Virus record (IMG/VR): IMGVR_UViG_3300034073_002726 | Span: 1-58,460 of that record | Direction: 5' to 3' (one strand) | From: a virus | DNA: 58,460 nt | Shown: positions 1-58,460 of the stretch, piece by piece | Layout of the letters: every line of letters starts with the position of its first letter | How positions within the stretch are numbered: the first letter of the stretch is position 1 | The notes under the pieces: model-generated | Databases searched by the model: none | What the model was told of the DNA's origin: nothing | What the model saw: only the letters and a program-made list of their open reading frames with translations | Made by a program: the position numbers and the translations under genes

Positions 1-3000
1 TTCTTCTGGTTGAAGCGCTGGATCTCCTGCATTGCTTCGGCCCGTGCCTCGGCATCCTTGGCCATGGTGGCGCGTGCTGCCTTGGCCAGCAACTCCTGGC
101 GGCGCTCGCCCAAAGCACGGTCCTGCTGGTAGATCGCGCTCTTGCCCTCAGTGGCATTGCGCACTTCCGAGGGCGAGAAGCCCAGGAACTGACCCGCCAC
201 TCCAGCCAAGCTCACCTCATCCTGGATGACCACTCCGGTTTTGTCCTGCACGCCCTCGGACTCGTAGCGAATCGCTTTGATTGGCCCTCGCAGTGCTGCG
301 GGCATCATGGCTTCCAGCCCGCGCGCATATTGCCCCTGGGACATATCCTGCAGGCCCTTGAGCACGTTGATGCCGATACCAGCCACCGGACCCAGCGCTG
401 CAGCCATAGCGGCTTCACCCAGGCGCTGCCCTTCCAGGCCCTCCTGCACGTCAGGGAAGATCAGCCGATCCAGGCCTACCCGGCCGGAAATGTCCCATGG
501 CGTCAGGCGCGACAGGCCATGCGCCAGAACTTCTGCTGGCTTCTGGCCCAAAGTGTCGGCCAACATGTTCTGTAGCGCCACCTTGGCATCCCATGGCTCG
601 TCGTCATCCCCGCCAATCATCGAGGCAGCCGCCAGCAAGGTTGTCACCATGGGCAGGCCCAGCACCCCGGCGGCTGCTGCATGGGTGGCCAGCAACCCGC
701 CCAGCGCCTTGCGCGCCTGTGCACGGACTTCTGGCGATTCGCCCTTGATGGCCTGCTGCGCATTGCGTGCCAGGGTATAGACCATGTTCTGGCCATACTG
801 CTTGAACAGCAACAGGACCTTGGCCACATTGCCTTGCATGAACCGTGGGCGATTTGCCGCGCCGTAGTCGAAGTGGCCATCGTAGGTTGCCTTCGTCGCT
901 TGCTCAAAAGCCGCTTTGTGGTCGGCACCCGCCTCGCGCGCCAGCCGGTAGGCCGCCACAAACGTCACCTGGCGGTTGAAGCGCTCGGCGTGGTGGAACA
1001 GGAACGATGCCCAGCGCATTACTGGCCGGATCTTCCACATCACCCCCATGTCCTCGCCCTGGGCGATCCCGGCCAGGTCGTGCGCCATGGTCACGTCGAT
1101 GGTGCCCGCGCGCACCGCCTCGTTGTAGGCCGCCAGCTCGTCGGCATTGAGCGATGCCGTGATGTCGTTCTTGCCCTTTGCCGCTTCGGCACTGGCCTTG
1201 AGCAACGCGGCGCTGGCCTTGCCATACCCCCACTTGGCCCCCATGATCGGGTACGCCACCAGCGCCGTCTGGCTCAGGTTGACCATGGCCGATGCGGGGG
1301 ACAAGCCCAAGTGGAACACGAACCCCAGGCTGGTCAGCGCTGTGGAAACCGGGTTGCTCTTGGGGTTCATCAGCGACTCATGGCGCTTGTTCATCTCGTC
1401 CACCACACGCTGGGCACTGTTCTGGTCGAAGTCCTCCACCTCGCGCCAGTCGTCCACATGCCGCTGCATCGCAGCCAACTCGTCCTGCATCAGGTCCGAG
1501 TAGCGCAGCTTTGCCAGATACCGGGCGCCGTGGAACATGTTCTGCGCGAACGCCCGGCGTGCGTCCTGGCTGAACCCCGGCGTGCCCTTGCGGTGAATGC
1601 CGTGCTTGGCCCAGCTCAGGTCAGGCAGGCTCGACAGGTACAGCTGGCCCAGCGTGTCCTCCAGCTCTGCACGCTGTGCCGCGTCCATGTCCTGCTTATC
1701 CAGCACCTGGTACAGCTCGGTCATGAAGCCGCGGCCCACCGCGTCACGGTCAGCGATGAAGTCCTTGGACAGCATCACCCGGCCCACGGTGAAACCTTTG
1801 TCGCGCGGGAAGGCCGACAGCAGGTTATTGCGCAGCGCCTCGGCCTCGGCCTTGGTTTCTGCCCGGCTCACGCTCTCCACCTTGCCGTCTGGCCCCTTCA
1901 CCGTCACCGCATACTGGCCAAAACGCGCCAGAGGGAAGTACACCCCCTTCACCGCCTTGAAAAACTCGTCGTCCATCTGCTTGAGCAGCGCCGCCTTGCG
2001 CTCGCCCTTGATCTCGCTGCGCTCGATCCGCTCCTTGATGGCGCTGCGCACCTTGGCGTGGTGCGACTTGTAGGAATCCCGCGTATCGGCGTAAACCTTC
2101 TTGGCATCGTCGCTCAGCAGGTTGTACTTGCGCCGCAGCTCCAGGTACTTGCCCTTGTCGTCGCCATCCACCAAATCCTCGGCAGGGTCGATCTGCGCCA
2201 AGGTGGCATCGTGCATCAGGTCGGCTAGCTTGGATTCATCCTGGAGCTTGGACCAGCGCGTCACCAGCTGGTCAGCTTCGGCACCGCCCTCGTTCTTGTC
2301 GGCTTCCATCTGCTGCACCAGCCGGTTGTACTCGGCCAGCGGCACCAAGTCGCCGTAGATGTCCACGATCTGGCGGCGGCCCAGGGCCTGCAGCCCAATG
2401 CCCAGGTAGTCCGTCAGCTTGAAGCCAGCGCGCTGCTTGACGTTGGAAACGGTGATGGATTTGATGGCGGCGCCAATGCGGGCGCCTGGGCCGTCGTCTA
2501 CGCTGCCTGCAGTGCGGCTGTAGAAGATGCGCTCATCCGCGCCAAACGCCTCGCCTCCATCTCGGCCACGACCAAGCCGGGATACATCCTCGCCTGCCCG
2601 AGCCAGAAGGCTTCCTCGTTCGGGTAGTTGCCGCGCGCCATCAATGGGTGTGGTTTGGAGGTGTCGGAATAATGCTGCTCGCGCAATAGTTCGCCAACCC
2701 GCTTGTCCCGCTGCTCCTGCTCCATGAGCCAAGCGATACTCGGAGGCGGATCGCTTGAGAACGAAAGCCAGTTGTCCGCGAGCCAGAGAACGTCCGGTGT
2801 CGGTTCGGTAGAAGCCTCGGTCGGGGTCATATGCGATAAGTTTGGAGGTCGGCATTGCATTATCCAGCGCCTTCACGCTGGCCGCAATCATTCTTTCTAC
2901 GTTGCCCACGTCGTCGCCATACACCCAGCGCAGAGGTGGAACGCCATCGCCGCCGCGTACCTGATCGGGGTGTGGTGCCAGGTGCGCTGTGGTGCCGAAC

Positions 3001-6000
3001 TTGAGGGCGCTGGACAGCATCTGCTCCAGGCGGCGGCGCAGCGCTATCGTGCTCAGGCCGGCCGGGTCGCCAATGAAAATCTTTCCTGTGTTGTGGGCGT
3101 AGTTCGTGGCGATGGCGTAGACCTTCTCCCCACCCTGCCCGGGCTTAAGCAGCGACACATCCAGCCACACATCTCCTGTGCGCGGGTCCACATCCTCGGG
3201 GTTCTCCCCGGGGCGCTCAGTGATCTGGTCGGTGATTTCTCCGTCCACCTGGTTGTAGCCATACAGGCTGGGGCCGTAGGGATTGCCGGTGCGCTCTGTG
3301 ATGCGCGCCACGCCGAAGTCAGGATGGTTCAATGTGTACATTGTCTCCCCGGGCAGGCGCGTCACGCGGACAGCAATCTTGGAGTCAATGTCAGCAGCGA
3401 TCCCCGCCACCGTATCTTTGCCAGACTTCGGCAGCGCAAACAACTCGTCCGCCTTGGCAAACTCGGCCAACGCCTTCTTTCCTGCATCCTCACCCAGGCT
3501 GAATGCTGGCTCAAAACCGCCCTGAACCTCAGGGGCTGCAACGGTAGCCGCGCGCCCGCGCTCCACAAAGCCGCGTGCGGGAATGATGTAATTATTCACA
3601 ATCTCAGCATCAGTTAGCTTGAGGTTGTTGAAGTACGGGACGTTTTCTCTCAGCCACGTCCTGATAACTGCGATCGCACGTTTTACAAAGCCGATGTCTG
3701 GCCGGACCTGTGAAAGTTCAGCCAGCACTTCCTCGGCCACCTCTCGGCGCTGCTTTTGCACCTTCAGGTCTTTCCCATACTCCTCGGCCTTGGGCTTCAT
3801 CAGATCGGGCCGGGCCATGGCGATCTGGTCCAGGATGCCGTCCAGGTCTTTGCCAAACATGGCGCGCAGGCCGTGGTGCCCCAGCGCTTCGTGGAACAGG
3901 GTTTCTGCAGCGTCACGCACGCTCGTCAGGCCATCTGCCACCAGATACACCTGGCCGCGGTAGTAGAAGCCACGGGGCGAACCAGTGGCGCCGCCTGCAC
4001 GCTGGCGGGCATCCTCCAGGCGCGCAGCCTCTGGTACGCGCATGTCCTGCATATTGGGCACCACGATGATCGTCGGCGCCTGGGCCCAGCGGGCGGCGAT
4101 GGTGTCGGCCACCTGGCGCACAGTGGTTTCGTTCATGGCGCCGGGGGCACCACGGCTCATCATTGGGGAGTCGCCTTCAGGCTTCAGGTACACCTCGCGG
4201 ATAAACCAGCCCCCATCCTTGCGGAAGGTGAACGGGTCAATCTTCTGCGCCTCGTCCTTCAGCAGGTCTGTGCGCACGATGCCGGTCAGAACCTTGCCCT
4301 TGCCGGTGGTGTGCGTGATGATTTCCGCGCCGTTGCGGTCCACCGTGCCCACGGCGTCAGGGTTGGCGGCTTTGGGTGCCTTTGGTGCTGTTGGCTTGCC
4401 TTCGACCTTCGCCTGGGCCCGCTCTGCCTTCTTGGCTTCGCGCTCGGCCTGCTCGCGTTCTGCCTGGGCTGCGGCCTCCTGCTCGGCTGACATTGCCCGC
4501 GGCGGCATGCTGATGTCTTCGATTTCGTCAAACAGCTGGCCAATGTCTTTGGTGTCGCTCAGGTCAATGGCTGGGCGGGCATTGGGCGCCTTGTCCTTGT
4601 TCGACTGCTTTTCCAGAATGACGATGCGCGTGACCACCGCCGTGCCGGCGCGTTCAAACGTCACCTGCGGCAGCTTGATTTCGGCCACCATGTAAACGCC
4701 GTCCGCGGGGCGGAACTTTTCTACACGCGGTCCTGGCTTAATGCTCTTGGCCAGGGTCAGCGGCTTGCCTGCAAACCGATCCTCGCCAGGCGCACGGAGA
4801 AAGTCCCCAGATGCGGCGCGGTCCACGCGATCCGCAACAACGTCAATCGCACGCCCCATGAACTCCACCGTTACGGTATCGCCGCGGTGAATCTCTCCCA
4901 AAGTTGGGTGTTTGTAGATCGGCTTGGATAGGCGCTCAGTCTCGCCATACATCCACTGGTCAAACCGCTTGTCAGCAGCTGGGCCAGTCGGGATCAGCGC
5001 AGCAATCCGGCCACCGTCACGCAGGTGCTTCACCGCTTTGGCCAGGTGCTCAATGGCCGTCTTGCCACCCACACCAAAGGGCGGGTTCATCGCAATACCG
5101 TCATATTTGTTGACGATGTTGTGATCCTCAAACGTGCCGTCAATGATCCGGTCCTTGCTGGCATCCATGGCCATGGCCAGGCGGGCGCGCAGCGTGGTGG
5201 ATGGCTCAATCACCGTGCGGTTGCTGATTTCCGGCAGCCAGCGCGCAATGGCCCCGTGCCCGGCGCTGGGCTCCAGGGACGATTCGCCGCCTCGCAGGCC
5301 CAGCCACTCAGCCATCTTGAAGCCCACGGGCTCAGGCGTGGCGAAGTAGTCCACACCCTCCTGCGCCTTGGTCTTGCTGTTCTTTTTCTGGGTCGCCCAG
5401 TAGTAGGTTTTCGCGCGGTCGTAGGCGGTAATGGCGGCATTGGCCATCTGGTCCCGCTCCTTGCCGCCCTTGCCCTCGCCTTCGTGGCCTGGAGGGTAGG
5501 TGTCCGACTCCTCAAACGCGGAAATGAATGAGTCTTTGAGTGCGCGGGCTTGCTCGCCCATGCCCAGGTTCTCGGCAGTGCTGGCGCGGCCTGCAATGGT
5601 GGTGGCAAAAGTCCACTTCTCCCAGTTGGTGCCGGTGTTCAGGTAGCGCATGATGGCGTCGCTGACCTGACCAGTGCGGTAAATCCGGCCCTCTTGCTGG
5701 ATGGCCAGCGTGGGCGCAGTAGGCTGGCCCAGGTTAATCAGCACGCGCTGGTGCTTGCCCGTGGTGTCGTGGCCGCTCCAGCCCTTGTTTTTGGCCGACT
5801 GCACCAGCATCACCTGCGGGCCGCTGGCGTCGTCCTGGAATCGCTTGTAGCGCTCCAGCAGATCCGCCTTTTTCTCGTCGCCGTTCACCAGCATGGTGTC
5901 GGGCAGCTCACGCTTGAACACCTCGATCGGGCTATCCAAGTCGCTCAGCGGTGCGTTCACCAGGCGCTTGAAGCGGGAACGGAACTCTGTCAGCGCCTCT

Positions 6001-9000
6001 TTGTAGGCCTCAAAGTCGGCTTTGCGCTCCTCGGGGAAGTCCTCGGGGAGTGTGCGCGGCACCTCAATATCGAACGGGTTGAACCCCCCGCCCTTCTTGT
6101 AGTCGTGGAACACCACCACCTTGCGGCCCAGGCCCAAGTGCTGGCGCACGATAGGAATCACCTCGGTCGCCTTGATGGCCTCCAGCAGGTAGCGGCGGCT
6201 CAGGAAGTCGAATTTCTTGCTGATAACGTCGCGCAGCGCTGAATACCCGTTCTTGTTGGCGTCCTCGCGGGCCATTTCAGAAACCCAGTTCAGCGCCTCG
6301 TCAATCTGGTTGCCAATGCCAGAGTCCACCAGCACAAAGCGGCGGTCATAGTCGGCGGGCACATCCAGCATACGGGCCGACAAAGAGCCCTTCTTGCGCA
6401 GCCAGCCGTTGAAATTGCGCTGCAGCAGCCCCGTATCCACCTTGGCGGGGTCCGGCTTGGTCAGCTTGTTGTAGCGCATCGAGTAACCGAAGTGCTGCAT
6501 GAAGAAGCGCTCGCGGTTGTCGCCCTGGTTGTAGCCGCGGGACTCGGTCTTGTCGCTGGGTTGGCCCTCGTTGTAGTCGAACAAGTAGCCATTGGCCCAG
6601 TCCACAGTGAACTCGTAGGCAAACGGCGTGGCCGACAAGGCCAGCAGGCGGGCGCGCTTGGCGCCCTGCATACCGTCCACCTCAGCCTGCACAGCCTCCC
6701 GCGCCTCGCGCAACTTGGCGGCCAGCGCATCGGCCTCGCGCTGCAGCTTGGCGTTTTCCTGGCGCACCGACTCCATCATGGCGTCCATCGTGTCCAGGTT
6801 GTTGAGGATCTTGTTGTTGCCCTCAATCCGTGCTGTCAGGTCACGCTGCCGGTTCAGATCATCCCGGTTCAGCATGGTGTGGCGCTGGCTCGCCCCGTCC
6901 GGGTGGTGGGTGATGGCGCGCAGGTTGGCCAGGTAGGTTGTCACCTTGCCGTCCGCCGACTGCATCAGCGTGTGCGATTCATCCGCCACCACCAGATCCC
7001 ACTGGCGGCGCGCCAGCGCATCGTTCTCACCCAGGTTGGCGTATGTCGTGATGACGATGCCCTTGCCTGCGTCCTGTGTGTCCTTCAGCTTGGTGATCTT
7101 CAGGCCCAGCGGCTCACCAGACTCCACCCAATCGGCGGCGATCTTGTCATCAGGCACCACAATCAGGGTGTTGGTCTTGCCCTGGCGCTGCATGCGCTTG
7201 ACCACGCCCAGGCCAGTGAAAGTCTTGCCCGTGCCCGTGCCATTGGTGAACAGCATGCCGTAGCCGTCAGGCACCGCGAAACGGTCCTCGGCCTTCTTCA
7301 CATCCTCCTGCTGGCCTGCAAGCAGGTAGGGCAGCGTCGCCTTGATGTTGTCCAGGTCGCCGGGCTTGACCGGCACCTTTTCAGCGGCGCGCTGGCGCTC
7401 CAGCTTGCTTAGCTTGTCATTGCCTGTTTGAGCAACTGCGTCAACTTGCGCTGCTGGAATGGGGTCAATGGATACTCCATCGACGCCAATGTCACTGCCT
7501 CGTTCACTGAAGTCACTTCCGGCAGAGACATTCGCAGCATCGGCTGCTGCGTTTCCTCCAGGTAAGAGGAAATCGCCTCGGTTTCCACCAGCAGCGGGGC
7601 CACCAGTCGGTACGCCAGCACCACGCGGTTGTCGGCCCCGGCCTTCTCCAGTGGCTTGTCCACCAGCTTGTCCAGCTGGGCGGGTAGCTCCTCGGGCGTC
7701 AGCCGGAACAGCGTCGCCCATGGCTGGCTCAGCGGCTGCATCGCCGCGATCTGGTTCCACACTGCCATTGGCACCTGCTGCATCTTGGTTCTCCTGCGCG
7801 GTAATCGCGTCCACATCGGCCGATTCAACGGCGGCCGCGCTGTCCATGCCGTCCAAACTTGCGGCACGCGGGTCATATTTGACACCCATGTACCACGATT
7901 TCAAATAGGGCCGCACACCGTCGCCCAAGTCTGCCAGCATGGCGCTGGCATAGGCGGCGAAGGTGCGGGCACCCTTCTCAATGTGATAACCGGCCAGCGT
8001 GATGCCGTCGATCATCATTTCTGGGTCAATCCCACTATTGAGGCGTCCCAGCTTCTTCTTCAGGCGCTCACGCGCCTTGGCGGCGGCGTCTTCGGTAAAC
8101 ACCGTGTTCGCGCTTACAGCTGGTGCCGGCGCTGGTGCTGGCGCCTCGGCGGGCATGTCAAAAATATTCGTCTGCCCGGTCAGGCTGTCCAGCGCGTCCT
8201 GGCCCAGTTCAAAGTTATCCGCTGCACGCTCTGACGCCTGGGCAATGCGCTTGCGCTCCTCGGCCTGGCGCTCTTGCTCCCGCGCCTTGCGGTCGGCTGC
8301 TTCCTGCTCGCGCTTGGCTGCCTCGGCGGCGTCCTGGCGGGCCACGATTTCCTCGGGGGTTTGGGCGGTCAGCAGTGGCTCGGGCTCGGTAGGTGGAGCT
8401 GCCTTCTCTCCCTTCAAGCGCGCGGCTGTCCTGCGCTCCAACTCGTCAAACTGCGCATCGGTGACATCCCATTCGCCATCTTCGTTTACGCCAATGCCCA
8501 TTTCGGCGGCTACGGCAGCCTGCGCTTCGGTGTAGTTCTCGCGGCCTTCGGCTTTGCGCTTCAGTTCAGCCTGTGCTGCAATCGACAATTGACGCAATTC
8601 AAAACCGCCAGCCGCTTGCACAACCTCATGGGTGCCAGTCAGGTCATAGCGCTCCTGAAATTGCTGCGCGCTGATTTTGGATTTGAATGGCTTCCCGTTT
8701 TCTTGGCGAACCACACGGTCAGACCGCAGGCGGCGCACCACTGCGTCGCGTTCTTGGCTTGCCGCCCAGGCGTTGTAATCCTTGGGCAGACCTTCTACTG
8801 GCTTGCCGCCCTGCTCCACATATTTGACGTAGGCCGCAGCCTTTTCGTCCATGGCTAGGCCATCAAATGCACTTGACCCCTTGACGCTTGCAGCCTTGTA
8901 GAGCTTGGCAGCCTCGCCACGCTCCAGTAGGTTGTTGAGAATCTGCGTCGGGAATGTGCGGAAATCGCGCTCCAACTGCTGGGCCGCGTCTGATGGCGTT

Positions 9001-12000
9001 GCTGCTGGCTTTTCTGCCTTGGTTTTTGAATCCTTTGCCGTCTTCGGCTTCGCCGCCTTCTTGGGCTTCTCGGCCTTTACACCTGCGGCTTGTGCTTCAG
9101 GTTCGCCGCGCTGTCCTCCTGGGGCAGCGGCTGCTTGGGCGCCATTACCTTCTTGGCCGCCTGGATTGCCTTGGCCATCTTGCTGTTGGGCTTGAGCCTG
9201 GGCATTTTGTCCGGGTTGGCCTCCGCGATCTTGATTAGATCCAGGCCCGCCTTCTCCTGCTGCTTGTCCCCCGATTCCCGGCTGGCCTTCACCAGGACCG
9301 CGCCCAGTATCGACGCTGCCAGCGGGTTGTCCTCGGCCTTCTTGGGGTTGAGCTTCTGCATTGCCTTGTCCTTCATTGAGTCGGTTGACGATTGTCGCAA
9401 GAATGTCCCCAGCCGTCACCACGTCGCCAAACATGCCAGCGTCTGCGCTGGTCGTCATGGCGCCCTGCACATAGTCGGCCAGATGCTGGGTCAGCTTTTC
9501 CTTGCCAATGGCGCGGGTCAGGTACTGGCCGCTGTAGAACAGGCGCAGCATGCCCACCGTCATCTCGGCGGGAGTCTCGCCCGTCATCAGATCCGGCTGG
9601 TTCACCAGGTCGTACAGGCTCATGCCGTCGCGGCGCGCCTTGCGGATCAGGCCAATGGCCTGCAGCAGGTTGTCGGTAATGTCGGTTTGCGGGTTGATGG
9701 CGTTCAGGCGGGCAGAGTCGCGCATGTTGGCCCACTGCCCGGCCACGGTTTTCAGCGCTTCGCCAATCGCCTTGATGTCCGTATCGGTGGAGTCAAACAT
9801 TTCTTCCACGATGTCGGAATCACCATAGGCGGCCTGCATCAGCGCGGCCTGGATGCGCTTGCGGCCGTCTTGTGACAGCTGGCCGTCTGCCGTCATCATC
9901 CCGGCCACATCCTGGCCAGCGCCCTGCAACTTGCCAATGAAGGCCCGCACAAAGTCGCGATTGGCAGCGCTGGTCACTTCGCCAGGCTGGTACACCGCCA
10001 GCACGCTGGAGTCCATCAGCGGTGCATCCTGGCGCGCCAGCTCGGCAGGGCTCATGCCCAGGCCTTGGCCCTGGCTCTTGGCGGCCATGCCTGCCGTGTT
10101 GTCGCTGTCCGAATACACCCGCACCAGGGCGGCATTCGGCGTGCGCGCAATGATGTCGGGCGAAATCCCGTGCATTGGAGTGTCAGCCTGCATGGCCTGC
10201 ACGTACTCGCCAGCCGTGCCAAGTTCGTGGGCACCGCGGATGCCCGCCGTGCGGCCATTGTTCAGCGCCTTAAGCGTGCCCGGCACCGTAGAGTCGAACA
10301 ACTCGTTGCGGCGCCCGTCTGCAAAGTTGGAAGGGTTCACCTTGGTGGCATCCACCACGGCATAGCGGAACGGCACCCGCTGGCCGTCGCTCATTACCGC
10401 CACATCCTCACGGCCATAGGCGTCAGGCGCAATGTCCTTCAGGTCGTCGCCCACGGCAAACACCATGGGCGCTCCACTGTCCGGTGTGCGGCTGGGGCCC
10501 AGGCGCATGTAGTCGGGGTTGCGCGCAATGTCGCTCATTTGCACCACCGAAGCCGCGCGGCCGCGGTCGCGGTTCTGCATGTTCACGTCTTGCGGCGCTT
10601 CCAGCGGCGGCAGCACAGGCGCAGCGCCGCCCTTGAGCGAGTCGTACTCGGCTTTGAGGGCGGCATGCTCGGGTGTGCCCACCTTGATCTGGCCTGGCGT
10701 GAACCCCTTGGACTTTGCAAAACTCCAGAAGTCGGCCGGCGCGGATTGCGCTACCGGGCCAGCCTGTGCGGCCTCTACCCCAGCGGCTTCCACCGCCCCA
10801 GCTCCCGCTGCGGGTACTCCGGCGGCTGGGCCTGCGGGCTGTGCTCCCACAGCTTGCGGCGCTTGGCCTGGCTGGCTGATAGCTGGGGCTGCTTGAGGTA
10901 CTTGGGGTGCTTGCGGTACGTCTTGGACATTCACGGGCTCCTGCGGGCGAACGACAAAGCCACCCGCCACGGGCACCACGGCACCGGGCGTCTTCTTGGC
11001 TGCACGGTCTGCTGCCATGCGGGTCTTGAACGGCTCACCGGCTGGGTTCAGGATGTCGGTGGGCGCTGGCGTAGCGCGTTGCGATACAGCCTGGCGCAAG
11101 CGGTCTGCCACAGGGTCGGTCTGGGCGGGCGCTTCGGATGCCGCGCGGGCAAGGCGCTGCTCTGGCGTCAGGCCCTTCTCGGCCTGCATGCGCTGCTGCA
11201 CATCGGCGGGCGTGATGCGGCCAGCGTCGAAGTCGCGCACGTAAGCGCGGGCTGCTGGCGTGTTCACGCCGCGCAGGTTGTCCAGATAGTTCTGCACCGG
11301 GTCTGTTTGCAGATCCAGGCCCACACCATCTGTGCGGGTGCGTGGCGCACGCTCCACGGGCGCGGCATCAGCCTGCTGCATGCGGGCAATCGTTTCGTTC
11401 AGCCGGGCCTCGCCCTGGGCGGCCATGTCTGGCGTCACCCAATTGGGCGGGACCAGCACGAAGCCACCTGCAGGATGCTCGGCCACAGCCAAATCCAGCC
11501 CACGATTGCGGGCTTCGTCCAGCATGCGCGCAGCATCGCTGGCGGGCATCGGGGGGCGGCGTTCGGCCACATTGGCCACGTTGGTGATGGCCGCGGCTTG
11601 CGCTTCATTGTTCATTCCCAGCGCGCCAGCCAACGGGTCGGCCCGCCCGGCCATGCCGCCGCCACCCAGCATGGAGCCCATGTCGGTATCGGTCAGGCGT
11701 TCGCCCAGCACAGGAGGTGGTGCATTCTCAGCCAGCAGCCGATCCAGCAATTTGCGGTTGAGTTGGAGTACACCTTTCGCCGCATCCGGCCGATTCAGAA
11801 CCGCATAGGCGCGCAAGGCGTCCTGGCGGGCGCCATCGGGCAGGGCGAGAATCTGATCGCGCACCGGGTCATCCACAGGCTCGGGCACGGGCTCGGCTGC
11901 CGCCTGCTCATCCACCAGCGGGGCGCCAGCCTCTACCGCCTGCGCCTTGGCCTCCACGCCTGCATTCACCGCCTTGGTCAGCGCGCCGGACTCGGGTAGC

Positions 12001-13115
12001 TTCTCGGTGGCTCGGATGGCGTCGGCGGCTTCCTTTGCGGGGTTAACGGCTGGGTCTAGCGCTGCCGCCTGACCTTCAAGCGGGCCGGTAATACCACCCA
12101 ACAAACCACCAATCGTGCCTTCCATCAGGCCTTGACCTACCACGCCTTGCATACGTCGCTCTGGCGCCAGCACACCGGCGTCCACCGCCGCATCATTGCC
12201 CGCAAAGCGCTCTTGCGCGCCTTGGCCGCCTTCAGTCGCAAATTCTTTGCCAAAACCCTTGGCCACGGAAGACATCACGCCCGATTGAACGGGCTTCTTG
12301 CCAGCGCCAAGCAAGGTGCGCTCAATCGGCCCGGTGGCAGACGCCACACCACCAAGTACACCACCAAGCACCTGCTGCATCGTGCCTGCGCCGCCATACT
12401 CCTGCGCTTGCGCGGCCAGCGCGCGGGCTTCCTCTTCTGGCATGCCTTGCTGTCTGGCGTTCTCGTAGGTTTGCTCGAACTGGGAGCCCTTGACCGCGCC
12501 AACACCCTGCACGGCGCCCAGGCCAATGTTGGTTTTAAAACCAAACTTTGCGGCTTCCTCGACCGCTTGCTTGGCGGCACCGGATGCTAAAAACACATCC
12601 TTGCTCACGCCTGCCGCTTTGGCCGCCTGTGCCAGCTTGAGGGCCTGAGCCACTTTGCCCACACCCAAGGTGGCGAACGATCCCACCCCTTGTGCGATCA
12701 TCTCGGCCGGCTGATCCCACAACATCCCCAGATAGGCCTGCGCCTCATCTAGTTTGCTGCCCGACGCTTCCGCCTCTTTGATGCGGGCCATGCTGGCTTG
12801 CGTCGCGGCCTGAGACTGTGCGCTTTTTTGTGCGAACAAGAACTTTGACGCATCATCCAGCCCACCCGATACAGGGTTGTCCGCGCCCAAAAAGTCGCTG
12901 ATGGACTTGAACGAGCCCAAAGCCCCCTGCCCCAGCGACAAACCCACATCGCCAATGCGGCGGGCTACGCTGGGTTTTTCGGCTGCAACAGGCGCCGCAG
13001 CAGAGGCCGCCACTGGCGCATCAGCAATCCCGGCCCACTCAAAATCGGCAGGATCGGCATCTACCCAACGGGCTTTTTTCTGAGCGATCTGTCCTACTTT
13101 GGGTTTGGTTGCCAT
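1..13115 (-). CDS. Giant polyvalent phage protein (ParB-like, helicase, methyltransferase, PLxRFG); 3' end outside window
   Basis: From ATG 13115 one frame stays open for about 4,371 codons and leaves the window at base 1. Recognisable parts in order (residues from that ATG): a ParB/DdrB-like segment near 850-1030; an SF2 helicase near 1915-2500 with Walker A GTGTGKT at about 1959, a DESH box near 2045 and motif VI QEGRIYRTGQ near 2475; an adenine-methyltransferase-like segment with EPSAGHG near 2615 and NPPF at 2677; a zincin-like HEALGHHG at 3075; and PLARFG at 3728, the signature of PLxRFG phage proteins. The C-terminal part has hydrophobic stretches. Size and make-up match the roughly 4,600-residue virion-associated protein of Bcep22-like podoviruses (family knowledge). 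Ejection with the DNA and protection from restriction are inference. Linkers near 1250-1345 and 1780-1900 are G/Q/A-rich and are overprinted by other genes. Confidence 0.9.
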   Translation of the reverse strand, partial: MATKPKVGQIAQKKARWVDADPADFEWAGIADAPVAASAAAPVAAEKPSVARRIGDVGLSLGQGALGSFKSISDFLGADNPVSGGLDDASKFLFAQKSAQSQAATQASMARIKEAEASGSKLDEAQAYLGMLWDQPAEMIAQGVGSFATLGVGKVAQALKLAQAAKAAGVSKDVFLASGAAKQAVEEAAKFGFKTNIGLGAVQGVGAVKGSQFEQTYENARQQGMPEEEARALAAQAQEYGGAGTMQQVLGGVLGGVASATGPIERTLLGAGKKPVQSGVMSSVAKGFGKEFATEGGQGAQERFAGNDAAVDAGVLAPERRMQGVVGQGLMEGTIGGLLGGITGPLEGQAAALDPAVNPAKEAADAIRATEKLPESGALTKAVNAGVEAKAQAVEAGAPLVDEQAAAEPVPEPVDDPVRDQILALPDGARQDALRAYAVLNRPDAAKGVLQLNRKLLDRLLAENAPPPVLGERLTDTDMGSMLGGGGMAGRADPLAGALGMNNEAQAAAITNVANVAERRPPMPASDAARMLDEARNRGLDLAVAEHPAGGFVLVPPNWVTPDMAAQGEARLNETIARMQQADAAPVERAPRTRTDGVGLDLQTDPVQNYLDNLRGVNTPAARAYVRDFDAGRITPADVQQRMQAEKGLTPEQRLARAASEAPAQTDPVADRLRQAVSQRATPAPTDILNPAGEPFKTRMAADRAAKKTPGAVVPVAGGFVVRPQEPVNVQDVPQAPQVPQAAPAISQPGQAPQAVGAQPAGPAAGVPAAGAGAVEAAGVEAAQAGPVAQSAPADFWSFAKSKGFTPGQIKVGTPEHAALKAEYDSLKGGAAPVLPPLEAPQDVNMQNRDRGRAASVVQMSDIARNPDYMRLGPSRTPDSGAPMVFAVGDDLKDIAPDAYGREDVAVMSDGQRVPFRYAVVDATKVNPSNFADGRRNELFDSTVPGTLKALNNGRTAGIRGAHELGTAGEYVQAMQADTPMHGISPDIIARTPNAALVRVYSDSDNTAGMAAKSQGQGLGMSPAELARQDAPLMDSSVLAVYQPGEVTSAANRDFVRAFIGKLQGAGQDVAGMMTADGQLSQDGRKRIQAALMQAAYGDSDIVEEMFDSTDTDIKAIGEALKTVAGQWANMRDSARLNAINPQTDITDNLLQAIGLIRKARRDGMSLYDLVNQPDLMTGETPAEMTVGMLRLFYSGQYLTRAIGKEKLTQHLADYVQGAMTTSADAGMFGDVVTAGDILATIVNRLNEGQGNAEAQPQEGRGQPAGSVDTGRGPGEGQPGIGGQAAGEGGPGSNQDRGGQPGQNAQAQAQQQDGQGNPGGQEGNGAQAAAAPGGQRGEPEAQAAGVKAEKPKKAAKPKTAKDSKTKAEKPAATPSDAAQQLERDFRTFPTQILNNLLERGEAAKLYKAASVKGSSAFDGLAMDEKAAAYVKYVEQGGKPVEGLPKDYNAWAASQERDAVVRRLRSDRVVRQENGKPFKSKISAQQFQERYDLTGTHEVVQAAGGFELRQLSIAAQAELKRKAEGRENYTEAQAAVAAEMGIGVNEDGEWDVTDAQFDELERRTAARLKGEKAAPPTEPEPLLTAQTPEEIVARQDAAEAAKREQEAADRKAREQERQAEERKRIAQASERAADNFELGQDALDSLTGQTNIFDMPAEAPAPAPAPAVSANTVFTEDAAAKARERLKKKLGRLNSGIDPEMMIDGITLAGYHIEKGARTFAAYASAMLADLGDGVRPYLKSWYMGVKYDPRAASLDGMDSAAAVESADVDAITAQENQDAAGANGSVEPDRGDAAAEPAMGDAVPADARGATRPAGQAGGQATGEGRGRQPRGAGVPTGGPAAGGNRGDFLLPGGNAAADAANVSAGSDFSERGSDIGVDGVSIDPIPAAQVDAVAQTGNDKLSKLERQRAAEKVPVKPGDLDNIKATLPYLLAGQQEDVKKAEDRFAVPDGYGMLFTNGTGTGKTFTGLGVVKRMQRQGKTNTLIVVPDDKIAADWVESGEPLGLKITKLKDTQDAGKGIVITTYANLGENDALARRQWDLVVADESHTLMQSADGKVTTYLANLRAITHHPDGASQRHTMLNRDDLNRQRDLTARIEGNNKILNNLDTMDAMMESVRQENAKLQREADALAAKLREAREAVQAEVDGMQGAKRARLLALSATPFAYEFTVDWANGYLFDYNEGQPSDKTESRGYNQGDNRERFFMQHFGYSMRYNKLTKPDPAKVDTGLLQRNFNGWLRKKGSLSARMLDVPADYDRRFVLVDSGIGNQIDEALNWVSEMAREDANKNGYSALRDVISKKFDFLSRRYLLEAIKATEVIPIVRQHLGLGRKVVVFHDYKKGGGFNPFDIEVPRTLPEDFPEERKADFEAYKEALTEFRSRFKRLVNAPLSDLDSPIEVFKRELPDTMLVNGDEKKADLLERYKRFQDDASGPQVMLVQSAKNKGWSGHDTTGKHQRVLINLGQPTAPTLAIQQEGRIYRTGQVSDAIMRYLNTGTNWEKWTFATTIAGRASTAENLGMGEQARALKDSFISAFEESDTYPPGHEGEGKGGKERDQMANAAITAYDRAKTYYWATQKKNSKTKAQEGVDYFATPEPVGFKMAEWLGLRGGESSLEPSAGHGAIARWLPEISNRTVIEPSTTLRARLAMAMDASKDRIIDGTFEDHNIVNKYDGIAMNPPFGVGGKTAIEHLAKAVKHLRDGGRIAALIPTGPAADKRFDQWMYGETERLSKPIYKHPTLGEIHRGDTVTVEFMGRAIDVVADRVDRAASGDFLRAPGEDRFAGKPLTLAKSIKPGPRVEKFRPADGVYMVAEIKLPQVTFERAGTAVVTRIVILEKQSNKDKAPNARPAIDLSDTKDIGQLFDEIEDISMPPRAMSAEQEAAAQAEREQAEREAKKAERAQAKVEGKPTAPKAPKAANPDAVGTVDRNGAEIITHTTGKGKVLTGIVRTDLLKDEAQKIDPFTFRKDGGWFIREVYLKPEGDSPMMSRGAPGAMNETTVRQVADTIAARWAQAPTIIVVPNMQDMRVPEAARLEDARQRAGGATGSPRGFYYRGQVYLVADGLTSVRDAAETLFHEALGHHGLRAMFGKDLDGILDQIAMARPDLMKPKAEEYGKDLKVQKQRREVAEEVLAELSQVRPDIGFVKRAIAVIRTWLRENVPYFNNLKLTDAEIVNNYIIPARGFVERGRAATVAAPEVQGGFEPAFSLGEDAGKKALAEFAKADELFALPKSGKDTVAGIAADIDSKIAVRVTRLPGETMYTLNHPDFGVARITERTGNPYGPSLYGYNQVDGEITDQITERPGENPEDVDPRTGDVWLDVSLLKPGQGGEKVYAIATNYAHNTGKIFIGDPAGLSTIALRRRLEQMLSSALKFGTTAHLAPHPDQVRGGDGVPPLRWVYGDDVGNVERMIAASVKALDNAMPTSKLIAYDPDRGFYRTDTGRSLARGQLAFVLKRSASEYRLAHGAGAAGQAGWRTIARAALFRHLQTTPIDGARQLPERGSLLARAGEDVSRLGRGRDGGEAFGADERIFYSRTAGSVDDGPGARIGAAIKSITVSNVKQRAGFKLTDYLGIGLQALGRRQIVDIYGDLVPLAEYNRLVQQMEADKNEGGAEADQLVTRWSKLQDESKLADLMHDATLAQIDPAEDLVDGDDKGKYLELRRKYNLLSDDAKKVYADTRDSYKSHHAKVRSAIKERIERSEIKGERKAALLKQMDDEFFKAVKGVYFPLARFGQYAVTVKGPDGKVESVSRAETKAEAEALRNNLLSAFPRDKGFTVGRVMLSKDFIADRDAVGRGFMTELYQVLDKQDMDAAQRAELEDTLGQLYLSSLPDLSWAKHGIHRKGTPGFSQDARRAFAQNMFHGARYLAKLRYSDLMQDELAAMQRHVDDWREVEDFDQNSAQRVVDEMNKRHESLMNPKSNPVSTALTSLGFVFHLGLSPASAMVNLSQTALVAYPIMGAKWGYGKASAALLKASAEAAKGKNDITASLNADELAAYNEAVRAGTIDVTMAHDLAGIAQGEDMGVMWKIRPVMRWASFLFHHAERFNRQVTFVAAYRLAREAGADHKAAFEQATKATYDGHFDYGAANRPRFMQGNVAKVLLLFKQYGQNMVYTLARNAQQAIKGESPEVRAQARKALGGLLATHAAAAGVLGLPMVTTLLAAASMIGGDDDEPWDAKVALQNMLADTLGQKPAEVLAHGLSRLTPWDISGRVGLDRLIFPDVQEGLEGQRLGEAAMAAALGPVAGIGINVLKGLQDMSQGQYARGLEAMMPAALRGPIKAIRYESEGVQDKTGVVIQDEVSLAGVAGQFLGFSPSEVRNATEGKSAIYQQDRALGERRQELLAKAARATMAKDAEARAEAMQEIQRFNQK
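2498..2830 (-). CDS. Nested alternate-frame gene inside the giant gene (110 aa, unknown)
   Basis: This frame begins at codon position 2 of the giant gene and is open for 110 codons from ATG 2830; an in-frame ATG at 2860 is also possible. The product looks like an ordinary soluble protein, acidic and tryptophan-containing (VLWLADNWLSF, EEAFWLGQARMYPGLV), unlike the Arg/Pro/Ser-rich strings typical of shadow frames here. Its codons mostly end in G or C, whereas the giant-gene frame in the same stretch has weaker third-position bias. I see no strong Shine-Dalgarno site. I do not recognise a family. Confidence 0.5.
   Translation of the reverse strand: MTPTEASTEPTPDVLWLADNWLSFSSDPPPSIAWLMEQEQRDKRVGELLREQHYSDTSKPHPLMARGNYPNEEAFWLGQARMYPGLVVAEMEARRLARMSASSTAALQAA
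7409..7783 (-). CDS. Nested alternate-frame gene inside the giant gene (124 aa, unknown)
   Basis: ATG 7783 is preceded by AGGAG (7795-7791) with a 7-base spacer, an ideal ribosome site. The 124-residue product is balanced and helix-rich (RLTPEELPAQLDKLVDKPLE, VVLAYRLVAPLLVETEAI, FQQRKLTQLLKQAM) with strong G/C third-position use. The overlapping giant-gene frame here is a low-complexity G/A/Q/R linker (residues about 1778-1903) just before the helicase. The visible coding signature therefore belongs to the nested frame. No family recognised; the hydrophobic segment near residue 55 is too short for a confident membrane span. Confidence 0.75.
   Translation of the reverse strand: MQQVPMAVWNQIAAMQPLSQPWATLFRLTPEELPAQLDKLVDKPLEKAGADNRVVLAYRLVAPLLVETEAISSYLEETQQPMLRMSLPEVTSVNEAVTLASMEYPLTPFQQRKLTQLLKQAMTS
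9077..9361 (-). CDS. Nested alternate-frame gene inside the giant gene (94 aa, lysine-rich, unknown)
   Basis: ATG 9361 follows AAGGA (9373-9369) with a 7-base spacer. The 94-residue product is basic and helical (ASILGAVLVKASRESGDKQQ, KAGLDLIKIAEANPDKMPRL, KMAKAIQAAKKVMAPKQP). The giant-gene frame across the same bases is a G/Q-rich linker (residues about 1250-1346) between the ParB-like and later segments. The frame relation is the same as for the nested genes at 7409-7783 and 2498-2830. A small basic protein could bind DNA or act as a head-related protein, but nothing here shows that. Confidence 0.7.
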   Translation of the reverse strand: MQKLNPKKAEDNPLAASILGAVLVKASRESGDKQQEKAGLDLIKIAEANPDKMPRLKPNSKMAKAIQAAKKVMAPKQPLPQEDSAANLKHKPQV

Positions 13116-13176
13116 GGGTCGTGTCCTGCGTTGCGCCCGCGCCGGGCCGTAACGGTCACTGTCGCCTGGCTTTCCT

Positions 13177-13187
13177 CGGAGTCAACG
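13177..13187 (-). promoter_or_regulatory. Dispersed phage motif copy 1 (upstream of the giant gene)
   Basis: Core CGGAGTCAACG on the plus strand, read as CGTTGACTCCG on the minus strand, about 60 bases upstream of the giant gene start. It contains TTGACT, a good -35 hexamer, but I see no convincing -10 at the usual distance. Confidence 0.5.
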
Positions 13188-13202
13188 CCAGCGGCGCCAC
13201 TG

Positions 13203-13229
13203 AAAAAACAAAACCCGCCGAAGCGGGTT
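13203..13229 (-). terminator. Rho-independent terminator after the tail gene block
   Basis: On the minus strand a 7-bp stem (AACCCGC/GCGGGTT) with a TTCG loop is followed by TTGTTTTTT. It lies between the stop at 13305 and the giant gene start at 13115, so it should end transcripts of the tail block. The giant gene would then need its own promoter, and copy 1 of the dispersed motif lies just downstream. Confidence 0.8.
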
Positions 13230-13304
13230 GTGATTTGGTGGGTGTAATTGGGCGCCGTCAACGCACCAGGGCCGACTGGTGGGCGCGCAGCTTCTCCACA
13301 CAGG

Positions 13305-15074
13305 TCAACGGCCAAAAACAATACGGCGAATTTCTGCCTTTTGGGCGGTCGGTAGCGAGTCAAAACCCGGCATGTCCTGCACGGCTTGGGCGGCCGATGG
13401 GTCTTTGCTGGCAAGAGCGTCTGACGCCGCTTTGGTGACGGCTGCAATTTTCTGCATTTGTTGCTGTTGCGCAGCCTTCTGTGCAGCTTCGCGTGCGGCC
13501 TTCGCCTTACCAGCCGGGCTGTCTGCGGGCGGAACATATGGAGCAGGAGCGGGCTTTGGACTTGGATTTACCGTATCTGTCTTGCCGCCTGTTGCAGCAT
13601 CTTGCTTGCTTGCGGGCGCTTCCTGCTTCTGCGCCGCAGCCGTCGATACATCCACAATGACCTTGGCTCCGTTGACCACCACGTACTTGAAGGCCATACC
13701 AGATTCCGTATCCACCTGAGTGCGAATACTCTTTGGCGATACTTCAGCCTGCACCATGGCAGCGCGCAACTGGGGCGCGGTCAGCACATTGCCAAACTGC
13801 GCGTTGGTGGAAAACAGGGTGTCCGCCTTGGCCAGCGCCTGTGTGTTGCTGGCCTGGATTTTTTCGGCCTCTTGCGGCGTCGCGGCCGTATCGGCGCTGG
13901 GGAGCAGCTTGCCAAAATCCCCCAGCACCTCGCGCCGCTCCTTCCACCCAGCCGCACCAGCACCCGAGGCTCCACCGGAACCGGAGCCGCCGCCACCATT
14001 TGCCCGCGCTTCCAACGCCCCAAGGCGCCGCTCGGCAATATCCGCATTGCGCTCGGCCACAGCAGTCTTGCGAGCGTCAATGTTGTTCTTGAATTCGTTT
14101 TGGCTCCAGCTATACAGAGCCATCGGGTCATTGAACGAATTGAGCACAGACAAAAGCTGCCCAGTGTCCTTCATGGTGTAGACGGGCAAGGCTCGCCCGT
14201 CCAGACTCTCACGCTGGATCACCAGTTCACCACCAGCCCCGCGCTTCACATCGGTAACACGCGCCCCATCGGGCACGAACTCGTTGTAAAACTCCTTGAC
14301 GGCATCCAGGTCGCCAGAGGCCAACGCAGCCGCAGTCCGCCCCAGCGCCTCTTTGCGCTGCGCCCCCTGCAGTTGAATCTTCACCAGCGACTGCGCAGCG
14401 TAGTCCTTCAGCACCTGCCCGGCCTGGTCAATCTTCCCGGCGCCCATCAGTTGGGCTGCCCGGTACTGGCTGGCAGCCAAGTGGTCATCCACAGTAGGTG
14501 CGCGCTCGGTGCCATCAGGGTTCTTCAATCGCCCCTTGAACCAGTCGCCCACCTGCGCGTCGAGCTTCTCTGCAAACGCCTTATCGTTTTCGGCTTCTGT
14601 CGCGGTTGCATTCTCCCGTTCCCAGCGCTTGTCATCGCGCTCGCCCTGCTTCACCTCACGCTGCAGGCGCATGCCTTGGATGGGGTCATATTTCGAGACA
14701 ACATCGGCCATGGCCTTGAACTTGGCACTGCTCACTTGTTCTGGGGTCATCGTGCCAGGCGTGCGCTTGCCAAGAAGCTCGGTCATGGGCACAGCCGTGG
14801 CAATCTGTTTTGGCTGGGCTGGGCCCATCTCATTTTCGCCAAGTTTTGGCGTGGCCATGTACGCCTTGGCTCCTGTGTCGTAGCCGATCTGTTGCGTCGG
14901 GTCTGCGGCCGCTGCCTGCACCTTGGCGCTTGCATCGTCGCTCAAAAAGTCTGCGTTCACCGGCTGGGCTTTGGAGATTTCATCCAGCTCACGGCGTTGC
15001 CGTGCGTCCCGGTAGGTTTCTATCAAGCCCTGCGCGAACTTCTGGCCCGCTAAAAACTGTTCCGCAAAGCTCAT
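13305..15074 (-). CDS. Phage structural/virion-associated protein (589 aa, unknown)
   Basis: The start ATG overlaps the stop of the preceding gene (ATGA), indicating translational coupling. The 589-residue product is long, helical and polar. A Gly/Ser-rich linker (GGGGSGSGGASG) lies near residue 370 and an Ala/Gln/Lys-rich segment near 540-570, followed by a compact C-terminus. No enzymatic motif is visible. Position between the S74-chaperoned protein and the giant gene suggests an internal or ejected virion protein; that is inference from context only. Confidence 0.75.
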   Translation of the reverse strand: MSFAEQFLAGQKFAQGLIETYRDARQRRELDEISKAQPVNADFLSDDASAKVQAAAADPTQQIGYDTGAKAYMATPKLGENEMGPAQPKQIATAVPMTELLGKRTPGTMTPEQVSSAKFKAMADVVSKYDPIQGMRLQREVKQGERDDKRWERENATATEAENDKAFAEKLDAQVGDWFKGRLKNPDGTERAPTVDDHLAASQYRAAQLMGAGKIDQAGQVLKDYAAQSLVKIQLQGAQRKEALGRTAAALASGDLDAVKEFYNEFVPDGARVTDVKRGAGGELVIQRESLDGRALPVYTMKDTGQLLSVLNSFNDPMALYSWSQNEFKNNIDARKTAVAERNADIAERRLGALEARANGGGGSGSGGASGAGAAGWKERREVLGDFGKLLPSADTAATPQEAEKIQASNTQALAKADTLFSTNAQFGNVLTAPQLRAAMVQAEVSPKSIRTQVDTESGMAFKYVVVNGAKVIVDVSTAAAQKQEAPASKQDAATGGKTDTVNPSPKPAPAPYVPPADSPAGKAKAAREAAQKAAQQQQMQKIAAVTKAASDALASKDPSAAQAVQDMPGFDSLPTAQKAEIRRIVFGR

Positions 15075-16171
15075 GGCGTTTCTCCAACTTGTGTCACTTC
15101 GATACCCAGGGCGCCATAGTCCACAGACATGAAGCCTTCCTCATTGGTGTGCACCGCCGATGGCATCACCTGCAGCACCTCGTCAGCCATCACACCACGC
15201 CAGCGCTCGTGCGGTGCGTCCTTGTAGGCAAACTCGTAGAGGCTCAAGCCGGTGCGCTCGTCGCGGCCCACCAACTCGATGTTTTGTTTCAGGCGGCGGT
15301 CGGAATACTTGCCAATTGCCGCCGCACCAAGCTGCGCACCAGCACCCAGCAGGGCGCCCATTGGGTTGCTCGAAGCCGCAATCTGGTCTTGTTGGTTCTT
15401 GTAGCTGGCCTGCGCTCCGAACATATTGGTGGCGTTCTGCCCCATCTGCCCCGCCATCGTCCCGGCTGCGCCGAACCCGCTGTTCATCCCAGCCAGCCCC
15501 TGGTTGGAAAGATTGATGCCCGAAGCGCCGAACCCAGCGCCAGCCCCGGTGGCCTGCATGCCCATGGCTGGATAGCCAGAAAGCGCATTCGTGGCGCGGT
15601 CGGTCAGCGCGTAACCCTCCGTGCGTGCGCGGTCCCGTGCGCCAGTTCCAGCGGCGGCCAGTGCGGTCGCCTTGGCAATCGCGGTCTGGTTTCCCATTGC
15701 CAGCGCCTTGCCGCTGGAAGGGTTCACGCCCATGCGAGCGAGTGCGCGGCTCTGCTGCCCCTCGGCATTGGCGAACCCCTGATTGACATCGGCCATGGCC
15801 TTGCCAGCCAGCTCGTTGGCCTTGTCCTCGGTGTTGAAGGAGCGCGCATCTTGTGTCAGCGTGTCCTGCATGGTGGTCAGCGCCCCGCGCCGGTCCAGCA
15901 TCCAAGTGCGATCCTCCTGCGACTGGTCGTAGGCCGTGCGCGAGCTGTCCAGACCGAACTGCAACTGCTCCTTTTGCAGGGGCAGCATGTCCTCGGACTG
16001 CTGCATGATGCGCTTGATAACGTCATCCTGAATGCCCATGGAGCGGATTTGCGCCTCAATCAGCCGCGGATCTGGGGGTGGCGCGGAGTTGCCCTTGCCG
16101 CCATACAGCCGCATACCCCCGCCTGGCCTGGGCTCAAAAGCGCCCAGTGGCAACATCAAGTGTTCATACAT
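15071..16171 (-). CDS. Virion protein with C-terminal S74-type intramolecular chaperone
   Basis: The 366-residue product has a helical N-terminal half, then a Gly/Ala/Met/Asn-rich stretch, then a C-terminal region opening with SDRRLKQNIELV and continuing with VMADEVLQVMPSAV. That is the pattern of Peptidase_S74 chaperone domains that trimerise fibres and then cleave themselves off; the Ser and Lys of SDRRLK are the usual catalytic pair. The start overlaps the end of the upstream acetyltransferase-like gene by 8 bases. The N-terminal part resembles no fibre I know, so it may be a virion adaptor rather than a receptor-binding fibre. Confidence 0.8.
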   Translation of the reverse strand: MYEHLMLPLGAFEPRPGGGMRLYGGKGNSAPPPDPRLIEAQIRSMGIQDDVIKRIMQQSEDMLPLQKEQLQFGLDSSRTAYDQSQEDRTWMLDRRGALTTMQDTLTQDARSFNTEDKANELAGKAMADVNQGFANAEGQQSRALARMGVNPSSGKALAMGNQTAIAKATALAAAGTGARDRARTEGYALTDRATNALSGYPAMGMQATGAGAGFGASGINLSNQGLAGMNSGFGAAGTMAGQMGQNATNMFGAQASYKNQQDQIAASSNPMGALLGAGAQLGAAAIGKYSDRRLKQNIELVGRDERTGLSLYEFAYKDAPHERWRGVMADEVLQVMPSAVHTNEEGFMSVDYGALGIEVTQVGETP

Positions 16172-16586
16172 ACCGGCAGTCCTTTCGCCACATCACGTAA
16201 ATCAGCACGTCGCCGCCATCCGGCGCCGCGCCTTTCAAAGTCGCCTCCACCTGGTAGCCAAAGTGCTCATTCAGCCGCCGCGCTGCCAGGTTGGAAGAAT
16301 TCACATAGCCGCTCAGGCGCTGCACCCCGCACACCAGGAATGGGTACGCGAAACCGGCACGCAAGAAATCGCGCGTCATCCAGTGCTGCCCAGGCACGCC
16401 AGCCAGGTGCACCCATATGTTCTGCCCATTGAATCCCTCGTACACGGCAGCCGCTACCAGCTCGCCGTGCTTACGCAGCCCGATACAGCGCATGCCATCG
16501 GAGCGGGCAAGGCCTGGTATCAGGGACTGCACAAAGGGCAGCACCTGGTCCAGGTCGTAATCAAAGGACTGGGATGGAACGAGCAC
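16164..16586 (-). CDS. GNAT-like acetyltransferase of phage type
   Basis: The product (about 140 residues from GTG 16586) contains the pattern GMRCIGLRKHGELVAAAVYEG followed by GVQRLSGYVNSSNLAARRLN and EHFGYQVEATLKG, which reads like the beta-strand, acetyl-CoA loop and C-terminal part of a GNAT fold. GTG 16586 has GAGGG five bases upstream; an in-frame TTG at 16598 is the alternative. Such genes are common beside phage tail genes and are thought to modify host or virion components; the substrate is unknown. A copy of the dispersed motif lies about 57 bases upstream. Confidence 0.7.
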   Translation of the reverse strand: MLVPSQSFDYDLDQVLPFVQSLIPGLARSDGMRCIGLRKHGELVAAAVYEGFNGQNIWVHLAGVPGQHWMTRDFLRAGFAYPFLVCGVQRLSGYVNSSNLAARRLNEHFGYQVEATLKGAAPDGGDVLIYVMWRKDCRYV

Positions 16587-16642
16587 AGGAACCCTCAAAG
16601 TGGCCCGGCTGGGCCTTCGGGTTACTGTGTCCGAGGAATGCT

Positions 16643-16653
16643 CGGAGTCAACG
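16643..16653 (-). promoter_or_regulatory. Dispersed phage motif copy 2
   Basis: CGGAGTCAACG core immediately after the stop of the tail-assembly gene and about 57 bases before the acetyltransferase-like gene. On the minus strand it supplies TTGACT; about 17 bases further is ACAGTA, a weak -10. Confidence 0.5.
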
Positions 16654-17070
16654 TCAGCCAGGCGCCACCGGCCACACGATGTTGAACGGGTCGGACTGCA
16701 GCGTCACATCCCGCAGGGCCTGCCGGTAGATGGCCCACGTCTCTTTGGTTGCTAACGGCACGTCTGGTAGCTGTGTCCAGTCCGATGCGGAGAGCAGAGC
16801 GTTGCGCTGGGAGCGCACCACGGGCCACTGGGTTTGCTCGGTGCGGGGGTCAACCCACTGTTTGGTGGTGTAGTCGAAGATGTGGTGCGCAGAAGGGGGT
16901 GGTGGCTTCAAGATGAATACCTCGCCGTCCCAGTAACTCGGCGCGTTGGGAGGAAGTACCCCTATCAAGCGCAGACACCCTTGTGGCGGCTCAGGCAATA
17001 CCTCCGCTTTTCCATGGCGCACGACTTCGCCATCTGAGGTAACTACGGTGTATTCTCTAATTTCGGTCAT
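16654..17070 (-). CDS. Tail fibre assembly chaperone (APC-like)
   Basis: The 138-residue product ends with RSQRNALLSASDWTQLPDVPL followed by KETWAIYRQALRDVTLQ. This R..RN.LL..SDWTQLPDVPL pattern is typical of phage tail assembly chaperones, normally encoded just after a fibre gene as here. The start codon overlaps the fibre stop (TAATG), so the pair is probably translationally coupled. The N-terminal half is a small beta-rich region with IFDYTTKQWVDPRT, also usual for the family. Confidence 0.85.
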   Translation of the reverse strand: MTEIREYTVVTSDGEVVRHGKAEVLPEPPQGCLRLIGVLPPNAPSYWDGEVFILKPPPPSAHHIFDYTTKQWVDPRTEQTQWPVVRSQRNALLSASDWTQLPDVPLATKETWAIYRQALRDVTLQSDPFNIVWPVAPG

Positions 17071-18938
17071 TATCGTTTTCTCACAAATGCGATGAGCGTT
17101 GTCTCGACGCGGGGCTCGCCGCCTGGGAAATACAAAGAACAGGACAACGTGTTTGCGCCTGGGGACAACGTTACGCGCGACGACCTACTTAAGGATGGGA
17201 TAGGGAAGTTTGAGTACCCATCATTACTAGACGGGGTGACAATAGAAAACAACGACCATGGCACCCCCCCAGTAATTTCATATCTTGGCTCATCGCTGCC
17301 TGTGGCCCAATAAGTAGCCGACTGGAGCCCCTGCCACGAAGCCAGCAACTGTGCTTCCCATACCTCTCCTTCTGGCACATTCACAACAATTGTCGCAGAC
17401 CTGTTGCCCGTGTCTGTGAACATGGTGCTGACCGCGTTGCCTGCGATGTTGACGGTGCTCACCGCGTTGATGGCGTCCGCAGTCAGGGTTCCTGAAAAAG
17501 AACCGCTCGCCGCCTGCAGCGACCCTTTGAACGTGCCAGTGGCCGCCGACAACTCGCCTTTGAATGTGCCAGTGGCCGCCGACAACTCGCCTTTGAATGT
17601 GCCAGTGGCCGCAGCCAGCGCCCCGGAAAACGTGGCGTCCCCCTGGATGTTGAGCTTGGTTCCGCTCCAGGTGAGGGCCGACCCCAGCGAAAACCGCCCA
17701 TCGTTGCCAAGGTAGAACCCAGGCCCCACACCATAGGGCGCCGTTCTCAGGCCGTCCTGGTCGATCGCAATGCCAGAAATCGCCCCGTAGTTGGCAAACA
17801 CGCCGCCGCGCACAACCACCTCACGGAAGTCTGCCAGGCCATCGCCTGTGATGCGCCACCCTTTGGTGTTGGTGGGGTTGTAGGTTGAACTCTGGATGTA
17901 CTGCCCGACAGCGATGGACCCGGCCTTGATCTTGTCTGCCGACAAATCCTTGATCTTCGCGTCGTCGATGGCCGCATTGGCGATCTTGGCATTGGTGATC
18001 GTGCCGTTTTTGATAAAGCCGTCTTCGATGTACACACCGGCAGGCACCTCCACGCCGTTGATCGTCGTTGGCGTTGTCTGCACAATGAACGGCCGGGTGG
18101 AGCTAATCGCACCATCGGTAGATGGCGCCCCCACATAGAACCTGTTGGCCAGCACCCCGAAGTCGATGCTGGGCCCGCGCTCTGCGCTGTTCGTGCCCAT
18201 AAGGCCATATCCGCCGATCAGCTTTTTGCCATCGGCCGCCACCTGCACGCGCATACCGTACTGCGTGGCCAGGTACTTCACCCCCGCCATCGAGTCGTCG
18301 ATGACTTGCGACAGCTCGGTGTTCAGCTCCGAGCCAGTGATTTGCCCATTGAGCGCATCCAGCAGCCGCTGCACATCTTCGCCCGTGCGCACCTGCAGGC
18401 CATTGATGCCGCCTGCAGGTGTGACCGACTCCACGCCGTCGCGCGTGCGCCAGGTGATCCACATGTGCCAAATCGTGGCCGGGTCAGTGGGGTATCCGTA
18501 AACCTCCCCGATGAAGTCCGCAATTCTCGTCGCCTGGGCAAAGGTTGGCAGCGGGTCGCCACTGTTGCGCTTGGCGCCATAAACAATGGTTCGGTCATGG
18601 CCACGCCCCTGAGTGTAGGTCGGGGCATCGTGCGTAATGAACACATTGGTAATCCCGGCGTCCAGCGCGAACCCCGTGGGCGTTGGCGGCGGCGTCAGAT
18701 CCTCCGTCTGGTCTTCTGTGGGGATGTTTGGATACACGCGCCCCGGCCGAATGGTCGTGTTGGGCCCACGACCTCCACCATACTCAAGCAGCCCAATATC
18801 CGTCAGGTCGCGCAGAGTCAACCCTTTGTCCAATGGGTCGCCGCGCAGGCCCATGTAAACCTGCAGCGTTTCCCGAATGCGTGCCTCAAAGTTGGGCGAG
18901 CCAGGGGCTGGGATGTCTAGGCGCTTGTCTTCACTCAT
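17070..18938 (-). CDS. Tail fibre / tail tip protein with DUF1983-like region
   Basis: I place the start at ATG 18938 (MSEDKRLDIPAPG), which overlaps the upstream stop as ATGA; an upstream in-frame ATG at 19022 lies inside the preceding gene. The product is about 622 residues. The middle contains VKYLATQYGMRVQVAADGKK and KIANAAIDDAKIKDLSADKI, the signature of the C-terminal region of J-like host-specificity proteins and fibres. It is followed by repeated AATGTFKGELS units and a beta-rich tip. Role: host recognition at the tail tip, by family and by the chaperone gene downstream. Confidence 0.85.
   Translation of the reverse strand: MSEDKRLDIPAPGSPNFEARIRETLQVYMGLRGDPLDKGLTLRDLTDIGLLEYGGGRGPNTTIRPGRVYPNIPTEDQTEDLTPPPTPTGFALDAGITNVFITHDAPTYTQGRGHDRTIVYGAKRNSGDPLPTFAQATRIADFIGEVYGYPTDPATIWHMWITWRTRDGVESVTPAGGINGLQVRTGEDVQRLLDALNGQITGSELNTELSQVIDDSMAGVKYLATQYGMRVQVAADGKKLIGGYGLMGTNSAERGPSIDFGVLANRFYVGAPSTDGAISSTRPFIVQTTPTTINGVEVPAGVYIEDGFIKNGTITNAKIANAAIDDAKIKDLSADKIKAGSIAVGQYIQSSTYNPTNTKGWRITGDGLADFREVVVRGGVFANYGAISGIAIDQDGLRTAPYGVGPGFYLGNDGRFSLGSALTWSGTKLNIQGDATFSGALAAATGTFKGELSAATGTFKGELSAATGTFKGSLQAASGSFSGTLTADAINAVSTVNIAGNAVSTMFTDTGNRSATIVVNVPEGEVWEAQLLASWQGLQSATYWATGSDEPRYEITGGVPWSLFSIVTPSSNDGYSNFPIPSLSRSSRVTLSPGANTLSCSLYFPGGEPRVETTLIAFVRKR
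17524..17616 (-). repeat. 33-bp tandem repeat in the fibre gene
   Basis: Two full 33-bp units (17524-17556, 17557-17589) and a third partial unit are almost identical at the DNA level and encode AATGTFKGELS repeats in the fibre shaft. The near-identity of synonymous positions suggests recent slippage-type duplication. Confidence 0.9.
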
Positions 18939-21637
18939 ACCGCAGCAAGCTCCTGAATACTGGTGGCCAGAATGACTGCCTGAATGGCGGCTGCGCCAGT
19001 GCACTGCACTTCGATGGCCCAATCCATGGCCCGGAACCCCGCGGGCAGACGCAGCGGCTCACGGCTGTGCACCTCTGCAGAAAACCGCTGCACCCCATCG
19101 GCTAGGATGGTCAGCCGCACCGGGTAAGCGCTGGCCACCACCTCTGCGCAGGAGAACGTGGTCGGCTGTGGCTGCCTAAAGGTCTTTGACCGGAACGTCG
19201 CAGACATGAAACCCTCGGCCGCGTCCCACTTCAGAATTCGCGTCCCGCGCAGCACATACAGTTGATCCTGTGAGCTATCAAAGTGCGCAGCGTCAAACCC
19301 CTCACTCAGGAAGAAAATGCCAGCGCCACCGGCCGGGTCCACCATGAACCCTTTGCGCGGGGCCCCTGCTGCTGGCTCATAGCTGCCAAAGTACAGGCCT
19401 TCGTACATTTGCCCAATGATGGTTTCAGGGCGCAGCTTGAGCCAGTCCTCACGCAGCAGCGCGCTGGCCGTCAACACCCGTGCACCGCCTGCGCCGTACC
19501 AGCACAGCCCATCGTTCGATGCCCAGGCCACGCCAGCGCCCATGCTCACCACCGAGCGCGGCGCAATGCAACCCTGCGGGATGTCCAGGGGCGCCTGGTC
19601 CAGCGAGTCCGGGGAAGAACCAGACACCAGGATAGGCTTGCCAGTGGTCAGCACCAGCAGGTTCTGCCCAAACACCCCCAACCCCACCGCGCGGCCGTCA
19701 GGTGGCACTGCGTCGTACTCAATCGGCCAGGCGTAGGGCACATAAGCCTCACAGAATCGCACCGCCCCATTGGTGATGCCTGCCAGCATGCCGTTCCACA
19801 TCGGCGTGAGGGTGTGCAGGTTTTGCTCGGTAAAACTCACAGCACCGCCGCGAGGCACACCTGGCGCAGGTAGCCAATTCTTGGTGGTCAGCACTTCGCC
19901 AATCTTCTGGCCCGTGTCCTTCACCGTGGAAACCGACGCAGCCGCCTCCAGCAGAAAGAAGAAATCTGCGCTTCCGGTTGTGCCAGCCTGGGTGCGGTAC
20001 ACGCGCACGCGATTGATGTTGTAGCCACCGCCAGGTGGTGACGCCAGGTTGGACAGAATCGCCGTTTCGTCAATGGTGCGCTCCACCGCGGCACTCACTG
20101 GGCTCGGCGCACTCTCCCAGCCCCAGTCATTCACATAGGTGTAAACGTAGAAGTAGTCAGCCACCTTGCGCTTTTTGGGGCCGATGACCGTGGCAGCTGC
20201 CGCCTCGCCCCACACCTTGGTGGCCGCAGGCGTGATCTTCTTGATCGTGATGCTCGCGCCAGAGCCAATGGCCTCGATGCGAAGCTGGGTAGATCCGCCT
20301 GCAGATTCCTCTGTGGCGACGATTTTTGACACCGCAGACAGCGCCTGCTTGAGTGAGGCAGGCGTCACCGCTGGAGGGTAGGTGTTCGCCCCCGCCGTCA
20401 GGGTGATAGCGACTGGTGCCGCCTGGCCGATCTGCACCTGCCACTTGTCACCACCCTTGGCATTGGCGGCCAGCCAGGCCTGCGTGATGACCAGCGCGGC
20501 AGTCGCCCCCGATGATCGTTGAATCTCCACCGTCGCCGCGGTAGAAGTGGCCCCAACATTGATGCGCACACCACCAGGCTGGCCCTCGTAGTTCCCGCTG
20601 GAGGCTTCGCTGTAGTCAGCAACTCCACCAGGGACGTAATCTTGCGCTGTGGCCTGCACGCCGCCAGCCGTCAGCGCGGCCACTACACTGGAGCGGCTTT
20701 TGCCTCCAATAGTCACGCCAAAGCGGAAGTCCCCAGAAACCGTGCAGGTCAGCGTGTCTCCGGCCGCCAGGGTTTCCAGCATGGCGTCGGTGATGACGAC
20801 ATTGAACCCCGCGCTGGTGGTGGCCGTGGCTCTCAGCAGAGTGGCTGTCGGCCCAATGTTCCCCACCGATGAAAACAGCTGCGTCAGCGTGGCAGCAGCA
20901 GCATCGTAGTTTTGCGTGGTGCCAGTCAGGCGCTCCAGCGTGAAAGCCTTGCCCACCTCTGTGCCCGTCACCTTGACGCCCAGTGGCGCATCCTCGTCTT
21001 TTTCATCAGCGACAACGGCCTTGATGCCCTGCAGCCCGGTCAGCACCACCGCCAGCTCAGCGGCAGAAACCTTGCTCGTCTCCGTGCCGGGCAGCGTGAA
21101 TGTCTGGGCGTCGCGCCCCGCCACAGAAAGGCGGTACTCGCTGCCACCAGTCAGGGCGGCCACCTGCTTGGCGGAAATCAGCAGCCGGTACTTCCCCTCG
21201 TCTGGGTCTGGTGCCGCCAAAACCACGTTGGCGAACAGCGCTGTGGCTGGTGCAGGCAGCCCGAGCGGGCGGCTCACTGTGGGGTTGGTTGTGGGCTGGT
21301 TGCTGCTCAGCGCCAAATTGCTTGTCACCTTCGGCGCTCCGTCACCAGTGTAGGCGGTGCGCTCTGTGGTGTCCTCCGCATCAAACCCCAGGGCTGTGTG
21401 CACCACATTTGGCCAGGCAAGCCAGTACAGCGTGTCACTTGCGACGCCCCGTCCCATGCGGTAGATGGTCTTCGTGCCGCCAGGCGCAGTAAACACCTGG
21501 GCAGGCTCGCGCCACGGGCGCAAGTCACCACGTCCTGGCTTCTGGTTCAGCGATACCGCGCCCTGCCCGTCTGGAATCAGCTTGGGCTCTGCCGCGCGGT
21601 TCTCACCCAAAAAGCTGGAAATGGCGATGACTGTCAT
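18935..21637 (-). CDS. Large tail structural protein (900 aa)
   Basis: ATG 21637 is preceded by AGAGGAG at good spacing. The 900-residue product is beta-rich with many Thr/Ala/Val/Gly residues. The C-terminal 350 residues contain short repeated modules (VWASNDGLCWYG-like, LYVLRGTRILKWDAAEGF) that read like beta-propeller blades, as in tail nozzle or tubular proteins of podoviruses. No enzymatic motif. It ends by ATGA overlap with the fibre gene, so it is probably a tail hub or nozzle on which the fibre sits. That role is inference from order and composition. Confidence 0.7.
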   Translation of the reverse strand: MTVIAISSFLGENRAAEPKLIPDGQGAVSLNQKPGRGDLRPWREPAQVFTAPGGTKTIYRMGRGVASDTLYWLAWPNVVHTALGFDAEDTTERTAYTGDGAPKVTSNLALSSNQPTTNPTVSRPLGLPAPATALFANVVLAAPDPDEGKYRLLISAKQVAALTGGSEYRLSVAGRDAQTFTLPGTETSKVSAAELAVVLTGLQGIKAVVADEKDEDAPLGVKVTGTEVGKAFTLERLTGTTQNYDAAAATLTQLFSSVGNIGPTATLLRATATTSAGFNVVITDAMLETLAAGDTLTCTVSGDFRFGVTIGGKSRSSVVAALTAGGVQATAQDYVPGGVADYSEASSGNYEGQPGGVRINVGATSTAATVEIQRSSGATAALVITQAWLAANAKGGDKWQVQIGQAAPVAITLTAGANTYPPAVTPASLKQALSAVSKIVATEESAGGSTQLRIEAIGSGASITIKKITPAATKVWGEAAAATVIGPKKRKVADYFYVYTYVNDWGWESAPSPVSAAVERTIDETAILSNLASPPGGGYNINRVRVYRTQAGTTGSADFFFLLEAAASVSTVKDTGQKIGEVLTTKNWLPAPGVPRGGAVSFTEQNLHTLTPMWNGMLAGITNGAVRFCEAYVPYAWPIEYDAVPPDGRAVGLGVFGQNLLVLTTGKPILVSGSSPDSLDQAPLDIPQGCIAPRSVVSMGAGVAWASNDGLCWYGAGGARVLTASALLREDWLKLRPETIIGQMYEGLYFGSYEPAAGAPRKGFMVDPAGGAGIFFLSEGFDAAHFDSSQDQLYVLRGTRILKWDAAEGFMSATFRSKTFRQPQPTTFSCAEVVASAYPVRLTILADGVQRFSAEVHSREPLRLPAGFRAMDWAIEVQCTGAAAIQAVILATSIQELAAV

Positions 21638-21714
21638 GTCACTCCTCTGAGTTCAACGCACGCTCTGTATCAACCTGCTTTCGCAACAGGACTACTTAGG
21701 CCACGCCTCGCGCG

Positions 21715-22137
21715 TCACTTGCTGACGCCCTTCACCTTCTCAAACGTCCGCGCCCCGGCAATGCCCAGCATGCCTGTCAGGATGACCCACAAAGCATCCG
21801 TGTCCAGCATGGGAGGGTGCGCCAGCGTTCCGGGAATCCATCCCTTAGCCTGCATGAGTGCCCACGCCCACACCATGAACGGGTAAAGCAGGAACTGGTA
21901 AGCCATCGCAGCCGCGCCCACCCACCCGCAAGCTGGCCGCCACCCGGCCACCCATATGGAGGTGTGCCCAGCTTCGGCCTTGTTCACCTCCATCTGTGCC
22001 GTGAGCAAGCTGGCGTCAATCTTGGCAAGCTCGATCTGGGCGTCCATGCGCTCTTTGTCGGTGGTGACCAAGTCGTCGATCACATTGCCGATGGTGCCGA
22101 TGATTCCGCCCACGGCGGAGACTGCCAGAGGGTTCAT
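21715..22137 (-). CDS. Holin (three-segment membrane type)
   Basis: The 140-residue product has a glycine-rich hydrophobic N-terminus (AVSAVGGIIGTIGNVIDDLV), a charged helix, then hydrophobic segments WVGAAAMAYQFLLYPFMVWAWAL and ALWVILTGMLGIAGA, ending in a basic tail. This matches three-span phage holins. Its start overlaps the endolysin stop (ATGA), the usual endolysin-holin pairing. It would form the inner-membrane hole that releases the endolysin. It is the last gene of the lysis block; an 80-base gap follows. Confidence 0.8.
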   Translation of the reverse strand: MNPLAVSAVGGIIGTIGNVIDDLVTTDKERMDAQIELAKIDASLLTAQMEVNKAEAGHTSIWVAGWRPACGWVGAAAMAYQFLLYPFMVWAWALMQAKGWIPGTLAHPPMLDTDALWVILTGMLGIAGARTFEKVKGVSK

Positions 22138-22640
22138 GCTGCTTCCTTCAAAACACGCCTAACCCAGCCCAGTAAGAAGCCGCGCTGCGAGCTGTCGCGT
22201 GTGATGATCTGTTCGTACCGGGCCAACTTCGCCAGGGCGTAGCGGGCCAGAAACAGATCGGGGTCGTAGTTGTTCAGGGCCGTAAGGGTCTTAGGCCCCA
22301 TCTTCCCGTCAGGGGTGGTGCCCACCACGATCTGCGCCAGCTTGGCAGCCGTACCGGTGCCAGCGTTCACGGCGAAGTCGAACAGCGTGCGGGCCACGTC
22401 CTGGCTCTGCACCTCTTCCAGTCGTAGCGGCGTCCAGAAGTTGGATCGGTAGAAGCCGCGCACCATTTCAGCCGGTGGAGTGTCTCCAACATCGATGGAG
22501 GCCCACCCTGCCCACTTGGGCCAAGCGTTGCGCGCAATGCCTGCGTATGTCTGCCCGCCGCGGTCGTTCTGGACGGTGTGCAGAACGTACCCACCCTCGT
22601 TGACGATCATGCGTTCGTAGGCTTGAAGAAAGTCGCTCAT
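22134..22640 (-). CDS. Endolysin, GH108-type muramidase
   Basis: I start at ATG 22640 (MSDFLQAYERMIVNEGGYV) because it overlaps the upstream stop as ATGA; the longer frame lies inside the previous gene. The 168-residue product has the N-terminal E-GGY motif (catalytic Glu at residue 15), then GGQTYAGIAR and FDFAVNAGTGTAAKLAQ, then a DGKMGPKTL peptidoglycan-binding-like C-terminus. This is the architecture of glycoside hydrolase 108 (ZliS-type) lysozymes. No signal peptide is visible, so it should depend on the holin for export. Confidence 0.9.
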   Translation of the reverse strand: MSDFLQAYERMIVNEGGYVLHTVQNDRGGQTYAGIARNAWPKWAGWASIDVGDTPPAEMVRGFYRSNFWTPLRLEEVQSQDVARTLFDFAVNAGTGTAAKLAQIVVGTTPDGKMGPKTLTALNNYDPDLFLARYALAKLARYEQIITRDSSQRGFLLGWVRRVLKEAA

Positions 22641-22966
22641 TTCGGTGTCACTCCGCTTTTCACAGAAGTCCAGAAGGCATACATCGAGGCGCAAAAGCCC
22701 GCGATGTAGCCTATTGGCTTTGCGGCCTTGCCGATCCACTCCAGCACTTTCATGGCCCCCTTGAAGCTGCGGAAGGCTTCCAGCAGCTCGGCGGTGTCGG
22801 CCTTGATCGAGTTGGTGGCGTCGGTGTTTTCTTTGAGCAAGCGCCGGGACTCGGCTTGCTCCAGCTTCACGGCGGTGATTTCGTCGGCGAGGGAGTTCAT
22901 GCGTTTGTCTCCCGTTCTCAGCTCTTTGGCGACGTAATCGTTAAATTCTTCGGGTGTGCGTGGCAT
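22637..22966 (-). CDS. Lysis-region protein with coiled coil and C-terminal membrane segment (XhlA/holin-like)
   Basis: ATG 22966 has GAGGA five bases upstream. The 109-residue product starts with a helical, charged coiled-coil-like segment (MNSLADEITAVKLEQAESRRLL) and ends in one hydrophobic segment (AAKPIGYIAGFCASMYAFWT) with a short tail. This resembles XhlA-type proteins that assist holins. It sits between a two-span membrane protein and the endolysin and overlaps the latter by four bases. It could also be a pinholin or antiholin. Confidence 0.65.
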   Translation of the reverse strand: MPRTPEEFNDYVAKELRTGDKRMNSLADEITAVKLEQAESRRLLKENTDATNSIKADTAELLEAFRSFKGAMKVLEWIGKAAKPIGYIAGFCASMYAFWTSVKSGVTPK

Positions 22967-22973
22967 GACTTCC

Positions 22974-23306
22974 TCAACCACGGTGCACCCCGTTCGGGTC
23001 GATGTTGTCTAGTAGCGCAGTGCGAATTGCGATTGCAACCCGTTGACGCCAGCCATCACCTTCACTGTGCCGCGTGAGGCGGGCAGAGACTGTGAACTCT
23101 TTTGGAAGCTCAAGAAAGAGCGCCGTTGCAACAACGGTATTGACGATCAAGTCCAGCAGCAATCCGACAACGAGCGCCGGGTAGCCGATTGCCTTCATTG
23201 CAGTGGTCAGTTGCCCAGCATCGCGCACTTGCATCAAGCGCATGACAGCGACGTAGTGCACCCAGAGCAGGTACACGCACAGCAGAGTAATTAGGGCATA
23301 GGTCAT
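22974..23306 (-). CDS. Small phage membrane protein in the lysis block
   Basis: The 110-residue product has two hydrophobic stretches (ALITLLCVYLLWVHYVAVM and AIGYPALVVGLLLDLIVNTV) and a charged C-terminus rich in arginine. Similar small proteins occur next to lysis or tail genes of many proteobacterial phages with no known function. Its start overlaps the TGA of a 16-codon mini-ORF (ATGA). Possible role in lysis control by position only. Confidence 0.6.
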   Translation of the reverse strand: MTYALITLLCVYLLWVHYVAVMRLMQVRDAGQLTTAMKAIGYPALVVGLLLDLIVNTVVATALFLELPKEFTVSARLTRHSEGDGWRQRVAIAIRTALLDNIDPNGVHRG

Positions 23307-23353
23307 TGCAGTACCTCCACGAAGGACAACGAACCCGAGGATTTGATTGCCAT
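23303..23353 (-). CDS. 16-codon mini-ORF coupled between fibre and membrane-protein genes
   Basis: ATG at 23353 overlaps the fibre stop (TAATG), has GGAAAG just upstream, and its own TGA overlaps the next start (ATGA). It encodes MAIKSSGSLSFVEVLQ. MAIKSSGSLS is, from memory, a common N-terminus of longer phage tail proteins, so this may be the remnant of a shortened gene. It may also act as a coupling leader that brings ribosomes to the next gene. Confidence 0.45.
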   Translation of the reverse strand: MAIKSSGSLSFVEVLQ

Positions 23354-24864
23354 TACTTTCCTTTCAATTGATCCACCTCGGACTTGAGTTCCTTGATGGC
23401 TTCAATCAGGAGGCCCACGAGGTTCCCGTAGGCCACCGCGAGGGTTTCCCCGTTGTCCATGACAGCCTCAGGCAGCACCTTTTGCACCTCTTGGGCTACA
23501 ACGCCGGTTTGGCGTGCACCTGTGTCCTTGCGGGTGTAGGTGTAGCCGTTGATGGCGCACACCTTTCCCAAGGCGCCCTCGATCTTGGTCAAATCGGTCT
23601 TGAGGCGAATATCGGATGCCGCAACGACATTTCCGATAGCGGTGAAGTTGCCAGACCCGTCCCATGTAAAGTTATTGAGGTTGCCTACGGACATTGTGAC
23701 GACCATGCTCCCCTCGTAAACATGCATCGCCGCAACGTGTCGCGCTCCCCAGCGTGTCGCTCTCCAGACCATGTAAGCCGCATTTGAGTTTGGGGTATCT
23801 AGCTGCATTGCCGGAACAGTAGTATCAGCGGTCCAGTTCACAAAGGCCGCGCCAATGTCTCCACTCTGCCGCACGGCGCTTGTGCCTGCTGTTTGCTGGA
23901 AGGTCTGGGCAGCACGACCGCTGATGCTGATGGGCCACGAAGTGCCGAAGTTGGTGGCATCTACTTGGCACAGCAAACCACTACCGTCAGTAGCCCAACC
24001 TATAAAAACCTTGTTCGTCCCCTGCCCGGTGGCCCCACCTTGTTGGACGGGTGTGAAGCCGAGAGATGCTTGTTTGCCATCCAGCGCAGCCTGCAAACCC
24101 GAGGTGTCGGCAATGGTATGGCCGTGATAAGTAGCCGCCTTGCCGTTCAGGGCTGTTTGGGTGGCTGTTGAGATGGGCTTGTTGGCATCGCTTGTGTTGT
24201 CAACGTTACCTAGCCCCACCTGCACCTTAGTGACACCATGAGGGTTGCTGGTGTTGCCGGTGTGACTAGTCAGCGTAGCGAGGTTGTCGGATACCTGTTT
24301 TTGCAACTTCCCGAGCGCAGACAAAACCGTGTCCGTAGCGGTGATGACTGCGTTTGTCGCAGTGCTCAGTCCGGCAAGCGTCGCTGCACGAACATCGGTG
24401 AAGAAGTCGCGCCAGGTCTTGTCACCTCGCCAATATTTCTCTGTAGGTGCGGATACAGGTGCTGCGATTACTGACTCTTTTGTAGCCAGGTCTGCTGGCT
24501 GCGAAAAGTTTTCAGCCGTGCCTTTGGTAATGCGCAGCGATAGGTAATCTCCTGCGACAAATGCTTTTGCAGAAGTCCCTTCCTGGGCGCGCTGCACGGT
24601 AATGCGGCACTCTCCTGGAATAGCGTTATTCACGCCAGTCACGCGCATTACTTCGATGTTGGATTCGACGCTGCCCAAGCGCTTAAAAGCCGTCAGCAGG
24701 TAGTAATCACCATCAGTTGGGTTGATAAGCGAACCCGCAGCGCCGTCAGAAATGCGCAGCACCCCATAATCCAGCTCAGTTTCAGGCGTGCCGCTAGATG
24801 GCGCATCCTTTACCGCCGCAATAAAGGTGGATGTGAAATTATTAAGAAACCGCTGCTTTGCCAT
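23353..24864 (-). CDS. Tail fibre with S74-type C-terminal chaperone
   Basis: The 503-residue product begins MAKQRFLNNFTSTFIAAVKD, usual for short tail-fibre N-termini. The shaft contains SNPHGVTKVQVGLGNVDNTS, a well-known fibre repeat. The C-terminus has SDIRLKTDLTKI and TGVVAQEVQKVLPEAV, the S74 autoproteolytic chaperone, then a coiled-coil end (EAIKELKSEVDQLKGK). It should trimerise and cleave at the Ser of SDIRLK. This is the second S74 protein of the window; the other is at 15071-16171. Confidence 0.9.
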   Translation of the reverse strand: MAKQRFLNNFTSTFIAAVKDAPSSGTPETELDYGVLRISDGAAGSLINPTDGDYYLLTAFKRLGSVESNIEVMRVTGVNNAIPGECRITVQRAQEGTSAKAFVAGDYLSLRITKGTAENFSQPADLATKESVIAAPVSAPTEKYWRGDKTWRDFFTDVRAATLAGLSTATNAVITATDTVLSALGKLQKQVSDNLATLTSHTGNTSNPHGVTKVQVGLGNVDNTSDANKPISTATQTALNGKAATYHGHTIADTSGLQAALDGKQASLGFTPVQQGGATGQGTNKVFIGWATDGSGLLCQVDATNFGTSWPISISGRAAQTFQQTAGTSAVRQSGDIGAAFVNWTADTTVPAMQLDTPNSNAAYMVWRATRWGARHVAAMHVYEGSMVVTMSVGNLNNFTWDGSGNFTAIGNVVAASDIRLKTDLTKIEGALGKVCAINGYTYTRKDTGARQTGVVAQEVQKVLPEAVMDNGETLAVAYGNLVGLLIEAIKELKSEVDQLKGK

Positions 24865-24865
24865 A

Positions 24866-25141
24866 TCAGAAATCCTTGATCCGAACTTTCAGCTCCACCT
24901 CTTTGGCTCGGCCGTCATTGGTGTAGGCCACCACCGTTACCTTGTAGGTCGCGCCAATCACGCCGTCCTGAATCCACACCTTCACGCGAGGGTGCTGAAT
25001 GGCGTAGGTCACGGTCAGGCCTGCGGGCGCCACGGTCACGGCGGCAGTCAACACCCTGTCACCCACGGGAAACCACTCACCAAAATCAATGTCGTAGTCC
25101 CGCACATCGCGGGGTTGTTGGGTCACGGTCCCGAGGAGCAC
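24866..25141 (-). CDS. Small structural protein, beta-sandwich-like (91 aa)
   Basis: GTG 25141 is preceded by GAGG six bases upstream and follows the previous stop closely. The 91-residue product is beta-rich (VLTAAVTVAPAGLTVTYAI, VIGATYKVTVVAYTNDGRA), resembling a small Ig-like or FnIII-like domain. Position directly before the fibre gene suggests a tail component. I do not recognise a named family. Confidence 0.6.
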   Translation of the reverse strand: MLLGTVTQQPRDVRDYDIDFGEWFPVGDRVLTAAVTVAPAGLTVTYAIQHPRVKVWIQDGVIGATYKVTVVAYTNDGRAKEVELKVRIKDF

Positions 25142-25144
25142 GGC

Positions 25145-25762
25145 TTACCTCACATAGAAAACGTTGTCGGAGAAGCGCACCACAAAGGTCTGCGCATCCA
25201 CGGCGTACTCATCGAACTGCACACGCTTGACGGTGCCTGGTGATGCGTAGATTTCGGCCAGTGCCGCAACATCCACCACAGAGCTGACTTTTGCTGTCAG
25301 CAGAGCCTGGATCTGCGCAGTAGCCAGGGTAGGCGCGGACTCACCAGTGCGGCGCACGGCGTTCACGCCAGCCTGCGCCAGCCCTGCGGCCTCCAAAGGC
25401 GTGCGCTGCACACGTCGAGCAACTACCAGGATCTGGGCAGCGGCCGCAGCGGCGATGGCAATTTGCACCGCTGGCCGCAAAACAGTCGCCACTGCGCTGG
25501 CCAAGGCTGGCACTACAGCGCTGTGGATGGTCTTGGGCACAGCTGCAACCAAAGCAGCAGCCGATGCACCTACCGCGGCTGCCAGCTTGGCGCGGGCAGT
25601 GACGGTAGGCTGTGCCTTTGCAGTGGATTCCAGCGCAGCGCGCCGCAGGGCTCGCGGCGTCACGGTGGTCAACGCATCGGCAAGCACATTCACCGCCACC
25701 CGGACCGTAACGTCCAGGCGCGTTTCATTGATTGCTGCCTCGTTGATGCCGTGGGTGTTCAT
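25145..25762 (-). CDS. Alanine-rich phage structural protein (205 aa, unknown)
   Basis: The product is dominated by Ala, Val and Thr over residues 30-130, probably helical, with a more ordinary beta-rich C-terminus (VKRVQFDEYAVDAQTFVVRF). The C-terminal end looks like a short tail-related module. It starts just after the previous gene stops, within a tightly packed tail block. No motif identifies a function. Confidence 0.6.
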   Translation of the reverse strand: MNTHGINEAAINETRLDVTVRVAVNVLADALTTVTPRALRRAALESTAKAQPTVTARAKLAAAVGASAAALVAAVPKTIHSAVVPALASAVATVLRPAVQIAIAAAAAAQILVVARRVQRTPLEAAGLAQAGVNAVRRTGESAPTLATAQIQALLTAKVSSVVDVAALAEIYASPGTVKRVQFDEYAVDAQTFVVRFSDNVFYVR

Positions 25763-25764
25763 GC

Positions 25765-26181
25765 TTACACCAGGGTCAGCGTGAAGTCACCAGATGCGCC
25801 CTGGCTGCGAACGGCATAAATGTCGTTCACCGTCAGAGTCTTTGGCGTGGGCAGTGCCTCGCTATAGAGCAGCGTGGCTGTCGGATCTGTCGGGCTCGCA
25901 CCTTCCACAATGCCGATATGGGTCAAAGTCACGGGAGAGCCGATGACAGGGGGGAACTCCACATTCACCCCGTTGTAGCTCACACCGTTGGCAGGCGCAG
26001 CAAATGCGCCAGTAGCCCGGCGCTGATACCAAGCAGCGCTGACTTCGGTGCCTGCCGTGAACGCATCTGTGGGGTCTGCCGTGAACAGGGCAAAGTAGGT
26101 TGTGCGGATCGCTGGGAATGCCTGGCCGCGCAAAGTCGCGTTGATGATGGCATTGGCAAGAGATGTGGAAAAACCGGCCAT
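25765..26181 (-). CDS. Phage tail protein, Gp80-like
   Basis: The 138-residue product reads MAGFSTSLANAIINATLRG, then TTYFALFTADPTDA, EVSAAWYQRRA and LTHIGIVEG. This is the layout of small tail proteins of the gp80 type found in many siphophages and podophages (recognised from memory). AAGGAG lies upstream of ATG 26181. It probably contributes to the tail or fibre attachment region. Confidence 0.7.
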   Translation of the reverse strand: MAGFSTSLANAIINATLRGQAFPAIRTTYFALFTADPTDAFTAGTEVSAAWYQRRATGAFAAPANGVSYNGVNVEFPPVIGSPVTLTHIGIVEGASPTDPTATLLYSEALPTPKTLTVNDIYAVRSQGASGDFTLTLV

Positions 26182-26196
26182 GGTGGCTGCTCCTTT

Positions 26197-26853
26197 TTAA
26201 GTCTGGGGCGCCACGGTGCTGGAGGCTTCCAGCTGAATGCCCGCGGCGTTGTTGAACAAGGCGAGATGGCTGGCAGCAAGCTGCGCATTGCCCGCGACTT
26301 CCGCGTCCTTTGAATAGGCGCGGTAGAGCACGTAATTCAAAAGCGGGTTTGCCCACTCGTCTGGCAGATCAATGTTCCCGCTCACCGTTGCCGCCGCTGG
26401 CCCGCTGGCAGTCGCTGTGGCCGCGGGATAAGCGGAATACACCAACTCCAGTGCCGCTGTTGTAGCGGCAGGCGGGTATGTCAGGAACGCTCGCGGCTCG
26501 CGCAAGTCGTGCATGAAATGCTGAATTTCTGCAGCCGGGGCCATTCCTTGCCAGTCGCGCACCGTGGCGTCCAGCAACACCTGGTCCACCTTGGTAATGG
26601 CACGCTTGCGGACTCCTGCGTTTCGCGGGATGTCGATGAGAGAAGCCGCTGCTGCGGGCAATGTGTGCCGTGCACCTGCCGCAGCTGGTGTGAACGTCAC
26701 AACAGTAGCCGTGGTGTCTGGTCGCATTTGCGCAATAGCGCGCTGCCCATCGTGCAAGTATTTCACCAGCTCAGTGGCCGGCCAGCGTGTGCCAGACACA
26801 TCGAGCAGAGCAATCTGCACGTCAAGGATGATGGACTGGGCGGGAGTGGGCAT
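26197..26853 (-). CDS. Head-tail adaptor / connector-like protein (218 aa)
   Basis: The N-terminal helical region (SIILDVQIALLDVSGTRWPATELVKYLHDGQRAIAQMRPD) matches small adaptor proteins that bind below the portal, where a wHTH-like N-terminus is followed by a beta-rich middle. The middle has LPAAAASLIDIPRNAG. The C-terminus (LPDEWANPLLNYVLYRAYSKDAE) is typical of the same group. A copy of the dispersed motif lies 44 bases upstream. Confidence 0.7.
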   Translation of the reverse strand: MPTPAQSIILDVQIALLDVSGTRWPATELVKYLHDGQRAIAQMRPDTTATVVTFTPAAAGARHTLPAAAASLIDIPRNAGVRKRAITKVDQVLLDATVRDWQGMAPAAEIQHFMHDLREPRAFLTYPPAATTAALELVYSAYPAATATASGPAAATVSGNIDLPDEWANPLLNYVLYRAYSKDAEVAGNAQLAASHLALFNNAAGIQLEASSTVAPQT

Positions 26854-26896
26854 GGTGCAATCGGGTTAACGATTGCAAGAATCCGCCATTTTTTTC

Positions 26897-26907
26897 CGGA
26901 GTCAACG
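26897..26907 (-). promoter_or_regulatory. Dispersed phage motif copy 3
   Basis: CGGAGTCAACG core touching the stop codon of the next upstream gene and 44 bases before the adaptor start at 26853. On the minus strand TTGACT is followed by CCGGAAAAAAATGGCG and GATTCT, a possible -10. Confidence 0.5.
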
Positions 26908-27516
26908 CTACAGGTACGTTGGCCTGCTGCGCATCTTGGCGGCTAGAACACCGCGGCTGTGCTTTGCCGCAATAGTGGACACGCGCGCCTCAAACATGGC
27001 CTGGTGCATGGGCGATGCAGCCAGGTCAGAGAACGGCTGATTCGGCACGCGCTTGAGGGATGCAATAGCACCGTGGGCAATGTCCTGCATGTGCTGTTGT
27101 GCCAGGGCATCATCCAGAGTGTTGGATGTGATGCTAGGCGCCACTGCAACCTCGGCAATCACCTCAATGCCCGCTGGCCGGATGGGGTACACCACCAGCG
27201 TGCGGCCATCTTGTGTGAAGGCAAACTCACGGCCTGGGTTGGTGCGTGAAAGCTCCAGGCCGTGCGCTGCTTCCACTAGTGGGAAATCGCTGTCACCCAC
27301 AGTCACCGATTTGATCTTGATGATCTGCGTATCCATTGGAGCTTCCAGCGGCACCAATGCGGTTCCTTCCGTTACCACTGGCTCTAGCACCTGCCGATAT
27401 GACAGCGTGCGCCGGAAGAAATCAATGGCTGCCAGTTTGACGTGCTGGTCCATGACAGGCTGAGGGCAGCCGATCACATAGGGCAACACATAGGGGCCGA
27501 AGTCAGACCACTTCAT
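26908..27516 (-). CDS. Head-tail connector / tail tubular A-like protein (202 aa)
   Basis: Product MKWSDFGPYVLPYVIGCPQPVMDQHVKLAAIDFFRRTLSYR has the N-terminal helical pattern of small connector proteins. A beta-rich centre follows (QIIKIKSVTVGDSDFPLV, FTQDGRTLVVYPIRPAGIEV), then a helical C-terminus. The start overlaps the previous gene by 14 bases. It probably forms a ring under the portal together with the product at 26197-26853. Assignment is by pattern and order. Confidence 0.65.
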   Translation of the reverse strand: MKWSDFGPYVLPYVIGCPQPVMDQHVKLAAIDFFRRTLSYRQVLEPVVTEGTALVPLEAPMDTQIIKIKSVTVGDSDFPLVEAAHGLELSRTNPGREFAFTQDGRTLVVYPIRPAGIEVIAEVAVAPSITSNTLDDALAQQHMQDIAHGAIASLKRVPNQPFSDLAASPMHQAMFEARVSTIAAKHSRGVLAAKMRSRPTYL

Positions 27517-27712
27517 CGTCGTACTGGCGGTGGGTCAGGTAGCGCAGTTGGATACGAATCTTGTCATCGTCCATGCGCTCCAGCTCCGAGCGAGCCAGCC
27601 CGCGGCGGTGGGCCAGCGCACGCAGGTCACTGCCAGACAGCTTCTCGGGGTTCTCCCGGTCCGCTGCGGACAATTCCTGCGCAGGCTCAGCAACTTTGCG
27701 CGGGCGGGCCAT
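27503..27712 (-). CDS. Small basic phage protein (69 aa, HeH/SAP-like)
   Basis: The 69-residue product contains PEKLSGSDLRALAHRRGLARSELERM followed by DDKIRIQLRYLTHR. The middle resembles a helix-extension-helix (SAP-like) nucleic-acid-binding motif often seen in small head-completion proteins. Its start overlaps the previous stop (TGATG). It lies in the head gene block between the decoration-like and connector proteins. Confidence 0.6.
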   Translation of the reverse strand: MARPRKVAEPAQELSAADRENPEKLSGSDLRALAHRRGLARSELERMDDDKIRIQLRYLTHRQYDDEVV

Positions 27713-28167
27713 CAGGCGATGCCTACAGTCACGGGACGGCAGATCAGCGTTGCGCGGATCGTCTGCCCGGCTGCGGGGTTCGCGCCCAGGAACTTGATAC
27801 CCCAGCCGCGCTCCGAAGCGTCGGATGCGATGGCATTCACGTTCTTGGAACGGCGAATCACGCCAGCCGTCGCGGCGGCAGAGGCGGCGAAGAACTCGCT
27901 GCCCATGGTGCGTGCGTTGTCGGCCTTGCCGTAGGTGCCGCTGATGACGCCAGCGTCCAGCGTGGCCGAAGCGCCCAGGGCGCCGTTGTCCACGATCAGA
28001 TCCACAGGCACGCAGTTCTGGGGGATTGCGCCGAACTCCACGATGTCATTGATGGCATCGCCGGTCACGGTCACATACTCGCCGGTCACCACGATGGGTT
28101 CGCTTGCCTCGTAGGCGGTAGGGGCTGGCAGACCCGCCAGCACCTGCTTGGATTGTTTGAGGGCCAT
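27712..28167 (-). CDS. Small head protein, possible capsid decoration (151 aa)
   Basis: The product is directly downstream of the major capsid gene, the usual place for a decoration protein. It is beta-rich with hydrophobic strands (EPIVVTGEYVTVTGDAINDIVEFGAI, VPVDLIVDNGALGASATLD) and small residues. No catalytic motif. AGGAAT precedes ATG 28167. It may stabilise the shell; the assignment is from position and composition. Confidence 0.6.
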   Translation of the reverse strand: MALKQSKQVLAGLPAPTAYEASEPIVVTGEYVTVTGDAINDIVEFGAIPQNCVPVDLIVDNGALGASATLDAGVISGTYGKADNARTMGSEFFAASAAATAGVIRRSKNVNAIASDASERGWGIKFLGANPAAGQTIRATLICRPVTVGIA

Positions 28168-28195
28168 GTTGGTATTCCTTCAGGTGAGGGTTGCG

Positions 28196-29305
28196 TTAGA
28201 CGGCGGCGGTGTAGGCCGTGTCCACAGTGATCTGGCCGTAGTCCATACCGTCGAACTGGGACTTGTCAGCACCAAAAATCATCTCGAAGAACAAGATGTG
28301 ATCGTGCTTGCGGTCGTCCATGTCCTCGTCCAGGCTCACCGACATCCCATCGGCCATGCCCTTGGTGCCGTGGGCGATGGACACAGCATTGGAGCCCATG
28401 AACAGCGAACGGGCTGCAGCGACATTGCCGCCAGAGCCGTAGTCGTTGAACTTCACGCCCACTTCCATTTCGTCAATCAGCACGCCGTTGAACATGCCGG
28501 CGCCACCCTTGAAGATTTCCGACTCCTTGCCAACCGCAGTGGTCAGAGCCTTCTGGGCTTCAAACCAGCCTTGTGCGCCCACGTCGTCGCGGATGTCCTG
28601 CATCACTTCTGGCAGCACAGCCAAAATGAAGCAATCCTTGCCGCCCTTGCGGATGGGGGTCATCTTCACAGGCTTGTCCTTGCCGCCCAGCATCTTCTTG
28701 GCCTTGGTGCGCAGCTTGTTCACCGTGGCAAGAATCATCTTGTCAGTGCCTGCCAGGGTGGCCTTGGCCTTGGAGCCATCTGTGCCCACAAACAGGTGAG
28801 CGGTATCAGGCGCGCGCAGGGCGTTGGGGTAGCCTGCGTAGTCCGTGCCGAAGTGGCTGATTTCGTCGCCTACACCACGGGCGCCGGATGCAGCGGTCAC
28901 GATGACCTGCTCATACAGCTCCTTGATGTACTCGGTCAGCTTCTCGCGGCCCTGCTTCTTCAGGTTGTAGCCCACGCGCGACTGCTCGATGCGGGCGCCA
29001 ACGTTCACGCCATGGCGGAACTCGTTGATGCGCATCGTGTGTGCGGCGTGCTGCAGCTTGAATTCCTGGCCCGCCAGCTTCTGGCCTTCGGTGATGGGTG
29101 CGCCACGAAACTTGGCCACCAGTGCGGTGGTCACTTCGTCGCCAGCGCCCTTTTCCAGCTCGGTCTTCTTGATGACGGCAGAGCGGGAACCTTCTTCACC
29201 CACCAGGCGGGCGAAATACTGCTCCTGGGCAGCGTCGTTAGCTACTGCCGCTGCCCAGGCTTTACGCTTGTTTGGGTCGTTCGGCAAAATTGTCGTGCGG
29301 CTCAT
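28196..29305 (-). CDS. Major capsid protein, N4-gp56 family
   Basis: The 369-residue product has the marks of the N4-gp56/DUF4043 capsid group: VTTALVAKFRGAPITEGQKLAGQE, then LQHAAHTMRINEFRHGVNVG, with TAHLFVGTDGS and ILAVLPEVMQDIRDD further on. AAGGAG precedes ATG 29305 at good spacing. It follows the scaffold and a CsrA-like gene. It would form the HK97-fold shell. A copy of the dispersed motif lies 193 bases upstream and includes a reasonable promoter. Confidence 0.9.
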   Translation of the reverse strand: MSRTTILPNDPNKRKAWAAAVANDAAQEQYFARLVGEEGSRSAVIKKTELEKGAGDEVTTALVAKFRGAPITEGQKLAGQEFKLQHAAHTMRINEFRHGVNVGARIEQSRVGYNLKKQGREKLTEYIKELYEQVIVTAASGARGVGDEISHFGTDYAGYPNALRAPDTAHLFVGTDGSKAKATLAGTDKMILATVNKLRTKAKKMLGGKDKPVKMTPIRKGGKDCFILAVLPEVMQDIRDDVGAQGWFEAQKALTTAVGKESEIFKGGAGMFNGVLIDEMEVGVKFNDYGSGGNVAAARSLFMGSNAVSIAHGTKGMADGMSVSLDEDMDDRKHDHILFFEMIFGADKSQFDGMDYGQITVDTAYTAAV

Positions 29306-29375
29306 GTGTTACTCCTTGTCCAGCACATTGACGCACTCCTGCGCGCCGAAAAACCCCCAGCGGAATGCCAGGGCC

Positions 29376-29582
29376 TTACAAAGCTGGCTCAGTTCGCCGC
29401 CTGCTCTCGGGCTTGCCCACCCTCACGGAAGGGCTTGCCTGAATACGCACGCGGGCCTTGCGCCCATCTTTGGATTCGAGTATTAGCACAATTTTTTCGG
29501 AGTCAACGCCATTGATTCCGCGCAGGCAAACCGACTCGCCCTCGCGTATTTCAACGACCAGCCCCGGCTTGTGTTGCGCCAT
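29376..29582 (-). CDS. Small CsrA-like protein upstream of the capsid gene (68 aa)
   Basis: From ATG 29582, four bases after the scaffold TGA starts, the product reads MAQHKPGLVVEIREGESVCLRG and continues through KIVLILESKDGRKARVRIQA to SPSVRVGKPE. The order GE.., beta strand, KARVRIQASPSV resembles the CsrA pattern (GE..., VRIGI.AP..V). CsrA proteins bind GGA motifs in mRNA leaders. A longer form from ATG 29594 would overlap the scaffold gene. The assignment is structural resemblance by eye; a small beta-barrel head protein is the alternative. Confidence 0.5.
   Translation of the reverse strand: MAQHKPGLVVEIREGESVCLRGINGVDSEKIVLILESKDGRKARVRIQASPSVRVGKPESRRRTEPAL
29498..29508 (-). promoter_or_regulatory. 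Dispersed phage motif copy 4 with a promoter-like downstream region
   Basis: CGGAGTCAACG core inside the CsrA-like gene. On the minus strand TTGACT is followed about 15-16 bases later by TAATAC/AATACT. This is the most sigma70-like of the six copies and lies 193 bases before the capsid start. Confidence 0.55.
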
Positions 29583-29583
29583 A

Positions 29584-30447
29584 TCAGTCGGCATCCAGCA
29601 GCGCTGCCTTCTGCGCTGGCGTCAGCTTGTCAAAGGCGGCCTCGTAGGCTGGCCCCTTGAGGCGTGCAATCTGCTCGATCACTCCGCCCGTGTTCGGCGT
29701 GGACGCACTGGGCAGGCTGCGCAGCGTCACGGGCACATCGCCTGCAGGCTTGCGCTCTGGGGCGGGTGCCTTGGGTGGAGTCTGCACACCACGCATAGCC
29801 TTGACCATCTTGTGCGCATCCTCAATCAGGTCGGCAAAGTCCTTGCCAGCATTGGCAGGCTGTGCGGCCAGCACCTGCAGGCTGGTGTCGAACTGCTGCT
29901 GCGCCGTGGCATCCGCGGCATAGTCCACCTCGCTCTTGGTGTTTGCAATCAACCGCTGAATGGCGCGGGCTTGATAGGCCTGCTGCGACTGGGCATTGGC
30001 TTCCTGCAGCGTCTCGGCGCGAATGCGGGCAGCGGCCAGGTCTTCCAGGGCCTCGGCCACTCGCGCGTCTTCGGCCGCAAAAGTTTCTGCGTCGATTTCA
30101 CCGTCCATCAGCTGCTTCATGGCGTCGGCCTTGGCCTTCATCAGCTCTGCACGCTGGGCCTTGTAGTCCTGGGGCACCTCGGCTTTGTATGTAGGCAGCT
30201 CGGCTGCTTCGGTGCTGGCTGCTGCGGGGGCAGGATCAGCTTCAGCCTGCTCTTCCTCGGCAGCCGGCGCATCGGCTGCGGCCTGATCTGCTTCGGGTTC
30301 TGCTGCAGCCTCGGGGGCTGGCTCGGGGGCTGGCTCGTCTGCGTCAGCCTCCACGGTCAGCGGTTCATCATCGCCAAAAGGGTCTTGCCCAGCGGCCTGC
30401 GCGGCGGCAATAGCTTCCAGTGCTTTGAGGTCTTCGGGTGTGCTCAT
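29584..30447 (-). CDS. Scaffolding protein
   Basis: AGGAG eight bases upstream supports ATG 30447 (MSTPEDLKALEAIAAAQ). The 287-residue product has a long acidic, Ala/Glu/Pro-rich region (residues about 25-85) followed by a helical segment (AQRAELMKAKADAMKQLMDG) and a Pro-rich stretch. It ends with a compact helical C-terminus, the usual capsid-binding end. Composition and position just before the capsid gene fit an internal scaffold that is lost during maturation. Confidence 0.8.
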   Translation of the reverse strand: MSTPEDLKALEAIAAAQAAGQDPFGDDEPLTVEADADEPAPEPAPEAAAEPEADQAAADAPAAEEEQAEADPAPAAASTEAAELPTYKAEVPQDYKAQRAELMKAKADAMKQLMDGEIDAETFAAEDARVAEALEDLAAARIRAETLQEANAQSQQAYQARAIQRLIANTKSEVDYAADATAQQQFDTSLQVLAAQPANAGKDFADLIEDAHKMVKAMRGVQTPPKAPAPERKPAGDVPVTLRSLPSASTPNTGGVIEQIARLKGPAYEAAFDKLTPAQKAALLDAD

Positions 30448-30477
30448 GATTCTCACTCCTGCGAGGTTGGTGGTTGG

Positions 30478-30864
30478 TTATTTGTTGGCCAGCTGGCTGC
30501 GCAGCTCGTAGCCCATCAGGGGCCAGATGCGGCTCACAGCGTTCTGGCGGGCAATCTTGCGGCCCACATCGGCGTCGAAGTTCTCAGGGCTGGCGCAGGC
30601 GCTCTCGCCGGTCACGGTGAAGCCGTTGCGCAGGACCAGCACGCAGAAGGTGAGAAGGCCCAAAGGCGCAAGATCGGCATTGCCCTCCACGGGACGCTCC
30701 CTGCCCACGTACGTCTCGTTTGTCAGCGCACCCAGCCTGCCGTCTCGGGCCGTGAAATAGTGCTCGCTGGCGATGTTCGCCTCAATGTCCGCAGGCGTCA
30801 CGCGCGGCGCTGTCAGGCCCTTGGCCTGGATCTCTTGCTCGATGGATTCGTCGGTAGTGCTCAT
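30478..30864 (-). CDS. Phage Gp49/Gp66-like protein
   Basis: ATG 30864 has GAGG five bases upstream. The 128-residue product (SIEQEIQAKGLTAPRVTPADI, EANIASEHYFTARDG, LTFCVLVLRNGFTVTGESAC) matches the Phage_gp49_66 family as I remember it, including the conserved RNGF.VTGES and NFD...G..IAR.NA..++WPL.GY. Function is unknown; the family occurs in head and accessory regions. The gene sits between the DUF2158-like and scaffold genes. Confidence 0.75.
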   Translation of the reverse strand: MSTTDESIEQEIQAKGLTAPRVTPADIEANIASEHYFTARDGRLGALTNETYVGRERPVEGNADLAPLGLLTFCVLVLRNGFTVTGESACASPENFDADVGRKIARQNAVSRIWPLMGYELRSQLANK

Positions 30865-30908
30865 GTAAACCTCGGTGTTCATGGGTGGGGTTGGTGAAAT
30901 TACGCAGG

Positions 30909-31133
30909 TCATTGGCAGGCTTCACAAGTGCCGTCGCCCGACAGGTCACAGGCCTGGCCCAGCGGGAAGTCGTCGGCCTGAGCCACCAGGTCCAGTTCGC
31001 CCAGTCGATGCAGCTGGGTCTGGCCATCCCATGCGCACAGGGCCTGCTGGCCAGCCAAGCTGGTGACGGTCATGTCTGGGCCTCCGCTCTTGTGGCGCAC
31101 GGTGTCGCCTGCGGAAATTGGGGTCGCTGTCAT
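30909..31133 (-). CDS. YodC-like (DUF2158) small protein
   Basis: The 74-residue product starts MTATPISAGDTVRHKSGGPDMTVTSL and continues ALCAWDGQTQLHRL, the typical G..V.LKSGGP.MTV pattern of DUF2158/YodC-like proteins. The C-terminus is Cys-containing (CDLSGDGTCEACQ). The stop overlaps the long upstream leader of the next gene, and its start overlaps the end of the portal gene by four bases. Function unknown. Confidence 0.75.
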   Translation of the reverse strand: MTATPISAGDTVRHKSGGPDMTVTSLAGQQALCAWDGQTQLHRLGELDLVAQADDFPLGQACDLSGDGTCEACQ

Positions 31134-33322
31134 TGCTGTGGTGGTAGTGGTTGTTCAATCAGGCTTTGCTCTACGCCGTCCGCCATCGGTGTCTGGCTGC
31201 CCACCATGCCGCCGTCCATCTGCTGCATGTCAGGGATGGGCTCTTGCATGGGGTCTGGTTGCGCTGCGGGCGGCTGCATCGCAGGCATGGCGGCCGGATC
31301 AATCACACCCTGGCCATTCATGTCCTTGAACCCCACCGACTTGAGCAGTTCGTCGGCCACGGGGGTAATGCCGGGTGCCGTCATCAGCACCTGAGCAGCC
31401 TGAGCCGACAGGTACAGCCCCTCCAGGCGCTTGGCCATGGCATCGGCCTCCAGCTTCTCACCCTTGGCCTGGGCTTCGCGGATCTGCGCTTGGAGCTGCG
31501 CCATCTGGGCTTCAAACTGGGCCTGCGCCATCTGCTGCTTCTGCTGCATCTCGGCTTGCTGCTCGGGCGTCATCTTCCCGGATTCATCGGCCTGGCCATT
31601 CACCGAACGGATGCGCTTCAAGATCGCCTGCTTGCGCGGCAGGTTCGGGTGCATCTCGAAAATCACGTCCAACAGGTTCACCACGATCTGCGGCGCTGCG
31701 CTGGCCAACTGGGTCATCACCTGCATCAGCTGCTCAAAAGCCGCTTCGGCAAAACTCTGCTTCCATGCCTGCTCGCCCACCGTGAAATGCGCCTGGCGCT
31801 GGGTGATGTCGTTCAAGTAGGTGCCGTCTGGCTGCGGCTGATTGATCCGCGTGTACTCATTGCGCCCGTTGTCGCCGCTGGTGCGCACCGTCATGGGCTG
31901 GGTAATGAACTGCTCGGCCAGGCTCAGCGCCATCTCGCCCTCCATCTGTCGGGCAAACAGCAGGTTGTCGAAAAGCTCCATGGTGATGAGGCTGCCCTGC
32001 TCCTGCTTGGCCAGCACGGCCTTGCCGCTGGTGGCATTGGTGTCCAGGCCCCGGTTTTCCCCGGTCACGCCAGACATTTGGCGGATGGCATTCAGGTCGT
32101 ATTGCGCCAGGTTCAGTTGGAACTGCGCCGACTGGTTGTTGTCCCGGTCACGCACCTTGCCACCGGCCAGGGCACCGCGGGCAAACACCGCCGTGCCGTG
32201 CGGGTCATCCAACTCACGCCGGATCTCGTCAATATCCATCACCTCGGGGTTGAATGAATCTTCCTCCATCAGCAGCTGATTGGCGCTGGCCTCATACAGG
32301 CTACGGCTCATGCGATGGTTCAGCGCTTCCTGTGGCCCCATCAGCTGGCAGATTGGGCTATACGGCAGGCCTGTGCGCTTGTTGCGGTAGGCCCAGTACG
32401 GGATGAACGGGAACCGGTCGTGCTTGAATGGGCTCCAGGACTCAATCAGCGTGTCCTTCTCCGTCATGATGGAGCACATGATCCGCCACGTCATCGGGTC
32501 GGCAATGCCAAACGGTCCGGGCTCCTTGTTGTGGAAAGGCTCACGGCTCCAGCACTCCAGCAGCAGCACACGCTCGCGGGTGTTGAACATGTCCACGGGC
32601 TTGGCGGTCAGGTAGTCCAGCTTGTCGTCCTGGCTGCTGAAAGCGTCCAGCCCGGCAATCAGCCCGGTGCCCAGCCAGTTGCGCAGAATCTCGGCATCGT
32701 CGCCGTTCTGCGCGCAGGCCTCCAGCTTGTCCTTTTTGTCCGGGAACAGCGCGATAGCTACATCCAGGTCCACCACCTTGATGCGGAACAGGTAACGGGC
32801 GTCTGACAGATCCCGCTTGGTGGCCATCGAGTCCCACAGGATGTTGCGCCACGATTCCGCCCCGATGTAGATGGGCGCACCGTTCTTGTCACCGCGCAAA
32901 CCCACTTCGATCCAGCCAATGCCAGCCTTGAAAGCGTCCTCGGCCGCGTAGCTGCGCTCAAAGCTGGCCCGGTTCGTCTCGTCCAGGTACTTGAGCAGCT
33001 TGGTTTTGAGTGATGCGTCGTTGTCAGCTTCCTCGCCTTCGTCGTCCGCCACCACCAAAAAGTCCACCCGCGTCTTGCGCTCGGTGCCGATCAGCCAGTC
33101 GATGGTGGGCTTCACCTCGTTGTACACAACCACAGGCTGGCCACGGTCACGCAGCTCCTGGGCGTCCTCAAACTCGTACTGGTTGCCGTCATAGAACGCT
33201 TCCGACTTGGCCATCATGGCCCGGTTGGCCGACTGGCGCGAAGCCTCAGCCAAGAACCAGGCTCGGCGCTTATCGTGTCGCTCCTGCACTGCGGCAGGGC
33301 TGGTGTCGAGATTGGATTTCAT
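31130..33322 (-). CDS. Portal protein (P22-like family)
   Basis: The 730-residue product contains SEAFYDGNQYEFEDAQELRD, then PVVVYNEVKPTIDWLIGTER and DAFKAGIGWIEVGLRGDKNG, typical of the P22-type portal family of podoviruses. The C-terminal third is a long Gln/Ala/Glu-rich helix (EQQAEMQQKQQMAQAQFEAQ), the usual barrel or clip extension. It starts by ATGA overlap with the preceding gene and follows the terminase. It forms the dodecameric channel for DNA entry. Confidence 0.9.
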   Translation of the reverse strand: MKSNLDTSPAAVQERHDKRRAWFLAEASRQSANRAMMAKSEAFYDGNQYEFEDAQELRDRGQPVVVYNEVKPTIDWLIGTERKTRVDFLVVADDEGEEADNDASLKTKLLKYLDETNRASFERSYAAEDAFKAGIGWIEVGLRGDKNGAPIYIGAESWRNILWDSMATKRDLSDARYLFRIKVVDLDVAIALFPDKKDKLEACAQNGDDAEILRNWLGTGLIAGLDAFSSQDDKLDYLTAKPVDMFNTRERVLLLECWSREPFHNKEPGPFGIADPMTWRIMCSIMTEKDTLIESWSPFKHDRFPFIPYWAYRNKRTGLPYSPICQLMGPQEALNHRMSRSLYEASANQLLMEEDSFNPEVMDIDEIRRELDDPHGTAVFARGALAGGKVRDRDNNQSAQFQLNLAQYDLNAIRQMSGVTGENRGLDTNATSGKAVLAKQEQGSLITMELFDNLLFARQMEGEMALSLAEQFITQPMTVRTSGDNGRNEYTRINQPQPDGTYLNDITQRQAHFTVGEQAWKQSFAEAAFEQLMQVMTQLASAAPQIVVNLLDVIFEMHPNLPRKQAILKRIRSVNGQADESGKMTPEQQAEMQQKQQMAQAQFEAQMAQLQAQIREAQAKGEKLEADAMAKRLEGLYLSAQAAQVLMTAPGITPVADELLKSVGFKDMNGQGVIDPAAMPAMQPPAAQPDPMQEPIPDMQQMDGGMVGSQTPMADGVEQSLIEQPLPPQQ

Positions 33323-33819
33323 ACTTCGGCCTCATGCAACACCTTGCCGGTGTCCTTGTTGGTGGCTGTCACCTCCCACATCGGGGGCGTGTCCAGGGCT
33401 TGTTTGATGTGCTTGGGCGTGGCTGGCATCAGCACCAGCTCGGGCGCGAACGTCACCACCACGTCCACCAGTTCATGCAGCGCGGCCTTGTCGTTCACGT
33501 CCTTGCCCAGCAGCGGCATAGCCTCGCGCGCCTCGCGGAAACAGTGCGCCGATGGCCCGCCCGTGCACTTGTCGTCCTGGTTGAAGCCCACGAACTCAGT
33601 GATGCAGTTGCGGGTGATCGTCCAGATACCTTGGCCTTCGCCGGTCACAAAAACATTGCTGGCAGGCCAGATGCACATCGCGGCACGGGTGTGCTTGCCC
33701 AGGCGAATCCACTCCAGGCTCACGACATAGCCATGCTTCACGGCGGTCTTGTAGGCCTGGTTGCCACCCACGGAAAACATAGGCTCTCCGCTCGGGCTCA
33801 GGACAGGGGAAATGTTCAC
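33319..33819 (-). CDS. Phage protein between terminase and portal (166 aa, unknown)
   Basis: GTG 33819 follows the terminase stop with GGAGATAAGCC upstream. The product contains a beta-rich first half (KTAVKHGYVVSLEWIRLGKH, AAMCIWPASNVFVTGEGQGIW) and a helical second half. I do not recognise a family. It overlaps the portal start by four bases, so it is co-translated with it, and may be a head-assembly accessory. Confidence 0.6.
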   Translation of the reverse strand: MNISPVLSPSGEPMFSVGGNQAYKTAVKHGYVVSLEWIRLGKHTRAAMCIWPASNVFVTGEGQGIWTITRNCITEFVGFNQDDKCTGGPSAHCFREAREAMPLLGKDVNDKAALHELVDVVVTFAPELVLMPATPKHIKQALDTPPMWEVTATNKDTGKVLHEAEV

Positions 33820-33822
33820 GGC

Positions 33823-35100
33823 TTATCTCCAGCTGCGTTTTCGGTTTTTGAATGCGGTCACGGAGTCGCTCACCGTGCTGGTCATCAGATCCACGGCTTG
33901 GCCCAGGTAGCGGAAAGCGTCGGCACCATGGCTGTACTCGTCGTGCAGCGGGGCGCCCGGCTCGTTCGTCTTTTGGTTGATGTCGCGCCGGTAGCGTTTC
34001 AGGCACTCCACCAGGCGCAGCGTCTTCTCTTGGTCGAAGTAGCATTTGGGGAACAACAGGCGCGCAGCCTTAATGCCTTCCTCAATGCTGGTCTGCGGCA
34101 GCACATGCACCGTGCGGCCCATGTCTTTGAGCAGCTCCTCGGTGCTTTTGCCGGTCTGAAAGTTGCGCGTGCGCCCGTCGTGGGGCAGAAAGTCCGTGCC
34201 CCAGCGGTACGGGTGCCTCTCCAGCTGGCCCACATACCAATCCAGCGTGCGGTTGCTGTCCTCGATGTAGCCGATCACCCGCACCTCGCGCGGCCCGCGC
34301 TGCGCCAGGATGATCGTCATGGCGTCGTTCCAGCCCAAGTCCCAGATGCTGTGCACAGGCAGCTCTGGGTCGTATGGAACCAGCGTCACGCGCTTGTCCG
34401 TGTAAAGCTGGTCAATCTCATGGCGGTAAATGGCGCCCTCGGCCACGCGGCGGGGCTTACCTTCCCAGATGTGGTCATAGCTCACTGGGTCCAGCGCCTG
34501 CGCCTTCACCCGCTCCTGCTCCAGCACCGCAGGGAACCACGGGTTGTCGCGCCAGTTAATCTCGCACGTCCAGGTGTCCGGGCTCGGCGCTGCAATGAAG
34601 CGCTGCCACGTCTCGTCCGTGTCCATGTCTGGGTTCAGCGTCAGCCAAATTTCCGACTCAGGTTTGCGGATGGTCGGAATCAGGGTGTCCCAGCTCTTTT
34701 TGCTCACGCCATGGGCTTCTTCCACCCACACAATGTCACAGCCTTCAAAGGACTTGATGGAGTCCACCGTGTGCGCCTGCAGGCCAGTGAACAAGAACAG
34801 TGAACCGTTGGCACCGCGGATTTCGTTGTCCAGGATCTCAAACTCGTCGGTCAAGTTCAGCGCCACCACCTGGTCTTTGAGCAGCCGGTGCACCGAATCG
34901 CGCATGGACTTCTGGACCTCACGGGCGCACAAGATGCGCAGCGGTCGGTCTGCAGCCATCAGCAGCAGCGCACGGGCCACGGCCCATGACTTGCCGCCAC
35001 CACGGCCGCCGTGCATCACCTTGTAGCGCTTGGGCTGGAAAAGAGGGCGCAACTTCGCCGGGAACTCGGCGCGGATGTCGATGAACGCCTCGGCAGTCAC
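33823..35100 (-). CDS. terL: Terminase large subunit
   Basis: The 425-residue product has the ATPase motifs of TerL: Walker A GGRGGGKS at residues 31-38, Walker B with catalytic Glu in DIVWVEEAH (about 121-129) and a coupling motif region LTLNPD. The C-terminal nuclease half carries SIWDLGWNDA and DEYSHGADAFRY, with the acidic residues expected. It starts at GTG 35100 overlapping the small subunit stop. The PBSX-like layout suggests headful packaging, but that needs phylogenetic placement. Confidence 0.95.
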   Translation of the reverse strand: MTAEAFIDIRAEFPAKLRPLFQPKRYKVMHGGRGGGKSWAVARALLLMAADRPLRILCAREVQKSMRDSVHRLLKDQVVALNLTDEFEILDNEIRGANGSLFLFTGLQAHTVDSIKSFEGCDIVWVEEAHGVSKKSWDTLIPTIRKPESEIWLTLNPDMDTDETWQRFIAAPSPDTWTCEINWRDNPWFPAVLEQERVKAQALDPVSYDHIWEGKPRRVAEGAIYRHEIDQLYTDKRVTLVPYDPELPVHSIWDLGWNDAMTIILAQRGPREVRVIGYIEDSNRTLDWYVGQLERHPYRWGTDFLPHDGRTRNFQTGKSTEELLKDMGRTVHVLPQTSIEEGIKAARLLFPKCYFDQEKTLRLVECLKRYRRDINQKTNEPGAPLHDEYSHGADAFRYLGQAVDLMTSTVSDSVTAFKNRKRSWR

Positions 35101-35741
35101 TTTGCAACCACGTCCACGAAGTCGAGAATCACACGCTTGCGCTGCGCGCCCGACTGACTCTTGTCGTCATCGCCCTCAATGCCATAGGCTTCACGTTCTA
35201 GGCCGATAAGCACTCGCATGGAGTCGCCCAGGTCTTTCATCGTCTTGACGCGGCTAGGAAGGCTGATGACTTTTTGGTAAATCTCAGCCAACTTGTCTTG
35301 CCCCTTATCGTCAGGGCTGCGCATCAACTCACCCAAGTCAGCCAACATGGCGGCAGCATCAGGCCCAGTCTGCAACTCCAATTCCGTAAGCAGATTGGCG
35401 GCAACACTTCTAGCGCGCGCAATGTCCTTGCGATGGCTAATGCGAACCGAAGCGATTTGCGTGGCGTTGTCTTCAATAACCTGACGCTCTGGAACTGCGG
35501 GCTGGGGCGTAACCTTCCCCGTAACCATGGCCTGCGTAACCATGGCATCCGCCTTGGCGCGGATCTTTGCGGCTAGATCCCGGTCAATCCCAGCCTTCTT
35601 GAAGTGATTGACGATGGCTGCATGCGAAACCGGGTCGCCTGTTTCCTCGGTGTACTGGGCGGCAAGTTGGCGTGGGCTGAGTATTCCGGCGCGCCAACCA
35701 GGCTCAATGCGGGCGTAGTCAACCTTTTTAGTGGCTGCCAT
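35097..35741 (-). CDS. terS: Terminase small subunit
   Basis: I place the start at ATG 35741 (MAATKKVDYARIEPGWRAG) with GAGG upstream; it overlaps the end of the GIY-YIG gene. The 214-residue product has an N-terminal helix-turn-helix segment (SPRQLAAQYTEETGDPVSHA) like DNA-recognition domains of TerS, then a helical oligomerisation part. It directly precedes TerL. It should bind the packaging site. Confidence 0.8.
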   Translation of the reverse strand: MAATKKVDYARIEPGWRAGILSPRQLAAQYTEETGDPVSHAAIVNHFKKAGIDRDLAAKIRAKADAMVTQAMVTGKVTPQPAVPERQVIEDNATQIASVRISHRKDIARARSVAANLLTELELQTGPDAAAMLADLGELMRSPDDKGQDKLAEIYQKVISLPSRVKTMKDLGDSMRVLIGLEREAYGIEGDDDKSQSGAQRKRVILDFVDVVAK

Positions 35742-36396
35742 ATTCCACCTCTTCCAGCCTGGCGACAATCTCCAAGCGCGCCACTGCACCATTCTCCAAA
35801 CCTGTGGCCCACGCTAGATCCTCATCGGGGATGGACTCCAGGATGGCTGGGCAGCTCGCAATAATGGAAAGCAGATAACGCCTGCACTCCTTGTCCACTT
35901 GTTTTAAATAGGCCTCAACCCGCGCCAAGTCATCTAGGGCCTTTTGCAGCGGGTCGATTGGCTCAAACATCCGCTCGAAGACTTGCACAGATGGGATGGC
36001 CAGATTGCACAGGACATCGTGGTGCCCGCGAATCAGGTACGCCTCGTACCCTTTGGCAAAGACGTCATCAGAGCATTGCAAGAAAAGCGTGTAGCGCAGT
36101 CGGGGGCCGATGTGGCGGATGTATTGCGACTTTTCCGACAGATCACCTTGCATGGCGATCTTTGCGTGGTCGGTGGCTCTGCGCCCAATACCCTTACCGA
36201 CATAAAAGACAGTTCCGTTATCCAGGCAAAGCCCGTATACGTAGTGCTCCCATTGGCTTGCATCGACTGCGGAAACAAATTCCTGCTCGGTCAGCAAATA
36301 CTTCGCAGCCAAGAACTCGCCTTGATCCCAAGTGCGCTTTGGTGGTGTGTCGAGATGCTGTACCGGTGCCGCACTCCAGCGCGACTGTGATGCCAT
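35728..36396 (-). CDS. GIY-YIG endonuclease beside the terminase
   Basis: The 222-residue product contains HYVYGLCLDNGTVFYVGKGIG (split here as YVYG at about 52-55 and FYVGKG at 64-69), with RRATDHA following. This is the GIY-YIG core with Tyr, Gly-Lys and Arg in place, most like the LEM-3/YVY..FYVGKG branch. The C-terminal half is helical and of unknown fold. It sits directly in front of the terminase genes, where HNH nucleases often assist packaging; homing or packaging roles are both possible. Confidence 0.8.
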   Translation of the reverse strand: MASQSRWSAAPVQHLDTPPKRTWDQGEFLAAKYLLTEQEFVSAVDASQWEHYVYGLCLDNGTVFYVGKGIGRRATDHAKIAMQGDLSEKSQYIRHIGPRLRYTLFLQCSDDVFAKGYEAYLIRGHHDVLCNLAIPSVQVFERMFEPIDPLQKALDDLARVEAYLKQVDKECRRYLLSIIASCPAILESIPDEDLAWATGLENGAVARLEIVARLEEVEYGSH

Positions 36397-36400
36397 GAGA

Positions 36401-36445
36401 AACCCCGTTGAATTGACTATCTGCCAATTGCAACGGGGTTTTCTT
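36401..36445. terminator. Hairpin before the terminase/GIY-YIG operon (possible bidirectional terminator)
   Basis: A 10-bp perfect stem (AACCCCGTTG / CAACGGGGTT) extended by AATTG/CAATT encloses a short loop. On the plus strand it is followed by TTTTCTTC; on the minus strand by TTTCTC. It separates the early small-gene block from the GIY-YIG/terminase block and overlaps the region of dispersed motif copy 5. Confidence 0.65.
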
Positions 36446-36456
36446 CGGAGTCAACG
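36446..36456 (-). promoter_or_regulatory. Dispersed phage motif copy 5
   Basis: CGGAGTCAACG core 50 bases upstream of the GIY-YIG gene. On the minus strand TTGACT is followed 17 bases later by GCAATT, which lies in the arm of the neighbouring hairpin. Confidence 0.5.
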
Positions 36457-36477
36457 CTTATGACTTCGCAAGCATGC

Positions 36478-36702
36478 CTACCTCCAAGGCGCGACTGGTA
36501 ACACTTTGCGCCAGTAAATCCGCTCATTCTTGGCCGCCTTCATTTGAGCGATTTCTGCGGCCTGCTCTGCGGTGTAGTGGGGCCAAGCTGGCTGGGACCA
36601 TTGCACGCCATCCCACCACCTCCATGCGTTGTGGATATTGGGGCGATATGCTGCGTTGTACCAGCCTGGGCAAGGCGGTGGGTTTCCATTCCAAAGGCTC
36701 AT
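36478..36702 (-). CDS. DUF2510-like small protein (74 aa)
   Basis: ATG 36702 has GGAGGTG upstream, which favours it over a longer frame into the previous gene. The product begins MSLWNGNPPPCPGWYNAAY and continues AWRWWDGVQWSQPAWPHY, matching the PGWY...RWWDG..W pattern of DUF2510-type modules, here without a membrane segment. Function unknown. It is the last gene of the early small-gene block. Confidence 0.65.
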   Translation of the reverse strand: MSLWNGNPPPCPGWYNAAYRPNIHNAWRWWDGVQWSQPAWPHYTAEQAAEIAQMKAAKNERIYWRKVLPVAPWR

Positions 36703-36703
36703 T

Positions 36704-36925
36704 TCACACCTCCACCCAGTATTTCGGCTGTTGCAAGCTCCCACAGCTCTTGACCTTGCCCAGCTGGCACAGCCGCTCGATGTGCCTGCGCGCTTTTGTC
36801 TTGCTGCTGCGGCACGCGGCCACGGTGTCGGGGTGGCGCTCGATGTCCCGGGCGGGTGCCGGGCCAATGGCGATGATGACCTGGCGGATGGTTTCGATGG
36901 CTCCCTGCAGGCGTGGTGTAGTCAA
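36704..36925 (-). CDS. Small winged-helix-like protein (73 aa)
   Basis: The best start is TTG 36925, overlapping the previous TGA (TTGA) with AAGGAG eight bases upstream. The product reads as a short helix-turn-helix/winged segment (GAIETIRQVIIAIGPAPARD, KTKARRHIERLCQLGKVKSC) ending in a beta wing. It is probably a DNA-binding accessory protein. The start codon is unusual and should be treated as provisional. Confidence 0.55.
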   Translation of the reverse strand: MTTPRLQGAIETIRQVIIAIGPAPARDIERHPDTVAACRSSKTKARRHIERLCQLGKVKSCGSLQQPKYWVEV

Positions 36926-37215
36926 GACAGTCGCTCCTTGAGGTTGACGAGGTACTCGGGGTTGCAGCGCCCCTGGCGCGTCATCTCCAGTCTTTTCACC
37001 TGGGTGCAGTCGGCGCACATCGGGAAGTCAAAATTGAAAGTGGCAGATCCGTCCTGGGCGATGCGGATCACAGTGGGCTCATTGCGCTGGTTCTGTGCTG
37101 CTGCTGCACTTTGCAGGTACTGCATCCAGCCGCTGCGGTTGAAAAAGCACGGCGGTGGCGGTGGCGCCAGGTCATCCACGGCGTCTTTGAGGTTGATGCG
37201 GCACTTTGTGGTCAC
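36922..37215 (-). CDS. Small phage protein with Cys pair (97 aa, unknown)
   Basis: GTG 37215 overlaps the previous stop (GTGA). The product has a proline run (LAPPPPPCFF), an Ala/Gln helical stretch and a CADCTQVKRLEMTRQG segment that may hold one pair of a zinc site. Compact early-gene context; no family recognised. Confidence 0.55.
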   Translation of the reverse strand: MTTKCRINLKDAVDDLAPPPPPCFFNRSGWMQYLQSAAAAQNQRNEPTVIRIAQDGSATFNFDFPMCADCTQVKRLEMTRQGRCNPEYLVNLKERLS

Positions 37216-37478
37216 TGGTAAGCCCTTTTCACGGTTTCGTTGATTGCCTGAATCTCATTGATGCGGCGCAGCTTCCAGCGCAGCCGGGTGCCATGCCAGC
37301 CATCAGGGCCACGGTGACAAGCGGGGCACAACGGCATGGATGCAAACCACAACCCCTGCTCGGGTTCGTGCACCTCACTGGGGCCTGGTTCGTCGCACAC
37401 TACGCACGGCAGGGCTGCCAATCGCTCGATGTGCCGGCGCTCTGCAGCGGTGGGAGTTGGTTTGTTTTTGCTACGCAT
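37212..37478 (-). CDS. HNH/zinc-finger nuclease-like protein (Ref-like)
   Basis: The 88-residue product has CVVCDEPGPSEVHEPEQG followed by MPLCPACHRGPDGWHGTR: two CxxC pairs and histidines arranged as in HNH-type nucleases, most like the P1 Ref/DUF968 group as I remember it. It overlaps the NinB-like gene by 8 bases. NinB neighbours of this kind act in phage recombination; the role here is inference. Confidence 0.65.
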   Translation of the reverse strand: MRSKNKPTPTAAERRHIERLAALPCVVCDEPGPSEVHEPEQGLWFASMPLCPACHRGPDGWHGTRLRWKLRRINEIQAINETVKRAYQ

Positions 37479-37962
37479 AGATCTCCCCCGTATCCGGGTC
37501 CATCTGCATGCCCTCCCACTGCTGGAACGTGGCCGGGAATGTCACCCCCAACTCTGTCGCGGCGAAGGCACTCACCCGGTCAATCAACTGGCTGTAGCCC
37601 TTTACGCCCAGGTCTTCGGTGCTCACACGCACGCGGCGGCGGATCTTCTTGCCCGTGATGGGGTTCTTGGTGGTGACGGTCTTGTGCCCCAGGTACTCGG
37701 CCCTGAAATACTCTTTCCACACAGCGATCGCGTGCTGCTCACCATTGGGCTTCGCCTGCTGCGCAATGGTTTTGAGCACCACCCCGTGGTAGTACCGGCG
37801 CTGGCGGTCCGTCTTGGCATCCTCATGCAAGCGCACCTCTACGTGCAGCCGGTGGCCAGCGGCCCACATGGATTTGCACCAGGGCGCGAGCACGTTCTTG
37901 AAGTGCTGGCCAGCCTGTACCGGCTCATTCCATGTGGCTTGCAAGGCGAGTTGGGCGCTCAT
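37471..37962 (-). CDS. ninB: NinB-like recombination protein
   Basis: The 163-residue product has the order expected of NinB: an N-terminal strand region, AAGHRLHVEVRLHEDAKTDRQR, then RRYYHGVVLKTIAQQA and RVRVSTEDLGVKGYSQLIDR. NinB (lambda Orf) binds single-stranded DNA and helps recombination with Bet-type pathways; a Bet-like gene is at 47210-48160. It overlaps the DUF1064 gene by four bases. Confidence 0.75.
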   Translation of the reverse strand: MSAQLALQATWNEPVQAGQHFKNVLAPWCKSMWAAGHRLHVEVRLHEDAKTDRQRRYYHGVVLKTIAQQAKPNGEQHAIAVWKEYFRAEYLGHKTVTTKNPITGKKIRRRVRVSTEDLGVKGYSQLIDRVSAFAATELGVTFPATFQQWEGMQMDPDTGEIYA

Positions 37963-38306
37963 TTCGTCACCCTCACGTCAATACCGTGCAGGGCTTTTGC
38001 CATGTGGCGCTTAGCAAGACTCAAGGGCGTTTCCATACCCTTCGTGTCCTCCCAGACAGTGACGCCCTGCTCTTGGTAGCAGAAGTCCACCACCAAGCGG
38101 ATTGCAGGCCGGGCGCGCGCTGCGCCCCAGAGCTTCACGCCTGGCACCAGCTCGATAGGCACTTGGCGGCGCAGGTTGGAAATCCTGCCCGCGCGCTCCA
38201 AAAGCTGCAGCTCACCGTAGCGGCGCGCTTCGGCCTTACTGTCAAACGTCAGCCCGGCAAACTGGGTCTTCTTGTTTCCGTACTTGCGGTGGACGCGCTC
38301 AGACAT
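37959..38306 (-). CDS. DUF1064 nuclease-like protein (PD-(D/E)XK)
   Basis: The 115-residue product starts KYGNKKTQFAGLTFDSKAEA and continues RRYGELQLLERAG, RLVVDFCYQEQGVTVWEDTK. This is the DUF1064 pattern, with an acidic residue in VDF and a E..K type end, as in PD-(D/E)XK nucleases. In phages such genes sit with NinB and may resolve junctions, like RusA. Its start overlaps the tiny gene at 38299-38424. Confidence 0.75.
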   Translation of the reverse strand: MSERVHRKYGNKKTQFAGLTFDSKAEARRYGELQLLERAGRISNLRRQVPIELVPGVKLWGAARARPAIRLVVDFCYQEQGVTVWEDTKGMETPLSLAKRHMAKALHGIDVRVTK

Positions 38307-38424
38307 GGCTCACCCAATCCAGATAGGCATCCTTCGGGGTGTAGCCCACGCCGATGCGCTTGTTTGGGATTCCGCGGATACCGCAGTGCCAGATTCCCAG
38401 GACTTTGCGGAAGTGGGGTTTCAT
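38299..38424 (-). CDS. Small protein (41 aa)
   Basis: ATG 38424 has GGAGG four bases upstream and overlaps the previous TGA. The product MKPHFRKVLGIWHCGIRGIP and IGVGYTPKDAYLDWVSHV looks like a genuine small fold with WHC and aromatic residues. Similar small proteins precede DUF1064-type genes in other phages as far as I recall. No known function. Confidence 0.6.
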   Translation of the reverse strand: MKPHFRKVLGIWHCGIRGIPNKRIGVGYTPKDAYLDWVSHV

Positions 38425-38663
38425 GCGCCCTCCTTCGTGCCTCGGGCGCGGATTGCCGCTTCGAGCTCTACGCTTCCACCGTGAAATGCCACAAGGTCTA
38501 TGCACTCCAATGCAAAGCGCTCCCGCTCCTTGGCTGCTACCAGGGCGGCGAAGCTGGCAAGCTCTTCGTCAATCTCGCCATAGACGTTCGTGGCTTTGAT
38601 GGCGTGCTCAGTTACCTCGAAGCCAGCCTCTTTCGCCATGGCGATGATTTCGTTTTGGTTCAC
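38421..38663 (-). CDS. Small helical early protein (80 aa)
   Basis: GTG 38663 has a G-rich ribosome site; a GTG at 38678 is an alternative. The product is helical and acidic (IIAMAKEAGFEVTEHAIKAT, SFAALVAAKERERFALECI). Proteins with this MAKEAGF..E and AAKERERFALEC pattern are common in phages of beta- and gamma-proteobacteria with no known role. Confidence 0.65.
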   Translation of the reverse strand: MNQNEIIAMAKEAGFEVTEHAIKATNVYGEIDEELASFAALVAAKERERFALECIDLVAFHGGSVELEAAIRARGTKEGA

Positions 38664-38667
38664 GCTG

Positions 38668-38883
38668 TCACCCCCCACTCTTTGGCCGTGCGGGTGAGGA
38701 TTGCTTGGCGAGCCATGTAACCCTGCCCTGCACGATTTCCGGCGCGGCCTGCGTGTGCTTTTTGCAGGTGTGCTGTGGAGGCATGAAAGTCCAGCGCGTG
38801 CCCAGGTTGCACAGGGCCATGCGATGGCGGGACATTTGCCCGGATGCTTTGGGGTTCCAGTGGGTGCAAGTGCTGCATGTCAT
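38668..38883 (-). CDS. Cysteine-rich small protein (71 aa)
   Basis: ATG 38883 overlaps the previous TGA and has AAGGTG upstream. The product opens MTCSTCTHWNPKASGQM and continues ALCNLGTRWTFMPPQHTCKK, giving four cysteines and a histidine that could bind zinc. Similar small Cys-rich proteins accompany replication genes in many phages. Confidence 0.6.
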   Translation of the reverse strand: MTCSTCTHWNPKASGQMSRHRMALCNLGTRWTFMPPQHTCKKHTQAAPEIVQGRVTWLAKQSSPARPKSGG

Positions 38884-39098
38884 GCCACCTTCCGTTCCTG
38901 GCGTTCGCGCAGCGTGGCGCGCACCCGGTCGGCTGCGTCATGGCAAGCCTCTGATGTGCCGAACACGATGGGCACGTAATCCATGCGACGGTCTTGCACG
39001 AGCGCTGTCGCGTTGGTCTGCAGCATTTCCTGAACTGTCTCGATGTGCATGGCGCACTGGCTCTGACTCCAGAGCAATACATGTGTTTGATCTGTCAT
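38880..39098 (-). CDS. Small early protein (72 aa, unknown)
   Basis: I choose ATG 39098 because AAGGA lies six bases upstream; the ATG at 39104 has no room for a spacer. The product (LLWSQSQCAMHIETVQEMLQ, DYVPIVFGTSEACHDAADRV) is mixed alpha/beta. No family recognised. It follows the helicase gene by about 10 bases. Confidence 0.6.
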   Translation of the reverse strand: MTDQTHVLLWSQSQCAMHIETVQEMLQTNATALVQDRRMDYVPIVFGTSEACHDAADRVRATLRERQERKVA

Positions 39099-39107
39099 GG
39101 TCATTCC

Positions 39108-40463
39108 TTAGAAGTTGGCGCCACGGCCAGTGGCTTCTGGTTTCTTGTGGACTGGTGTTGGCCCCATCCAGTCGCCCATCTGCTGGTACTTGCCGACGAA
39201 CTCCAGCGGGATCACTCCCTGCGGGCCGTTGCGGTGGGCGACGATCTCCATTTCGGAGTAGCCCTGGAACTCGGGCAGGCGCTTGCTCAGCGGGTGCGCC
39301 CAATCGGTGAACAGCACGGCGATCTGATCGGCTGCGGCTTCGATGGCGCCAGAGTCCCGAAGGTGGGTCATCGTTGGACGTCCGTAGTGCTCGTCAGCCT
39401 TGCGGCTCATCTGGCTGAGCAAGACCACAGCGATATCCAGATCCATGGCCATGGACTTGATCCCGTTCACGATCACGTCCAGCTCTCGATTCCGGTTCTC
39501 TTCACCTGCTCCGTTCATGAGCTGCAGAAAATCGATGAACAGCACATCAAGGCCATGGGCCCGGCGCACCTGAAGGGTTTTGCGCCGAATGTCCATCAGG
39601 GTCAGCGCACACTGGTCATCGTGAGTCAAGTGCAGCTCGCCCAACTTGCGCGCAGCTTCTGTGACGGCCGTCCACATTTCGGTGTCGGACGCCTTCGCGG
39701 CCAGAATGCGGGCCAGATCAAACGGGCCACTTGCAGCCGTATGGCGGTGCATGAGCTGGTTGATTGGCATTTCCTGGCTCAGAAACAGCACGTTGTATCG
39801 GCGTGCGATGTTGCGGGCCATGGTCAGAGATAGCGCCGTCTTGCCATGCTTCGGCCTGGCTCCCAAAACGAAAACCTCACCCTTGCGCAGACCGCCATTC
39901 AGGATGGAGTCAAGTCCACCAATACCGGTTGGAATGGCTGGGTTTTTGCCTTCGCTCATGTCCTGCAGCAGCTGCAGGTAGTCGGACAACGATTCGTGGA
40001 TGTGCTTTGGGTCGCGCTTGGCCTTCACTGTCGCCAGCTTGGCAAGCATCATTTGGGCCTTGTCGATCTGCTCGGCCGCCTTGCTTCCCGGCATCAGCGC
40101 CAAATCGGAAATCTCCGACCCTGCCTCCATCAACTGGCGCAGCCGGTAGGCATCCATCACAACGCTGGCGTGACGGCGAATGCTGGCGGCGCTGGGCACG
40201 TACTGCGCAATCTCGTTCAGCTCGATCAAGTCCACAGGACGACCGGTGTTCTTCAGCTCCGTGTACACCGACACAGCGTCAAACGGCTGACCCACCACAG
40301 CAAGGGACTGGATGGCGCGAAAAATAGCGGCGTGAGTCTCGTTGTGGAACGCCTCTGCAACCAGATCAGGAACGCGGTTGATCGCCTCGGGATCGAGCAT
40401 CAAGCCGCTCAGAATGCCCGCCTCAGACTCGGGGCTAGAGGGGAATTGGCGGTCTTCACGCAT
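39108..40463 (-). CDS. Replicative DNA helicase, DnaB family
   Basis: The 451-residue product has the DnaB N-terminal helical domain, a linker, and a RecA-type C-terminal domain: GIGGLDSILNGGLRKGEVFV, Walker A GARPKHGKT at 201-209, NVLFLSQEMPINQLMHR, and Walker B DVLFIDFLQLM near 306-316. RDSGAIEAAADQIAVL is the usual DnaB motif. It overlaps the initiator-like gene by eight bases, an O/P-like arrangement in which initiator loads helicase at the origin. Confidence 0.9.
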   Translation of the reverse strand: MREDRQFPSSPESEAGILSGLMLDPEAINRVPDLVAEAFHNETHAAIFRAIQSLAVVGQPFDAVSVYTELKNTGRPVDLIELNEIAQYVPSAASIRRHASVVMDAYRLRQLMEAGSEISDLALMPGSKAAEQIDKAQMMLAKLATVKAKRDPKHIHESLSDYLQLLQDMSEGKNPAIPTGIGGLDSILNGGLRKGEVFVLGARPKHGKTALSLTMARNIARRYNVLFLSQEMPINQLMHRHTAASGPFDLARILAAKASDTEMWTAVTEAARKLGELHLTHDDQCALTLMDIRRKTLQVRRAHGLDVLFIDFLQLMNGAGEENRNRELDVIVNGIKSMAMDLDIAVVLLSQMSRKADEHYGRPTMTHLRDSGAIEAAADQIAVLFTDWAHPLSKRLPEFQGYSEMEIVAHRNGPQGVIPLEFVGKYQQMGDWMGPTPVHKKPEATGRGANF

Positions 40464-41430
40464 TTGCGGCCTCCCGTTGTTCGTGGTGGTACTTGCCAGA
40501 CAGAACCTTCTCGAAGTTCGCCGCCGTCACCAGCCAGCCCAGGTCGCAGGACTGGAATTTGCCGTTGCGTCCAGACAGGAAATCGCTGTCCGCCACGTAC
40601 TCGAAGTACCGGGAAAACCACGCCCGGCCATCCTCGGCAGTGGTCGCCAGCCGCTCGCCTTTGCGCTCGCCGCGCTCATGCTTGGCGGTCATCACCCATC
40701 GCCACCGCGCCCGCAGCGCTTTCCCGTTGGCACCTTTGGCAAAAAGCGAACGTCGAACGGTTGGCAGAACGGGCAATGCAGCCTCGTAGCTGTCGATCAA
40801 GCTGTCGAACGGGCAAGGCGGAACGCCGTCTTCAGGCTCGTCTGGTTCCGTCTGCTGCGAAGAAGCGGACAAAGAAGCGTTAGCTTCTTCTTTATCCTGT
40901 TCCTGTTCCTGTTCCTGATTCGCCATAGGCTTTGGCGAAGGCTTTGGCGAAGGCTTTGGCGAAGGCTTTGCAGAGTCCTTTTTCTCGCTTGAAATTACCT
41001 CGTCAAAGGCTTCCACGTAAGAGTGGCCAATGTCTTCCAGGGCTTTGCGCATGCCTGCAATTGCCTCACGCTTGAGGTCACATTCGGGCAGCAAATCAAG
41101 CTCAACGCGCCAGCCGCGAACCACGTTGGGCGACTCTGGTTTGTTGTGCTGAATAGCCTTTGGCAACCATACCAACTTGGCTTTGAAATCGGCTTTCACC
41201 ATGCCTTGCTCAAAGACTTCCTGAAAGGCTTCGTCAAAGGCTTCCAACTCCCAATTCAGTTCCTCCGCCATCGCTGCACGGCCAGCGCGGAATAATCCTG
41301 GAATGGCGGTGGTATGTGGGCCTGTCAAAAGGAAGAACCACAATCCTTGCCCGGACGGAGGAATAGCCGACAAGGCGCGGAATTTCTCATCCGACCATGT
41401 GCGCACTTCGATTTTTCGGTATCTGCTCAT
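40456..41430 (-). CDS. Replication initiation protein (lambda O-like)
   Basis: The product from ATG 41430 (MSRYRKIEVRTWSDEKFRAL) has an N-terminal winged-helix region (residues 1-130) typical of phage replisome organisers. A Ser/Pro/Lys linker (SPKPSPKP) and Gln/Glu repeats lie near 165-190, followed by a C-terminal domain (ALRARWRWVMTAKHERGERK, AWFSRYFEYVADSDFLSG). This two-domain layout with the helicase next door fits a lambda O-like initiator. The repeat-bearing linker may also be the origin. Confidence 0.8.
   Translation of the reverse strand: MSRYRKIEVRTWSDEKFRALSAIPPSGQGLWFFLLTGPHTTAIPGLFRAGRAAMAEELNWELEAFDEAFQEVFEQGMVKADFKAKLVWLPKAIQHNKPESPNVVRGWRVELDLLPECDLKREAIAGMRKALEDIGHSYVEAFDEVISSEKKDSAKPSPKPSPKPSPKPMANQEQEQEQDKEEANASLSASSQQTEPDEPEDGVPPCPFDSLIDSYEAALPVLPTVRRSLFAKGANGKALRARWRWVMTAKHERGERKGERLATTAEDGRAWFSRYFEYVADSDFLSGRNGKFQSCDLGWLVTAANFEKVLSGKYHHEQREAANA
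40928..40971 (-). repeat. 12-bp tandem repeats inside the initiator gene (origin candidate)
   Basis: Three full GGCTTTGGCGAA units plus a partial one encode SPKP repeats. They are followed at 40899-40917 by a 6-bp repeat (CTGTTC). Lambda keeps its origin iterons inside gene O in the linker region, the same place. No protein need explains exact DNA repetition. Confidence 0.6.
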
Positions 41431-41517
41431 GCTCACCATTTCATGCACCCACAAAAATCACGCACGGCAGGCAGTGGGTGAGGCTGCTTTTCGGTAGCGA
41501 ACCTAGCCGGGTGAAAC

Positions 41518-41634
41518 TCATACGCCCAAGCGCTCCGCAATCGCCCGCATGGCCTCGGCGTACTGCTCAGACGTTGCGTTGGGATGCGCGGCAATCCAGG
41601 CGCGCTTGGCGGCTTCGTAGGCTTGCCAGTTCAT
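41518..41634 (-). CDS. Tiny early protein (38 aa)
   Basis: ATG 41634 overlaps the previous TGA (TGATG), so it is probably coupled. The product MNWQAYEAAKRAWIAAHPNA and TSEQYAEAMRAIAERLGV is a clean amphipathic helical pair. Very similar short proteins occur beside phage replication genes in Burkholderiales as far as I recall. Function unknown. Confidence 0.6.
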   Translation of the reverse strand: MNWQAYEAAKRAWIAAHPNATSEQYAEAMRAIAERLGV

Positions 41635-41870
41635 CAGCGCACCCCGCCCACAAGTCGCGCCAGCTTGGCCTCGTTGGCCAGCCTCTGCTCGCGGTTCTCG
41701 ATGGTGATTCCGCTCGTGCGGCGCTCCAGGCTCACCGTCTGGCGGCCATTGCTGTCCAGCAGCAGGTGCACATTGCCGACCTTGGGGGCTTTGCTGTGGT
41801 TGGTCTTGCGCGGTGCCTTGGAGGGCGCGGTGTCTTGCCCGCGTGGGCGGGCCATCTGGAAAGCATTCAT
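41634..41870 (-). CDS. Small basic early protein (78 aa)
   Basis: The product has a basic N-terminus (ARPRGQDTAPSKAPRKTNHS) and a beta-rich then helical C-terminal part (VHLLLDSNGRQTVSLERRTS, EQRLANEAKLARLVGGVR). The start overlaps the previous stop. No family recognised. Confidence 0.6.
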   Translation of the reverse strand: MNAFQMARPRGQDTAPSKAPRKTNHSKAPKVGNVHLLLDSNGRQTVSLERRTSGITIENREQRLANEAKLARLVGGVR

Positions 41871-42082
41871 GGGGTCACTCCCGTGTCATCCGACAGCAGC
41901 GGATTGCCCTGCAGGCAGCGGGCGACGACCATTGCTTCATGGCCTACTTTCACTACCTCAGCTTTGAGCACAGCTTCGATGTAGGCGTGGCGCTCCATGC
42001 CCTTTGCCATGGCGATGGCGTCCAGTGCCTGGAGCAGGTGGGTGGGGGCGAGCTGGCGCAGCTCGGACTTGTCGGCGGCCAT
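41867..42082 (-). CDS. Small helical early protein (71 aa)
   Basis: Product MAADKSELRQLAPTHLLQAL and AMAKGMERHAYIEAVLKAEV looks like a ribbon-helix-helix or small Arc-like regulator pattern, but the match is weak. It follows the Cro-like gene and precedes the replication genes, the usual place of a CII-like or small accessory regulator. Confidence 0.55.
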   Translation of the reverse strand: MAADKSELRQLAPTHLLQALDAIAMAKGMERHAYIEAVLKAEVVKVGHEAMVVARCLQGNPLLSDDTGVTP

Positions 42083-42085
42083 GGG

Positions 42086-42316
42086 TTACGCGGCCTCTTT
42101 GGGTTCTGCCGCGTCGCCACTCTCTTGGGCGGTTGCTGCCTCCACATCGACGCCGGAAAGCGCGCCGGGATGCGCCACCTTGAGGTACATCATTCGGGCT
42201 TTGGGAATGCCTGCTTTCTTCCAAGCACTCACAGATGGCATACGCACATCGAAGATACGAGCCACTTCAGCTGTTTCACCGAGCGCTTCAATGATCTTGG
42301 TTGCATGTTGGTTCAT
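42086..42316 (-). CDS. Cro-like repressor / YdaS-type HTH protein
   Basis: The 76-residue product contains a helix-turn-helix (ATKIIEALGETAEVARIFDV, RMPSVSAWKKAGIPKARMMY), where the second helix PSVSAWKKAG is the recognition helix of YdaS/Cro-type proteins. It is transcribed leftward from the operator region shared with the CI-like gene at 42387. No ribosome site is visible and the predicted transcription start falls at or next to the ATG, so the message may be leaderless. Confidence 0.8.
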   Translation of the reverse strand: MNQHATKIIEALGETAEVARIFDVRMPSVSAWKKAGIPKARMMYLKVAHPGALSGVDVEAATAQESGDAAEPKEAA

Positions 42317-42387
42317 GCGCCAATATTAGCCTGGGCTAGCATCAAAAGCAAGCCCAAGCTAACAAATGAATTGGTAGGCTAGGCTAA
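42317..42387. promoter_or_regulatory. Divergent Cro/CI operator-promoter region
   Basis: Three related sites of about 15 bases: 42326-42340 (TTAGCCTGGGCTAGC), 42349-42362 on the minus strand (TTAGCTTGGGCTTG) and 42373-42387 on the minus strand (TTAGCCTAGCCTACC). For the leftward gene a promoter TTGCTT, 17 bases, TAATAT fits; the first two sites overlap it. The third site abuts the CI-like start codon, as expected for autoregulation. I could not fix a clear rightward -10. Confidence 0.75.
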
Positions 42388-43187
42388 TGGACTCAAAGCC
42401 CTTAAATCTGCAGGAACGCTTGGCCTCTGTTTTCCCAGACCCGCTGCCTCGCGGGTTGATGGCAGAGATTGCCGAAGTCTGCTCAGTGAGTAGGCCAACC
42501 GTTTCCAACTGGTTCAAAAACCAAGAGAAAGTCGCCACCATCAGCAGAAAGCACGCCGAGATGTTGGATCGGCACTTCCACCTTGGTGTGTCTATCCCAT
42601 GGCTGGCGGAAGGCGAAGGCAGCCGCGTGGATTCGACTCATCCAACGGCTGGGCTGCTGCCACCAGTCGGCCTAAAACAGCAGCACTTGCCATCAGCCGC
42701 GCCGCATGATGCGCCGGCGAGTGATGGGGGCACTGATCCAGATCTAGTGATAACCCAGTATGAGGACACCGGCGGAGCAATGGGCCACGGGTTCAATCTG
42801 ACAGACCACCCTCCGGGCCACATCAAGAGCTGGAGAGTCACCCACGAGTGGCTGCGCCTCAATGTCCCGAACCACACAGGTGTAAAGAACCTGGCAATCG
42901 TTACTGGCTTCGGCCCATCAATGAAGCCGATGTTCAACCCCGGAGATCCATTGCTCGTGGATGTGGGGGTGAAGGTCATCGACCACGAGGGCGTTTACTT
43001 TTTCAGGGTGGGTGATGAAGGGTTCATCAAGCTGATCCAGCGCGTGCCCGAGTTTGATGGGCCCGGCGTCCGCCTGCGCGTGATCTCAAAAAATCCAGAC
43101 TACCCACCGTATGACATTTCGCCGAAAAATCCGCATTTCGAGGTTTTAGGCAAGGTGCTGACCGTGTGGCGGAGCGAACAGTTTTAA
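42387..43187 (+). CDS. CI-like repressor with S24 peptidase domain
   Basis: The 266-residue product has an N-terminal HTH (LMAEIAEVCSVSRPTVSNWF). Its C-terminal domain carries FGPSMKPMFNPGDPLLVDVG with Ser178 and GDEGFIKLIQRVP with Lys215, the Ser-Lys dyad of LexA/CI proteins. The long linker is Pro/Gly-rich. It should maintain lysogeny and be inactivated by RecA-stimulated cleavage; I did not find a clear Ala-Gly cleavage site, so this is family inference. The antirepressor at 50273 may act on it. Confidence 0.9.
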   Translation: MDSKPLNLQERLASVFPDPLPRGLMAEIAEVCSVSRPTVSNWFKNQEKVATISRKHAEMLDRHFHLGVSIPWLAEGEGSRVDSTHPTAGLLPPVGLKQQHLPSAAPHDAPASDGGTDPDLVITQYEDTGGAMGHGFNLTDHPPGHIKSWRVTHEWLRLNVPNHTGVKNLAIVTGFGPSMKPMFNPGDPLLVDVGVKVIDHEGVYFFRVGDEGFIKLIQRVPEFDGPGVRLRVISKNPDYPPYDISPKNPHFEVLGKVLTVWRSEQF

Positions 43188-43233
43188 GCCAGAAAGGCGG
43201 CCTGGCACATCGCCGCCAAACTAGAGAGAACCC

Positions 43234-43356
43234 ATGAAATTCATCATTGCCATCATCATCACCACGGCCAGCTTGGCAGCCTTTGCGCACTCAGGAGGCA
43301 CAGACGCCGCCGGCTGCCACACAAACAGGACTACCGGCGTTTACCACTGCCACTAA
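43234..43356 (+). CDS. Secreted YHYH-like microprotein (40 aa)
   Basis: The sequence MKFIIAIIITTASLAAFAHS is a typical signal peptide (cleavage after AFA). The mature part GGTDAAGCHTNRTTGVYHCH has the GCH...TG.YHCH pattern of YHYH-like microproteins. AGAGA lies upstream. It is encoded next to the repressor, so it may be expressed in the lysogen. The cysteines and histidines could bind metal. Function unknown. Confidence 0.7.
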   Translation: MKFIIAIIITTASLAAFAHSGGTDAAGCHTNRTTGVYHCH

Positions 43357-43468
43357 CGTGCAGCACATCAGGATCGTGGGCACCATGGTGGAGCACCGCA
43401 AGTATCGGCGGACACGGTAGCGATACGGCCGCTCAGTCCAATCACATCTTTGCACCAAAGAGCGCATC

Positions 43469-43825
43469 ATGACACCGCAAGAGCACGAACTGCTGAAACT
43501 CAAAATTCAATCCATTGCGCAAGACGCTTTGATCAAATGGCTGGCTGATCTTTGGCGTGGGCGACTGGCGGTGACCAGCGAGCCTGAGCGTTCAATGACT
43601 CTAGCGGCGATGGAAGCAAAGCTACGATCAGGTGCATTGGAATATTCAACACTGACAATGCCTTGGCTTGATGCGGCATCTTCGGACATGCAGGCTTCAT
43701 TGTTTCAAGAGGCATATGAGGAAATCTCCAAAAAGATCTTGGGCATAGTGGAAGCTGGCTTGACCCCCGAGGAAGAAGCGAGATTGCGCGCAGCTTTGCC
43801 TGGGGGCACTGACAGACAGACGTAG
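43469..43825 (+). CDS. Small helical protein downstream of the repressor (118 aa)
   Basis: The product (MTPQEHELLKLKIQSIAQDA, WLADLWRGRLAVTSEPERSM, EAYEEISKKILGIVEAGLTP) is helical and balanced. It lies between the microprotein gene and two strong terminators, so it is part of the repressor transcript. No family recognised. Confidence 0.65.
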   Translation: MTPQEHELLKLKIQSIAQDALIKWLADLWRGRLAVTSEPERSMTLAAMEAKLRSGALEYSTLTMPWLDAASSDMQASLFQEAYEEISKKILGIVEAGLTPEEEARLRAALPGGTDRQT

Positions 43826-43847
43826 CCGGAAGCCCCGCACCGCTCCA

Positions 43848-43903
43848 AACCGCCCACCGAGGCGGTTTTTCTTTGCCCAGGCCCGCCCCGAGCGGGCTTT
43901 TTT
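43848..43903 (+). terminator. Tandem terminators after the repressor operon
   Basis: Two hairpins with T runs: AACCGCC/GGCGGTT (43848-43867) then TTTTCTTT, and GCCCGC/GCGGGC (43881-43897) then TTTTTT. They close the CI-like transcript. Confidence 0.85.
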
Positions 43904-43946
43904 GCGCCTGCGGGATGCTGGCGTGGAGAAATTTTAGCCAAATAAA

Positions 43947-43988
43947 TTAGCTCAGGCTATTGACATTAACTTAGCTCAGGCTAACAAT
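43947..43988 (+). promoter_or_regulatory. Second operator pair overlapping a rightward promoter
   Basis: TTGACA (43960-43965), 16 bases, TAACAA (43982-43987) is a strong sigma70 promoter. Two near-palindromes TTAGCTCAGGCTA flank it: 43947-43959 just before the -35 and 43971-43984 over the spacer and -10. They share TTAGC...GCTA with the sites at 42326-42387, so the same repressor(s) should control this promoter. It would drive the rightward early region. Confidence 0.75.
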
Positions 43989-43989
43989 T

Positions 43990-44640
43990 CACCCATCGCA
44001 GCAGTGATTGCGGCGACGGGTGCCAGTGATCGAGCTACGCACCGCAGGTTCTTTCACAAGTCAGCCGCCGATGTTGCTGGCCCCACCTGCGGGGCCTTTG
44101 TCCGGCGAAATAGCTCCAACGGGCATGGGCCGTTGTTCTGCGCCGCCGATACCGAGGCGGTTCCCAGTCCGCCAAAGCGCGGTAAACGGGTAGGGAACCC
44201 CGCAAGGGGCTGACACCACGGGACGGTGCTGCATGTGGATGCAGCGACACGGCTACCAGATGCCGGGATGCCCTCGCAAGAGGGCCATCACATCAGTGTC
44301 ACGAGCTGGCATTGATGTGATTGCGGACTTTGTGGGCCACAGGTTGGCTTGTGTTGCCGCATCAAGAGCTGGCCAGGGCAATCCTGGCATCGGGCGCAGC
44401 AGGTGGAAGCCCTGCACCAGTTTCGGGGCGGCAACGCCGCGCGGATTGCACCCGCGACACCTTGTCAAAGACCTCGGTGTTCGTTGGCAGAGCCGACTAC
44501 GGGAACCGCCGCGCGCCGGGCTGAGAAAGCCTCGCCGCCCCACCCTCTCCCTCCCCTCCTGCCATGCGCAGGGGTTTGCCCACCTCGCGTGGGCTTTTTC
44601 TTCCCCACCAGCCCACCACCGCGTGGGCTTTTTTATTTCC
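43990..44640 (+). ncRNA. 650-base hairpin-rich region without a convincing gene (structured RNA candidate)
   Basis: Between the promoter at 43960 and the terminators at 44578-44634 no frame looks coding. The stretch is full of perfect or near-perfect hairpins: GGCCCC/GGGGCC (44079-44096), CAACGG/CCGTTG (44117-44135), CCCC-GCAA-GGGG (44198-44209), GCTGCAT/ATGCAGC (44228-44245), CCCTC-GCAA-GAGGG (44270-44284), ATCACATCA/TGATGTGAT (44287-44321), GCCAGG/CCTGGC (44371-44388). Recurrent GCAA tetraloops favour an RNA role. It may be one large RNA or a string of leader elements. Confidence 0.4.
44578..44634 (+). terminator. Tandem terminators
   Basis: GCCCAC/GTGGGC at 44578-44594 with TTTTT, then GCCCAC/GTGGGC at 44611-44628 with TTTTTT. 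They lie just before the gene at 44657, so that gene must rely on readthrough/antitermination or on an unseen promoter. Confidence 0.8.
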
Positions 44641-44656
44641 ACTCATGGGAACCAAC

Positions 44657-45361
44657 ATGGCTCAGCAGAAAAAGTACGAATTTGTCCCTGGCGATGAAAA
44701 AGTGGTTGCGCCAGGACGCACGGTGAAGCGCATCCGGGCGCTGGTAGCAATAGCCGCATTGGGCGTTGCTCCCGGAGAACTAGGCGGGTACATCGAGTCG
44801 GAGGGCAATCTACAACAGGTGTCCGGCAATGCGTGGGTGTCCGGCAATGCGCAGGTGTCCGGCAATGCGCGGGTGTCCGGCAATGCGCTGGTGTCCGGCA
44901 ATGCGCGGGTGTACGGCGATGCGCTGGTGTCCGGCAATGCGCGGGTGTCCGGCAATGCGCTGGTGTCCGGCAATGCGCGGGTGTACGGCGATGCGCTGGT
45001 GTCCGGCAATGCGCTGGTGTCCGGCAATGCGCGGGTGTCCGGCGATGCGCTGGTGTCCGGCAATGCGCGGGTGTCCGGCAATGCGCGGGTGTCCGGCAAT
45101 GCGCTGGTGTCCGGCAATGCGCTGGTTGAAAGCCAAACCGACTGGCTACTGGTTGGCCCCGCAAAAAGCAGCGGCCGCTTCACTACAGCGTATCGGGACA
45201 CAAAGATTGGGGTGCGTGTTTCGTGCGGCTGCTTTACCGGCACGGCACAAGAGTTCTCTGCACAGATTGAGGCGACACATGCAGGCAACCAACAGCATTT
45301 TCAGCAATACCGATTGTTCTGCCAGTTGATCGCTTTCAGCTTTGACATACAGCCCGCCTGA
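44657..45361 (+). CDS. Hexapeptide-repeat beta-helix protein (234 aa)
   Basis: From ATG 44657 (GGGA upstream) the product has a short N-terminal domain (KKYEFVPGDEKVV), then 17 hexapeptides of the type VSGNAR/VSGNAL/VYGDAL, then a conserved C-terminal domain (GCFTGTAQEFSAQIEATHAG). Hexads with V, small residue and N/D fit a left-handed or similar beta-helix. This combination, known from E. coli and other prophages, has no established function. The repeats are almost identical at DNA level, so length may vary between relatives. Confidence 0.8.
   Translation: MAQQKKYEFVPGDEKVVAPGRTVKRIRALVAIAALGVAPGELGGYIESEGNLQQVSGNAWVSGNAQVSGNARVSGNALVSGNARVYGDALVSGNARVSGNALVSGNARVYGDALVSGNALVSGNARVSGDALVSGNARVSGNARVSGNALVSGNALVESQTDWLLVGPAKSSGRFTTAYRDTKIGVRVSCGCFTGTAQEFSAQIEATHAGNQQHFQQYRLFCQLIAFSFDIQPA
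44819..45124 (+). repeat. 18-bp tandem repeat array (17 units)
   Basis: Seventeen 18-bp units of type GTGTCCGGCAATGCGCGG, differing at only a few positions. Because the period is a multiple of three and the sequence lacks stops in other frames, several other frames on both strands stay open across it; those are by-products. Confidence 0.95.
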
Positions 45362-45372
45362 GCGGGCTTTTC
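45351..45372 (+). terminator. Terminator after the beta-helix gene
   Basis: AGCCCGC/GCGGGCT hairpin followed by TTTTCC; the stop codon of the beta-helix gene lies inside it. Confidence 0.75.
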
Positions 45373-45382
45373 CTTGTGTAAA

Positions 45383-45447
45383 CCGCTATCACATTGATAG
45401 CTACTAGTAGCCCACCCACACACAGCCCTGCAATGCGGGGCTTTTTT
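45383..45447 (+). repeat. Short palindromic element remnant and terminator
   Basis: CGCTATCACATTGATAGCTA at 45384-45403 resembles the first part of the element at 51339-51382. It is followed by a hairpin AGCCCTGCA/TGCGGGGCT with a T run (45424-45447), a terminator directly upstream of the next gene. Confidence 0.6.
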
Positions 45448-45461
45448 CATGGAGCACCAAC

Positions 45462-45749
45462 ATGAGCTTTGAGCTACTGATGCGCGATTGCGCAGCCGAA
45501 GAAGACCGCCGCTCAAAGCGCGACGAGCTGATGCAGCGCGAAGAAGCCAGACTCGCAGCTATCGCCTTATTTGAAGCGCGCCTGGGCAATTACGCCCGCC
45601 TGCTAGACGGCCTGAGCTACCGAGACAACGACGAGCAAGTGATTGCAGCCCTGATGGACGGATGCGAGGCTGGCGTGCCTTCGTGCATTGCGGTGGTGAA
45701 GGCACTGGCAGACAAACATGGATACCACAGAGCGGAGGTTGACGAATGA
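45462..45749 (+). CDS. Small helical accessory protein (95 aa)
   Basis: GGAG seven bases upstream of ATG. The product begins MSFELLMRDCAAEEDRRSKR and is rich in Glu/Arg/Ala, probably a helical hairpin, with a more hydrophobic C-terminus (VIAALMDGCEAGVPSCIAVV). Starts a run of overlapping early genes. No family recognised. Confidence 0.65.
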   Translation: MSFELLMRDCAAEEDRRSKRDELMQREEARLAAIALFEARLGNYARLLDGLSYRDNDEQVIAALMDGCEAGVPSCIAVVKALADKHGYHRAEVDE

Positions 45750-46099
45750 GCAACTCAAAACACACGCCGGGGCCGTGGACGTTGCTGCCAGAAGAGGCCG
45801 ACAAGGACTATCTGCGCATTCGTGGAACGCGGCTCGGCGGGCGCTACAAGGTCGCCAACGTTAACCACATCAGGTACGAAGGCGTGCACGCGGTTGTGCG
45901 CGAACGCGATGACGCGGAGTCCATGGCAAACGCTCGATTGATCGCTGCAGCCCCTGAGCTGCTGGAGGCTCTGAAAGGCTTGGACGAAGCGTATTGCAGA
46001 GCTGGCACACCACTGACCAGAGCAGAGCGCCACGAAGACCGCAAGCGGTTAATTGCTGCCCGTGCCGCCATCGCCAAAGCAACAGGAGACACCCTATGA
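45746..46099 (+). CDS. Widespread phage protein with HTPGPW / ANARLIAAAPELLEAL motif (117 aa)
   Basis: The product opens MSNSKHTPGPWTLLPEEADK and contains ANARLIAAAPELLEALKGLD, a pattern repeated in very many phages and prophages without known function. It overlaps its neighbours by four bases on each side (ATGA), so it is part of one translational unit. Confidence 0.8.
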   Translation: MSNSKHTPGPWTLLPEEADKDYLRIRGTRLGGRYKVANVNHIRYEGVHAVVRERDDAESMANARLIAAAPELLEALKGLDEAYCRAGTPLTRAERHEDRKRLIAARAAIAKATGDTL

Positions 46100-46383
46100 C
46101 ACGCGCCCCCTCATACCTAGACGACAACACAAGCACCTTCGCCCGCACCTGCCCCGGCTTTGGCAAAACCGCTGCTCAGATGGCCGTGGCAATCGAGGTC
46201 TACAAGACACCAATGCACAAGCGCGCACTGTGGGCCTTCTGCCGCCACGGCTGGCTGATCGTTCCCGCAGTGCTTGCCGTGCTGGTTTTCAGCGGCTGCA
46301 CAAGCGATGTGGACACGTATGCAGCGATGCAGGCTGATCTTGCTGATGCGGTTGCGACTGCAGCGAAGGAGGCGGGGAAATGA
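46096..46383 (+). CDS. Small membrane protein (95 aa)
   Basis: From ATG 46096 the product has a soluble N-terminus and one hydrophobic segment (GWLIVPAVLAVLVFSGCTSD) at about residues 51-68, then an acidic helical tail. VFSGC looks like a lipobox but is not near the N-terminus, so a simple membrane anchor is more likely. Overlaps the preceding gene by four bases. Confidence 0.65.
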   Translation: MTRAPSYLDDNTSTFARTCPGFGKTAAQMAVAIEVYKTPMHKRALWAFCRHGWLIVPAVLAVLVFSGCTSDVDTYAAMQADLADAVATAAKEAGK

Positions 46384-46481
46384 AGCGGCTAAAAGATTTC
46401 GCCGCCCTGTACCGCATCTATCGCCAATGCCACAAGCCCATCGCAGCCGCTCGGTATGCGTGGGTTGTATCGGGCGGGTGA
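46380..46481 (+). CDS. Tiny basic protein (33 aa)
   Basis: ATG overlaps the previous TGA. The product MKRLKDFAALYRIYRQCHKP and IAAARYAWVVSGG is a basic amphipathic helix pair; similar tiny proteins (MKR..FV.LYR.YR..H....A...AW) are frequent in prophages as I recall. Function unknown. Confidence 0.6.
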   Translation: MKRLKDFAALYRIYRQCHKPIAAARYAWVVSGG

Positions 46482-46482
46482 C

Positions 46483-46680
46483 ATGAACTGCCCAAGCGGA
46501 AAAGTAGTGCACACGCTGGCGACGGCCAAAGCCGCCAGCAAACGTGCCAGGCAGCGCACTGAAAAGCCACTCGCACCCTACCGCTGCGCCCATTGCGGGT
46601 TTTGGCACGTAGGGCAGAACACCGGGCTCAAACAGCCCGTCAAGACCATCCGAAACAACCACCAATTGAGGTTTTTATGA
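46483..46680 (+). CDS. Small zinc-finger-like protein (65 aa)
   Basis: The product has MNCPSGKVVHTLATAKAASK and then PYRCAHCGFWHVGQ, a single CxxC with a nearby His, resembling small phage zinc-ribbon proteins. It ends by ATGA overlap with the HNH gene. Confidence 0.65.
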   Translation: MNCPSGKVVHTLATAKAASKRARQRTEKPLAPYRCAHCGFWHVGQNTGLKQPVKTIRNNHQLRFL

Positions 46681-47213
46681 TCTTTGCCACCAAAGAAAGC
46701 ACAGCGAGCCCAGAGGTCGCGGCCCTGGCGGTGCTTCGTCATTGGCTGCTGGAGTTTTTGGCCTACGACCAAATCACTGGTTCGTTTACCTGGAACACAT
46801 CCCCCGCAAAGCGCTTTCCCGTGGGCATGAAAGCGGGATCAGTCAATGACAAAGGCTACATCGTCATTCGCTGCTTCGGACGCCTGTATCACGCCCATCG
46901 TCTTGCATGGCTACTGACGCACGGGGCTTGGCCAGCTGGCGACATCGACCACATCAACGGCATCCGCACAGATAACAGGATTGCCAACCTGCGCGACGTG
47001 AGCCGCTCAGTGAACCAGCAGAACCTCAAGACGGCCCGTAGAGACAACCAGACTGGATTGCTTGGAGTCAAAAAAACGCGCTGCGGGACGTTCGAGGCGC
47101 GAATCAATCTCAACGGCCGCTACGTCCACCTTGGGACTTTCCCGGCAGCCGCCGAAGCCCACCAGGCTTACATCACCGCAAAGCGTAAACACCACGAAGG
47201 ATGCACGATATGA
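46677..47213 (+). CDS. HNH endonuclease with AP2 DNA-binding domain
   Basis: The 178-residue product has YDQITGSFTWNTSPAKR at the N-terminus, an HNH core with DIDHINGIRTDNRIANLRDV near residues 89-108, and an AP2-type C-terminus (LGVKKTRCGTFEARINLNGR, YVHLGTFPAAAEAHQAY). This is the standard free-standing homing endonuclease design. It overlaps both neighbours by four bases, so it is inserted without disturbing the Bet gene. Confidence 0.9.
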   Translation: MIFATKESTASPEVAALAVLRHWLLEFLAYDQITGSFTWNTSPAKRFPVGMKAGSVNDKGYIVIRCFGRLYHAHRLAWLLTHGAWPAGDIDHINGIRTDNRIANLRDVSRSVNQQNLKTARRDNQTGLLGVKKTRCGTFEARINLNGRYVHLGTFPAAAEAHQAYITAKRKHHEGCTI

Positions 47214-48160
47214 GCAACGCACTTGCCACCCTCACCCGCACACTGGCCACCAAACTCGACATGGGCGACGGCGCCGACCTGATCGGCACGCTTAAGGCCA
47301 CGGCCTTCAAAGGCCAGGTGAGCGACGCGCAGATGACCGCCCTGCTGGTGGTTGCCAACCAGTACGCGCTGAACCCATGGACCAAGGAAATCTACGCCTT
47401 CCCCGACAAGAACAACGGCATCGTGCCCGTTGTGGGCGTGGACGGCTGGAGTCGGATCATCAATTCACACCCGCAGTTCGATGGCATCGAGTTTGAGCAG
47501 AACGACGAAAGCTGCACCTGCATCATCTACCGCAAAGACCGCAACCGGCCGATCAAAGTGACGGAGTGGATGGCCGAGTGCAAGCGCAATGGCATGGGTC
47601 CCTGGCAATCGCACCCGCGCCGCATGCTGCGCCACAAAGCCATGATCCAGTGTGCACGCCTGGCCTTCGGATACGGCGGTATCTATGACCAGGACGAGGC
47701 AGAGCGCATCGTAGAAGCCGCACCAGTCAAGCACATGGGCACGGTAGAGGATGCAGCCCCACAACCCGCCTACACCCCCGAGCAGTTCGCCCAGCTGCTG
47801 CCCAGCTGGCGCAAAGCCATCGCCGCAGGCAAGGCCACGGCAGACGGAGTGATCGGCAAGATCAAAACCAAGGGGACGGTGACAGCCGAGCAGGAGGCCG
47901 CCATTCGCGCGCCCATCGAGCAGCCAGCACCGCAACCCATGCAGCAGCAGGCCGAAGCCGTGACCGATGTGCAGCCCAAGGGTGAACCCGAGCCGCAGTC
48001 CATCACCGAGAAGTCAGTGGGCGACAAGCTGCACGCAGCCGCCACGCTGGACGCACTGTACGAGGCGGCCGACCTGATTGGCGAAGTCACCGATGCAGAA
48101 GGACGCGCACGCCTGACCGCCTATTTTGAAGAACGCCAGTTCGCGCTGGAAAGCGCCTGA
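47210..48160 (+). CDS. bet: Phage recombination protein Bet (RecT superfamily)
   Basis: The 316-residue product reads ATAFKGQVSDAQMTALLVVA, then QYALNPWTKEIYAFPDKNNG and VVGVDGWSRIINSHPQFDG, the hallmark of Bet/RecT annealing proteins. The C-terminus is a Pro/Gln linker and a short helical domain. It works with the YqaJ exonuclease encoded next. The start ATG overlaps the HNH stop. Confidence 0.9.
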   Translation: MSNALATLTRTLATKLDMGDGADLIGTLKATAFKGQVSDAQMTALLVVANQYALNPWTKEIYAFPDKNNGIVPVVGVDGWSRIINSHPQFDGIEFEQNDESCTCIIYRKDRNRPIKVTEWMAECKRNGMGPWQSHPRRMLRHKAMIQCARLAFGYGGIYDQDEAERIVEAAPVKHMGTVEDAAPQPAYTPEQFAQLLPSWRKAIAAGKATADGVIGKIKTKGTVTAEQEAAIRAPIEQPAPQPMQQQAEAVTDVQPKGEPEPQSITEKSVGDKLHAAATLDALYEAADLIGEVTDAEGRARLTAYFEERQFALESA

Positions 48161-48170
48161 GAGGAACAGC

Positions 48171-49946
48171 ATGTACACCCCGCTTGAAAACGCCCCCCAA
48201 GGTTCAGCCGCCTGGCTGGCCGCACGAGCCAAACACTTCTGCGCCTCGGAAGCAGCTGCAGCCCTTGGAATGTCCAAATACGCCACCCGCGACGAACTGC
48301 TGCGCCAGAAAGCCACCGGCCTGGCCGAAGAAGTCAGCCCAGCCAAGCAGCGCATCTTCGATGCCGGGCACGAAGCCGAGGCACTGGCCCGCCCAATTGC
48401 CGAGGGCATCGCTGGCACCGAGTTCTTCCCCGTAGTGGCCACGCGCGAGGTGGACGGCCTGCCACTCCTGGCCAGCTTTGACGGCATCGATGTGCTGGAC
48501 GACCTGATCTGGGAAAACAAGCTGCTGAACCAGTCGCTGGTGCAGCAAGTGCAGGCGGGCGACCTGGAGCCGCACTACTGGCTGCAGCTGGAGCACCAAT
48601 TACTGGTCAGCGGCGCATCGCGCGCCCTGTTCACCACCAGCGACGGCACGCCGGAGGGCACGCACCCACTGTGGTACGAATCCAAGCCCGAGCGCCGCGC
48701 CCAGCTGATCGCAGGCTGGAAGCAGTTTGCCGCCGACCTGGCCGCATGGGTTCCGCCCGAGGCCAAGCCCGCGCCCGTAGTTGGCAAGACCCCCGACAAC
48801 CTGCCCGCACTGCTGATCCAAGTGACCGGAGCCGTGACGGCCAGCAACCTGCCCGAATTCAAGACCCACGCGCTGGAGGTTTTCAAGGGCATCAACCGCA
48901 CCCTCACCACCGACCAGGACTTTGCCACCGCAGAGAGCACGGTGAAATGGTGCGCCGATGTGGAAAGCCGCCTGGCTGCAGCCAAGGAGCATGCCCTCAG
49001 TCAAACGGCCACCATTGACGCGCTTTTCAAGACCATTGACGACATCAGCGCCGAGGCCCGCCGCACGCGGCTGGAGCTGGACAAGCTGGTGAAGGCCCGC
49101 AAGGAAGAAATCCGCGGCGAGATCGTGGCCGGTGGCATCGCGGCGCTGCGCGAACACATCGCCCAGCTGAACGCGGCCATGCCCGCCGACTACATGCCCC
49201 AGGTGCCCGCCGACTTCGCCGGGGCCATCAAAGGGAAGCGAACGGTCGAAAGCCTGCGCAGCGCAGTGAACGACGAGCTGGCCCGAGCCAAGATCGAAGC
49301 CAGCAACATCGCCACCCGCATCCATGCCAACGTCAAGACGCTGAAGGCCAGCGGCCTGGTGGTGCCAGATGCTGCCACCCTGGTGCTGAAAGCGCCCGAC
49401 GACCTGGCCGCCATCATCGCAACCCGTAAGGCGGCCGAGCAGCAGCGCCAGGAAGCAGAGCGCGAGCGCATCCGTGCCGAAGAAGCCGCACGCGCCGACC
49501 GCGAAGCACGGGCGAAGCTGGCGGCCGAACAGCGCGCCGCCCAGGCCGAGATTGCCCAGGCCGCCCAAACCGGCATGCTGGCCGCGCCCGTGGCGGCAGA
49601 CCTGGGCACGCTGGTGCAGGAGAAGCACGCCGAAGCCGTGGCCGGGCTGGATGCACAGCAGGTGATTGGCACGGCGCAGCGCGCGGCAGCAGCAGGCCCG
49701 GCAGTGGTTCCGCTGCGCACCGCTGCGCCAGCAGAGCGCACCAGCACACCAACGCTCAAGCTGGGCACGATCAACGAACGCCTTGGCGGTGTGCTCACCA
49801 TCAGCGCAGACGGCCTGCGCAGCCTTGGCTTTGAGATCGTGGCCCGTGAACGCGGGGCATGCCTGTACCACGAAGCCGACTTCCCCCTGATGCTGGCCGC
49901 GCTGGTGCGGCACATCGAGGGTGTGCAGGCGAAAGCGGCAGCCTGA
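48171..49946 (+). CDS. YqaJ-type viral exonuclease with long C-terminal extension
   Basis: GAGGAACAGC precedes ATG 48171. The N-terminal 200 residues are a YqaJ nuclease: GSAAWLAARAKHFCASEAAA, LASFDGIDVLDDLIWENKLL (D and E-x-K metal site). A long helical region follows (about 270-480, Ala/Glu/Arg-rich coiled coil), then a small C-terminal domain (TINERLGGVLTISADGLRSL). At 591 residues it is much longer than a bare YqaJ nuclease (about 200-250). The exonuclease would make 3' ends for Bet. Confidence 0.85.
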   Translation: MYTPLENAPQGSAAWLAARAKHFCASEAAAALGMSKYATRDELLRQKATGLAEEVSPAKQRIFDAGHEAEALARPIAEGIAGTEFFPVVATREVDGLPLLASFDGIDVLDDLIWENKLLNQSLVQQVQAGDLEPHYWLQLEHQLLVSGASRALFTTSDGTPEGTHPLWYESKPERRAQLIAGWKQFAADLAAWVPPEAKPAPVVGKTPDNLPALLIQVTGAVTASNLPEFKTHALEVFKGINRTLTTDQDFATAESTVKWCADVESRLAAAKEHALSQTATIDALFKTIDDISAEARRTRLELDKLVKARKEEIRGEIVAGGIAALREHIAQLNAAMPADYMPQVPADFAGAIKGKRTVESLRSAVNDELARAKIEASNIATRIHANVKTLKASGLVVPDAATLVLKAPDDLAAIIATRKAAEQQRQEAERERIRAEEAARADREARAKLAAEQRAAQAEIAQAAQTGMLAAPVAADLGTLVQEKHAEAVAGLDAQQVIGTAQRAAAAGPAVVPLRTAAPAERTSTPTLKLGTINERLGGVLTISADGLRSLGFEIVARERGACLYHEADFPLMLAALVRHIEGVQAKAAA

Positions 49947-49988
49947 TCGGCCAGCCCTTTGACCTTGCCGCAGGGAATGCGCCACCGC

Positions 49989-50018
49989 TTGCGCTGCGCT
50001 GCTGTTTTGGACTACACT
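49989..50018 (+). promoter_or_regulatory. Promoter of the C4/antirepressor unit
   Basis: TTGCGC (49989-49994), 18 bases, TACACT (50013-50018). Sits just after the YqaJ gene and ahead of the leader with the a1/b1 sites. Confidence 0.55.
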
Positions 50019-50040
50019 GCGCCTGCCCGCAAGGGTGGAG

Positions 50041-50061
50041 CCTGATAACTCCTTGGATAAG
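50041..50061 (+). promoter_or_regulatory. C4 target sites a1/b1 in the leader
   Basis: a1 CCTGATAAC (50041-50049) and b1 GGATAAG (50055-50061). a1 is repeated exactly as a2 at 50224-50232 and is complementary to GTTATCAG inside the C4 candidate; b1 can pair with CTTGTC with one G-U. Confidence 0.65.
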
Positions 50062-50067
50062 CGGCAT

Positions 50068-50096
50068 AACCGCGCCCGATAGACAGCGGTTTTTTT
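50068..50096 (+). terminator. Leader terminator with competing hairpin
   Basis: AACCGC (50068-50073) pairs with GCGGTT (50086-50091), followed by a T run to 50096. The overlapping GCGG (50061-50064) can instead pair with CCGC (50070-50073), so the two stems exclude each other. Confidence 0.65.
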
Positions 50097-50117
50097 GCGC
50101 CCGTGCGTACCAGTTTT

Positions 50118-50209
50118 GGTATGGCCGGGAGGGCGACGGCCATACAACACCCGCAAGGGCAAAACCGTCCGCCTGGCTTGTCCCAGGTTATCAGCCTCCC
50201 GGCCATGCC
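50118..50209 (+). ncRNA. C4-type antisense RNA
   Basis: A three-way junction can be drawn. Outer stem: 50118-50132 with 50195-50209 (15 bp, one G-U-type mismatch). Arm 1: 50133-50139 with 50165-50172 (one bulge), topped by CCC-GCAA-GGG at 50150-50159. Arm 2: CTGG/CCAG at 50173-50186 with loop CTTGTC. GGTTATCAG (50186-50194) is complementary to a1 and a2; CTTGTC (50177-50182) is complementary to GACAAG (50258-50263), which overlaps the antirepressor ribosome site. This is the P1/P7 c4 design, which blocks ant translation in the lysogen. Confidence 0.8.
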
Positions 50210-50223
50210 AACCGGGATCAGCG

Positions 50224-50266
50224 CCTGATAACGCCCCCAGTTGGTCTTTCAAGACTCGACAAGGAG
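50224..50266 (+). promoter_or_regulatory. C4 target sites a2/b2 overlapping the antirepressor ribosome site
   Basis: a2 CCTGATAAC (50224-50232); b2 GACAAGG (50258-50264), overlapping the Shine-Dalgarno AAGGAG (50261-50266), six bases before ATG 50273. Pairing with C4 would hide the ribosome site. Confidence 0.7.
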
Positions 50267-50272
50267 CGTTTC

Positions 50273-51337
50273 ATGCCCGCATCCCAAGGCGCACCCGCGC
50301 ACGCCACATTCACCCCCGCCGCCGACCAATCCACGGTCAAACACCTGCGGCTCACGGTCATCAGCGCCACCCCACTGCACCCCCACGGCCTGCACCTGCA
50401 GGTGCGCTGCGGCGACGTGGGCTTTCCAGTCAACATCACTTCCCCAGGCGCCCCGGCCATCCGGCCCGGAGACGCACTGGTCATGGAACACCGCAAGGGC
50501 GACAACCCCTTGACCTGCCAGCCCACCGCCATCTACCCCGCCCACCAAAAGCCCGAACCCCGCAAGGAGCCCGCCGTGAACCTCGCCATTGCAACCAACG
50601 CCAAGACCATCACCATGACCAGCCTGGAGCTGGTGGACTACATCAACAGCCAGCGCGGCGAGGGCGAATCCGAACTTCGCCACGACAACTTCATGGCAAA
50701 GGTGCCAAAAGTTCTGGGCGAAGCAGCTCCTAAATTTTTAGGAACTGCTTTTTACACGAACGGAACAGGCGCGCAGGTGGAACGAACCATCTACCGCTTC
50801 CCCAAGCGCGAGGCCTGCCTGATGGCCATGTCGTACAGCTACGACCTGCAGGCCAAGGTTTTCGACCGCATGACCGCGCTGGAGCAGCAGGCCTCCCAGG
50901 GCTTCACCATCCCGCAGACCATGGGTGAGGCCCTGCGCCTGGCCGCAGACCTGGCAGAGCAGCGCGACCAGCTCGCACTGGAGAACAAAGCCCAGGCCGC
51001 AGCACTGGCAGACGCGCAGCCCAAGGTTGCAGGCTTCGACCTCATCACCGCTGGCGAGAAGTCCATCACCATCCGCGAAGCGGCAAAGCTGCTGGGCATC
51101 AAAGAAAATCGACTGACCTCCTGGCTGCATGAGCATGGATGGACATACCGGCTCAATGGCCGCTGGGTTGCCAAGCAAGAGCACATCCAAGGCGGGCGCC
51201 TCATCTACAAGGAGGCCAAGTACACCGACGAGAAAACGGGCCATGAGGTATACGCCCCCTACTGCCACATTACCCCGAAAGGGCTTTCCAAGCTGGCGCG
51301 GGTGTTTGGTAGCAGCCCGGAAGAGCTTGCCGCATAA
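50273..51337 (+). CDS. ant: Antirepressor (Ant, KilAC-type)
   Basis: The 354-residue product has a short N-terminal beta-rich domain (residues 1-100), then MTSLELVDYINSQRGEGESE with ELRHDNFMAKVPKVLG (a Rha/AntA-like module). The C-terminal KilAC DNA-binding domain (ITIREAAKLLGIKENRLTSW, YKEAKYTDEKTGHEVYAPYC) follows. It should inactivate the CI-like repressor during induction. In-frame GTG 50576 with AAGGAG at 50564-50569 could give a shorter 253-residue form, as P1 makes Ant1 and Ant2 from one frame. Confidence 0.85.
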   Translation: MPASQGAPAHATFTPAADQSTVKHLRLTVISATPLHPHGLHLQVRCGDVGFPVNITSPGAPAIRPGDALVMEHRKGDNPLTCQPTAIYPAHQKPEPRKEPAVNLAIATNAKTITMTSLELVDYINSQRGEGESELRHDNFMAKVPKVLGEAAPKFLGTAFYTNGTGAQVERTIYRFPKREACLMAMSYSYDLQAKVFDRMTALEQQASQGFTIPQTMGEALRLAADLAEQRDQLALENKAQAAALADAQPKVAGFDLITAGEKSITIREAAKLLGIKENRLTSWLHEHGWTYRLNGRWVAKQEHIQGGRLIYKEAKYTDEKTGHEVYAPYCHITPKGLSKLARVFGSSPEELAA

Positions 51338-51338
51338 C

Positions 51339-51382
51339 GCTATCAAATAGATAGCTGCTAGCGCTTAACCAGTAAGCGCTAG
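51339..51382 (+). repeat. Intergenic palindromic element (Comamonadaceae-type)
   Basis: GCTATCAAATAGATAGCTGC followed by a perfect 10-bp inverted repeat CTAGCGCTTA / TAAGCGCTAG (51358-51367, 51373-51382). I recall very similar intergenic elements in Acidovorax and relatives; a shorter relative is at 45384. Confidence 0.6.
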
Positions 51383-51404
51383 GTGACAATTTAAACAACA
51401 ACCC

Positions 51405-51430
51405 AAGCCCGCCACCCAGCGGGCTTTTTT
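51405..51430 (+). terminator. Terminator after the antirepressor
   Basis: AAGCCCGC (51405-51412) pairs with GCGGGCTT (51419-51426), followed by TTTT. Confidence 0.8.
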
Positions 51431-51442
51431 ATTACCCACCCC

Positions 51443-51790
51443 ATGCCAAATGGACACGCCACCCCGCCCGAGGTCATCGAGCAAATCAAAGAACTGGCAG
51501 AGCAAGGGTTTGGCCTGAGCGCCATTGCCCGGCAGTTGAACAGGCCAAAATCAACCGTTCACGTCATCCTCAAAAGGTTGCCTGGCTACAAACCCAAGCC
51601 CAAGCCGACGACCATTTCCATGGTCAACCGCAAGAAAAAAGGACTGACGCTGAAAGCCGACTCGCCCGTGGACGCCAGCCAGGCCACCGTCACACGCATT
51701 GAACTGCCCACAGATTACGGGCGCGTGTGCAATGCAGCCCAGCGTGCCCCCTACGTGCCGCGCGAATTGAACTACCGGGGGCGGGCATGA
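51443..51790 (+). CDS. HTH protein of resolvase/Hin type (115 aa)
   Basis: The product has TPPEVIEQIKELAEQGFGLS and AIARQLNRPKSTVHVILKRL: a homeodomain-like helix-turn-helix as in Hin/transposase N-termini. A basic linker (PGYKPKPKP, NRKKKGLTLKAD) follows. It probably regulates late transcription (antitermination- or activator-like) by position, which is inference. Confidence 0.7.
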   Translation: MPNGHATPPEVIEQIKELAEQGFGLSAIARQLNRPKSTVHVILKRLPGYKPKPKPTTISMVNRKKKGLTLKADSPVDASQATVTRIELPTDYGRVCNAAQRAPYVPRELNYRGRA

Positions 51791-52302
51791 GGGGGCCTTT
51801 TGCACCCCTGCCGTCTGCGCGCGAGTTGCGCCGCGCTGCCGCCCGCACCAAGCCACGAACCGCTCACAAGAGCCGCCGCGCCAGCAGCCTGATCGAGGGC
51901 GTGGTGTTCAAGATGCGTATTGCCAAAGACGTGGCCAGGCTGCGAACCGGGGCAGGCCTGCACGCTTTCATGGGGGCCGACGCCGCTGCGCTGTGCAACC
52001 TGACAGGGCGGCTGATCTACATCACAGCGTTCGCTGTGGGCAGGCAGTGGGGCGAAACCGACCGCCCTGATGCCCGAATCCTTCTTGGCGCTGCCAGTGC
52101 CCTTGGCGACCTGATGGAGCACCCAGGCGACCTGGAGCGCCACCGGGGCGCGATTCAGTCAGGGCTTGGCGCGATTGACCGGCTGATGCCGGAACTCAGT
52201 GAATGGGCGCTGGCCGAGGGCGCGCTACGCCTGGACCAGCTACTGCAAACGACCGATGGGCTCACCACCGAGCACGTCCGCGCAGCGATGAGGATGGAAT
52301 GA
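51787..52302 (+). CDS. Phage regulatory/unknown protein (171 aa)
   Basis: ATG 51787 overlaps the previous TGA. The product has a basic N-terminus (SARELRRAAARTKPRTAHKS) and a helical remainder (LGAASALGDLMEHPGDLERH, AIDRLMPELSEWALAEGALR). The helical part with a middle FMGADAAALCNLTGRLIY resembles small phage proteins near regulators. No named family. Confidence 0.6.
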   Translation: MRGPFAPLPSARELRRAAARTKPRTAHKSRRASSLIEGVVFKMRIAKDVARLRTGAGLHAFMGADAAALCNLTGRLIYITAFAVGRQWGETDRPDARILLGAASALGDLMEHPGDLERHRGAIQSGLGAIDRLMPELSEWALAEGALRLDQLLQTTDGLTTEHVRAAMRME

Positions 52303-52496
52303 CCACCCGCGTGCGCAACCTGCAGCCCGGCCAGCGCTTTCGGCTCAAGCGCACCGGCGACCTGTACGATTTTTTGGGCCACAAACGAGACACCCCAGGC
52401 GGCACGCAGTACGTTGTGCGGCGCTCCGGCTTTGCCAAGCCCACAACCTTGCATCACTCCTGTCACGTTGAAATCATCAAGGACGACCCATCATGA
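52299..52496 (+). CDS. Small beta-rich protein (65 aa)
   Basis: ATG 52299 overlaps the previous stop. The product TTRVRNLQPGQRFRLKRTGD and GGTQYVVRRSGFAKPTTLHH is a small basic beta-barrel-like protein, possibly SH3-like. It overlaps the next gene by four bases. Confidence 0.6.
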   Translation: MTTRVRNLQPGQRFRLKRTGDLYDFLGHKRDTPGGTQYVVRRSGFAKPTTLHHSCHVEIIKDDPS

Positions 52497-54025
52497 CAAA
52501 CCCCACCCCACACGGGCAAGTGCCCGAGGCGTTAATTGATCTGATCGACGCCTACGCAGAGACACGTCACCGCTGCGGCGGTATCTACAACGCCAGGACA
52601 GAGGCTGCGCGCAAGGCTGTGATCGAAGCATTGAGCGGGATGCAGGCACTCAGCGCAGCGCCACCGGCGCTGCCACCCTACCCGCCGCTACCGATGCAAT
52701 TCGCTTGCTCTGGCGTGTTCGCTGTCTACTCGGCGGATCAGATGCGCGCCTACGTTGACGCCGACCGCGCAGCCCGTGCCCCGGCAGACAGCGTGGCAGC
52801 GCCAGCGATAGGGGATGAATTGCGCGATACGCTTGTGGCCGTCAGCGCGGCAATTGCAGAGCAGGACGATCGGACTGCACAGAAGATGATTCGTGAAATT
52901 TTGGAAGCATCACCCACGCCCCAAGCAGAGCAAGCCACTACTACCGAAGCTGCTACTCCCAAAGCTGGAGTTACTACCGGAGCAGCTTTGGGAGGTGTGT
53001 ATGCGGAACTTCCGAGGGCCGGAGCAATTGGGTATGCATCCGTAGTTGATGTAGATAGCTACGTCACACGTATGACTATTGGGCCGCGTCTTCCTGGCGT
53101 CCGAGATATTGCACTCTGGACAACCGACCAGCTGCGCGACTTCGCAGACCGCACCCATGCACTGCGCATGCAAGCCGCCCCCAAGGCAGTGCCAGGGGAG
53201 CAAAACACCGTACCTGCTGAGTGGCTAGAGCAGGCGTACCGCGAAGGCTGGGCAGCGTGCCGTGACGCAGAGACTATCGGGGAAGAAGCAGAGGATTGGG
53301 CGTTTGGAAATAGCACAGCAAACAGCCGGATGATTGACGCGCAGCAGGCAGCACCCAAGCAGGAGGTGCAGGAGCCTCATGGATGGCTGTACGAATGGAC
53401 GCATAGCAGCGCAACAGGAAAGCCAGATTCGACTTACACCGCATTTACGACAGACGAGGCGCATGCGCGCAAGCACGACAACTGCCGCGCCATCTACACC
53501 GCACCCCAGCCAGCACCAGCCACCCAGCAAGCGGGGGATGTGGTCGCATATCTGGATGTTGGCGCAAGCGGTTACCTGGACTTGGGGGCCGCACTCTCGG
53601 AAGATGCTCTGCAGCAGTTGCCCAAAGGGCGGCATGCCCTGGTCATTGCTGGGACCTATGGCATTGACGGTTATGTAGCCGCACCCCAACCCTCGCCCAC
53701 CACCAAGCCAGCACCCCAGCAGGAGGTGCAGGAGCCGGTGACTTGGGAGTCCACCACACCCGGTTACATCAAGTACATCACGCAGGCCCGATACGAGAAG
53801 TTCTCGCCAGCGGTTCGGCGCTGGTACAAGCCATACAAATGTTCAAACTGTTCAGCGCCCCAGCCAGCTCCTGCGCCGCTGAGTGAGCAAGACGTTTTAG
53901 GCGGCTTGATGGCAACCCCCAACTCTGTTCTGGAAAACTGCGCAGATGCCTTTGAGGCAGGTGTTCGATTTGCAGAGCACGCCCACGGAATCACGCAGAA
54001 GGGAGGCCAGCATGGCGCTGAGTGA
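52493..54025 (+). CDS. Long modular phage protein with Pro/Gln linkers (510 aa, unknown)
   Basis: The product is a string of short conserved modules separated by APQPAP-type linkers: an N-terminal helical module (ALIDLIDAYAETRHRCGGIY), a WTTDQLRDFADRTHALRMQA module, WLEQAYREGWAACRDAETIG, EPHGWLYEWTHSSATGKPDS and a C-terminal helical end. QEVQEP linkers recur at two places with near-identical DNA. This modular style is frequent in proteobacterial phages and evolves by shuffling. No function known. Confidence 0.7.
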   Translation: MTNPTPHGQVPEALIDLIDAYAETRHRCGGIYNARTEAARKAVIEALSGMQALSAAPPALPPYPPLPMQFACSGVFAVYSADQMRAYVDADRAARAPADSVAAPAIGDELRDTLVAVSAAIAEQDDRTAQKMIREILEASPTPQAEQATTTEAATPKAGVTTGAALGGVYAELPRAGAIGYASVVDVDSYVTRMTIGPRLPGVRDIALWTTDQLRDFADRTHALRMQAAPKAVPGEQNTVPAEWLEQAYREGWAACRDAETIGEEAEDWAFGNSTANSRMIDAQQAAPKQEVQEPHGWLYEWTHSSATGKPDSTYTAFTTDEAHARKHDNCRAIYTAPQPAPATQQAGDVVAYLDVGASGYLDLGAALSEDALQQLPKGRHALVIAGTYGIDGYVAAPQPSPTTKPAPQQEVQEPVTWESTTPGYIKYITQARYEKFSPAVRRWYKPYKCSNCSAPQPAPAPLSEQDVLGGLMATPNSVLENCADAFEAGVRFAEHAHGITQKGGQHGAE

Positions 54026-54254
54026 CGCAGACTTGCGAGGGATCGCAGCACGTCAAGAACCAAGAGTCCTTCTTCACCACGAAGTCGTCAAATTCGCTCG
54101 CGCAATCGAAGCCGAAGTGCGCAAGCAAGACGATGCGCTGATACAGCAACTGGTGGAGGCGCTGGAGTACCACCGCGCCCAAACGCGCCCGATTGAACTG
54201 GCGGACGAGGCAATCACCGCAGGCCGTGCGCGGCTGGGGAGGCCGCATGACTGA
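54012..54254 (+). CDS. Small helical protein (80 aa)
   Basis: GGGAGG lies upstream of ATG 54012. Product MALSDADLRGIAARQEPRVL and VEALEYHRAQTRPIELADEA resembles phage proteins of the type LI..LVEALE.H..QTRPI. It overlaps the previous and next genes. Confidence 0.65.
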   Translation: MALSDADLRGIAARQEPRVLLHHEVVKFARAIEAEVRKQDDALIQQLVEALEYHRAQTRPIELADEAITAGRARLGRPHD

Positions 54255-54699
54255 AAGCACCGTGTGGCGCGTGATGCACCCTGACGGCTCGCGCACCGTC
54301 GTGGGCCACTACCCGCTGGCCCTGGCCTACGCCAAAGGCGACAGGTCACGCATCGACGAAATCACGCTCGAACTGCACCCCGGCCCGCTGGCGCGTGAGC
54401 TGAAAGTGATGCGCGGCATGGCCTCCTGCGGCGGCGATGACGAATCCATCCAGCAGGCAGAAATCGACCTGCACCGCTTACAGCACATCGAATCCGCCGC
54501 GCTGCTGGCGCTGGGCATGCTGTGGATGACAGAGCGGCACGGCCCCAACGCGCAGGCGGCATTCCAGACGCTGCGCAATGCGCTGGGCGGCCAGGATGCG
54601 CTTCGCAGGGGCATCGAGGCGGCGATAGATGCCGGGTTCGAAGCCGACCACCCGCCGGGCGCGGACTGGTGGGCGGGGAAGAAGGAGGGCAAGCCGTGA
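54247..54699 (+). CDS. Phage accessory protein (150 aa, unknown)
   Basis: The product (TVWRVMHPDGSRTVVGHYPL, ALLALGMLWMTERHGPNAQA, GGQDALRRGIEAAIDAGFEA) has a short beta-rich start and a helical body. It begins within the previous gene and ends overlapping the next GTG start. No family recognised. Confidence 0.6.
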   Translation: MTESTVWRVMHPDGSRTVVGHYPLALAYAKGDRSRIDEITLELHPGPLARELKVMRGMASCGGDDESIQQAEIDLHRLQHIESAALLALGMLWMTERHGPNAQAAFQTLRNALGGQDALRRGIEAAIDAGFEADHPPGADWWAGKKEGKP

Positions 54700-54950
54700 G
54701 CACCTACACACCACCCGACAAAATCGAAATCTATGCATCAGCGCTGCAAAGTGACATCGGCGCTGAGCGGTTTGAAGTTGTCGAGGGCGGGAAGCTGCGC
54801 AGATACTGGATAGGCACCGTGTACGGCGGAGGTGTTGCCACGGAGCGCGGCTACAAGTTCGCCACGCCAGAGAAAGCATGGCAAAACGCTTCGGATTTTG
54901 TCGAGCGATGCGCAGAGATTGTGAGCGAGCGTCGCAGGAGCACGCCATGA
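54696..54950 (+). CDS. Small accessory protein (84 aa)
   Basis: GTG 54696 has GAAGGAGG upstream and overlaps the previous stop (GTGA). Product IYASALQSDIGAERFEVVEG, GKLRRYWIGTVYGGGVATER, ATPEKAWQNASDFVERCAEI is a compact alpha/beta fold. Unknown. Confidence 0.6.
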   Translation: MSTYTPPDKIEIYASALQSDIGAERFEVVEGGKLRRYWIGTVYGGGVATERGYKFATPEKAWQNASDFVERCAEIVSERRRSTP

Positions 54951-55249
54951 GCCGCCGCGCCCGCACGCGCCGCGACAAGCGAGCGCCCATCCCTGATTTT
55001 GACGATCCACAGCCCCGCATGCCGGGGCTTTTTCATTTCTGGAGCCATGACCGCAATCGACTGGCCCGCAGCAGACGCGGCCTACCGGCAGCACCACACC
55101 GCCTGCCCCCAATGCCGCGCGGCAGGCACAAGCCCAAACACCCAGCAGCGCTGCCCAGAGGGGCGCAGCTCTGGGCCCAGTACAACCAGGCGGGTGATCC
55201 GCCGCATTTCACTTGGCTGAACAAACGCCAGCGAGGAAGGAAGCCATGA
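54947..55249 (+). CDS. Doubtful ORF overlapping a frameshifted gene
   Basis: ATG 54947 overlaps the previous TGA. The first 20 residues (MSRRARTRRDKRAPIPDFDD) look like a genuine small basic protein, but a terminator-like hairpin (AGCCCCG/CGGGGCT, 55012-55030, with TTTTT) follows. The middle of the frame is Arg/Pro-rich and reads as a shadow. Only the last 27 residues (QLWAQYNQAGDPPHFTWL) look real, and they belong with the frame starting at 55047. Confidence 0.35.
   Translation: MSRRARTRRDKRAPIPDFDDPQPRMPGLFHFWSHDRNRLARSRRGLPAAPHRLPPMPRGRHKPKHPAALPRGAQLWAQYNQAGDPPHFTWLNKRQRGRKP
55047..55249 (+). pseudogene. Frameshifted small zinc-finger-like phage gene
   Basis: From ATG 55047 (GGAG upstream) the frame gives MTAIDWPAADAAYRQHHTAC and PQCRAAGTSPNTQQRCPEG, a Cys-x-x-Cys-type protein, and then degenerates to a stop at 55220. 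The expected continuation (AQLWAQYNQAGDPPHFTWLN) is present in the other frame and joins by a -1 shift at about 55155-55163 (GAGGGG). Related proteins, as I recall, have WPAADAAYR..H..C..C...G...RC..G..LW..Y in one frame. A true mutation, a programmed shift or a sequence error would all explain it. Confidence 0.55.
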
Positions 55250-55545
55250 CCACCAAAGAAAAGGAAATTTTCACCACCGAAGAAGCCGCCGAAATGATGG
55301 GCTGCTCACCGTCCACCATCGAGGAGCATGCGCGCAACCGCGTGCTGCCAGGCCTGCGCATGGGCCACGAATGGCGGTTCCCCCGTGAGGCTTTCATGAA
55401 AGCCATCAACACCCTGGCCATCACCGGGGAGTTGCACCGCAAGTCAACCAGGCGTGCAGTGCAGGCCGTGGCCAACACCAAGGAGCGCAAACCCGGCCGG
55501 CGCCGGGATATACCTACGCTGCCTACATTGCACTCAGTCGGCTAG
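55246..55545 (+). CDS. Excisionase-like HTH protein
   Basis: AGGAAGG precedes ATG 55246. The product has IFTTEEAAEMMGCSPSTIEE and HARNRVLPGLRMGHEWRFPR, the HTH_17/excisionase pattern where a helix-turn-helix is followed by a wing with W-F/I-P. The C-terminal end is basic. It converges with the integrase gene and overlaps its 3' end by 23 bases. It should direct excision or regulate int. Confidence 0.8.
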   Translation: MTTKEKEIFTTEEAAEMMGCSPSTIEEHARNRVLPGLRMGHEWRFPREAFMKAINTLAITGELHRKSTRRAVQAVANTKERKPGRRRDIPTLPTLHSVG

Positions 55546-56740
55546 ACAGGTCTTCACCACGGAGCGACGCATAGCGCAGCACCATGCTGTAGTCGCTCCA
55601 GCCCATGATCTTGCAGATTTCCACATCGGAAAACACCCACCGGCCATCCTTGCCGCGCAGCTCAAACCACCGGCAGCAGGCTTCATGGCGCAAGTCGTGC
55701 TCCTTCATGTCGGGCAGCTCCACATGGCGGAACAGACTGCGAAACCGTGAGGTCAGCTGGTTTGTGGTGCGCTTCATGGTGTCCTTGTCGCCATCCCAGT
55801 AGCCAAAGACCAGTCCCACGCGGCCCGTGCACCAGGCGCGCAGCTCGGCCGCAATGCCGGGTTTCAGGGGCACCGTGCGAGGCTTGGCCGAACCGCGGTG
55901 CCCCTTGGAGCCCTCCACGTTGATAAAGCCACGGGCAAAGTCGATTTGGGACACGCGCAAGGTGTACGCCTCTTTCATGCGCAGGCCGGTATCAAGCACC
56001 AGCCGCAGGAACATTTTTGCCTCGGGGTCGGGCGCCAGGGCGCGCAACTTGCCCGGCAGCTTGATGCCATCCAGCGCCTGCAGCAGTAGCGATTCTTCAC
56101 TCGGGGCAAGCCTGCGCTCTCGGGTAGTGTCCTTCTTGGCGCCCAATCCCGCACGCGCGGCCTCTGCCGTGTCCTTGTCAGAATAAACACTGTACCCACG
56201 GGGGAGCTGGCGCAGCGGATTGGGCGGGATGCCCTCCCCGGCCGGCACCGTGCGCCGCCAATGCCAATCCATCACCCGAGCCAACGCGCCCACCCTCTTG
56301 CGGATAGAGCCCGGCGCCAGGTTCCCCACCTTGCGCCCGAACGCCCCACGAACATCCCCCCTACCCGTTTTCAGTTTCCGAACATAGTCCTCCACCCACC
56401 GGTAGGTTATGTCCGCCACCGTCACGCCCTGCAGATCATCGCGCTGCATGACGGTCAACAGTTCAGCCTCAGTGGGCGCCACAGGCGCATGGTTCAGATA
56501 GCCCTGCACCACGGCAGAGAGAAACTGTGAATTCTGGGTAGCCTTTTCGTGCTTCTGCTTGGCCTGCGCCTCGTCCATCAGCACCTGGGGCACAACGCCC
56601 TGTTTCAACAACCCATCCACTTGCGCCTTGAACGCCTCAGCTTCTGCCATGGTGTCGAAGGTGTAAAAAAGTGGCCTGGGCAGCACCTTGTTCTTGATTC
56701 GGAGCTGAAACTTGCCCCCGCGCGGTTGAATGCTTGCCAT
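55523..56740 (-). CDS. int: Tyrosine integrase
   Basis: The 405-residue product carries the catalytic set: Arg254 (DTGLRMKEAYTL), His348-x-x-Arg351 (HDLRHE), a Trp in place of the second His (MGWSD) and nucleophile Tyr390 (VLRYASLRGEDLSSRL). The N-terminal arm-binding and core-binding regions are present (FYTFDTMAEAEAFKAQVDGL; KRVGALARVMDWHWRRTVPA). Arm-type sequences with GGTAGC lie just upstream. It would integrate at a tRNA-Lys gene. Confidence 0.95.
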   Translation of the reverse strand: MASIQPRGGKFQLRIKNKVLPRPLFYTFDTMAEAEAFKAQVDGLLKQGVVPQVLMDEAQAKQKHEKATQNSQFLSAVVQGYLNHAPVAPTEAELLTVMQRDDLQGVTVADITYRWVEDYVRKLKTGRGDVRGAFGRKVGNLAPGSIRKRVGALARVMDWHWRRTVPAGEGIPPNPLRQLPRGYSVYSDKDTAEAARAGLGAKKDTTRERRLAPSEESLLLQALDGIKLPGKLRALAPDPEAKMFLRLVLDTGLRMKEAYTLRVSQIDFARGFINVEGSKGHRGSAKPRTVPLKPGIAAELRAWCTGRVGLVFGYWDGDKDTMKRTTNQLTSRFRSLFRHVELPDMKEHDLRHEACCRWFELRGKDGRWVFSDVEICKIMGWSDYSMVLRYASLRGEDLSSRLSAM

Positions 56741-56750
56741 GGGGCGTGAT

Positions 56751-56795
56751 GGTAGCGGGTAGCAGCGGGTAGCGTGCTACCTTTTCCGGGTAGCC
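56751..56795. promoter_or_regulatory. Integrase arm-type repeats, left of the attachment core
   Basis: Repeated GGTAGC/GGGTAGC units at 56751-56774 and GCTACCTTTTCCGGGTAGCC at 56776-56795. The same GCTACCTTTT occurs on the other side of the core at 56970. Confidence 0.65.
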
Positions 56796-56833
56796 AACTA
56801 CCGATTTCCAGCCTATTCTGGGCCAAAAACAAA

Positions 56834-56864
56834 AAAGCCCGCTACAGTTTTAGTAGCAGGCTTT
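56834..56864. terminator. Bidirectional hairpin between int and the attachment core
   Basis: AAAGCCCGCTAC pairs with GTAGCAGGCTTT (one unpaired position) with A-rich and T-rich flanks. Could end transcripts from either side. Confidence 0.55.
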
Positions 56865-56886
56865 CCAGTATTTACGCGGTGTTGGG

Positions 56887-56931
56887 TGGTAGGACGTACA
56901 AGATTCGAACTTGTGACCAACGGATTAAAAG
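56887..56931 (-). other. attP core: 3' half of tRNA-Lys(UUU)
   Basis: On the minus strand the sequence runs from the anticodon loop CTTTTAA through TCCG, the T arm ACAAG-TTCGAAT-CTTGT, the acceptor strand ACGTCCT, discriminator A and encoded CCA. There is no tRNA 5' half next to it: the sequence upstream is GGCCGTTGTGG and phage-like. So this is an attachment core matching a tRNA-Lys 3' half, not a functional tRNA gene. Confidence 0.8.
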
Positions 56932-56969
56932 GCCACAACGGCCTTTTAAAATCAAGCACTTACAAAACC

Positions 56970-56988
56970 GCTACCTTTTGCGCTACCC
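56970..56988. promoter_or_regulatory. Integrase arm-type repeat, right of the core
   Basis: GCTACCTTTTGCGCTACCC, sharing GCTACCTTTT and GGGTAGC (in reverse) with the arm sites at 56751-56795. Presence on both sides of the core is the layout of an attP. Confidence 0.65.
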
Positions 56989-57074
56989 AAAACCGTGTTT
57001 TGCCCCCCATTTTCCCGCGATCTGAAACGCTGACCATCATTGTCAGCCATGCAGGCGGCGCATTTAACCGCCCG

Positions 57075-57085
57075 CGTTGACTCCG
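57075..57085 (+). promoter_or_regulatory. Dispersed phage motif copy 6 (plus orientation)
   Basis: CGTTGACTCCG on the plus strand, the only copy in this direction, ahead of the structured RNA at 57117-57215 and the MazF/PemK-like gene. It links this right-hand region to the phage. Confidence 0.5.
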
Positions 57086-57116
57086 GCGAAATCCCTCTGA
57101 AACTTTCTCTTGTCAA

Positions 57117-57215
57117 GGTGGCGGAATCACCAGACAATCGCACCAGAGCCCTTACTCATGCGTTCCTGCCTTCAATGGCAGGTGATTCCGCCACCGGAAC
57201 GCAGTAGTAAGGGCT
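57117..57215 (+). ncRNA. Bistable structured leader RNA upstream of the MazF/PemK-like gene
   Basis: Two interleaved inverted repeats: A (57117-57131) with A' (57181-57195), 15 of 15 bp; B (57147-57166) with B' (57196-57215), 18 of 20 bp. The order A-B-A'-B' allows either a pseudoknot or two mutually exclusive folds. A small hairpin TGCC/GGCA (57167-57180) lies between B and A'. B:B' followed by TTTT would act as a terminator, and A:A' as antiterminator. I recall a published 'pemK' RNA motif upstream of such genes but cannot compare. Confidence 0.7.
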
Positions 57216-57288
57216 TTTGCGTTTCTGGGTCAGGGCGCCATGCTGTACTGCGACTCTGGATTTCATCAACAAGACGCCGATTTGTCAC

Positions 57289-57687
57289 ATGCCACTCAGA
57301 TTCCAGCCAGCGCCTGGCACCATATTGAACTGCGACTTTTCGGGCTACATCGTCCCGGAGATAGTGAAAACACGGCAAGTCGTGGTCATCTGGAAGCACA
57401 AGACAAATGCCAAGCTGGTGTACATCGTTCCGCTGTCCACCACGGCGCCGCACACGCCTGCGCTGGCGCATGAATTGGCCCGCGTTCCGATACCGAGGCA
57501 GGGACAAGACCCCGACACCAAAGTATGGGTGAAGTGCGACATGATCTACACGGTGTCCACTGACCGCCTGAGCATGCCGGTCAACAGGGCATCACGGCGA
57601 AACGCGGCGCCCATCAACATCAACCTCTCTACCCCCGACCTGATGGAAGTCCGCCAGCGCATTGCGAAGGCGTTGCGCCTGGGGTAA
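57289..57687 (+). CDS. MazF/PemK-like toxin-family protein
   Basis: The 132-residue product has PGTILNCDFSGYIVPEIVKT, RQVVVIWKHKTNAKLVYIVP, LSTTAPH and WVKCDMIYTVSTDRLSMPVN, which is the CcdB/PemK (MazF-fold) pattern: P-G-x-I..DF, the K.R.VVVI strand, PLSTT and D-x-I.TVS..RL. The family contains RNases. No protein antitoxin gene is adjacent. The start lacks a clear Shine-Dalgarno; the leader is structured. A promoter overlaps its last codons. Confidence 0.8.
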   Translation: MPLRFQPAPGTILNCDFSGYIVPEIVKTRQVVVIWKHKTNAKLVYIVPLSTTAPHTPALAHELARVPIPRQGQDPDTKVWVKCDMIYTVSTDRLSMPVNRASRRNAAPININLSTPDLMEVRQRIAKALRLG

Positions 57688-57690
57688 AAT
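57662..57690 (+). promoter_or_regulatory. Promoter of the downstream small RNA
   Basis: TTGCGA (57662-57667), exactly 17 bases, TAAAAT (57685-57690), which overlaps the toxin-family stop codon. Predicted start about 57697. Confidence 0.75.
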
Positions 57691-57696
57691 CAGGCC

Positions 57697-57808
57697 GTAC
57701 CCGCAAGGGGCTGCAAGTCTGGTCCGTTTAGGCGTTGACCAGCCAGCATGAGACGCGATGACAAGCCCTCCTGCTGAAATCAAGGGGCACTTCGGTGCCC
57801 CTTTGTCT
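57697..57808 (+). ncRNA. Small RNA gene downstream of the MazF/PemK-like gene
   Basis: About 110 bases between a good promoter and a strong terminator with no open frame of note. Visible elements: CCC-GCAA-GGG hairpin (57700-57709), CTGGTC/GACCAG stem (57719-57742) and a terminator AAGGGGCAC-TTCG-GTGCCCCTT (57782-57803) then TGTCTTTTC. Candidate RNA partner of the toxin-family gene or an unrelated sRNA. Confidence 0.6.
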
Positions 57809-57858
57809 TTTCTGGGTGGTGATGTCTATCACCCCTTGGGGATGTCATGGGCGGGAGG

Positions 57859-58191
57859 TTACTGCCCGAATTTCTCATGGCACACCTGCAGCCCAGCACG
57901 GACACCTTCTTTGGTGGGCGCCTTGCTGGCCTCTGTTCTGCAGGAGTCGTAGCGCCATCGGTCGATTGGGCCTAGCTCGCGCTTGGGAGGTGGCTCTACC
58001 GCTTCGAGATTTTTCATTAACTGCTGATAAGACGCTTGATCCATTGGGGCGACTTGCCCAGCCTTTGGCGCTTCTTCATATCGCAGGCCCTGTTTTATCA
58101 GGTCCTCGATAGTTGCTGGCTTTCCCCCTTGCTGCGCCACTGCAGCAGTACAAGCGATCAAGGCAGCCGCCGCCCAAAGAATTTTCGTCAT
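57859..58191 (-). CDS. Small exported protein (110 aa)
   Basis: GAGGACGCT precedes ATG 58191. MTKILWAAAALIACTAAVAQ is a clean signal peptide (cleavage after AVA). The mature part (IEDLIKQGLRYEEAPKAGQV, RWRYDSCRTEASKAPTKEGV) has two cysteines likely disulphide-bonded and a helical layout. Such proteins occur as phage-carried 'moron' genes or host periplasmic proteins. Function unknown. Confidence 0.7.
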   Translation of the reverse strand: MTKILWAAAALIACTAAVAQQGGKPATIEDLIKQGLRYEEAPKAGQVAPMDQASYQQLMKNLEAVEPPPKRELGPIDRWRYDSCRTEASKAPTKEGVRAGLQVCHEKFGQ

Positions 58192-58248
58192 AGCGTCCTC
58201 GTCACAACTGGGGATACTCTTACATTCTGCATCACCAAAGGAGTCTGC

Positions 58249-58460
58249 ATGTTCGGTTTGCTTCGTATCGTCCGAGGAATCATTGGCGTCCTCTTTGTGT
58301 TCCAGCTTTTCGGGATGCTGCCGGTGCTGACCTGGCTCCAGAACCCGGAAGCAATCGGCGGGCACCATGTTGTCCAGTTGGTCGTCAAAATTTTGGCCGC
58401 CGCCATTTTTGGCGCATTGTTCTTTGGGATGCGGTCTTTCATCAACTGGCTGCACCAGAA
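58249..58460 (+). CDS. Small membrane protein, 3' end outside window
   Basis: AAAGGAG precedes ATG 58249. The visible 70 residues (MFGLLRIVRGIIGVLFVFQL, VVKILAAAIFGALFFGMRSF) hold two hydrophobic segments and end at INWLHQ at the window edge. Similar small two-span proteins (MFGLLR..RGIIG) are widespread in Burkholderiales as far as I recall. Divergent from the exported-protein gene, so the 57-base gap should hold both promoters. Confidence 0.7.
   Translation, partial: MFGLLRIVRGIIGVLFVFQLFGMLPVLTWLQNPEAIGGHHVVQLVVKILAAAIFGALFFGMRSFINWLHQ

What the first reader, a model, noticed from the sequence alone, without database searches (positions are those of the whole stretch)
1..13115. Giant gene may have grown by reading through small genes between former separate genes
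All three convincing nested frames start at codon position 2 of the giant gene, and at least two coincide with low-complexity linkers between recognisable domains. An economical explanation is that domain genes once separated by small genes became fused in frame; the small genes survived, and their sequence read in the other frame became the disordered linker.
Basis: inference. Interest (0 to 1): 0.75.

Follow-up and report, generated by a model that had tools for sequence, protein, structure and literature searches.

The report
Hidden genes inside a phage giant gene
A 13-kb phage gene for a giant anti-restriction-type protein carries small, real, unannotated genes read in another frame where its domains join, and its floppy linkers there look like by-products of those small genes, which bears on how giant phage proteins are assembled.

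Summary
The giant minus-strand gene (DarB-like/PLxRFG polyvalent protein) contains at least three, probably four, genes in its +1 frame: N1 (9077-9361), N2 (7409-7783), N3 (2498-2830) and probably N0 (10775-10930). N2 is nested, intact and in the same frame in every relative found, including cultured phages (Parlo, ZX1, Skulduggery), and is unannotated in the records inspected. In N1 and N2 selection acts on the nested frame, yet the giant frame is kept free of stops (0 of 1,259 risk sites in N2/N2', against 24% elsewhere). Across 55 giants, 93 gene-like nested ORFs lie in +1 and none in +2.

For: an HNH endonuclease, free-standing in hundreds of phages, is read through as linker in two relatives; related phages swap unrelated small genes together with the next enzyme module, junction at the small gene's ATG; in P1 the modules are separate genes (DdrB, DarB) whose matches end or begin near nested-gene edges. 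Against: N1, N2 and N2' were never found free-standing, and N3 overlaps a conserved domain, so it looks overprinted. What the small proteins do is inferred only.

The parts
3..13115 (-). Giant polyvalent (DarB-like / PLxRFG) protein gene, at least 4371 aa, C-terminal end beyond the window edge
10113..10592 (-). ddrB-ParB domain of the giant protein (aa 842-1001)
   Evidence: Pfam PF18763 E 1e-14; P1 DdrB aligns to this module, up to about main aa 1249
10775..10930 (-). N0: probable nested gene, 51 aa, +1 frame, in a Pro/Gln/Ala-rich linker
   Evidence: similar ORFs in L034 and L073; not tested by substitution pattern
10938..10942 (-). SD-like AGGAG before N0
9077..9361 (-). N1: nested gene, 94 aa, +1 frame, directly after the ddrB-ParB module; giant frame reads it as a Gly/Gln-rich linker
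9369..9373 (-). SD-like AAGGA before N1
7818..8114 (-). Conserved block (giant aa 1668-1766) upstream of N2
7409..7783 (-). N2: nested gene, 124 aa, +1 frame; in every relative found with this helicase module; predicted compact helical protein
7791..7795 (-). SD AGGAG before the N2 ATG
   Evidence: SD in 107 of 114 distinct N2/N2' genes
5514..7313 (-). SNF2/ResIII-type helicase region (giant aa 1935-2534), directly downstream of N2 in relatives
4941..5390 (-). N6-methyltransferase-like region (giant aa about 2576-2725)
   Evidence: weak Pfam MTS; phrog_6263, phrog_9133
2658..3182 (-). LPD37 domain (giant aa 3312-3486)
   Evidence: Pfam PF18853 E 2e-51
2498..2830 (-). N3: nested gene, 110 aa, +1 frame, overlapping the end of LPD37 and the gap before LPD39; no clear SD
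   Evidence: homologous +1 ORFs in L072, L076, L078, L080; LLR 34.6 in L078 and 41.0 in L013
1932..2453 (-). LPD39 domain (giant aa 3555-3728)
   Evidence: Pfam PF18858 E 5e-46
3..1946 (-). PLxRFG domain (giant aa 3724-4371)
   Evidence: NCBIfam NF032893 E 1e-254

Best explanation
The gene encodes one giant modular polyvalent protein and, inside it in the +1 frame, several independent small proteins. Ribosomes on the giant message make the full chain and read the small-gene stretches as Gly/Ala/Gln/Pro-rich linkers; other ribosomes start at internal SD+ATG sites and make small (51-124 aa) proteins, helical where modelled (N1, N2), from the same bases. Shown by sequence evolution: N1 and N2 are real genes, and the giant frame is kept open through N2/N2'. 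Well supported but inferred: small genes sit at module junctions and are exchanged together with the next enzyme module (N2 with the SNF2-type module, N2' with the x-GWG module), so these linkers arose when cassettes carrying small genes were joined in frame and read through. Inferred only: the small proteins are helpers of the neighbouring module (keeping it inactive, or packaging it into the head), as P1 Ulx is reported to aid DarB localization. N3 is more likely overprinted on an existing domain.
For: Nested genes real: N2 in all 31 IMG/VR loci found by the helicase alone and in the same 8 cultured-phage records that carry the module; start and SD conserved, SD in 107/114 distinct N2/N2' genes against 6% of control ATGs; L017/L018 divergence in N2 is 0.154/0.000/0.008 at giant positions 1/2/3 against 0.045/0.027/0.257 in the helicase; 93 nested ORFs in +1, 0 in +2, null 0.2; AlphaFold2 pLDDT 85, pTM 0.79 for N2. 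Giant frame translated through: 0 of 1,259 at-risk nested wobble C/T sites carry the T that would make a giant-frame stop, against 23.6% at other sites. Small gene precedes linker: nested HNH endonuclease in L008 and L030 (phrog_3377, E 4e-52 and 1e-50; family in 977 phage records; L030 aligns with L024 on both sides of it). Cassettes: N2 with SNF2 in 73/73, N2' with x-GWG in 78/78 evaluable loci, some loci covering the same contig; N2 and N2' unrelated; homology stops at the small gene's ATG. Modules separate in P1: DdrB aligns to L002 codons 914-1271 and N1 starts at 1273; DarB residue 40 aligns to L092 codon 1564 and N2' ends near 1546. N1 accompanies the ParB module in L034, which lacks the helicase module and N2.
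Against: No free-standing N1, N2 or N2' was found, and P1 DdrA and Ulx are not detectably related to them. N3's giant frame is better conserved than its nested frame in distant pairs. The frame-openness argument is strong for the window's genome but weak in other loci (6.5% vs 4.3%). The linkers over N1 and N2 are richer in Gly/Gln and poorer in Arg than ordinary genes read in +2, so the giant frame has also been shaped. The L030 endonuclease has no clear SD. N2-SNF2 pairing is partly built in, because relatives were collected with N2 or with that module. No expression data for any small protein.
Confidence: 0.72

Rival explanations
1. Overprinting: the linkers came first as disordered spacers, and the small genes arose de novo in the +1 frame because disordered linkers tolerate a second frame.
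For: Overprinting is the usual origin described for viral overlapping genes (review PMC8227390). N3 fits: its giant frame (LPD37) is more conserved than the nested one in distant pairs. N1, N2 and N2' have no database relatives outside giant genes.
Against: The HNH endonuclease cannot be de novo. De novo genes should also use giant +2, which is more open, but 0 of 93 do. Unrelated small genes are exchanged at the ATG together with an enzyme module. N2 has a confident predicted fold.
Confidence: 0.25
2. Strict first-reader model: the domain genes were neighbours separated by exactly these small genes and fused by loss of stops, the small genes staying in place.
For: P1 encodes DdrB and DarB modules separately, with small Dar genes adjacent (ddrA beside ddrB, ulx beside darB), and the module matches end or begin near N1 and N2'. 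PBC5 has separate ORFs meeting at N2'.
Against: No relative has N1, N2 or N2' free between separate domain genes; P1 small proteins are unrelated in sequence; PBC5 can be a single sequencing error or decay; the endonuclease and cassette swaps show insertion or exchange into an existing giant.
Confidence: 0.25
3. The nested ORFs are not genes: they are open frames by chance in GC-rich DNA, conserved because the giant protein is.
For: Long alternative ORFs are common here; length alone gives p about 0.11 for the longest.
Against: Position-specific divergence, SD/ATG conservation, codon-model scan and nested-over-giant conservation; P1 Dar genes as a control show only negative scores.
Confidence: 0.01
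4. The nested frames are alternative C-termini of the giant made by programmed frameshifting, not separately initiated proteins.
For: In PBC5 the upstream module runs in frame into N2'.
Against: Conserved start codon with SD at the right spacing in 107/114; in L020-L023 and others an in-frame stop directly precedes the ATG.
Confidence: 0.04

Closest known systems
Polyvalent proteins of phages and conjugative elements (Iyer et al. 2017, PMC5512222)
   Same: Giant multidomain protein with ddrB-ParB, SNF2 helicase, MTase, LPD37, LPD39 and PLxRFG domains; domain shuffling known
   Different: A term search of that paper found no mention of overlapping or nested genes in this sense; the embedded genes and their pairing with modules are additional
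P1 Dar anti-restriction system (DarA, DarB, DdrA, DdrB, Hdf, Ulx; PMC9024508)
   Same: DdrB and DarB are homologous to modules of these giants; virion proteins; small protein Ulx listed as aiding DarB localization
   Different: Separate genes in P1, no gene-like nested frames, small proteins not detectably related
Bcep22-like/Lastavirus/Parlovirus/Pavtokvirus DarB-like giants
   Same: Same gene type and lysis-gene neighbourhood; giant found in JC1 virions by mass spectrometry (PMC9144972)
   Different: N2/N2' are not annotated in the records examined
Fully embedded phage genes such as Rz/Rz1 spanins
   Same: A small gene wholly inside a larger one, other frame, own start site
   Different: There one pair of interacting lysis proteins; here several unrelated small genes placed at module junctions and exchanged with modules

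Membership tests
Polyvalent / DarB-like protein (giant gene) | Several polyvalent-protein domains in one chain | tested here: met
Polyvalent / DarB-like protein (giant gene) | Virion-packaged and injected | not testable with these tools
   Packaging known for JC1 gp69 and P1 DarB from papers, not for this virus
Overlapping (nested) gene: N1 and N2 | Purifying selection in the second frame beyond the first | tested here: met
Overlapping (nested) gene: N1 and N2 | Conserved translation start with SD | tested here: met
Overlapping (nested) gene: N1 and N2 | Protein product detected | not testable with these tools
   no proteomics or ribosome profiling available here
Overlapping (nested) gene: N3 | Purifying selection in the second frame beyond the first | tested here: inconclusive
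   L076/L078 giant wobble divergence 0.124 vs 0.307 upstream, but distant pairs favour the giant frame
P1 DdrA / Ulx small Dar proteins | Sequence homology with N1, N2 or N2' | tested here: not met
HNH homing endonuclease (nested gene of L008 and L030, not of the window) | Profile match over the full length | tested here: met
   phrog_3377 E 4e-52 and 1e-50; no Pfam endonuclease match

The most novel reading that the evidence does not exclude
Giant phage genes of the DarB-like class are assembled from cassettes, each a small gene plus a following enzyme module, joined in frame at the small gene's start codon; the giant frame reads every small gene in its +2 frame as linker, so small genes act as exchangeable sockets and a whole layer of unannotated module-specific helper proteins lies inside these genes.
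Probability: 0.45. Interest if true: 0.88.

Novelty: new variant of a known kind. Interest (0 to 1): 0.8.

Why it matters
At least two unrelated, widely conserved gene families (N2: 46 and N2': 68 distinct sequences here) are missing from the phage annotations and family libraries checked, most likely because gene finders avoid calling genes inside genes. They give a testable route by which giant multidomain proteins gain domains and disordered linkers, and name candidate partners for the anti-restriction enzymes next to them.

Tried and rejected
ORF length by itself as evidence (p about 0.11). Free-standing relatives of N1, N2 and N2': none in PHROGs, Pfam or NCBIfam, phage records or IMG/VR, except that PHROG phrog_938 contains N2' through PBC5; 3 loci in bacterial genomes were fetched but not analysed further. 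L103 looked free-standing but is a decayed prophage piece. P1 DdrA/Ulx as homologs: no. Fold search for N2: no PDB or viral match. N2 related to N2': no. First alignment for wide scans was too diverse. LPD37 without N3: only Erwinia phages matched among phage records, and only over the N-terminal half of the query, so undecided. Papers on nested genes in DarB-like genes: none found in the held library.

Full report
OBSERVATION. The minus-strand ORF 13115..3 (at least 4371 aa, open at the window edge) is a DarB-like polyvalent protein: ddrB-ParB (aa 842-1001), SNF2/ResIII helicase (from 1935), methyltransferase region (about 2576-2725), LPD37 (3312-3486), LPD39 (3555-3728), PLxRFG (3724-4371). 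In its same-strand +1 frame three ORFs read like normal proteins while the giant frame reads Gly/Ala/Gln/Pro-rich sequence (N1, N2) or the end of LPD37 (N3). Length alone is weak evidence.

ARE THE NESTED ORFS GENES? Yes for N1 and N2, very probably for N3, probably for N0. N2 was found in all 31 viral loci collected with the helicase segment only, and in the same 8 cultured-phage records that carry that module, always intact, in the same frame, usually starting M[Y/Q/H]Q[V/A/T]P, with an SD. None of the five records inspected for N2 annotates it. Nested-frame alignments score far above giant-frame ones. In closely related pairs the substitution pattern is that of the nested frame: L017/L018 0.154, 0.000, 0.008 at giant positions 1, 2, 3 in N2 against 0.045, 0.027, 0.257 in the helicase. 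N1 behaves likewise, less strongly (alignment). N3 has homologous +1 ORFs in L072, L076, L078 and L080, most starting MT at a giant-frame Tyr-Asp, and L076/L078 show suppressed giant wobble change (0.124 vs 0.307), but in distant pairs the giant frame is the better conserved one. A codon-model scan of 55 giants finds 93 nested ORFs scoring like genes, all in +1, none in +2, against 0.2 per synonymous-shuffle replicate. Of 114 distinct N2/N2' genes 107 have an SD, against 6% of other same-frame ATGs. AlphaFold2 predicts N2 as a compact helical protein (pLDDT 85, pTM 0.79), N1 as helical with lower confidence (pLDDT 75).

IS THE GIANT FRAME REALLY READ THROUGH? Within N2/N2', wobble sites where T would create a stop in the giant frame never carry T (0 of 1,259 C/T sites), while other C/T sites carry it in 23.6%. 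The small genes were found by protein similarity, without asking for an open giant frame, so this is strong evidence that the giant is one translated chain.

WHERE DID THE LINKERS COME FROM? (a) Two relatives (L008, L030) carry, in +1, an HNH endonuclease (phrog_3377, E 4e-52 and 1e-50) whose family is found in 977 phage records; in L030 the giant protein aligns with that of L024 on both sides (23-990 to 13-950, 1148-3625 to 1057-3559), and the stretch between is the endonuclease read out of frame. Here the small gene is older than the linker. (b) Giants without N2 have an unrelated gene, N2' (about 105 aa), between the upstream part and a different enzyme module, again in +1. N2 is followed by the SNF2 module in 73/73 and N2' by an x-GWG helicase/methyltransferase module in 78/78 evaluable loci (some loci cover the same contig). 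In Klebsiella phages ZX1 (N2) and SopranoGao (N2'), and in Parlo against PEp14, the DNA is about 75-80% identical for the 60 bases up to the ATG and unrelated after it: small gene and enzyme module are exchanged together under a shared SD. (c) In phage P1 the modules are separate genes: DdrB aligns to giant codons 914-1271 of L002, where N1 starts at 1273; DarB residue 40 aligns to codon 1564 of L092, where N2' ends near 1546. P1's Dar genes have no gene-like nested frames. (d) In the window's genome ordinary genes read in their +2 frame stay open over 120 codons in 5.8% of cases, in +1 in 0.8%; reading existing genes through therefore predicts nested genes in giant +1, as seen, whereas de novo overprinting predicts giant +2. 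In other loci the contrast is smaller, 6.5% vs 4.3%.

LIMITS. No free-standing N1, N2 or N2' was found. P1's small Dar proteins DdrA and Ulx are not detectably related to them, although Ulx is listed as aiding DarB localization (PMC9024508). PBC5 has separate ORFs meeting at N2', with N2' in frame with the upstream one, but a single frameshift (sequencing error or decay) explains it. L103 is a decayed prophage. Whether separate neighbours fused, or cassettes were inserted into an already giant gene, is not settled; the data favour exchange and insertion of small-gene-bearing cassettes. N3 is probably overprinted.

FUNCTION. The giant is a virion protein in the related JC1 (PMC9144972), and P1 DarB is packaged into the head (PMC9024508). 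The strict pairing of each small gene with the downstream enzyme module makes a partner role most likely, either restraining the enzyme in the producing cell or helping it into the head; this is inference. N2 has no structural match. A term search of the polyvalent-protein survey found no mention of such genes (PMC5512222), nor did other paper searches.

Noticed in passing
L019-L023, L026, L028, L031, L032, L058, L063, just upstream of N2: A further 49-54-aa nested gene (MTNSTAKK... or VTRSNE...) in the same +1 frame ends directly before the N2 ATG, so two genes form a small operon inside the giant gene.
   Followed up: partly
L088 (Sinorhizobium phage PBC5), 6397-6867: The upstream giant half ends in frame with N2' and the enzyme half is a separate ORF: one frameshift, sequencing error or real split.
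   Followed up: partly
PHROG phrog_938: The 'endolysin' profile ends in N2' and has the length of the PBC5 upstream half, so it seems built on that ORF; its hits to this region should not be read as endolysin.
   Followed up: no
L095 (Pseudomonas phage Itty13, NC_070969): Most of the giant gene is missing from the annotation; three antisense ORFs are annotated over it instead.
   Followed up: no
codons of the giant: L005 966, L068 1100, L010 1065, L006 277, L009 906, L041 799, L042 1035, L017/L018 680, L027 4567: Further small +1 nested ORFs with gene-like codon use; several look related to each other (short LSPESRKKVLEMA-type proteins).
   Followed up: no
window 44818-45126: Seventeen copies of an 18-bp tandem repeat (score 513).
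   Followed up: no
window 17524-17612: A 33-bp unit repeated 2.7 times at 98% identity.
   Followed up: no
Pfam LPD37 (PF18853), window 2658-3182: The C-terminal part of this domain overlaps N3; its WRTIARAA motif is the out-of-frame image of the N3 motif GE.LRE.L, so this part of the family may partly reflect the nested gene.
   Followed up: partly

Follow-up and report, generated by a model that had tools for sequence, protein, structure and literature searches.

A giant gene of the virus record IMGVR_UViG_3300034073_002726 very probably contains a real, conserved overlapping gene, with two coding frames on the same bases. In the window (the whole stretch of 58,460 nucleotides that was analysed) the nested gene occupies 7409..7783 on the minus strand; it opens with ATG 7783, runs for 124 codons and closes with a TAA ending at 7409, and its predicted product (P0001, 124 aa) is all-helical. 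It was identified from its ORF, its homologues, the periodicity of substitutions and an AlphaFold2 model.

The Giant Gene and Its Nested Reading Frame

The enclosing ORF (3..13115, minus strand) comprises at least 4371 codons, and its 3' end lies beyond the window. Pfam searches placed in it, all on the minus strand, a ddrB-like ParB domain (10113..10592; PF18763, E 7.8e-16), a SNF2/ResIII-type superfamily II helicase module (5600..7400; PF04851, E 5.6e-11; PF00176, E 9e-6; also seen by alignment) and the polyvalent-protein domains LPD37 and LPD39 (1932..3182; PF18853, E 9.5e-53; PF18858, E 9.8e-47). The helicase is followed by a DNA adenine methyltransferase module (4965..5360, minus strand), recognised by its NPPFG motif and by weak matches to PADLOC methyltransferase models. 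This set of domains (a helicase and an adenine methyltransferase, together with LPD and ddrB-ParB domains) marks the giant as a polyvalent protein of the DarB-like kind. The DNA methylase-helicase dyad of such proteins has been described (PMC5512222); in the archetype the methyltransferase comes first, whereas in the giant gene studied here the helicase precedes it. The DarB protein of phage P1 has been reported to be located in the virion (PMC9024508).

The nested ORF lies directly 5' of the helicase module, in frame +1 of the giant ORF (13115 − 7783 = 5332, which is 1 modulo 3), and overlaps the linker N-terminal to the helicase (7413..7784, minus strand). The first-pass annotation had described a 124-codon frame with AGGAG seven bases before ATG 7783, and both are present: the bases 5' of the start read GCGCAGGAGAACCAAG-ATG, with the Shine-Dalgarno motif at 7791..7795 (minus strand) and a 7-base spacer. 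Its further remarks, a strong G/C bias at third codon positions and a low-complexity linker in the giant frame, hold as well. GC at codon positions 1/2/3 is 0.65/0.39/0.81 in the nested frame, close to the values in the flank that encodes the helicase (0.63/0.39/0.86), whereas the identical bases read in the giant frame give 0.81/0.65/0.39, unlike that flank. In translation the linker is rich in G/A/D/Q/R, and its count of bulky hydrophobic residues is a third of that in the nested protein. An in-frame GTG further upstream (7885) would allow a 158-codon version of the nested ORF; sequence conservation, the ribosome site and every homologue nevertheless favour ATG 7783 as the true start.

Homologues in Phages

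A tblastn search with the 124 residues against 50,697 phage records matched 8 of them, with 32-40% identity over 92-96% of the protein, the matched phages being Skulduggery, Parlo, vB_KpnP_ZX1, Ruegeria 45A6, Vibrio D274 and Vibrio 1.232.O. All six distinct phage records examined have the match within an annotated giant CDS and in frame +1, and none of the six carries a CDS annotation for the nested ORF. Scans of sequence collections, metagenomic phages included, added 28 further loci, and at 34 of 34 loci the nested ORF was intact with its ATG and the giant frame was open across it. The family now comprises 100 distinct proteins of 119-151 aa from named and metagenomic phages; almost no copies were found in two surveys of bacterial genomes (399 and 398 genomes). 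We found no description of the nested gene in the literature within our reach, which left out most subscription papers, and a term search of PMC5512222 for nested or overlapping genes came back empty.

A few loci depart from the usual arrangement. On a bacterial contig (L130 in G489, about 5563-5934) there is an intact solitary copy with Sel1-type repeats upstream and no helicase behind it, over which the linker frame is still open; this copy is either a relic or a stand-alone gene. Another copy (L157) appeared to be un-nested; measured against the giant frame upstream, it has the usual +1 register, and just downstream of it, at the helicase start (about 3990-4020), a GAGAGAG run seems to contain a shift of one base, so that the apparent un-nesting is consistent with a one-base indel, be it real or a sequencing error. 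On metagenomic contigs, the giant frame breaks 715 bases upstream of the nested ORF (L009/L046) or 815 bases downstream of it (L011), and these breaks could stem from split genes or from errors in assembly.

Selection on Both Frames

In a codon alignment, identity was higher in the nested frame than in the giant frame in all 397 pairs (mean 43% vs 28%). The fastest-substituting site, which in the flanks is giant codon position 3, becomes over the ORF giant position 1, i.e., the wobble position of the nested frame. Inside the ORF, giant position 1 was more variable than position 3 in 32 of 32 disjoint pairs, and in the downstream flank the reverse was found in 32 of 32; this sign test is the cleanest of those used, though the pairs still share deep branches. 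The first-pass annotation had placed the coding signal in the nested frame, and composition, identity and periodicity agree on this. A nested frame broken by stops over a conserved linker, sought among the helicase loci, was not found.

These comparisons bear on the simplest alternative, namely that a +1 frame stayed open by chance in a GC-rich, low-complexity linker and that its similarity among relatives is merely carried along by a conserved giant frame. The window is GC-rich, the ORF has just 124 codons, and other +1 ORFs of the giant gene do show such passenger similarity. However, a passenger would not surpass the giant frame in conservation in all pairs, nor would substitution periodicity switch to its frame; moreover, the ORF remains open in relatives from Vibrio and Methylococcaceae, whose GC is 44-48%, conservation extends to its start codon and ribosome site, and its product is predicted to fold with confidence. 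Given correct alignments, the periodicity and identity tests refute a chance open frame, to which we assign a negligible probability.

The giant frame was assessed by permuting synonymous nested codons in 51 representatives. It showed 0 stops where 86.2 ± 7.1 were expected, although the sequences are related, and P values from shuffles and from Shine-Dalgarno comparisons therefore overstate independence; in the same test the third frame showed no avoidance of stops (500 vs 463). That the giant ORF is in truth two or more genes, with an untranslated linker and the nested gene lying as an ordinary gene between them, might be suggested by the low complexity and poor conservation of the linker frame. 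Yet giant-frame stops are avoided across the linker, essentially all relatives keep that frame open, and a related DarB-like giant, gp69 of phage JC1, was detected in virions by mass spectrometry (PMC9144972), which together make a split gene highly unlikely.

Both frames are taken as coding because the nested frame is conserved with a switch in periodicity and the giant frame avoids stops. The comparative data show the nested ORF to be protein-coding and under purifying selection and the enclosing giant frame to be likewise kept open by selection, and both products are probably made. An overprinted gene within a seemingly single ORF, as first proposed, is thus upheld by every comparative test that was run, with one refinement: the giant frame is no mere artefact of annotation, since it too appears to be selected to remain open.

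Translation Start

The mean anti-Shine-Dalgarno energy was -7.0 kcal/mol at 97 distinct nested ATGs, compared with -3.35 at 16,645 other ATGs taken from the same DNA as the 97 homologues. The sequences show that the nested gene has its own conserved ATG and a strong Shine-Dalgarno sequence, from which initiation is predicted. Frameshift products are common in phages, and two overlapping frames on one mRNA could also be connected by a ribosomal frameshift out of the giant frame, yielding a truncated giant protein with a nested tail and no separate protein. We regard this as very improbable, since ATG comes first in all relatives and the ribosome site is present in nearly all; furthermore, several phages have a nested-frame stop just 9-15 bases before the ATG. 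A shift site would find almost no space there, and internal initiation is thereby favoured over frameshifting.

The Nested Protein

AlphaFold2 predicted an eight-helix protein (pLDDT 92.4, pTM 0.86), in line with the helical product expected at first reading. Foldseek searches of PDB and BFVD gave only loose helical resemblances (best E 1.2 and 1.5), VIA a best Z of 4.2, and a sequence profile search of PDB had a designed TPR as its best match (E 0.017); none of these resemblances hints at a biochemical activity. Neither single members nor sets of 29 or 54 gave a consistent match in Pfam, PHROG or NCBIfam, and PADLOC did not match the protein of the window. The nested proteins are usually acidic, with a median pI of 5.1, and no lipobox or signal peptide was evident at the start of the nested protein.

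Linkage to the Helicase

A search with the helicase segment retrieved, out of the 50,697 phage records, exactly the 8 records of the nested ORF. When loci were chosen by the adjacent SNF2-like helicase alone, the nested ORF was intact, started with ATG, lay in frame +1 and was wholly inside the giant/helicase ORF in 80 of 80, and a model of the nested family built before these loci were seen matched them with a worst E of 8.6e-10. A second helicase scan, with contigs partly shared with the first, found the nested ORF at 67 of 79 loci; the remaining 12 are stand-alone helicases that start right at the helicase core, without a linker. Every linker-bearing helicase locus scanned hence carries an intact nested ORF. 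The ORF is also found in Acinetobacter elements, inside helicase-methyltransferase genes that stand alone (1276 and 1982 codons), and no such ORF was present in the fetched stretches of the giants of PEp14, Atu_ph08, PBC5 and Mwe-JY07, which have a different helicase. Going by these scans, the family is confined to the linker of the phage helicase-methyltransferase, with one exception seen (the solitary copy in G489), and the nested gene almost certainly travels with this enzyme. The giant protein of Klebsiella phage ZX1 reportedly sets this phage apart from its sisters (PMC9505181); taking the published report by itself, an exchange of modules would fit this difference.

A Second Nested Candidate

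The periodicity scan and relatives revealed a candidate second nested gene (9077..9361, minus strand; 94 aa, frame +1) over another low-complexity linker, near the ddrB-ParB domain of the giant gene. Relatives were found at seven or more distinct loci, each of them in frame +1 and with an uninterrupted giant frame, and in 21 of 21 pairs the candidate was more conserved than its own linker. Some of these relatives occur in giants in whose fetched flanks the first nested gene was not detected. Start codons vary among the relatives, the product had no PHROG match, its predicted model is partial, helical and only partly confident, and avoidance of stops was not significant for this ORF alone (1.7 expected, P 0.08). 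The ORF is thus a candidate second nested gene, for which the comparative evidence is good but weaker than for 7783..7409.

A further +1 ORF of the giant gene (5608..5210, minus strand) has 46-62% similarity in close relatives. It overlaps the conserved helicase-methyltransferase coding region, a clear switch of periodicity was not seen there, and by these signs it is probably a passenger.

Discussion

Ribosomes would start internally on the mRNA of the giant gene, and each transcript would then yield both the giant protein and a separate all-helical, usually acidic protein of about 14 kDa. A comparable arrangement is Rz1 in Rz (lambda-type, and Bcep22-like phages), likewise a complete small gene in another frame with its own start; Rz1, however, is a lysis lipoprotein, whereas the nested protein is predicted to be all-helical and is encoded in the linker of a giant DNA-protection gene. 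In phage P1, the small protein Ulx is listed as aiding the localisation of DarB in the head (PMC9024508). Like the nested gene, Ulx is a small protein encoded beside a DarB-type methyltransferase-helicase gene, but its gene is separate, downstream of darB and non-overlapping, whereas the nested gene overlaps the giant gene. Homology to Ulx was ruled out (hhalign probability 0.1%), and the darB region of P1 contains no nested ORF of this family; the nested protein would therefore be analogous to Ulx, not homologous with it.

Judged by linkage alone, and by analogy, the small protein could quite possibly be a dedicated partner of the helicase-methyltransferase, e.g., a chaperone, an inhibitor of the enzyme while assembly is under way or a head-loading factor, because it follows the helicase even into the stand-alone genes of Acinetobacter elements. 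About equally probable is that the protein is real but acts independently, as an early or injected effector (e.g., in counter-defence or host takeover) for which the linker merely offers a safe site. Small acidic phage proteins often serve in counter-defence, and both the median pI of 5.1 and the solitary copy in G489 agree with such a role; the strict pairing with a single helicase subfamily in genes of differing architecture, and the absence of the ORF from similar giants with other helicases (PEp14 and the others named above), are less easily reconciled with it.

As to how the overlap arose, the helicase frame might have grown in the 5' direction through a small gene that lay upstream, and so have engulfed it; the nested protein, which folds, would then be the more ancient of the two products, and the disordered linker the one created by overprinting. 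More tentatively, the linkers of giant polyvalent proteins might in general have been made by overprinting small partner genes, with domains fused via the alternate frame; on the same tentative reading, every module could have its own hidden companion gene, inseparable from it in inheritance. If this is true, the giant gene studied here holds two companions, 7783..7409 for the helicase and 9361..9077 for the ParB module.

Nested phage genes are already known; new is a whole family of them tied to the linker of a helicase-methyltransferase. At least 100 distinct proteins are absent from annotation, as gene callers accept one frame per stretch of DNA. The family also appears to offer an unusually clean natural case of two coding frames under selection across deeply diverged phages, and its strict link with the helicase-methyltransferase may provide a lead on the assembly, loading or control of giant DNA-protection proteins.

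Follow-up and report, generated by a model that had tools for sequence, protein, structure and literature searches.

A covarying phage RNA element with interleaved inverted repeats as a possible attenuator-type switch

Genomic context of the element

We investigated the end of a viral DNA stretch of 58,460 nucleotides (IMG/VR virus record IMGVR_UViG_3300034073_002726, positions 1 to 58,460), which is hereafter called the window. An RNA element with interleaved inverted repeats lies there, followed on the same strand by a pemK/mazF-like gene and a second structured RNA:

57077..57104, + strand: weak promoter-like site, TTGACT-16-GAAACT (or -17-AAACTT), with 8/12 consensus matches
57105..57226, + strand: whole RNA element (model R2 match at 57102-57226, 108.3 bits; 9 sequences, including the window, went into the model)
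57110..57137, + strand: hairpin P1 (TTGTC/GACAA; 57110-57114/57133-57137), with A in its loop; weak covariation
57117..57131, + strand: arm A, from inverted-repeat pairing
57147..57166, + strand: arm B, core CCTTACT-CA-TGCG, from pairing and relatives
57167..57180, + strand: hairpin P3, between B and A', sequence-variable in relatives; covariation given below
57181..57195, + strand: arm A', complementary to A, from pairing and covariation
57196..57215, + strand: arm B', complementary to B, from pairing
57215..57225, + strand: U-tract and tail TGCGTTTC, closely resembling the 3' half of B and an alternative partner of B'
57289..57687, + strand: pemK/mazF-like gene, a neighbour outside the RNA family (PF02452, E 2.4e-11; PHROG 15698, function unknown, E 3.2e-28)
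57698..57817, + strand: separate conserved structured RNA linked to the window's pemK subfamily (model R1, 87.7 bits; the window is among the 11 seeds)

An initial annotation of the sequence had described A and A' as pairing at 15/15 positions and B and B' at 18/20, in the order A-B-A'-B', and we found exactly this; A:A' pairing amounts to 18/20 when extended to 57136/57176. A' and B' directly abut, and TTTTGCGTTT lies directly 3' of B'. The window contains 17 perfect inverted repeats of 10 bp or more that lie within 110 nt; A:A' is the longest of them (15 bp; next ones, 12), and no interleaved pair other than A/B has both arms of 10 or more. No such pair occurred in 60 first-order Markov sequences of window length, one of which had an inverted repeat of at least 15. 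The element extends somewhat beyond the bounds first given, to about 57105-57226, and its + strand RNA has a fold energy far below that of its shuffles (z = −5.84). A coding role of its 55-aa frame was rejected, with no Pfam or PHROG match and a best plasmid match at E 7; in L136, L138, and L141, by eye, this frame has a stop just before B.

The promoter-like site predicts a transcription start near 57111, and its spacing to A is similar in seven other elements. Another candidate, TTGTCA-17-GACAAT, was rejected because its hexamers are the P1 arms, whose promoter likeness is probably due to chance, and because the promoter-like sites of relatives lie farther upstream. The window's U-tract is short (TTTTGCG), and a terminator scan did not list the B:B' hairpin, whose loop is far above the limit of the scan.

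Stretch L098 encodes an integrase 98% identical to that of the window and matches the window up to 56934. Beyond this point L098, unlike the window, continues into the apparent rest of a tRNA, so that 56890-56934 would be the attP core, with the element and pemK being phage DNA beyond it. This probable attP core sits in a tRNA-like 3' half and is flanked by GGTAGC repeats (56751-56802 and 56968-56988), which are perhaps integrase arm sites. The window also carries a 22-nt direct repeat (57234-57255/57316-57337, 82% identical), the second copy of which is near the pemK start, taken as the ATG at 57289. The first copy was rejected as a remnant of the pemK 5' end because the resemblance is at chance level: conserved coding of other genes, which we take to be FtsK-like and HisH-like, resembles it alike. 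The neighbouring protein at 57862-58191 had no match in viral_contigs.

Homologues and covariation

The first relative, L132, emerged when the small reading frame across the element was searched as a test for coding; its DNA is 87% identical to window positions 57141-57238. A pattern built from the B and B' arms, with A and A' lying outside it, then gave nine stretches in viral_contigs. A first version of this pattern was off by one base, and its sole match, L133, was rejected as lying inside a transposase-like coding frame. Since L137 is the contig of L132, and L134 and L135 do not differ within the element, nine distinct elements result (the window and eight others), all of which keep the A-B-A'-B' order.

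The element was not found elsewhere: the B/B' pattern had no match in 340 genomes of the class, blastn with window positions 56990-57300 and the L132 element had none in 50,697 phage and 72,556 plasmid records, and an exact 21-mer had none in viral_contigs and genome_contigs. Across 399 genomes from the order to which G010 belongs, model R2 matched twice (L143 and L144), and both matches were rejected as plain terminators by eye. A descriptor match at L096 4983 was rejected because no U-tract lies behind it. The element is therefore known so far from IMG/VR contigs alone, the names of which suggest metagenomes.

The initial annotation had proposed compensatory changes in homologues as its own test, and A:A' shows them. 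The letters of A and A' are mostly unlike between phages, and their complementarity is kept in 8/9 elements (10-15 bp). The native mean pairing score was 30.06, against 16.15 for mismatched partners, and was reached in 0 of 20000 permutations (2/20000 when L138 and L141, with an A similar to others, are left out). Counting G-U, A:A' spans 15 bp in the window, 14 in L132 and L142, 13 in L138 and L141, 11 in L136 and L140, 10 in L139, and 7 in L134. When elements were examined singly, the pairing was reached by at most 0.2% of shuffles in 8/9; that of L134 is at chance level (21.7%). Between the window and L132, three A:A' pairs are changed on both sides. The other pairings covary to differing degrees, with 76/20000 permutations for P3, 211/20000 for pairing of B' with the tail, and 259/20000, a weak support, for P1. 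As for B:B', the letters inside the pattern prove nothing, since they were fixed by the search; outside it, the basal pair is G-C in seven elements, C-G in L134, and A-U in L140, and all nine retain the CA/GY internal loop, which the pattern had left as N.

A promoter-like site lies 11-14 nt upstream of A in 8/9 elements, scoring 7-11 of 12 (8 in the window), and the mean score was reached in 0 of 2000 random draws. The exception is L140, which has no scored promoter and no clear P1. At the other end, B' is followed by a U-tract, behind which 7/9 elements have TGCGTTYS, which closely resembles the end of B; L134 and L140 have other tails, which are also able to pair with B'. The element is thus predicted to be a self-contained unit comprising a promoter-like site, an RNA of about 115 nt, and a terminator-like end. 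In L132, the −10 site preceding the element lies between the arms of a 10-bp inverted repeat (GTTGACGGTG/CACCGTCAAC, about 1944-1976), a possible operator. The family, the covariation of A:A', and the placement after a promoter-like site are what the computations show.

Alternative folds

The initial annotation had read the locus as a structured RNA with competing pairings, forming a switch or a pseudoknot. The first part of this reading is supported. As for the pseudoknot, the order of the repeats permits one, but forming all 15 + 20 pairs together looks sterically impossible, because A' and B' abut and only P3 and a few nucleotides join B to A'; this favours exclusive states. Two exclusive folds, as sought in an attenuator, are both predicted, with covariation of differing strength and uneven energies. 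In one (T fold), A lies within hairpin P1 and B:B' closes around P3; the other (A fold) is built on A:A', with B' taking the tail as its partner in six elements (the window, L132, L136, L139, L141, and L142). This alternative pairing of B' with a downstream part-copy of B would be antiterminator-like.

In 8/9 elements, the T fold has the lower fold energy. Relative to this terminator fold, enforcing A:A' costs 0.9 kcal/mol in the window and 0.5 in L141, where the two folds are thus at most 1 kcal/mol apart; the loss is 4.9 kcal/mol in L138, 5.8 in L136, 6.7 in L139, 8.3 in L140, 9.0 in L132, and 15.4 in L134, whereas L142 gains 4.9. Given the uneven energies in most elements, a balance between the two folds is not a general property.

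Downstream genes and the second RNA

The gene behind the element is PemK-like, as initially annotated, and no promoter-like site was found on the + strand between the two. A role of the element tied to pemK or its toxin, which had also been suggested, is not supported, because the eight other distinct elements are in stretches without pemK: a search with the pemK profile (E up to 10) gave no match in L132 and L134-L142. Likewise, loci of pemK homologues lacked the element (flanks by eye; descriptor over all fetched loci). We therefore rejected a pemK leader or toxin autoregulation, there being no pemK near the other elements in the stretches examined, as well as a type III toxin-antitoxin system (ToxIN-like) of pemK and the element, which is not consistently linked to the toxin gene.

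What follows the element varies. A same-strand gene or tRNA apparently follows in at least 8/9 (from open reading frames, with partial PHROG support). The next gene in L139 encodes the anti-repressor Ant (PHROG E 6.3e-53), and PAPS reductase lies downstream in L134 (E 1.6e-36); one gene further on are a terminase small subunit in L141 (E 3.3e-30) and an O-like replication protein in L142 (E 1.4e-14). L132 has a gene for an HTH protein downstream (E 2.9e-4) and no pemK; we read this gene as resembling small terminases, with weak PHROG support. In L140, a tRNA is located just behind the element. PHROGs gave no match for the frames examined behind L136 and L138 or for the first of those behind L142.

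The RNA linked to pemK is the one downstream of it in the window (57698-57817), not the element. A Fluviibacter plasmid carries, behind a pemK, DNA that is 79% identical to part of this RNA. Model R1, built from 11 seed sequences (10 from the searched loci), matches 73 of 92 pemK loci at E up to 1 and 60 at E up to 0.01, with the RNA either before or behind pemK (also at L002, L007, L026, L040, L058, and others). Its stem 2 covaries (43 RNAs; 0/2000 permutations), and a pseudoknot GCTTG:CAAGC was rejected (563/2000 permutations). In five whole genomes, R1 occurs in six places, five at pemK and one (L110) without pemK in the examined stretch, 3.8 kb from another R1 copy. In the 399 genomes of the order it gave eight matches, of which one is at pemK, L115 and L116 are convincing but have no pemK nearby, and five resemble plain terminators or chance. 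The copies in L110 (about 1501-1630), L115 (1501-1621), and L116 (1501-1616) have no pemK within roughly 1.5 kb on each side, as would be seen for orphan antitoxins. No Rfam match at gathering level was found for this RNA in 23 loci, and none at E up to 1 in the window; the best one (L040, E 0.96) is far below gathering. The RNA is a candidate regulator or antitoxin for the PemK/MazF-like toxin. It may plausibly be an RNA antitoxin by analogy with type III systems; AbiF/RCd22 (PMC12373285) offers a second analogy. We also rejected the idea that the element is a degraded version of this RNA: R1 has no match there in a search of the whole window, and when 57167-57230 was scored by itself with filters off, it reached 10.0 bits (E 0.0082 for 761 bases), a value that we treated as chance level for the window.

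Possible functions

Because the pairings are kept even though the pairing letters change almost completely, this RNA with two competing pairings is probably a small switch. That the element belongs to an undescribed phage RNA family working as an attenuator-type switch is the reading we favour, by slightly better than an even chance; termination, antitermination, and switching are what we infer here. In the T fold, B:B' would form a stem before the U-tract and end transcription. In the A fold, with the 5' segment A held by A', the downstream tail would take B', and the terminator stem could not form; A:A' could arise first, since A' is transcribed before B'. The switch would thereby decide whether RNA polymerase reads through into the next gene, which would be pemK in the window and, in other phages, a gene for an anti-repressor, a small terminase, or replication. 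The downstream genes differ, so that no common regulatory target stands out, and some are hundreds of nucleotides from the element.

These differing neighbours, together with the element's own promoter-like site and terminator-like end, are also what would be expected if the terminated RNA of about 115 nt were itself the product, a trans-acting phage small RNA that targets host or phage RNA or protein, with A:A' merely shaping or masking it and the downstream genes being incidental. The greater stability of the T fold in 8/9 elements also fits such an RNA, which we regard as a serious though clearly less probable alternative: it leaves the tail copy of B, with its covariation with B', unexplained, and the examined stretches of its own phage hold no further copy of A beyond chance, since the other matches to A are within the range of shuffled A, so that no phage target is seen for A. 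Less likely again is a sensor of phage dosage or identity, in which free RNA from many phage copies would offer A' in trans to nascent A, block A:A' in cis, and let the terminator form, turning the downstream gene off. Each phage's A/A' would then be an incompatibility group, like the loops in plasmid antisense control, and this would account for the joint change of A and A' within a constant scaffold.

Covariation would also be expected if A and A' were two inverted binding sites at the DNA level, as protein operators or a cruciform. The window's A does have dyad ends (GGTG-N7-CACC), and this pattern is present in the window at A and A' only. By eye, however, A of L136, L139, L140, and L142 lacks such a dyad, and the U-tract and promoter spacing are strand-specific, which makes this account improbable. 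A plain terminator with chance repeats is hardly credible: B:B' and the U-tract alone would resemble one, but A:A' covaries across unlike sequences in a way that no permutation reached, which speaks against it provided that the elements are truly homologous. An RNA family without an Rfam match, and with strong covariation of an interleaved helix, recurs at unrelated sites in the genomes of environmental phages. If the attenuator-type switch is real, it would be a compact, portable control module before anti-repressor, terminase, replication, and toxin genes, and its highly variable A:A' in a constant scaffold would raise the question of what it discriminates.

Comparison with known RNAs

No model of Rfam 15 (4227 models) matched the element at gathering score in the window, L132, L134, L138, and L140. 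Below that level, window positions 56850-57900 (E up to 1) gave at most microRNA models and fstAT, and L139 (E up to 5) only these, all far below gathering. A pemK RNA motif has been published, and the initial annotation had suggested a comparison with it; at E up to 1, no such family matched the element or the downstream RNA, provided that the motif is included in Rfam. Elsewhere in the window, Rfam matches are Burkholderiales-2 (44067-44141, −), sRNA-Xcc1 (50123-50212, +), and int-alpA (41448-41513, −). In the literature, judged by titles and the openings of abstracts and mostly outside subscription papers, we recognized no RNA as the element.

Like the element, C4 antisense RNA of P1/P22-like phages (RF01695, RF03163) is a small phage RNA with self-complementary segments. 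It is sometimes located upstream of an anti-repressor gene, as the element is in L139. Conversely, C4 models did not match the element in the window, L132, L134, L138, and L140, and no C4-like target is seen in the stretches examined, where there is no second copy of A and the longest other matches are within the range of shuffled A. The models did find C4 in L032, where C4 antisense RNA and its a1/b1 target (1945-2032 and 2094-2146, −) lie upstream of a Pseudomonas pemK locus. In ColE1 RNAI/RNAII and CopA/CopT, complementary loop segments are able to change together within a constant scaffold; in the element, both partners are in one transcript and there is no link to plasmid replication. HK022 putRNA is a phage RNA acting on transcription, as proposed for the element; it binds RNA polymerase and in this way suppresses both pausing and termination (PMC9378689), whereas the element ends in its own terminator-like hairpin.

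The element differs from leader attenuators and transcriptional riboswitches in being phage-borne, with a predicted start a few nucleotides before A, differing downstream genes, a highly variable A:A', and no ligand or protein known. Examples of these systems are the trp attenuators and the pseudoknotted fluoride riboswitch (on such systems, see PMC3913778 and PMC11077080). They have competing co-transcriptional pairings, one of which is an intrinsic terminator, and an alternative pairing that captures a terminator arm, both of which are predicted for the element.
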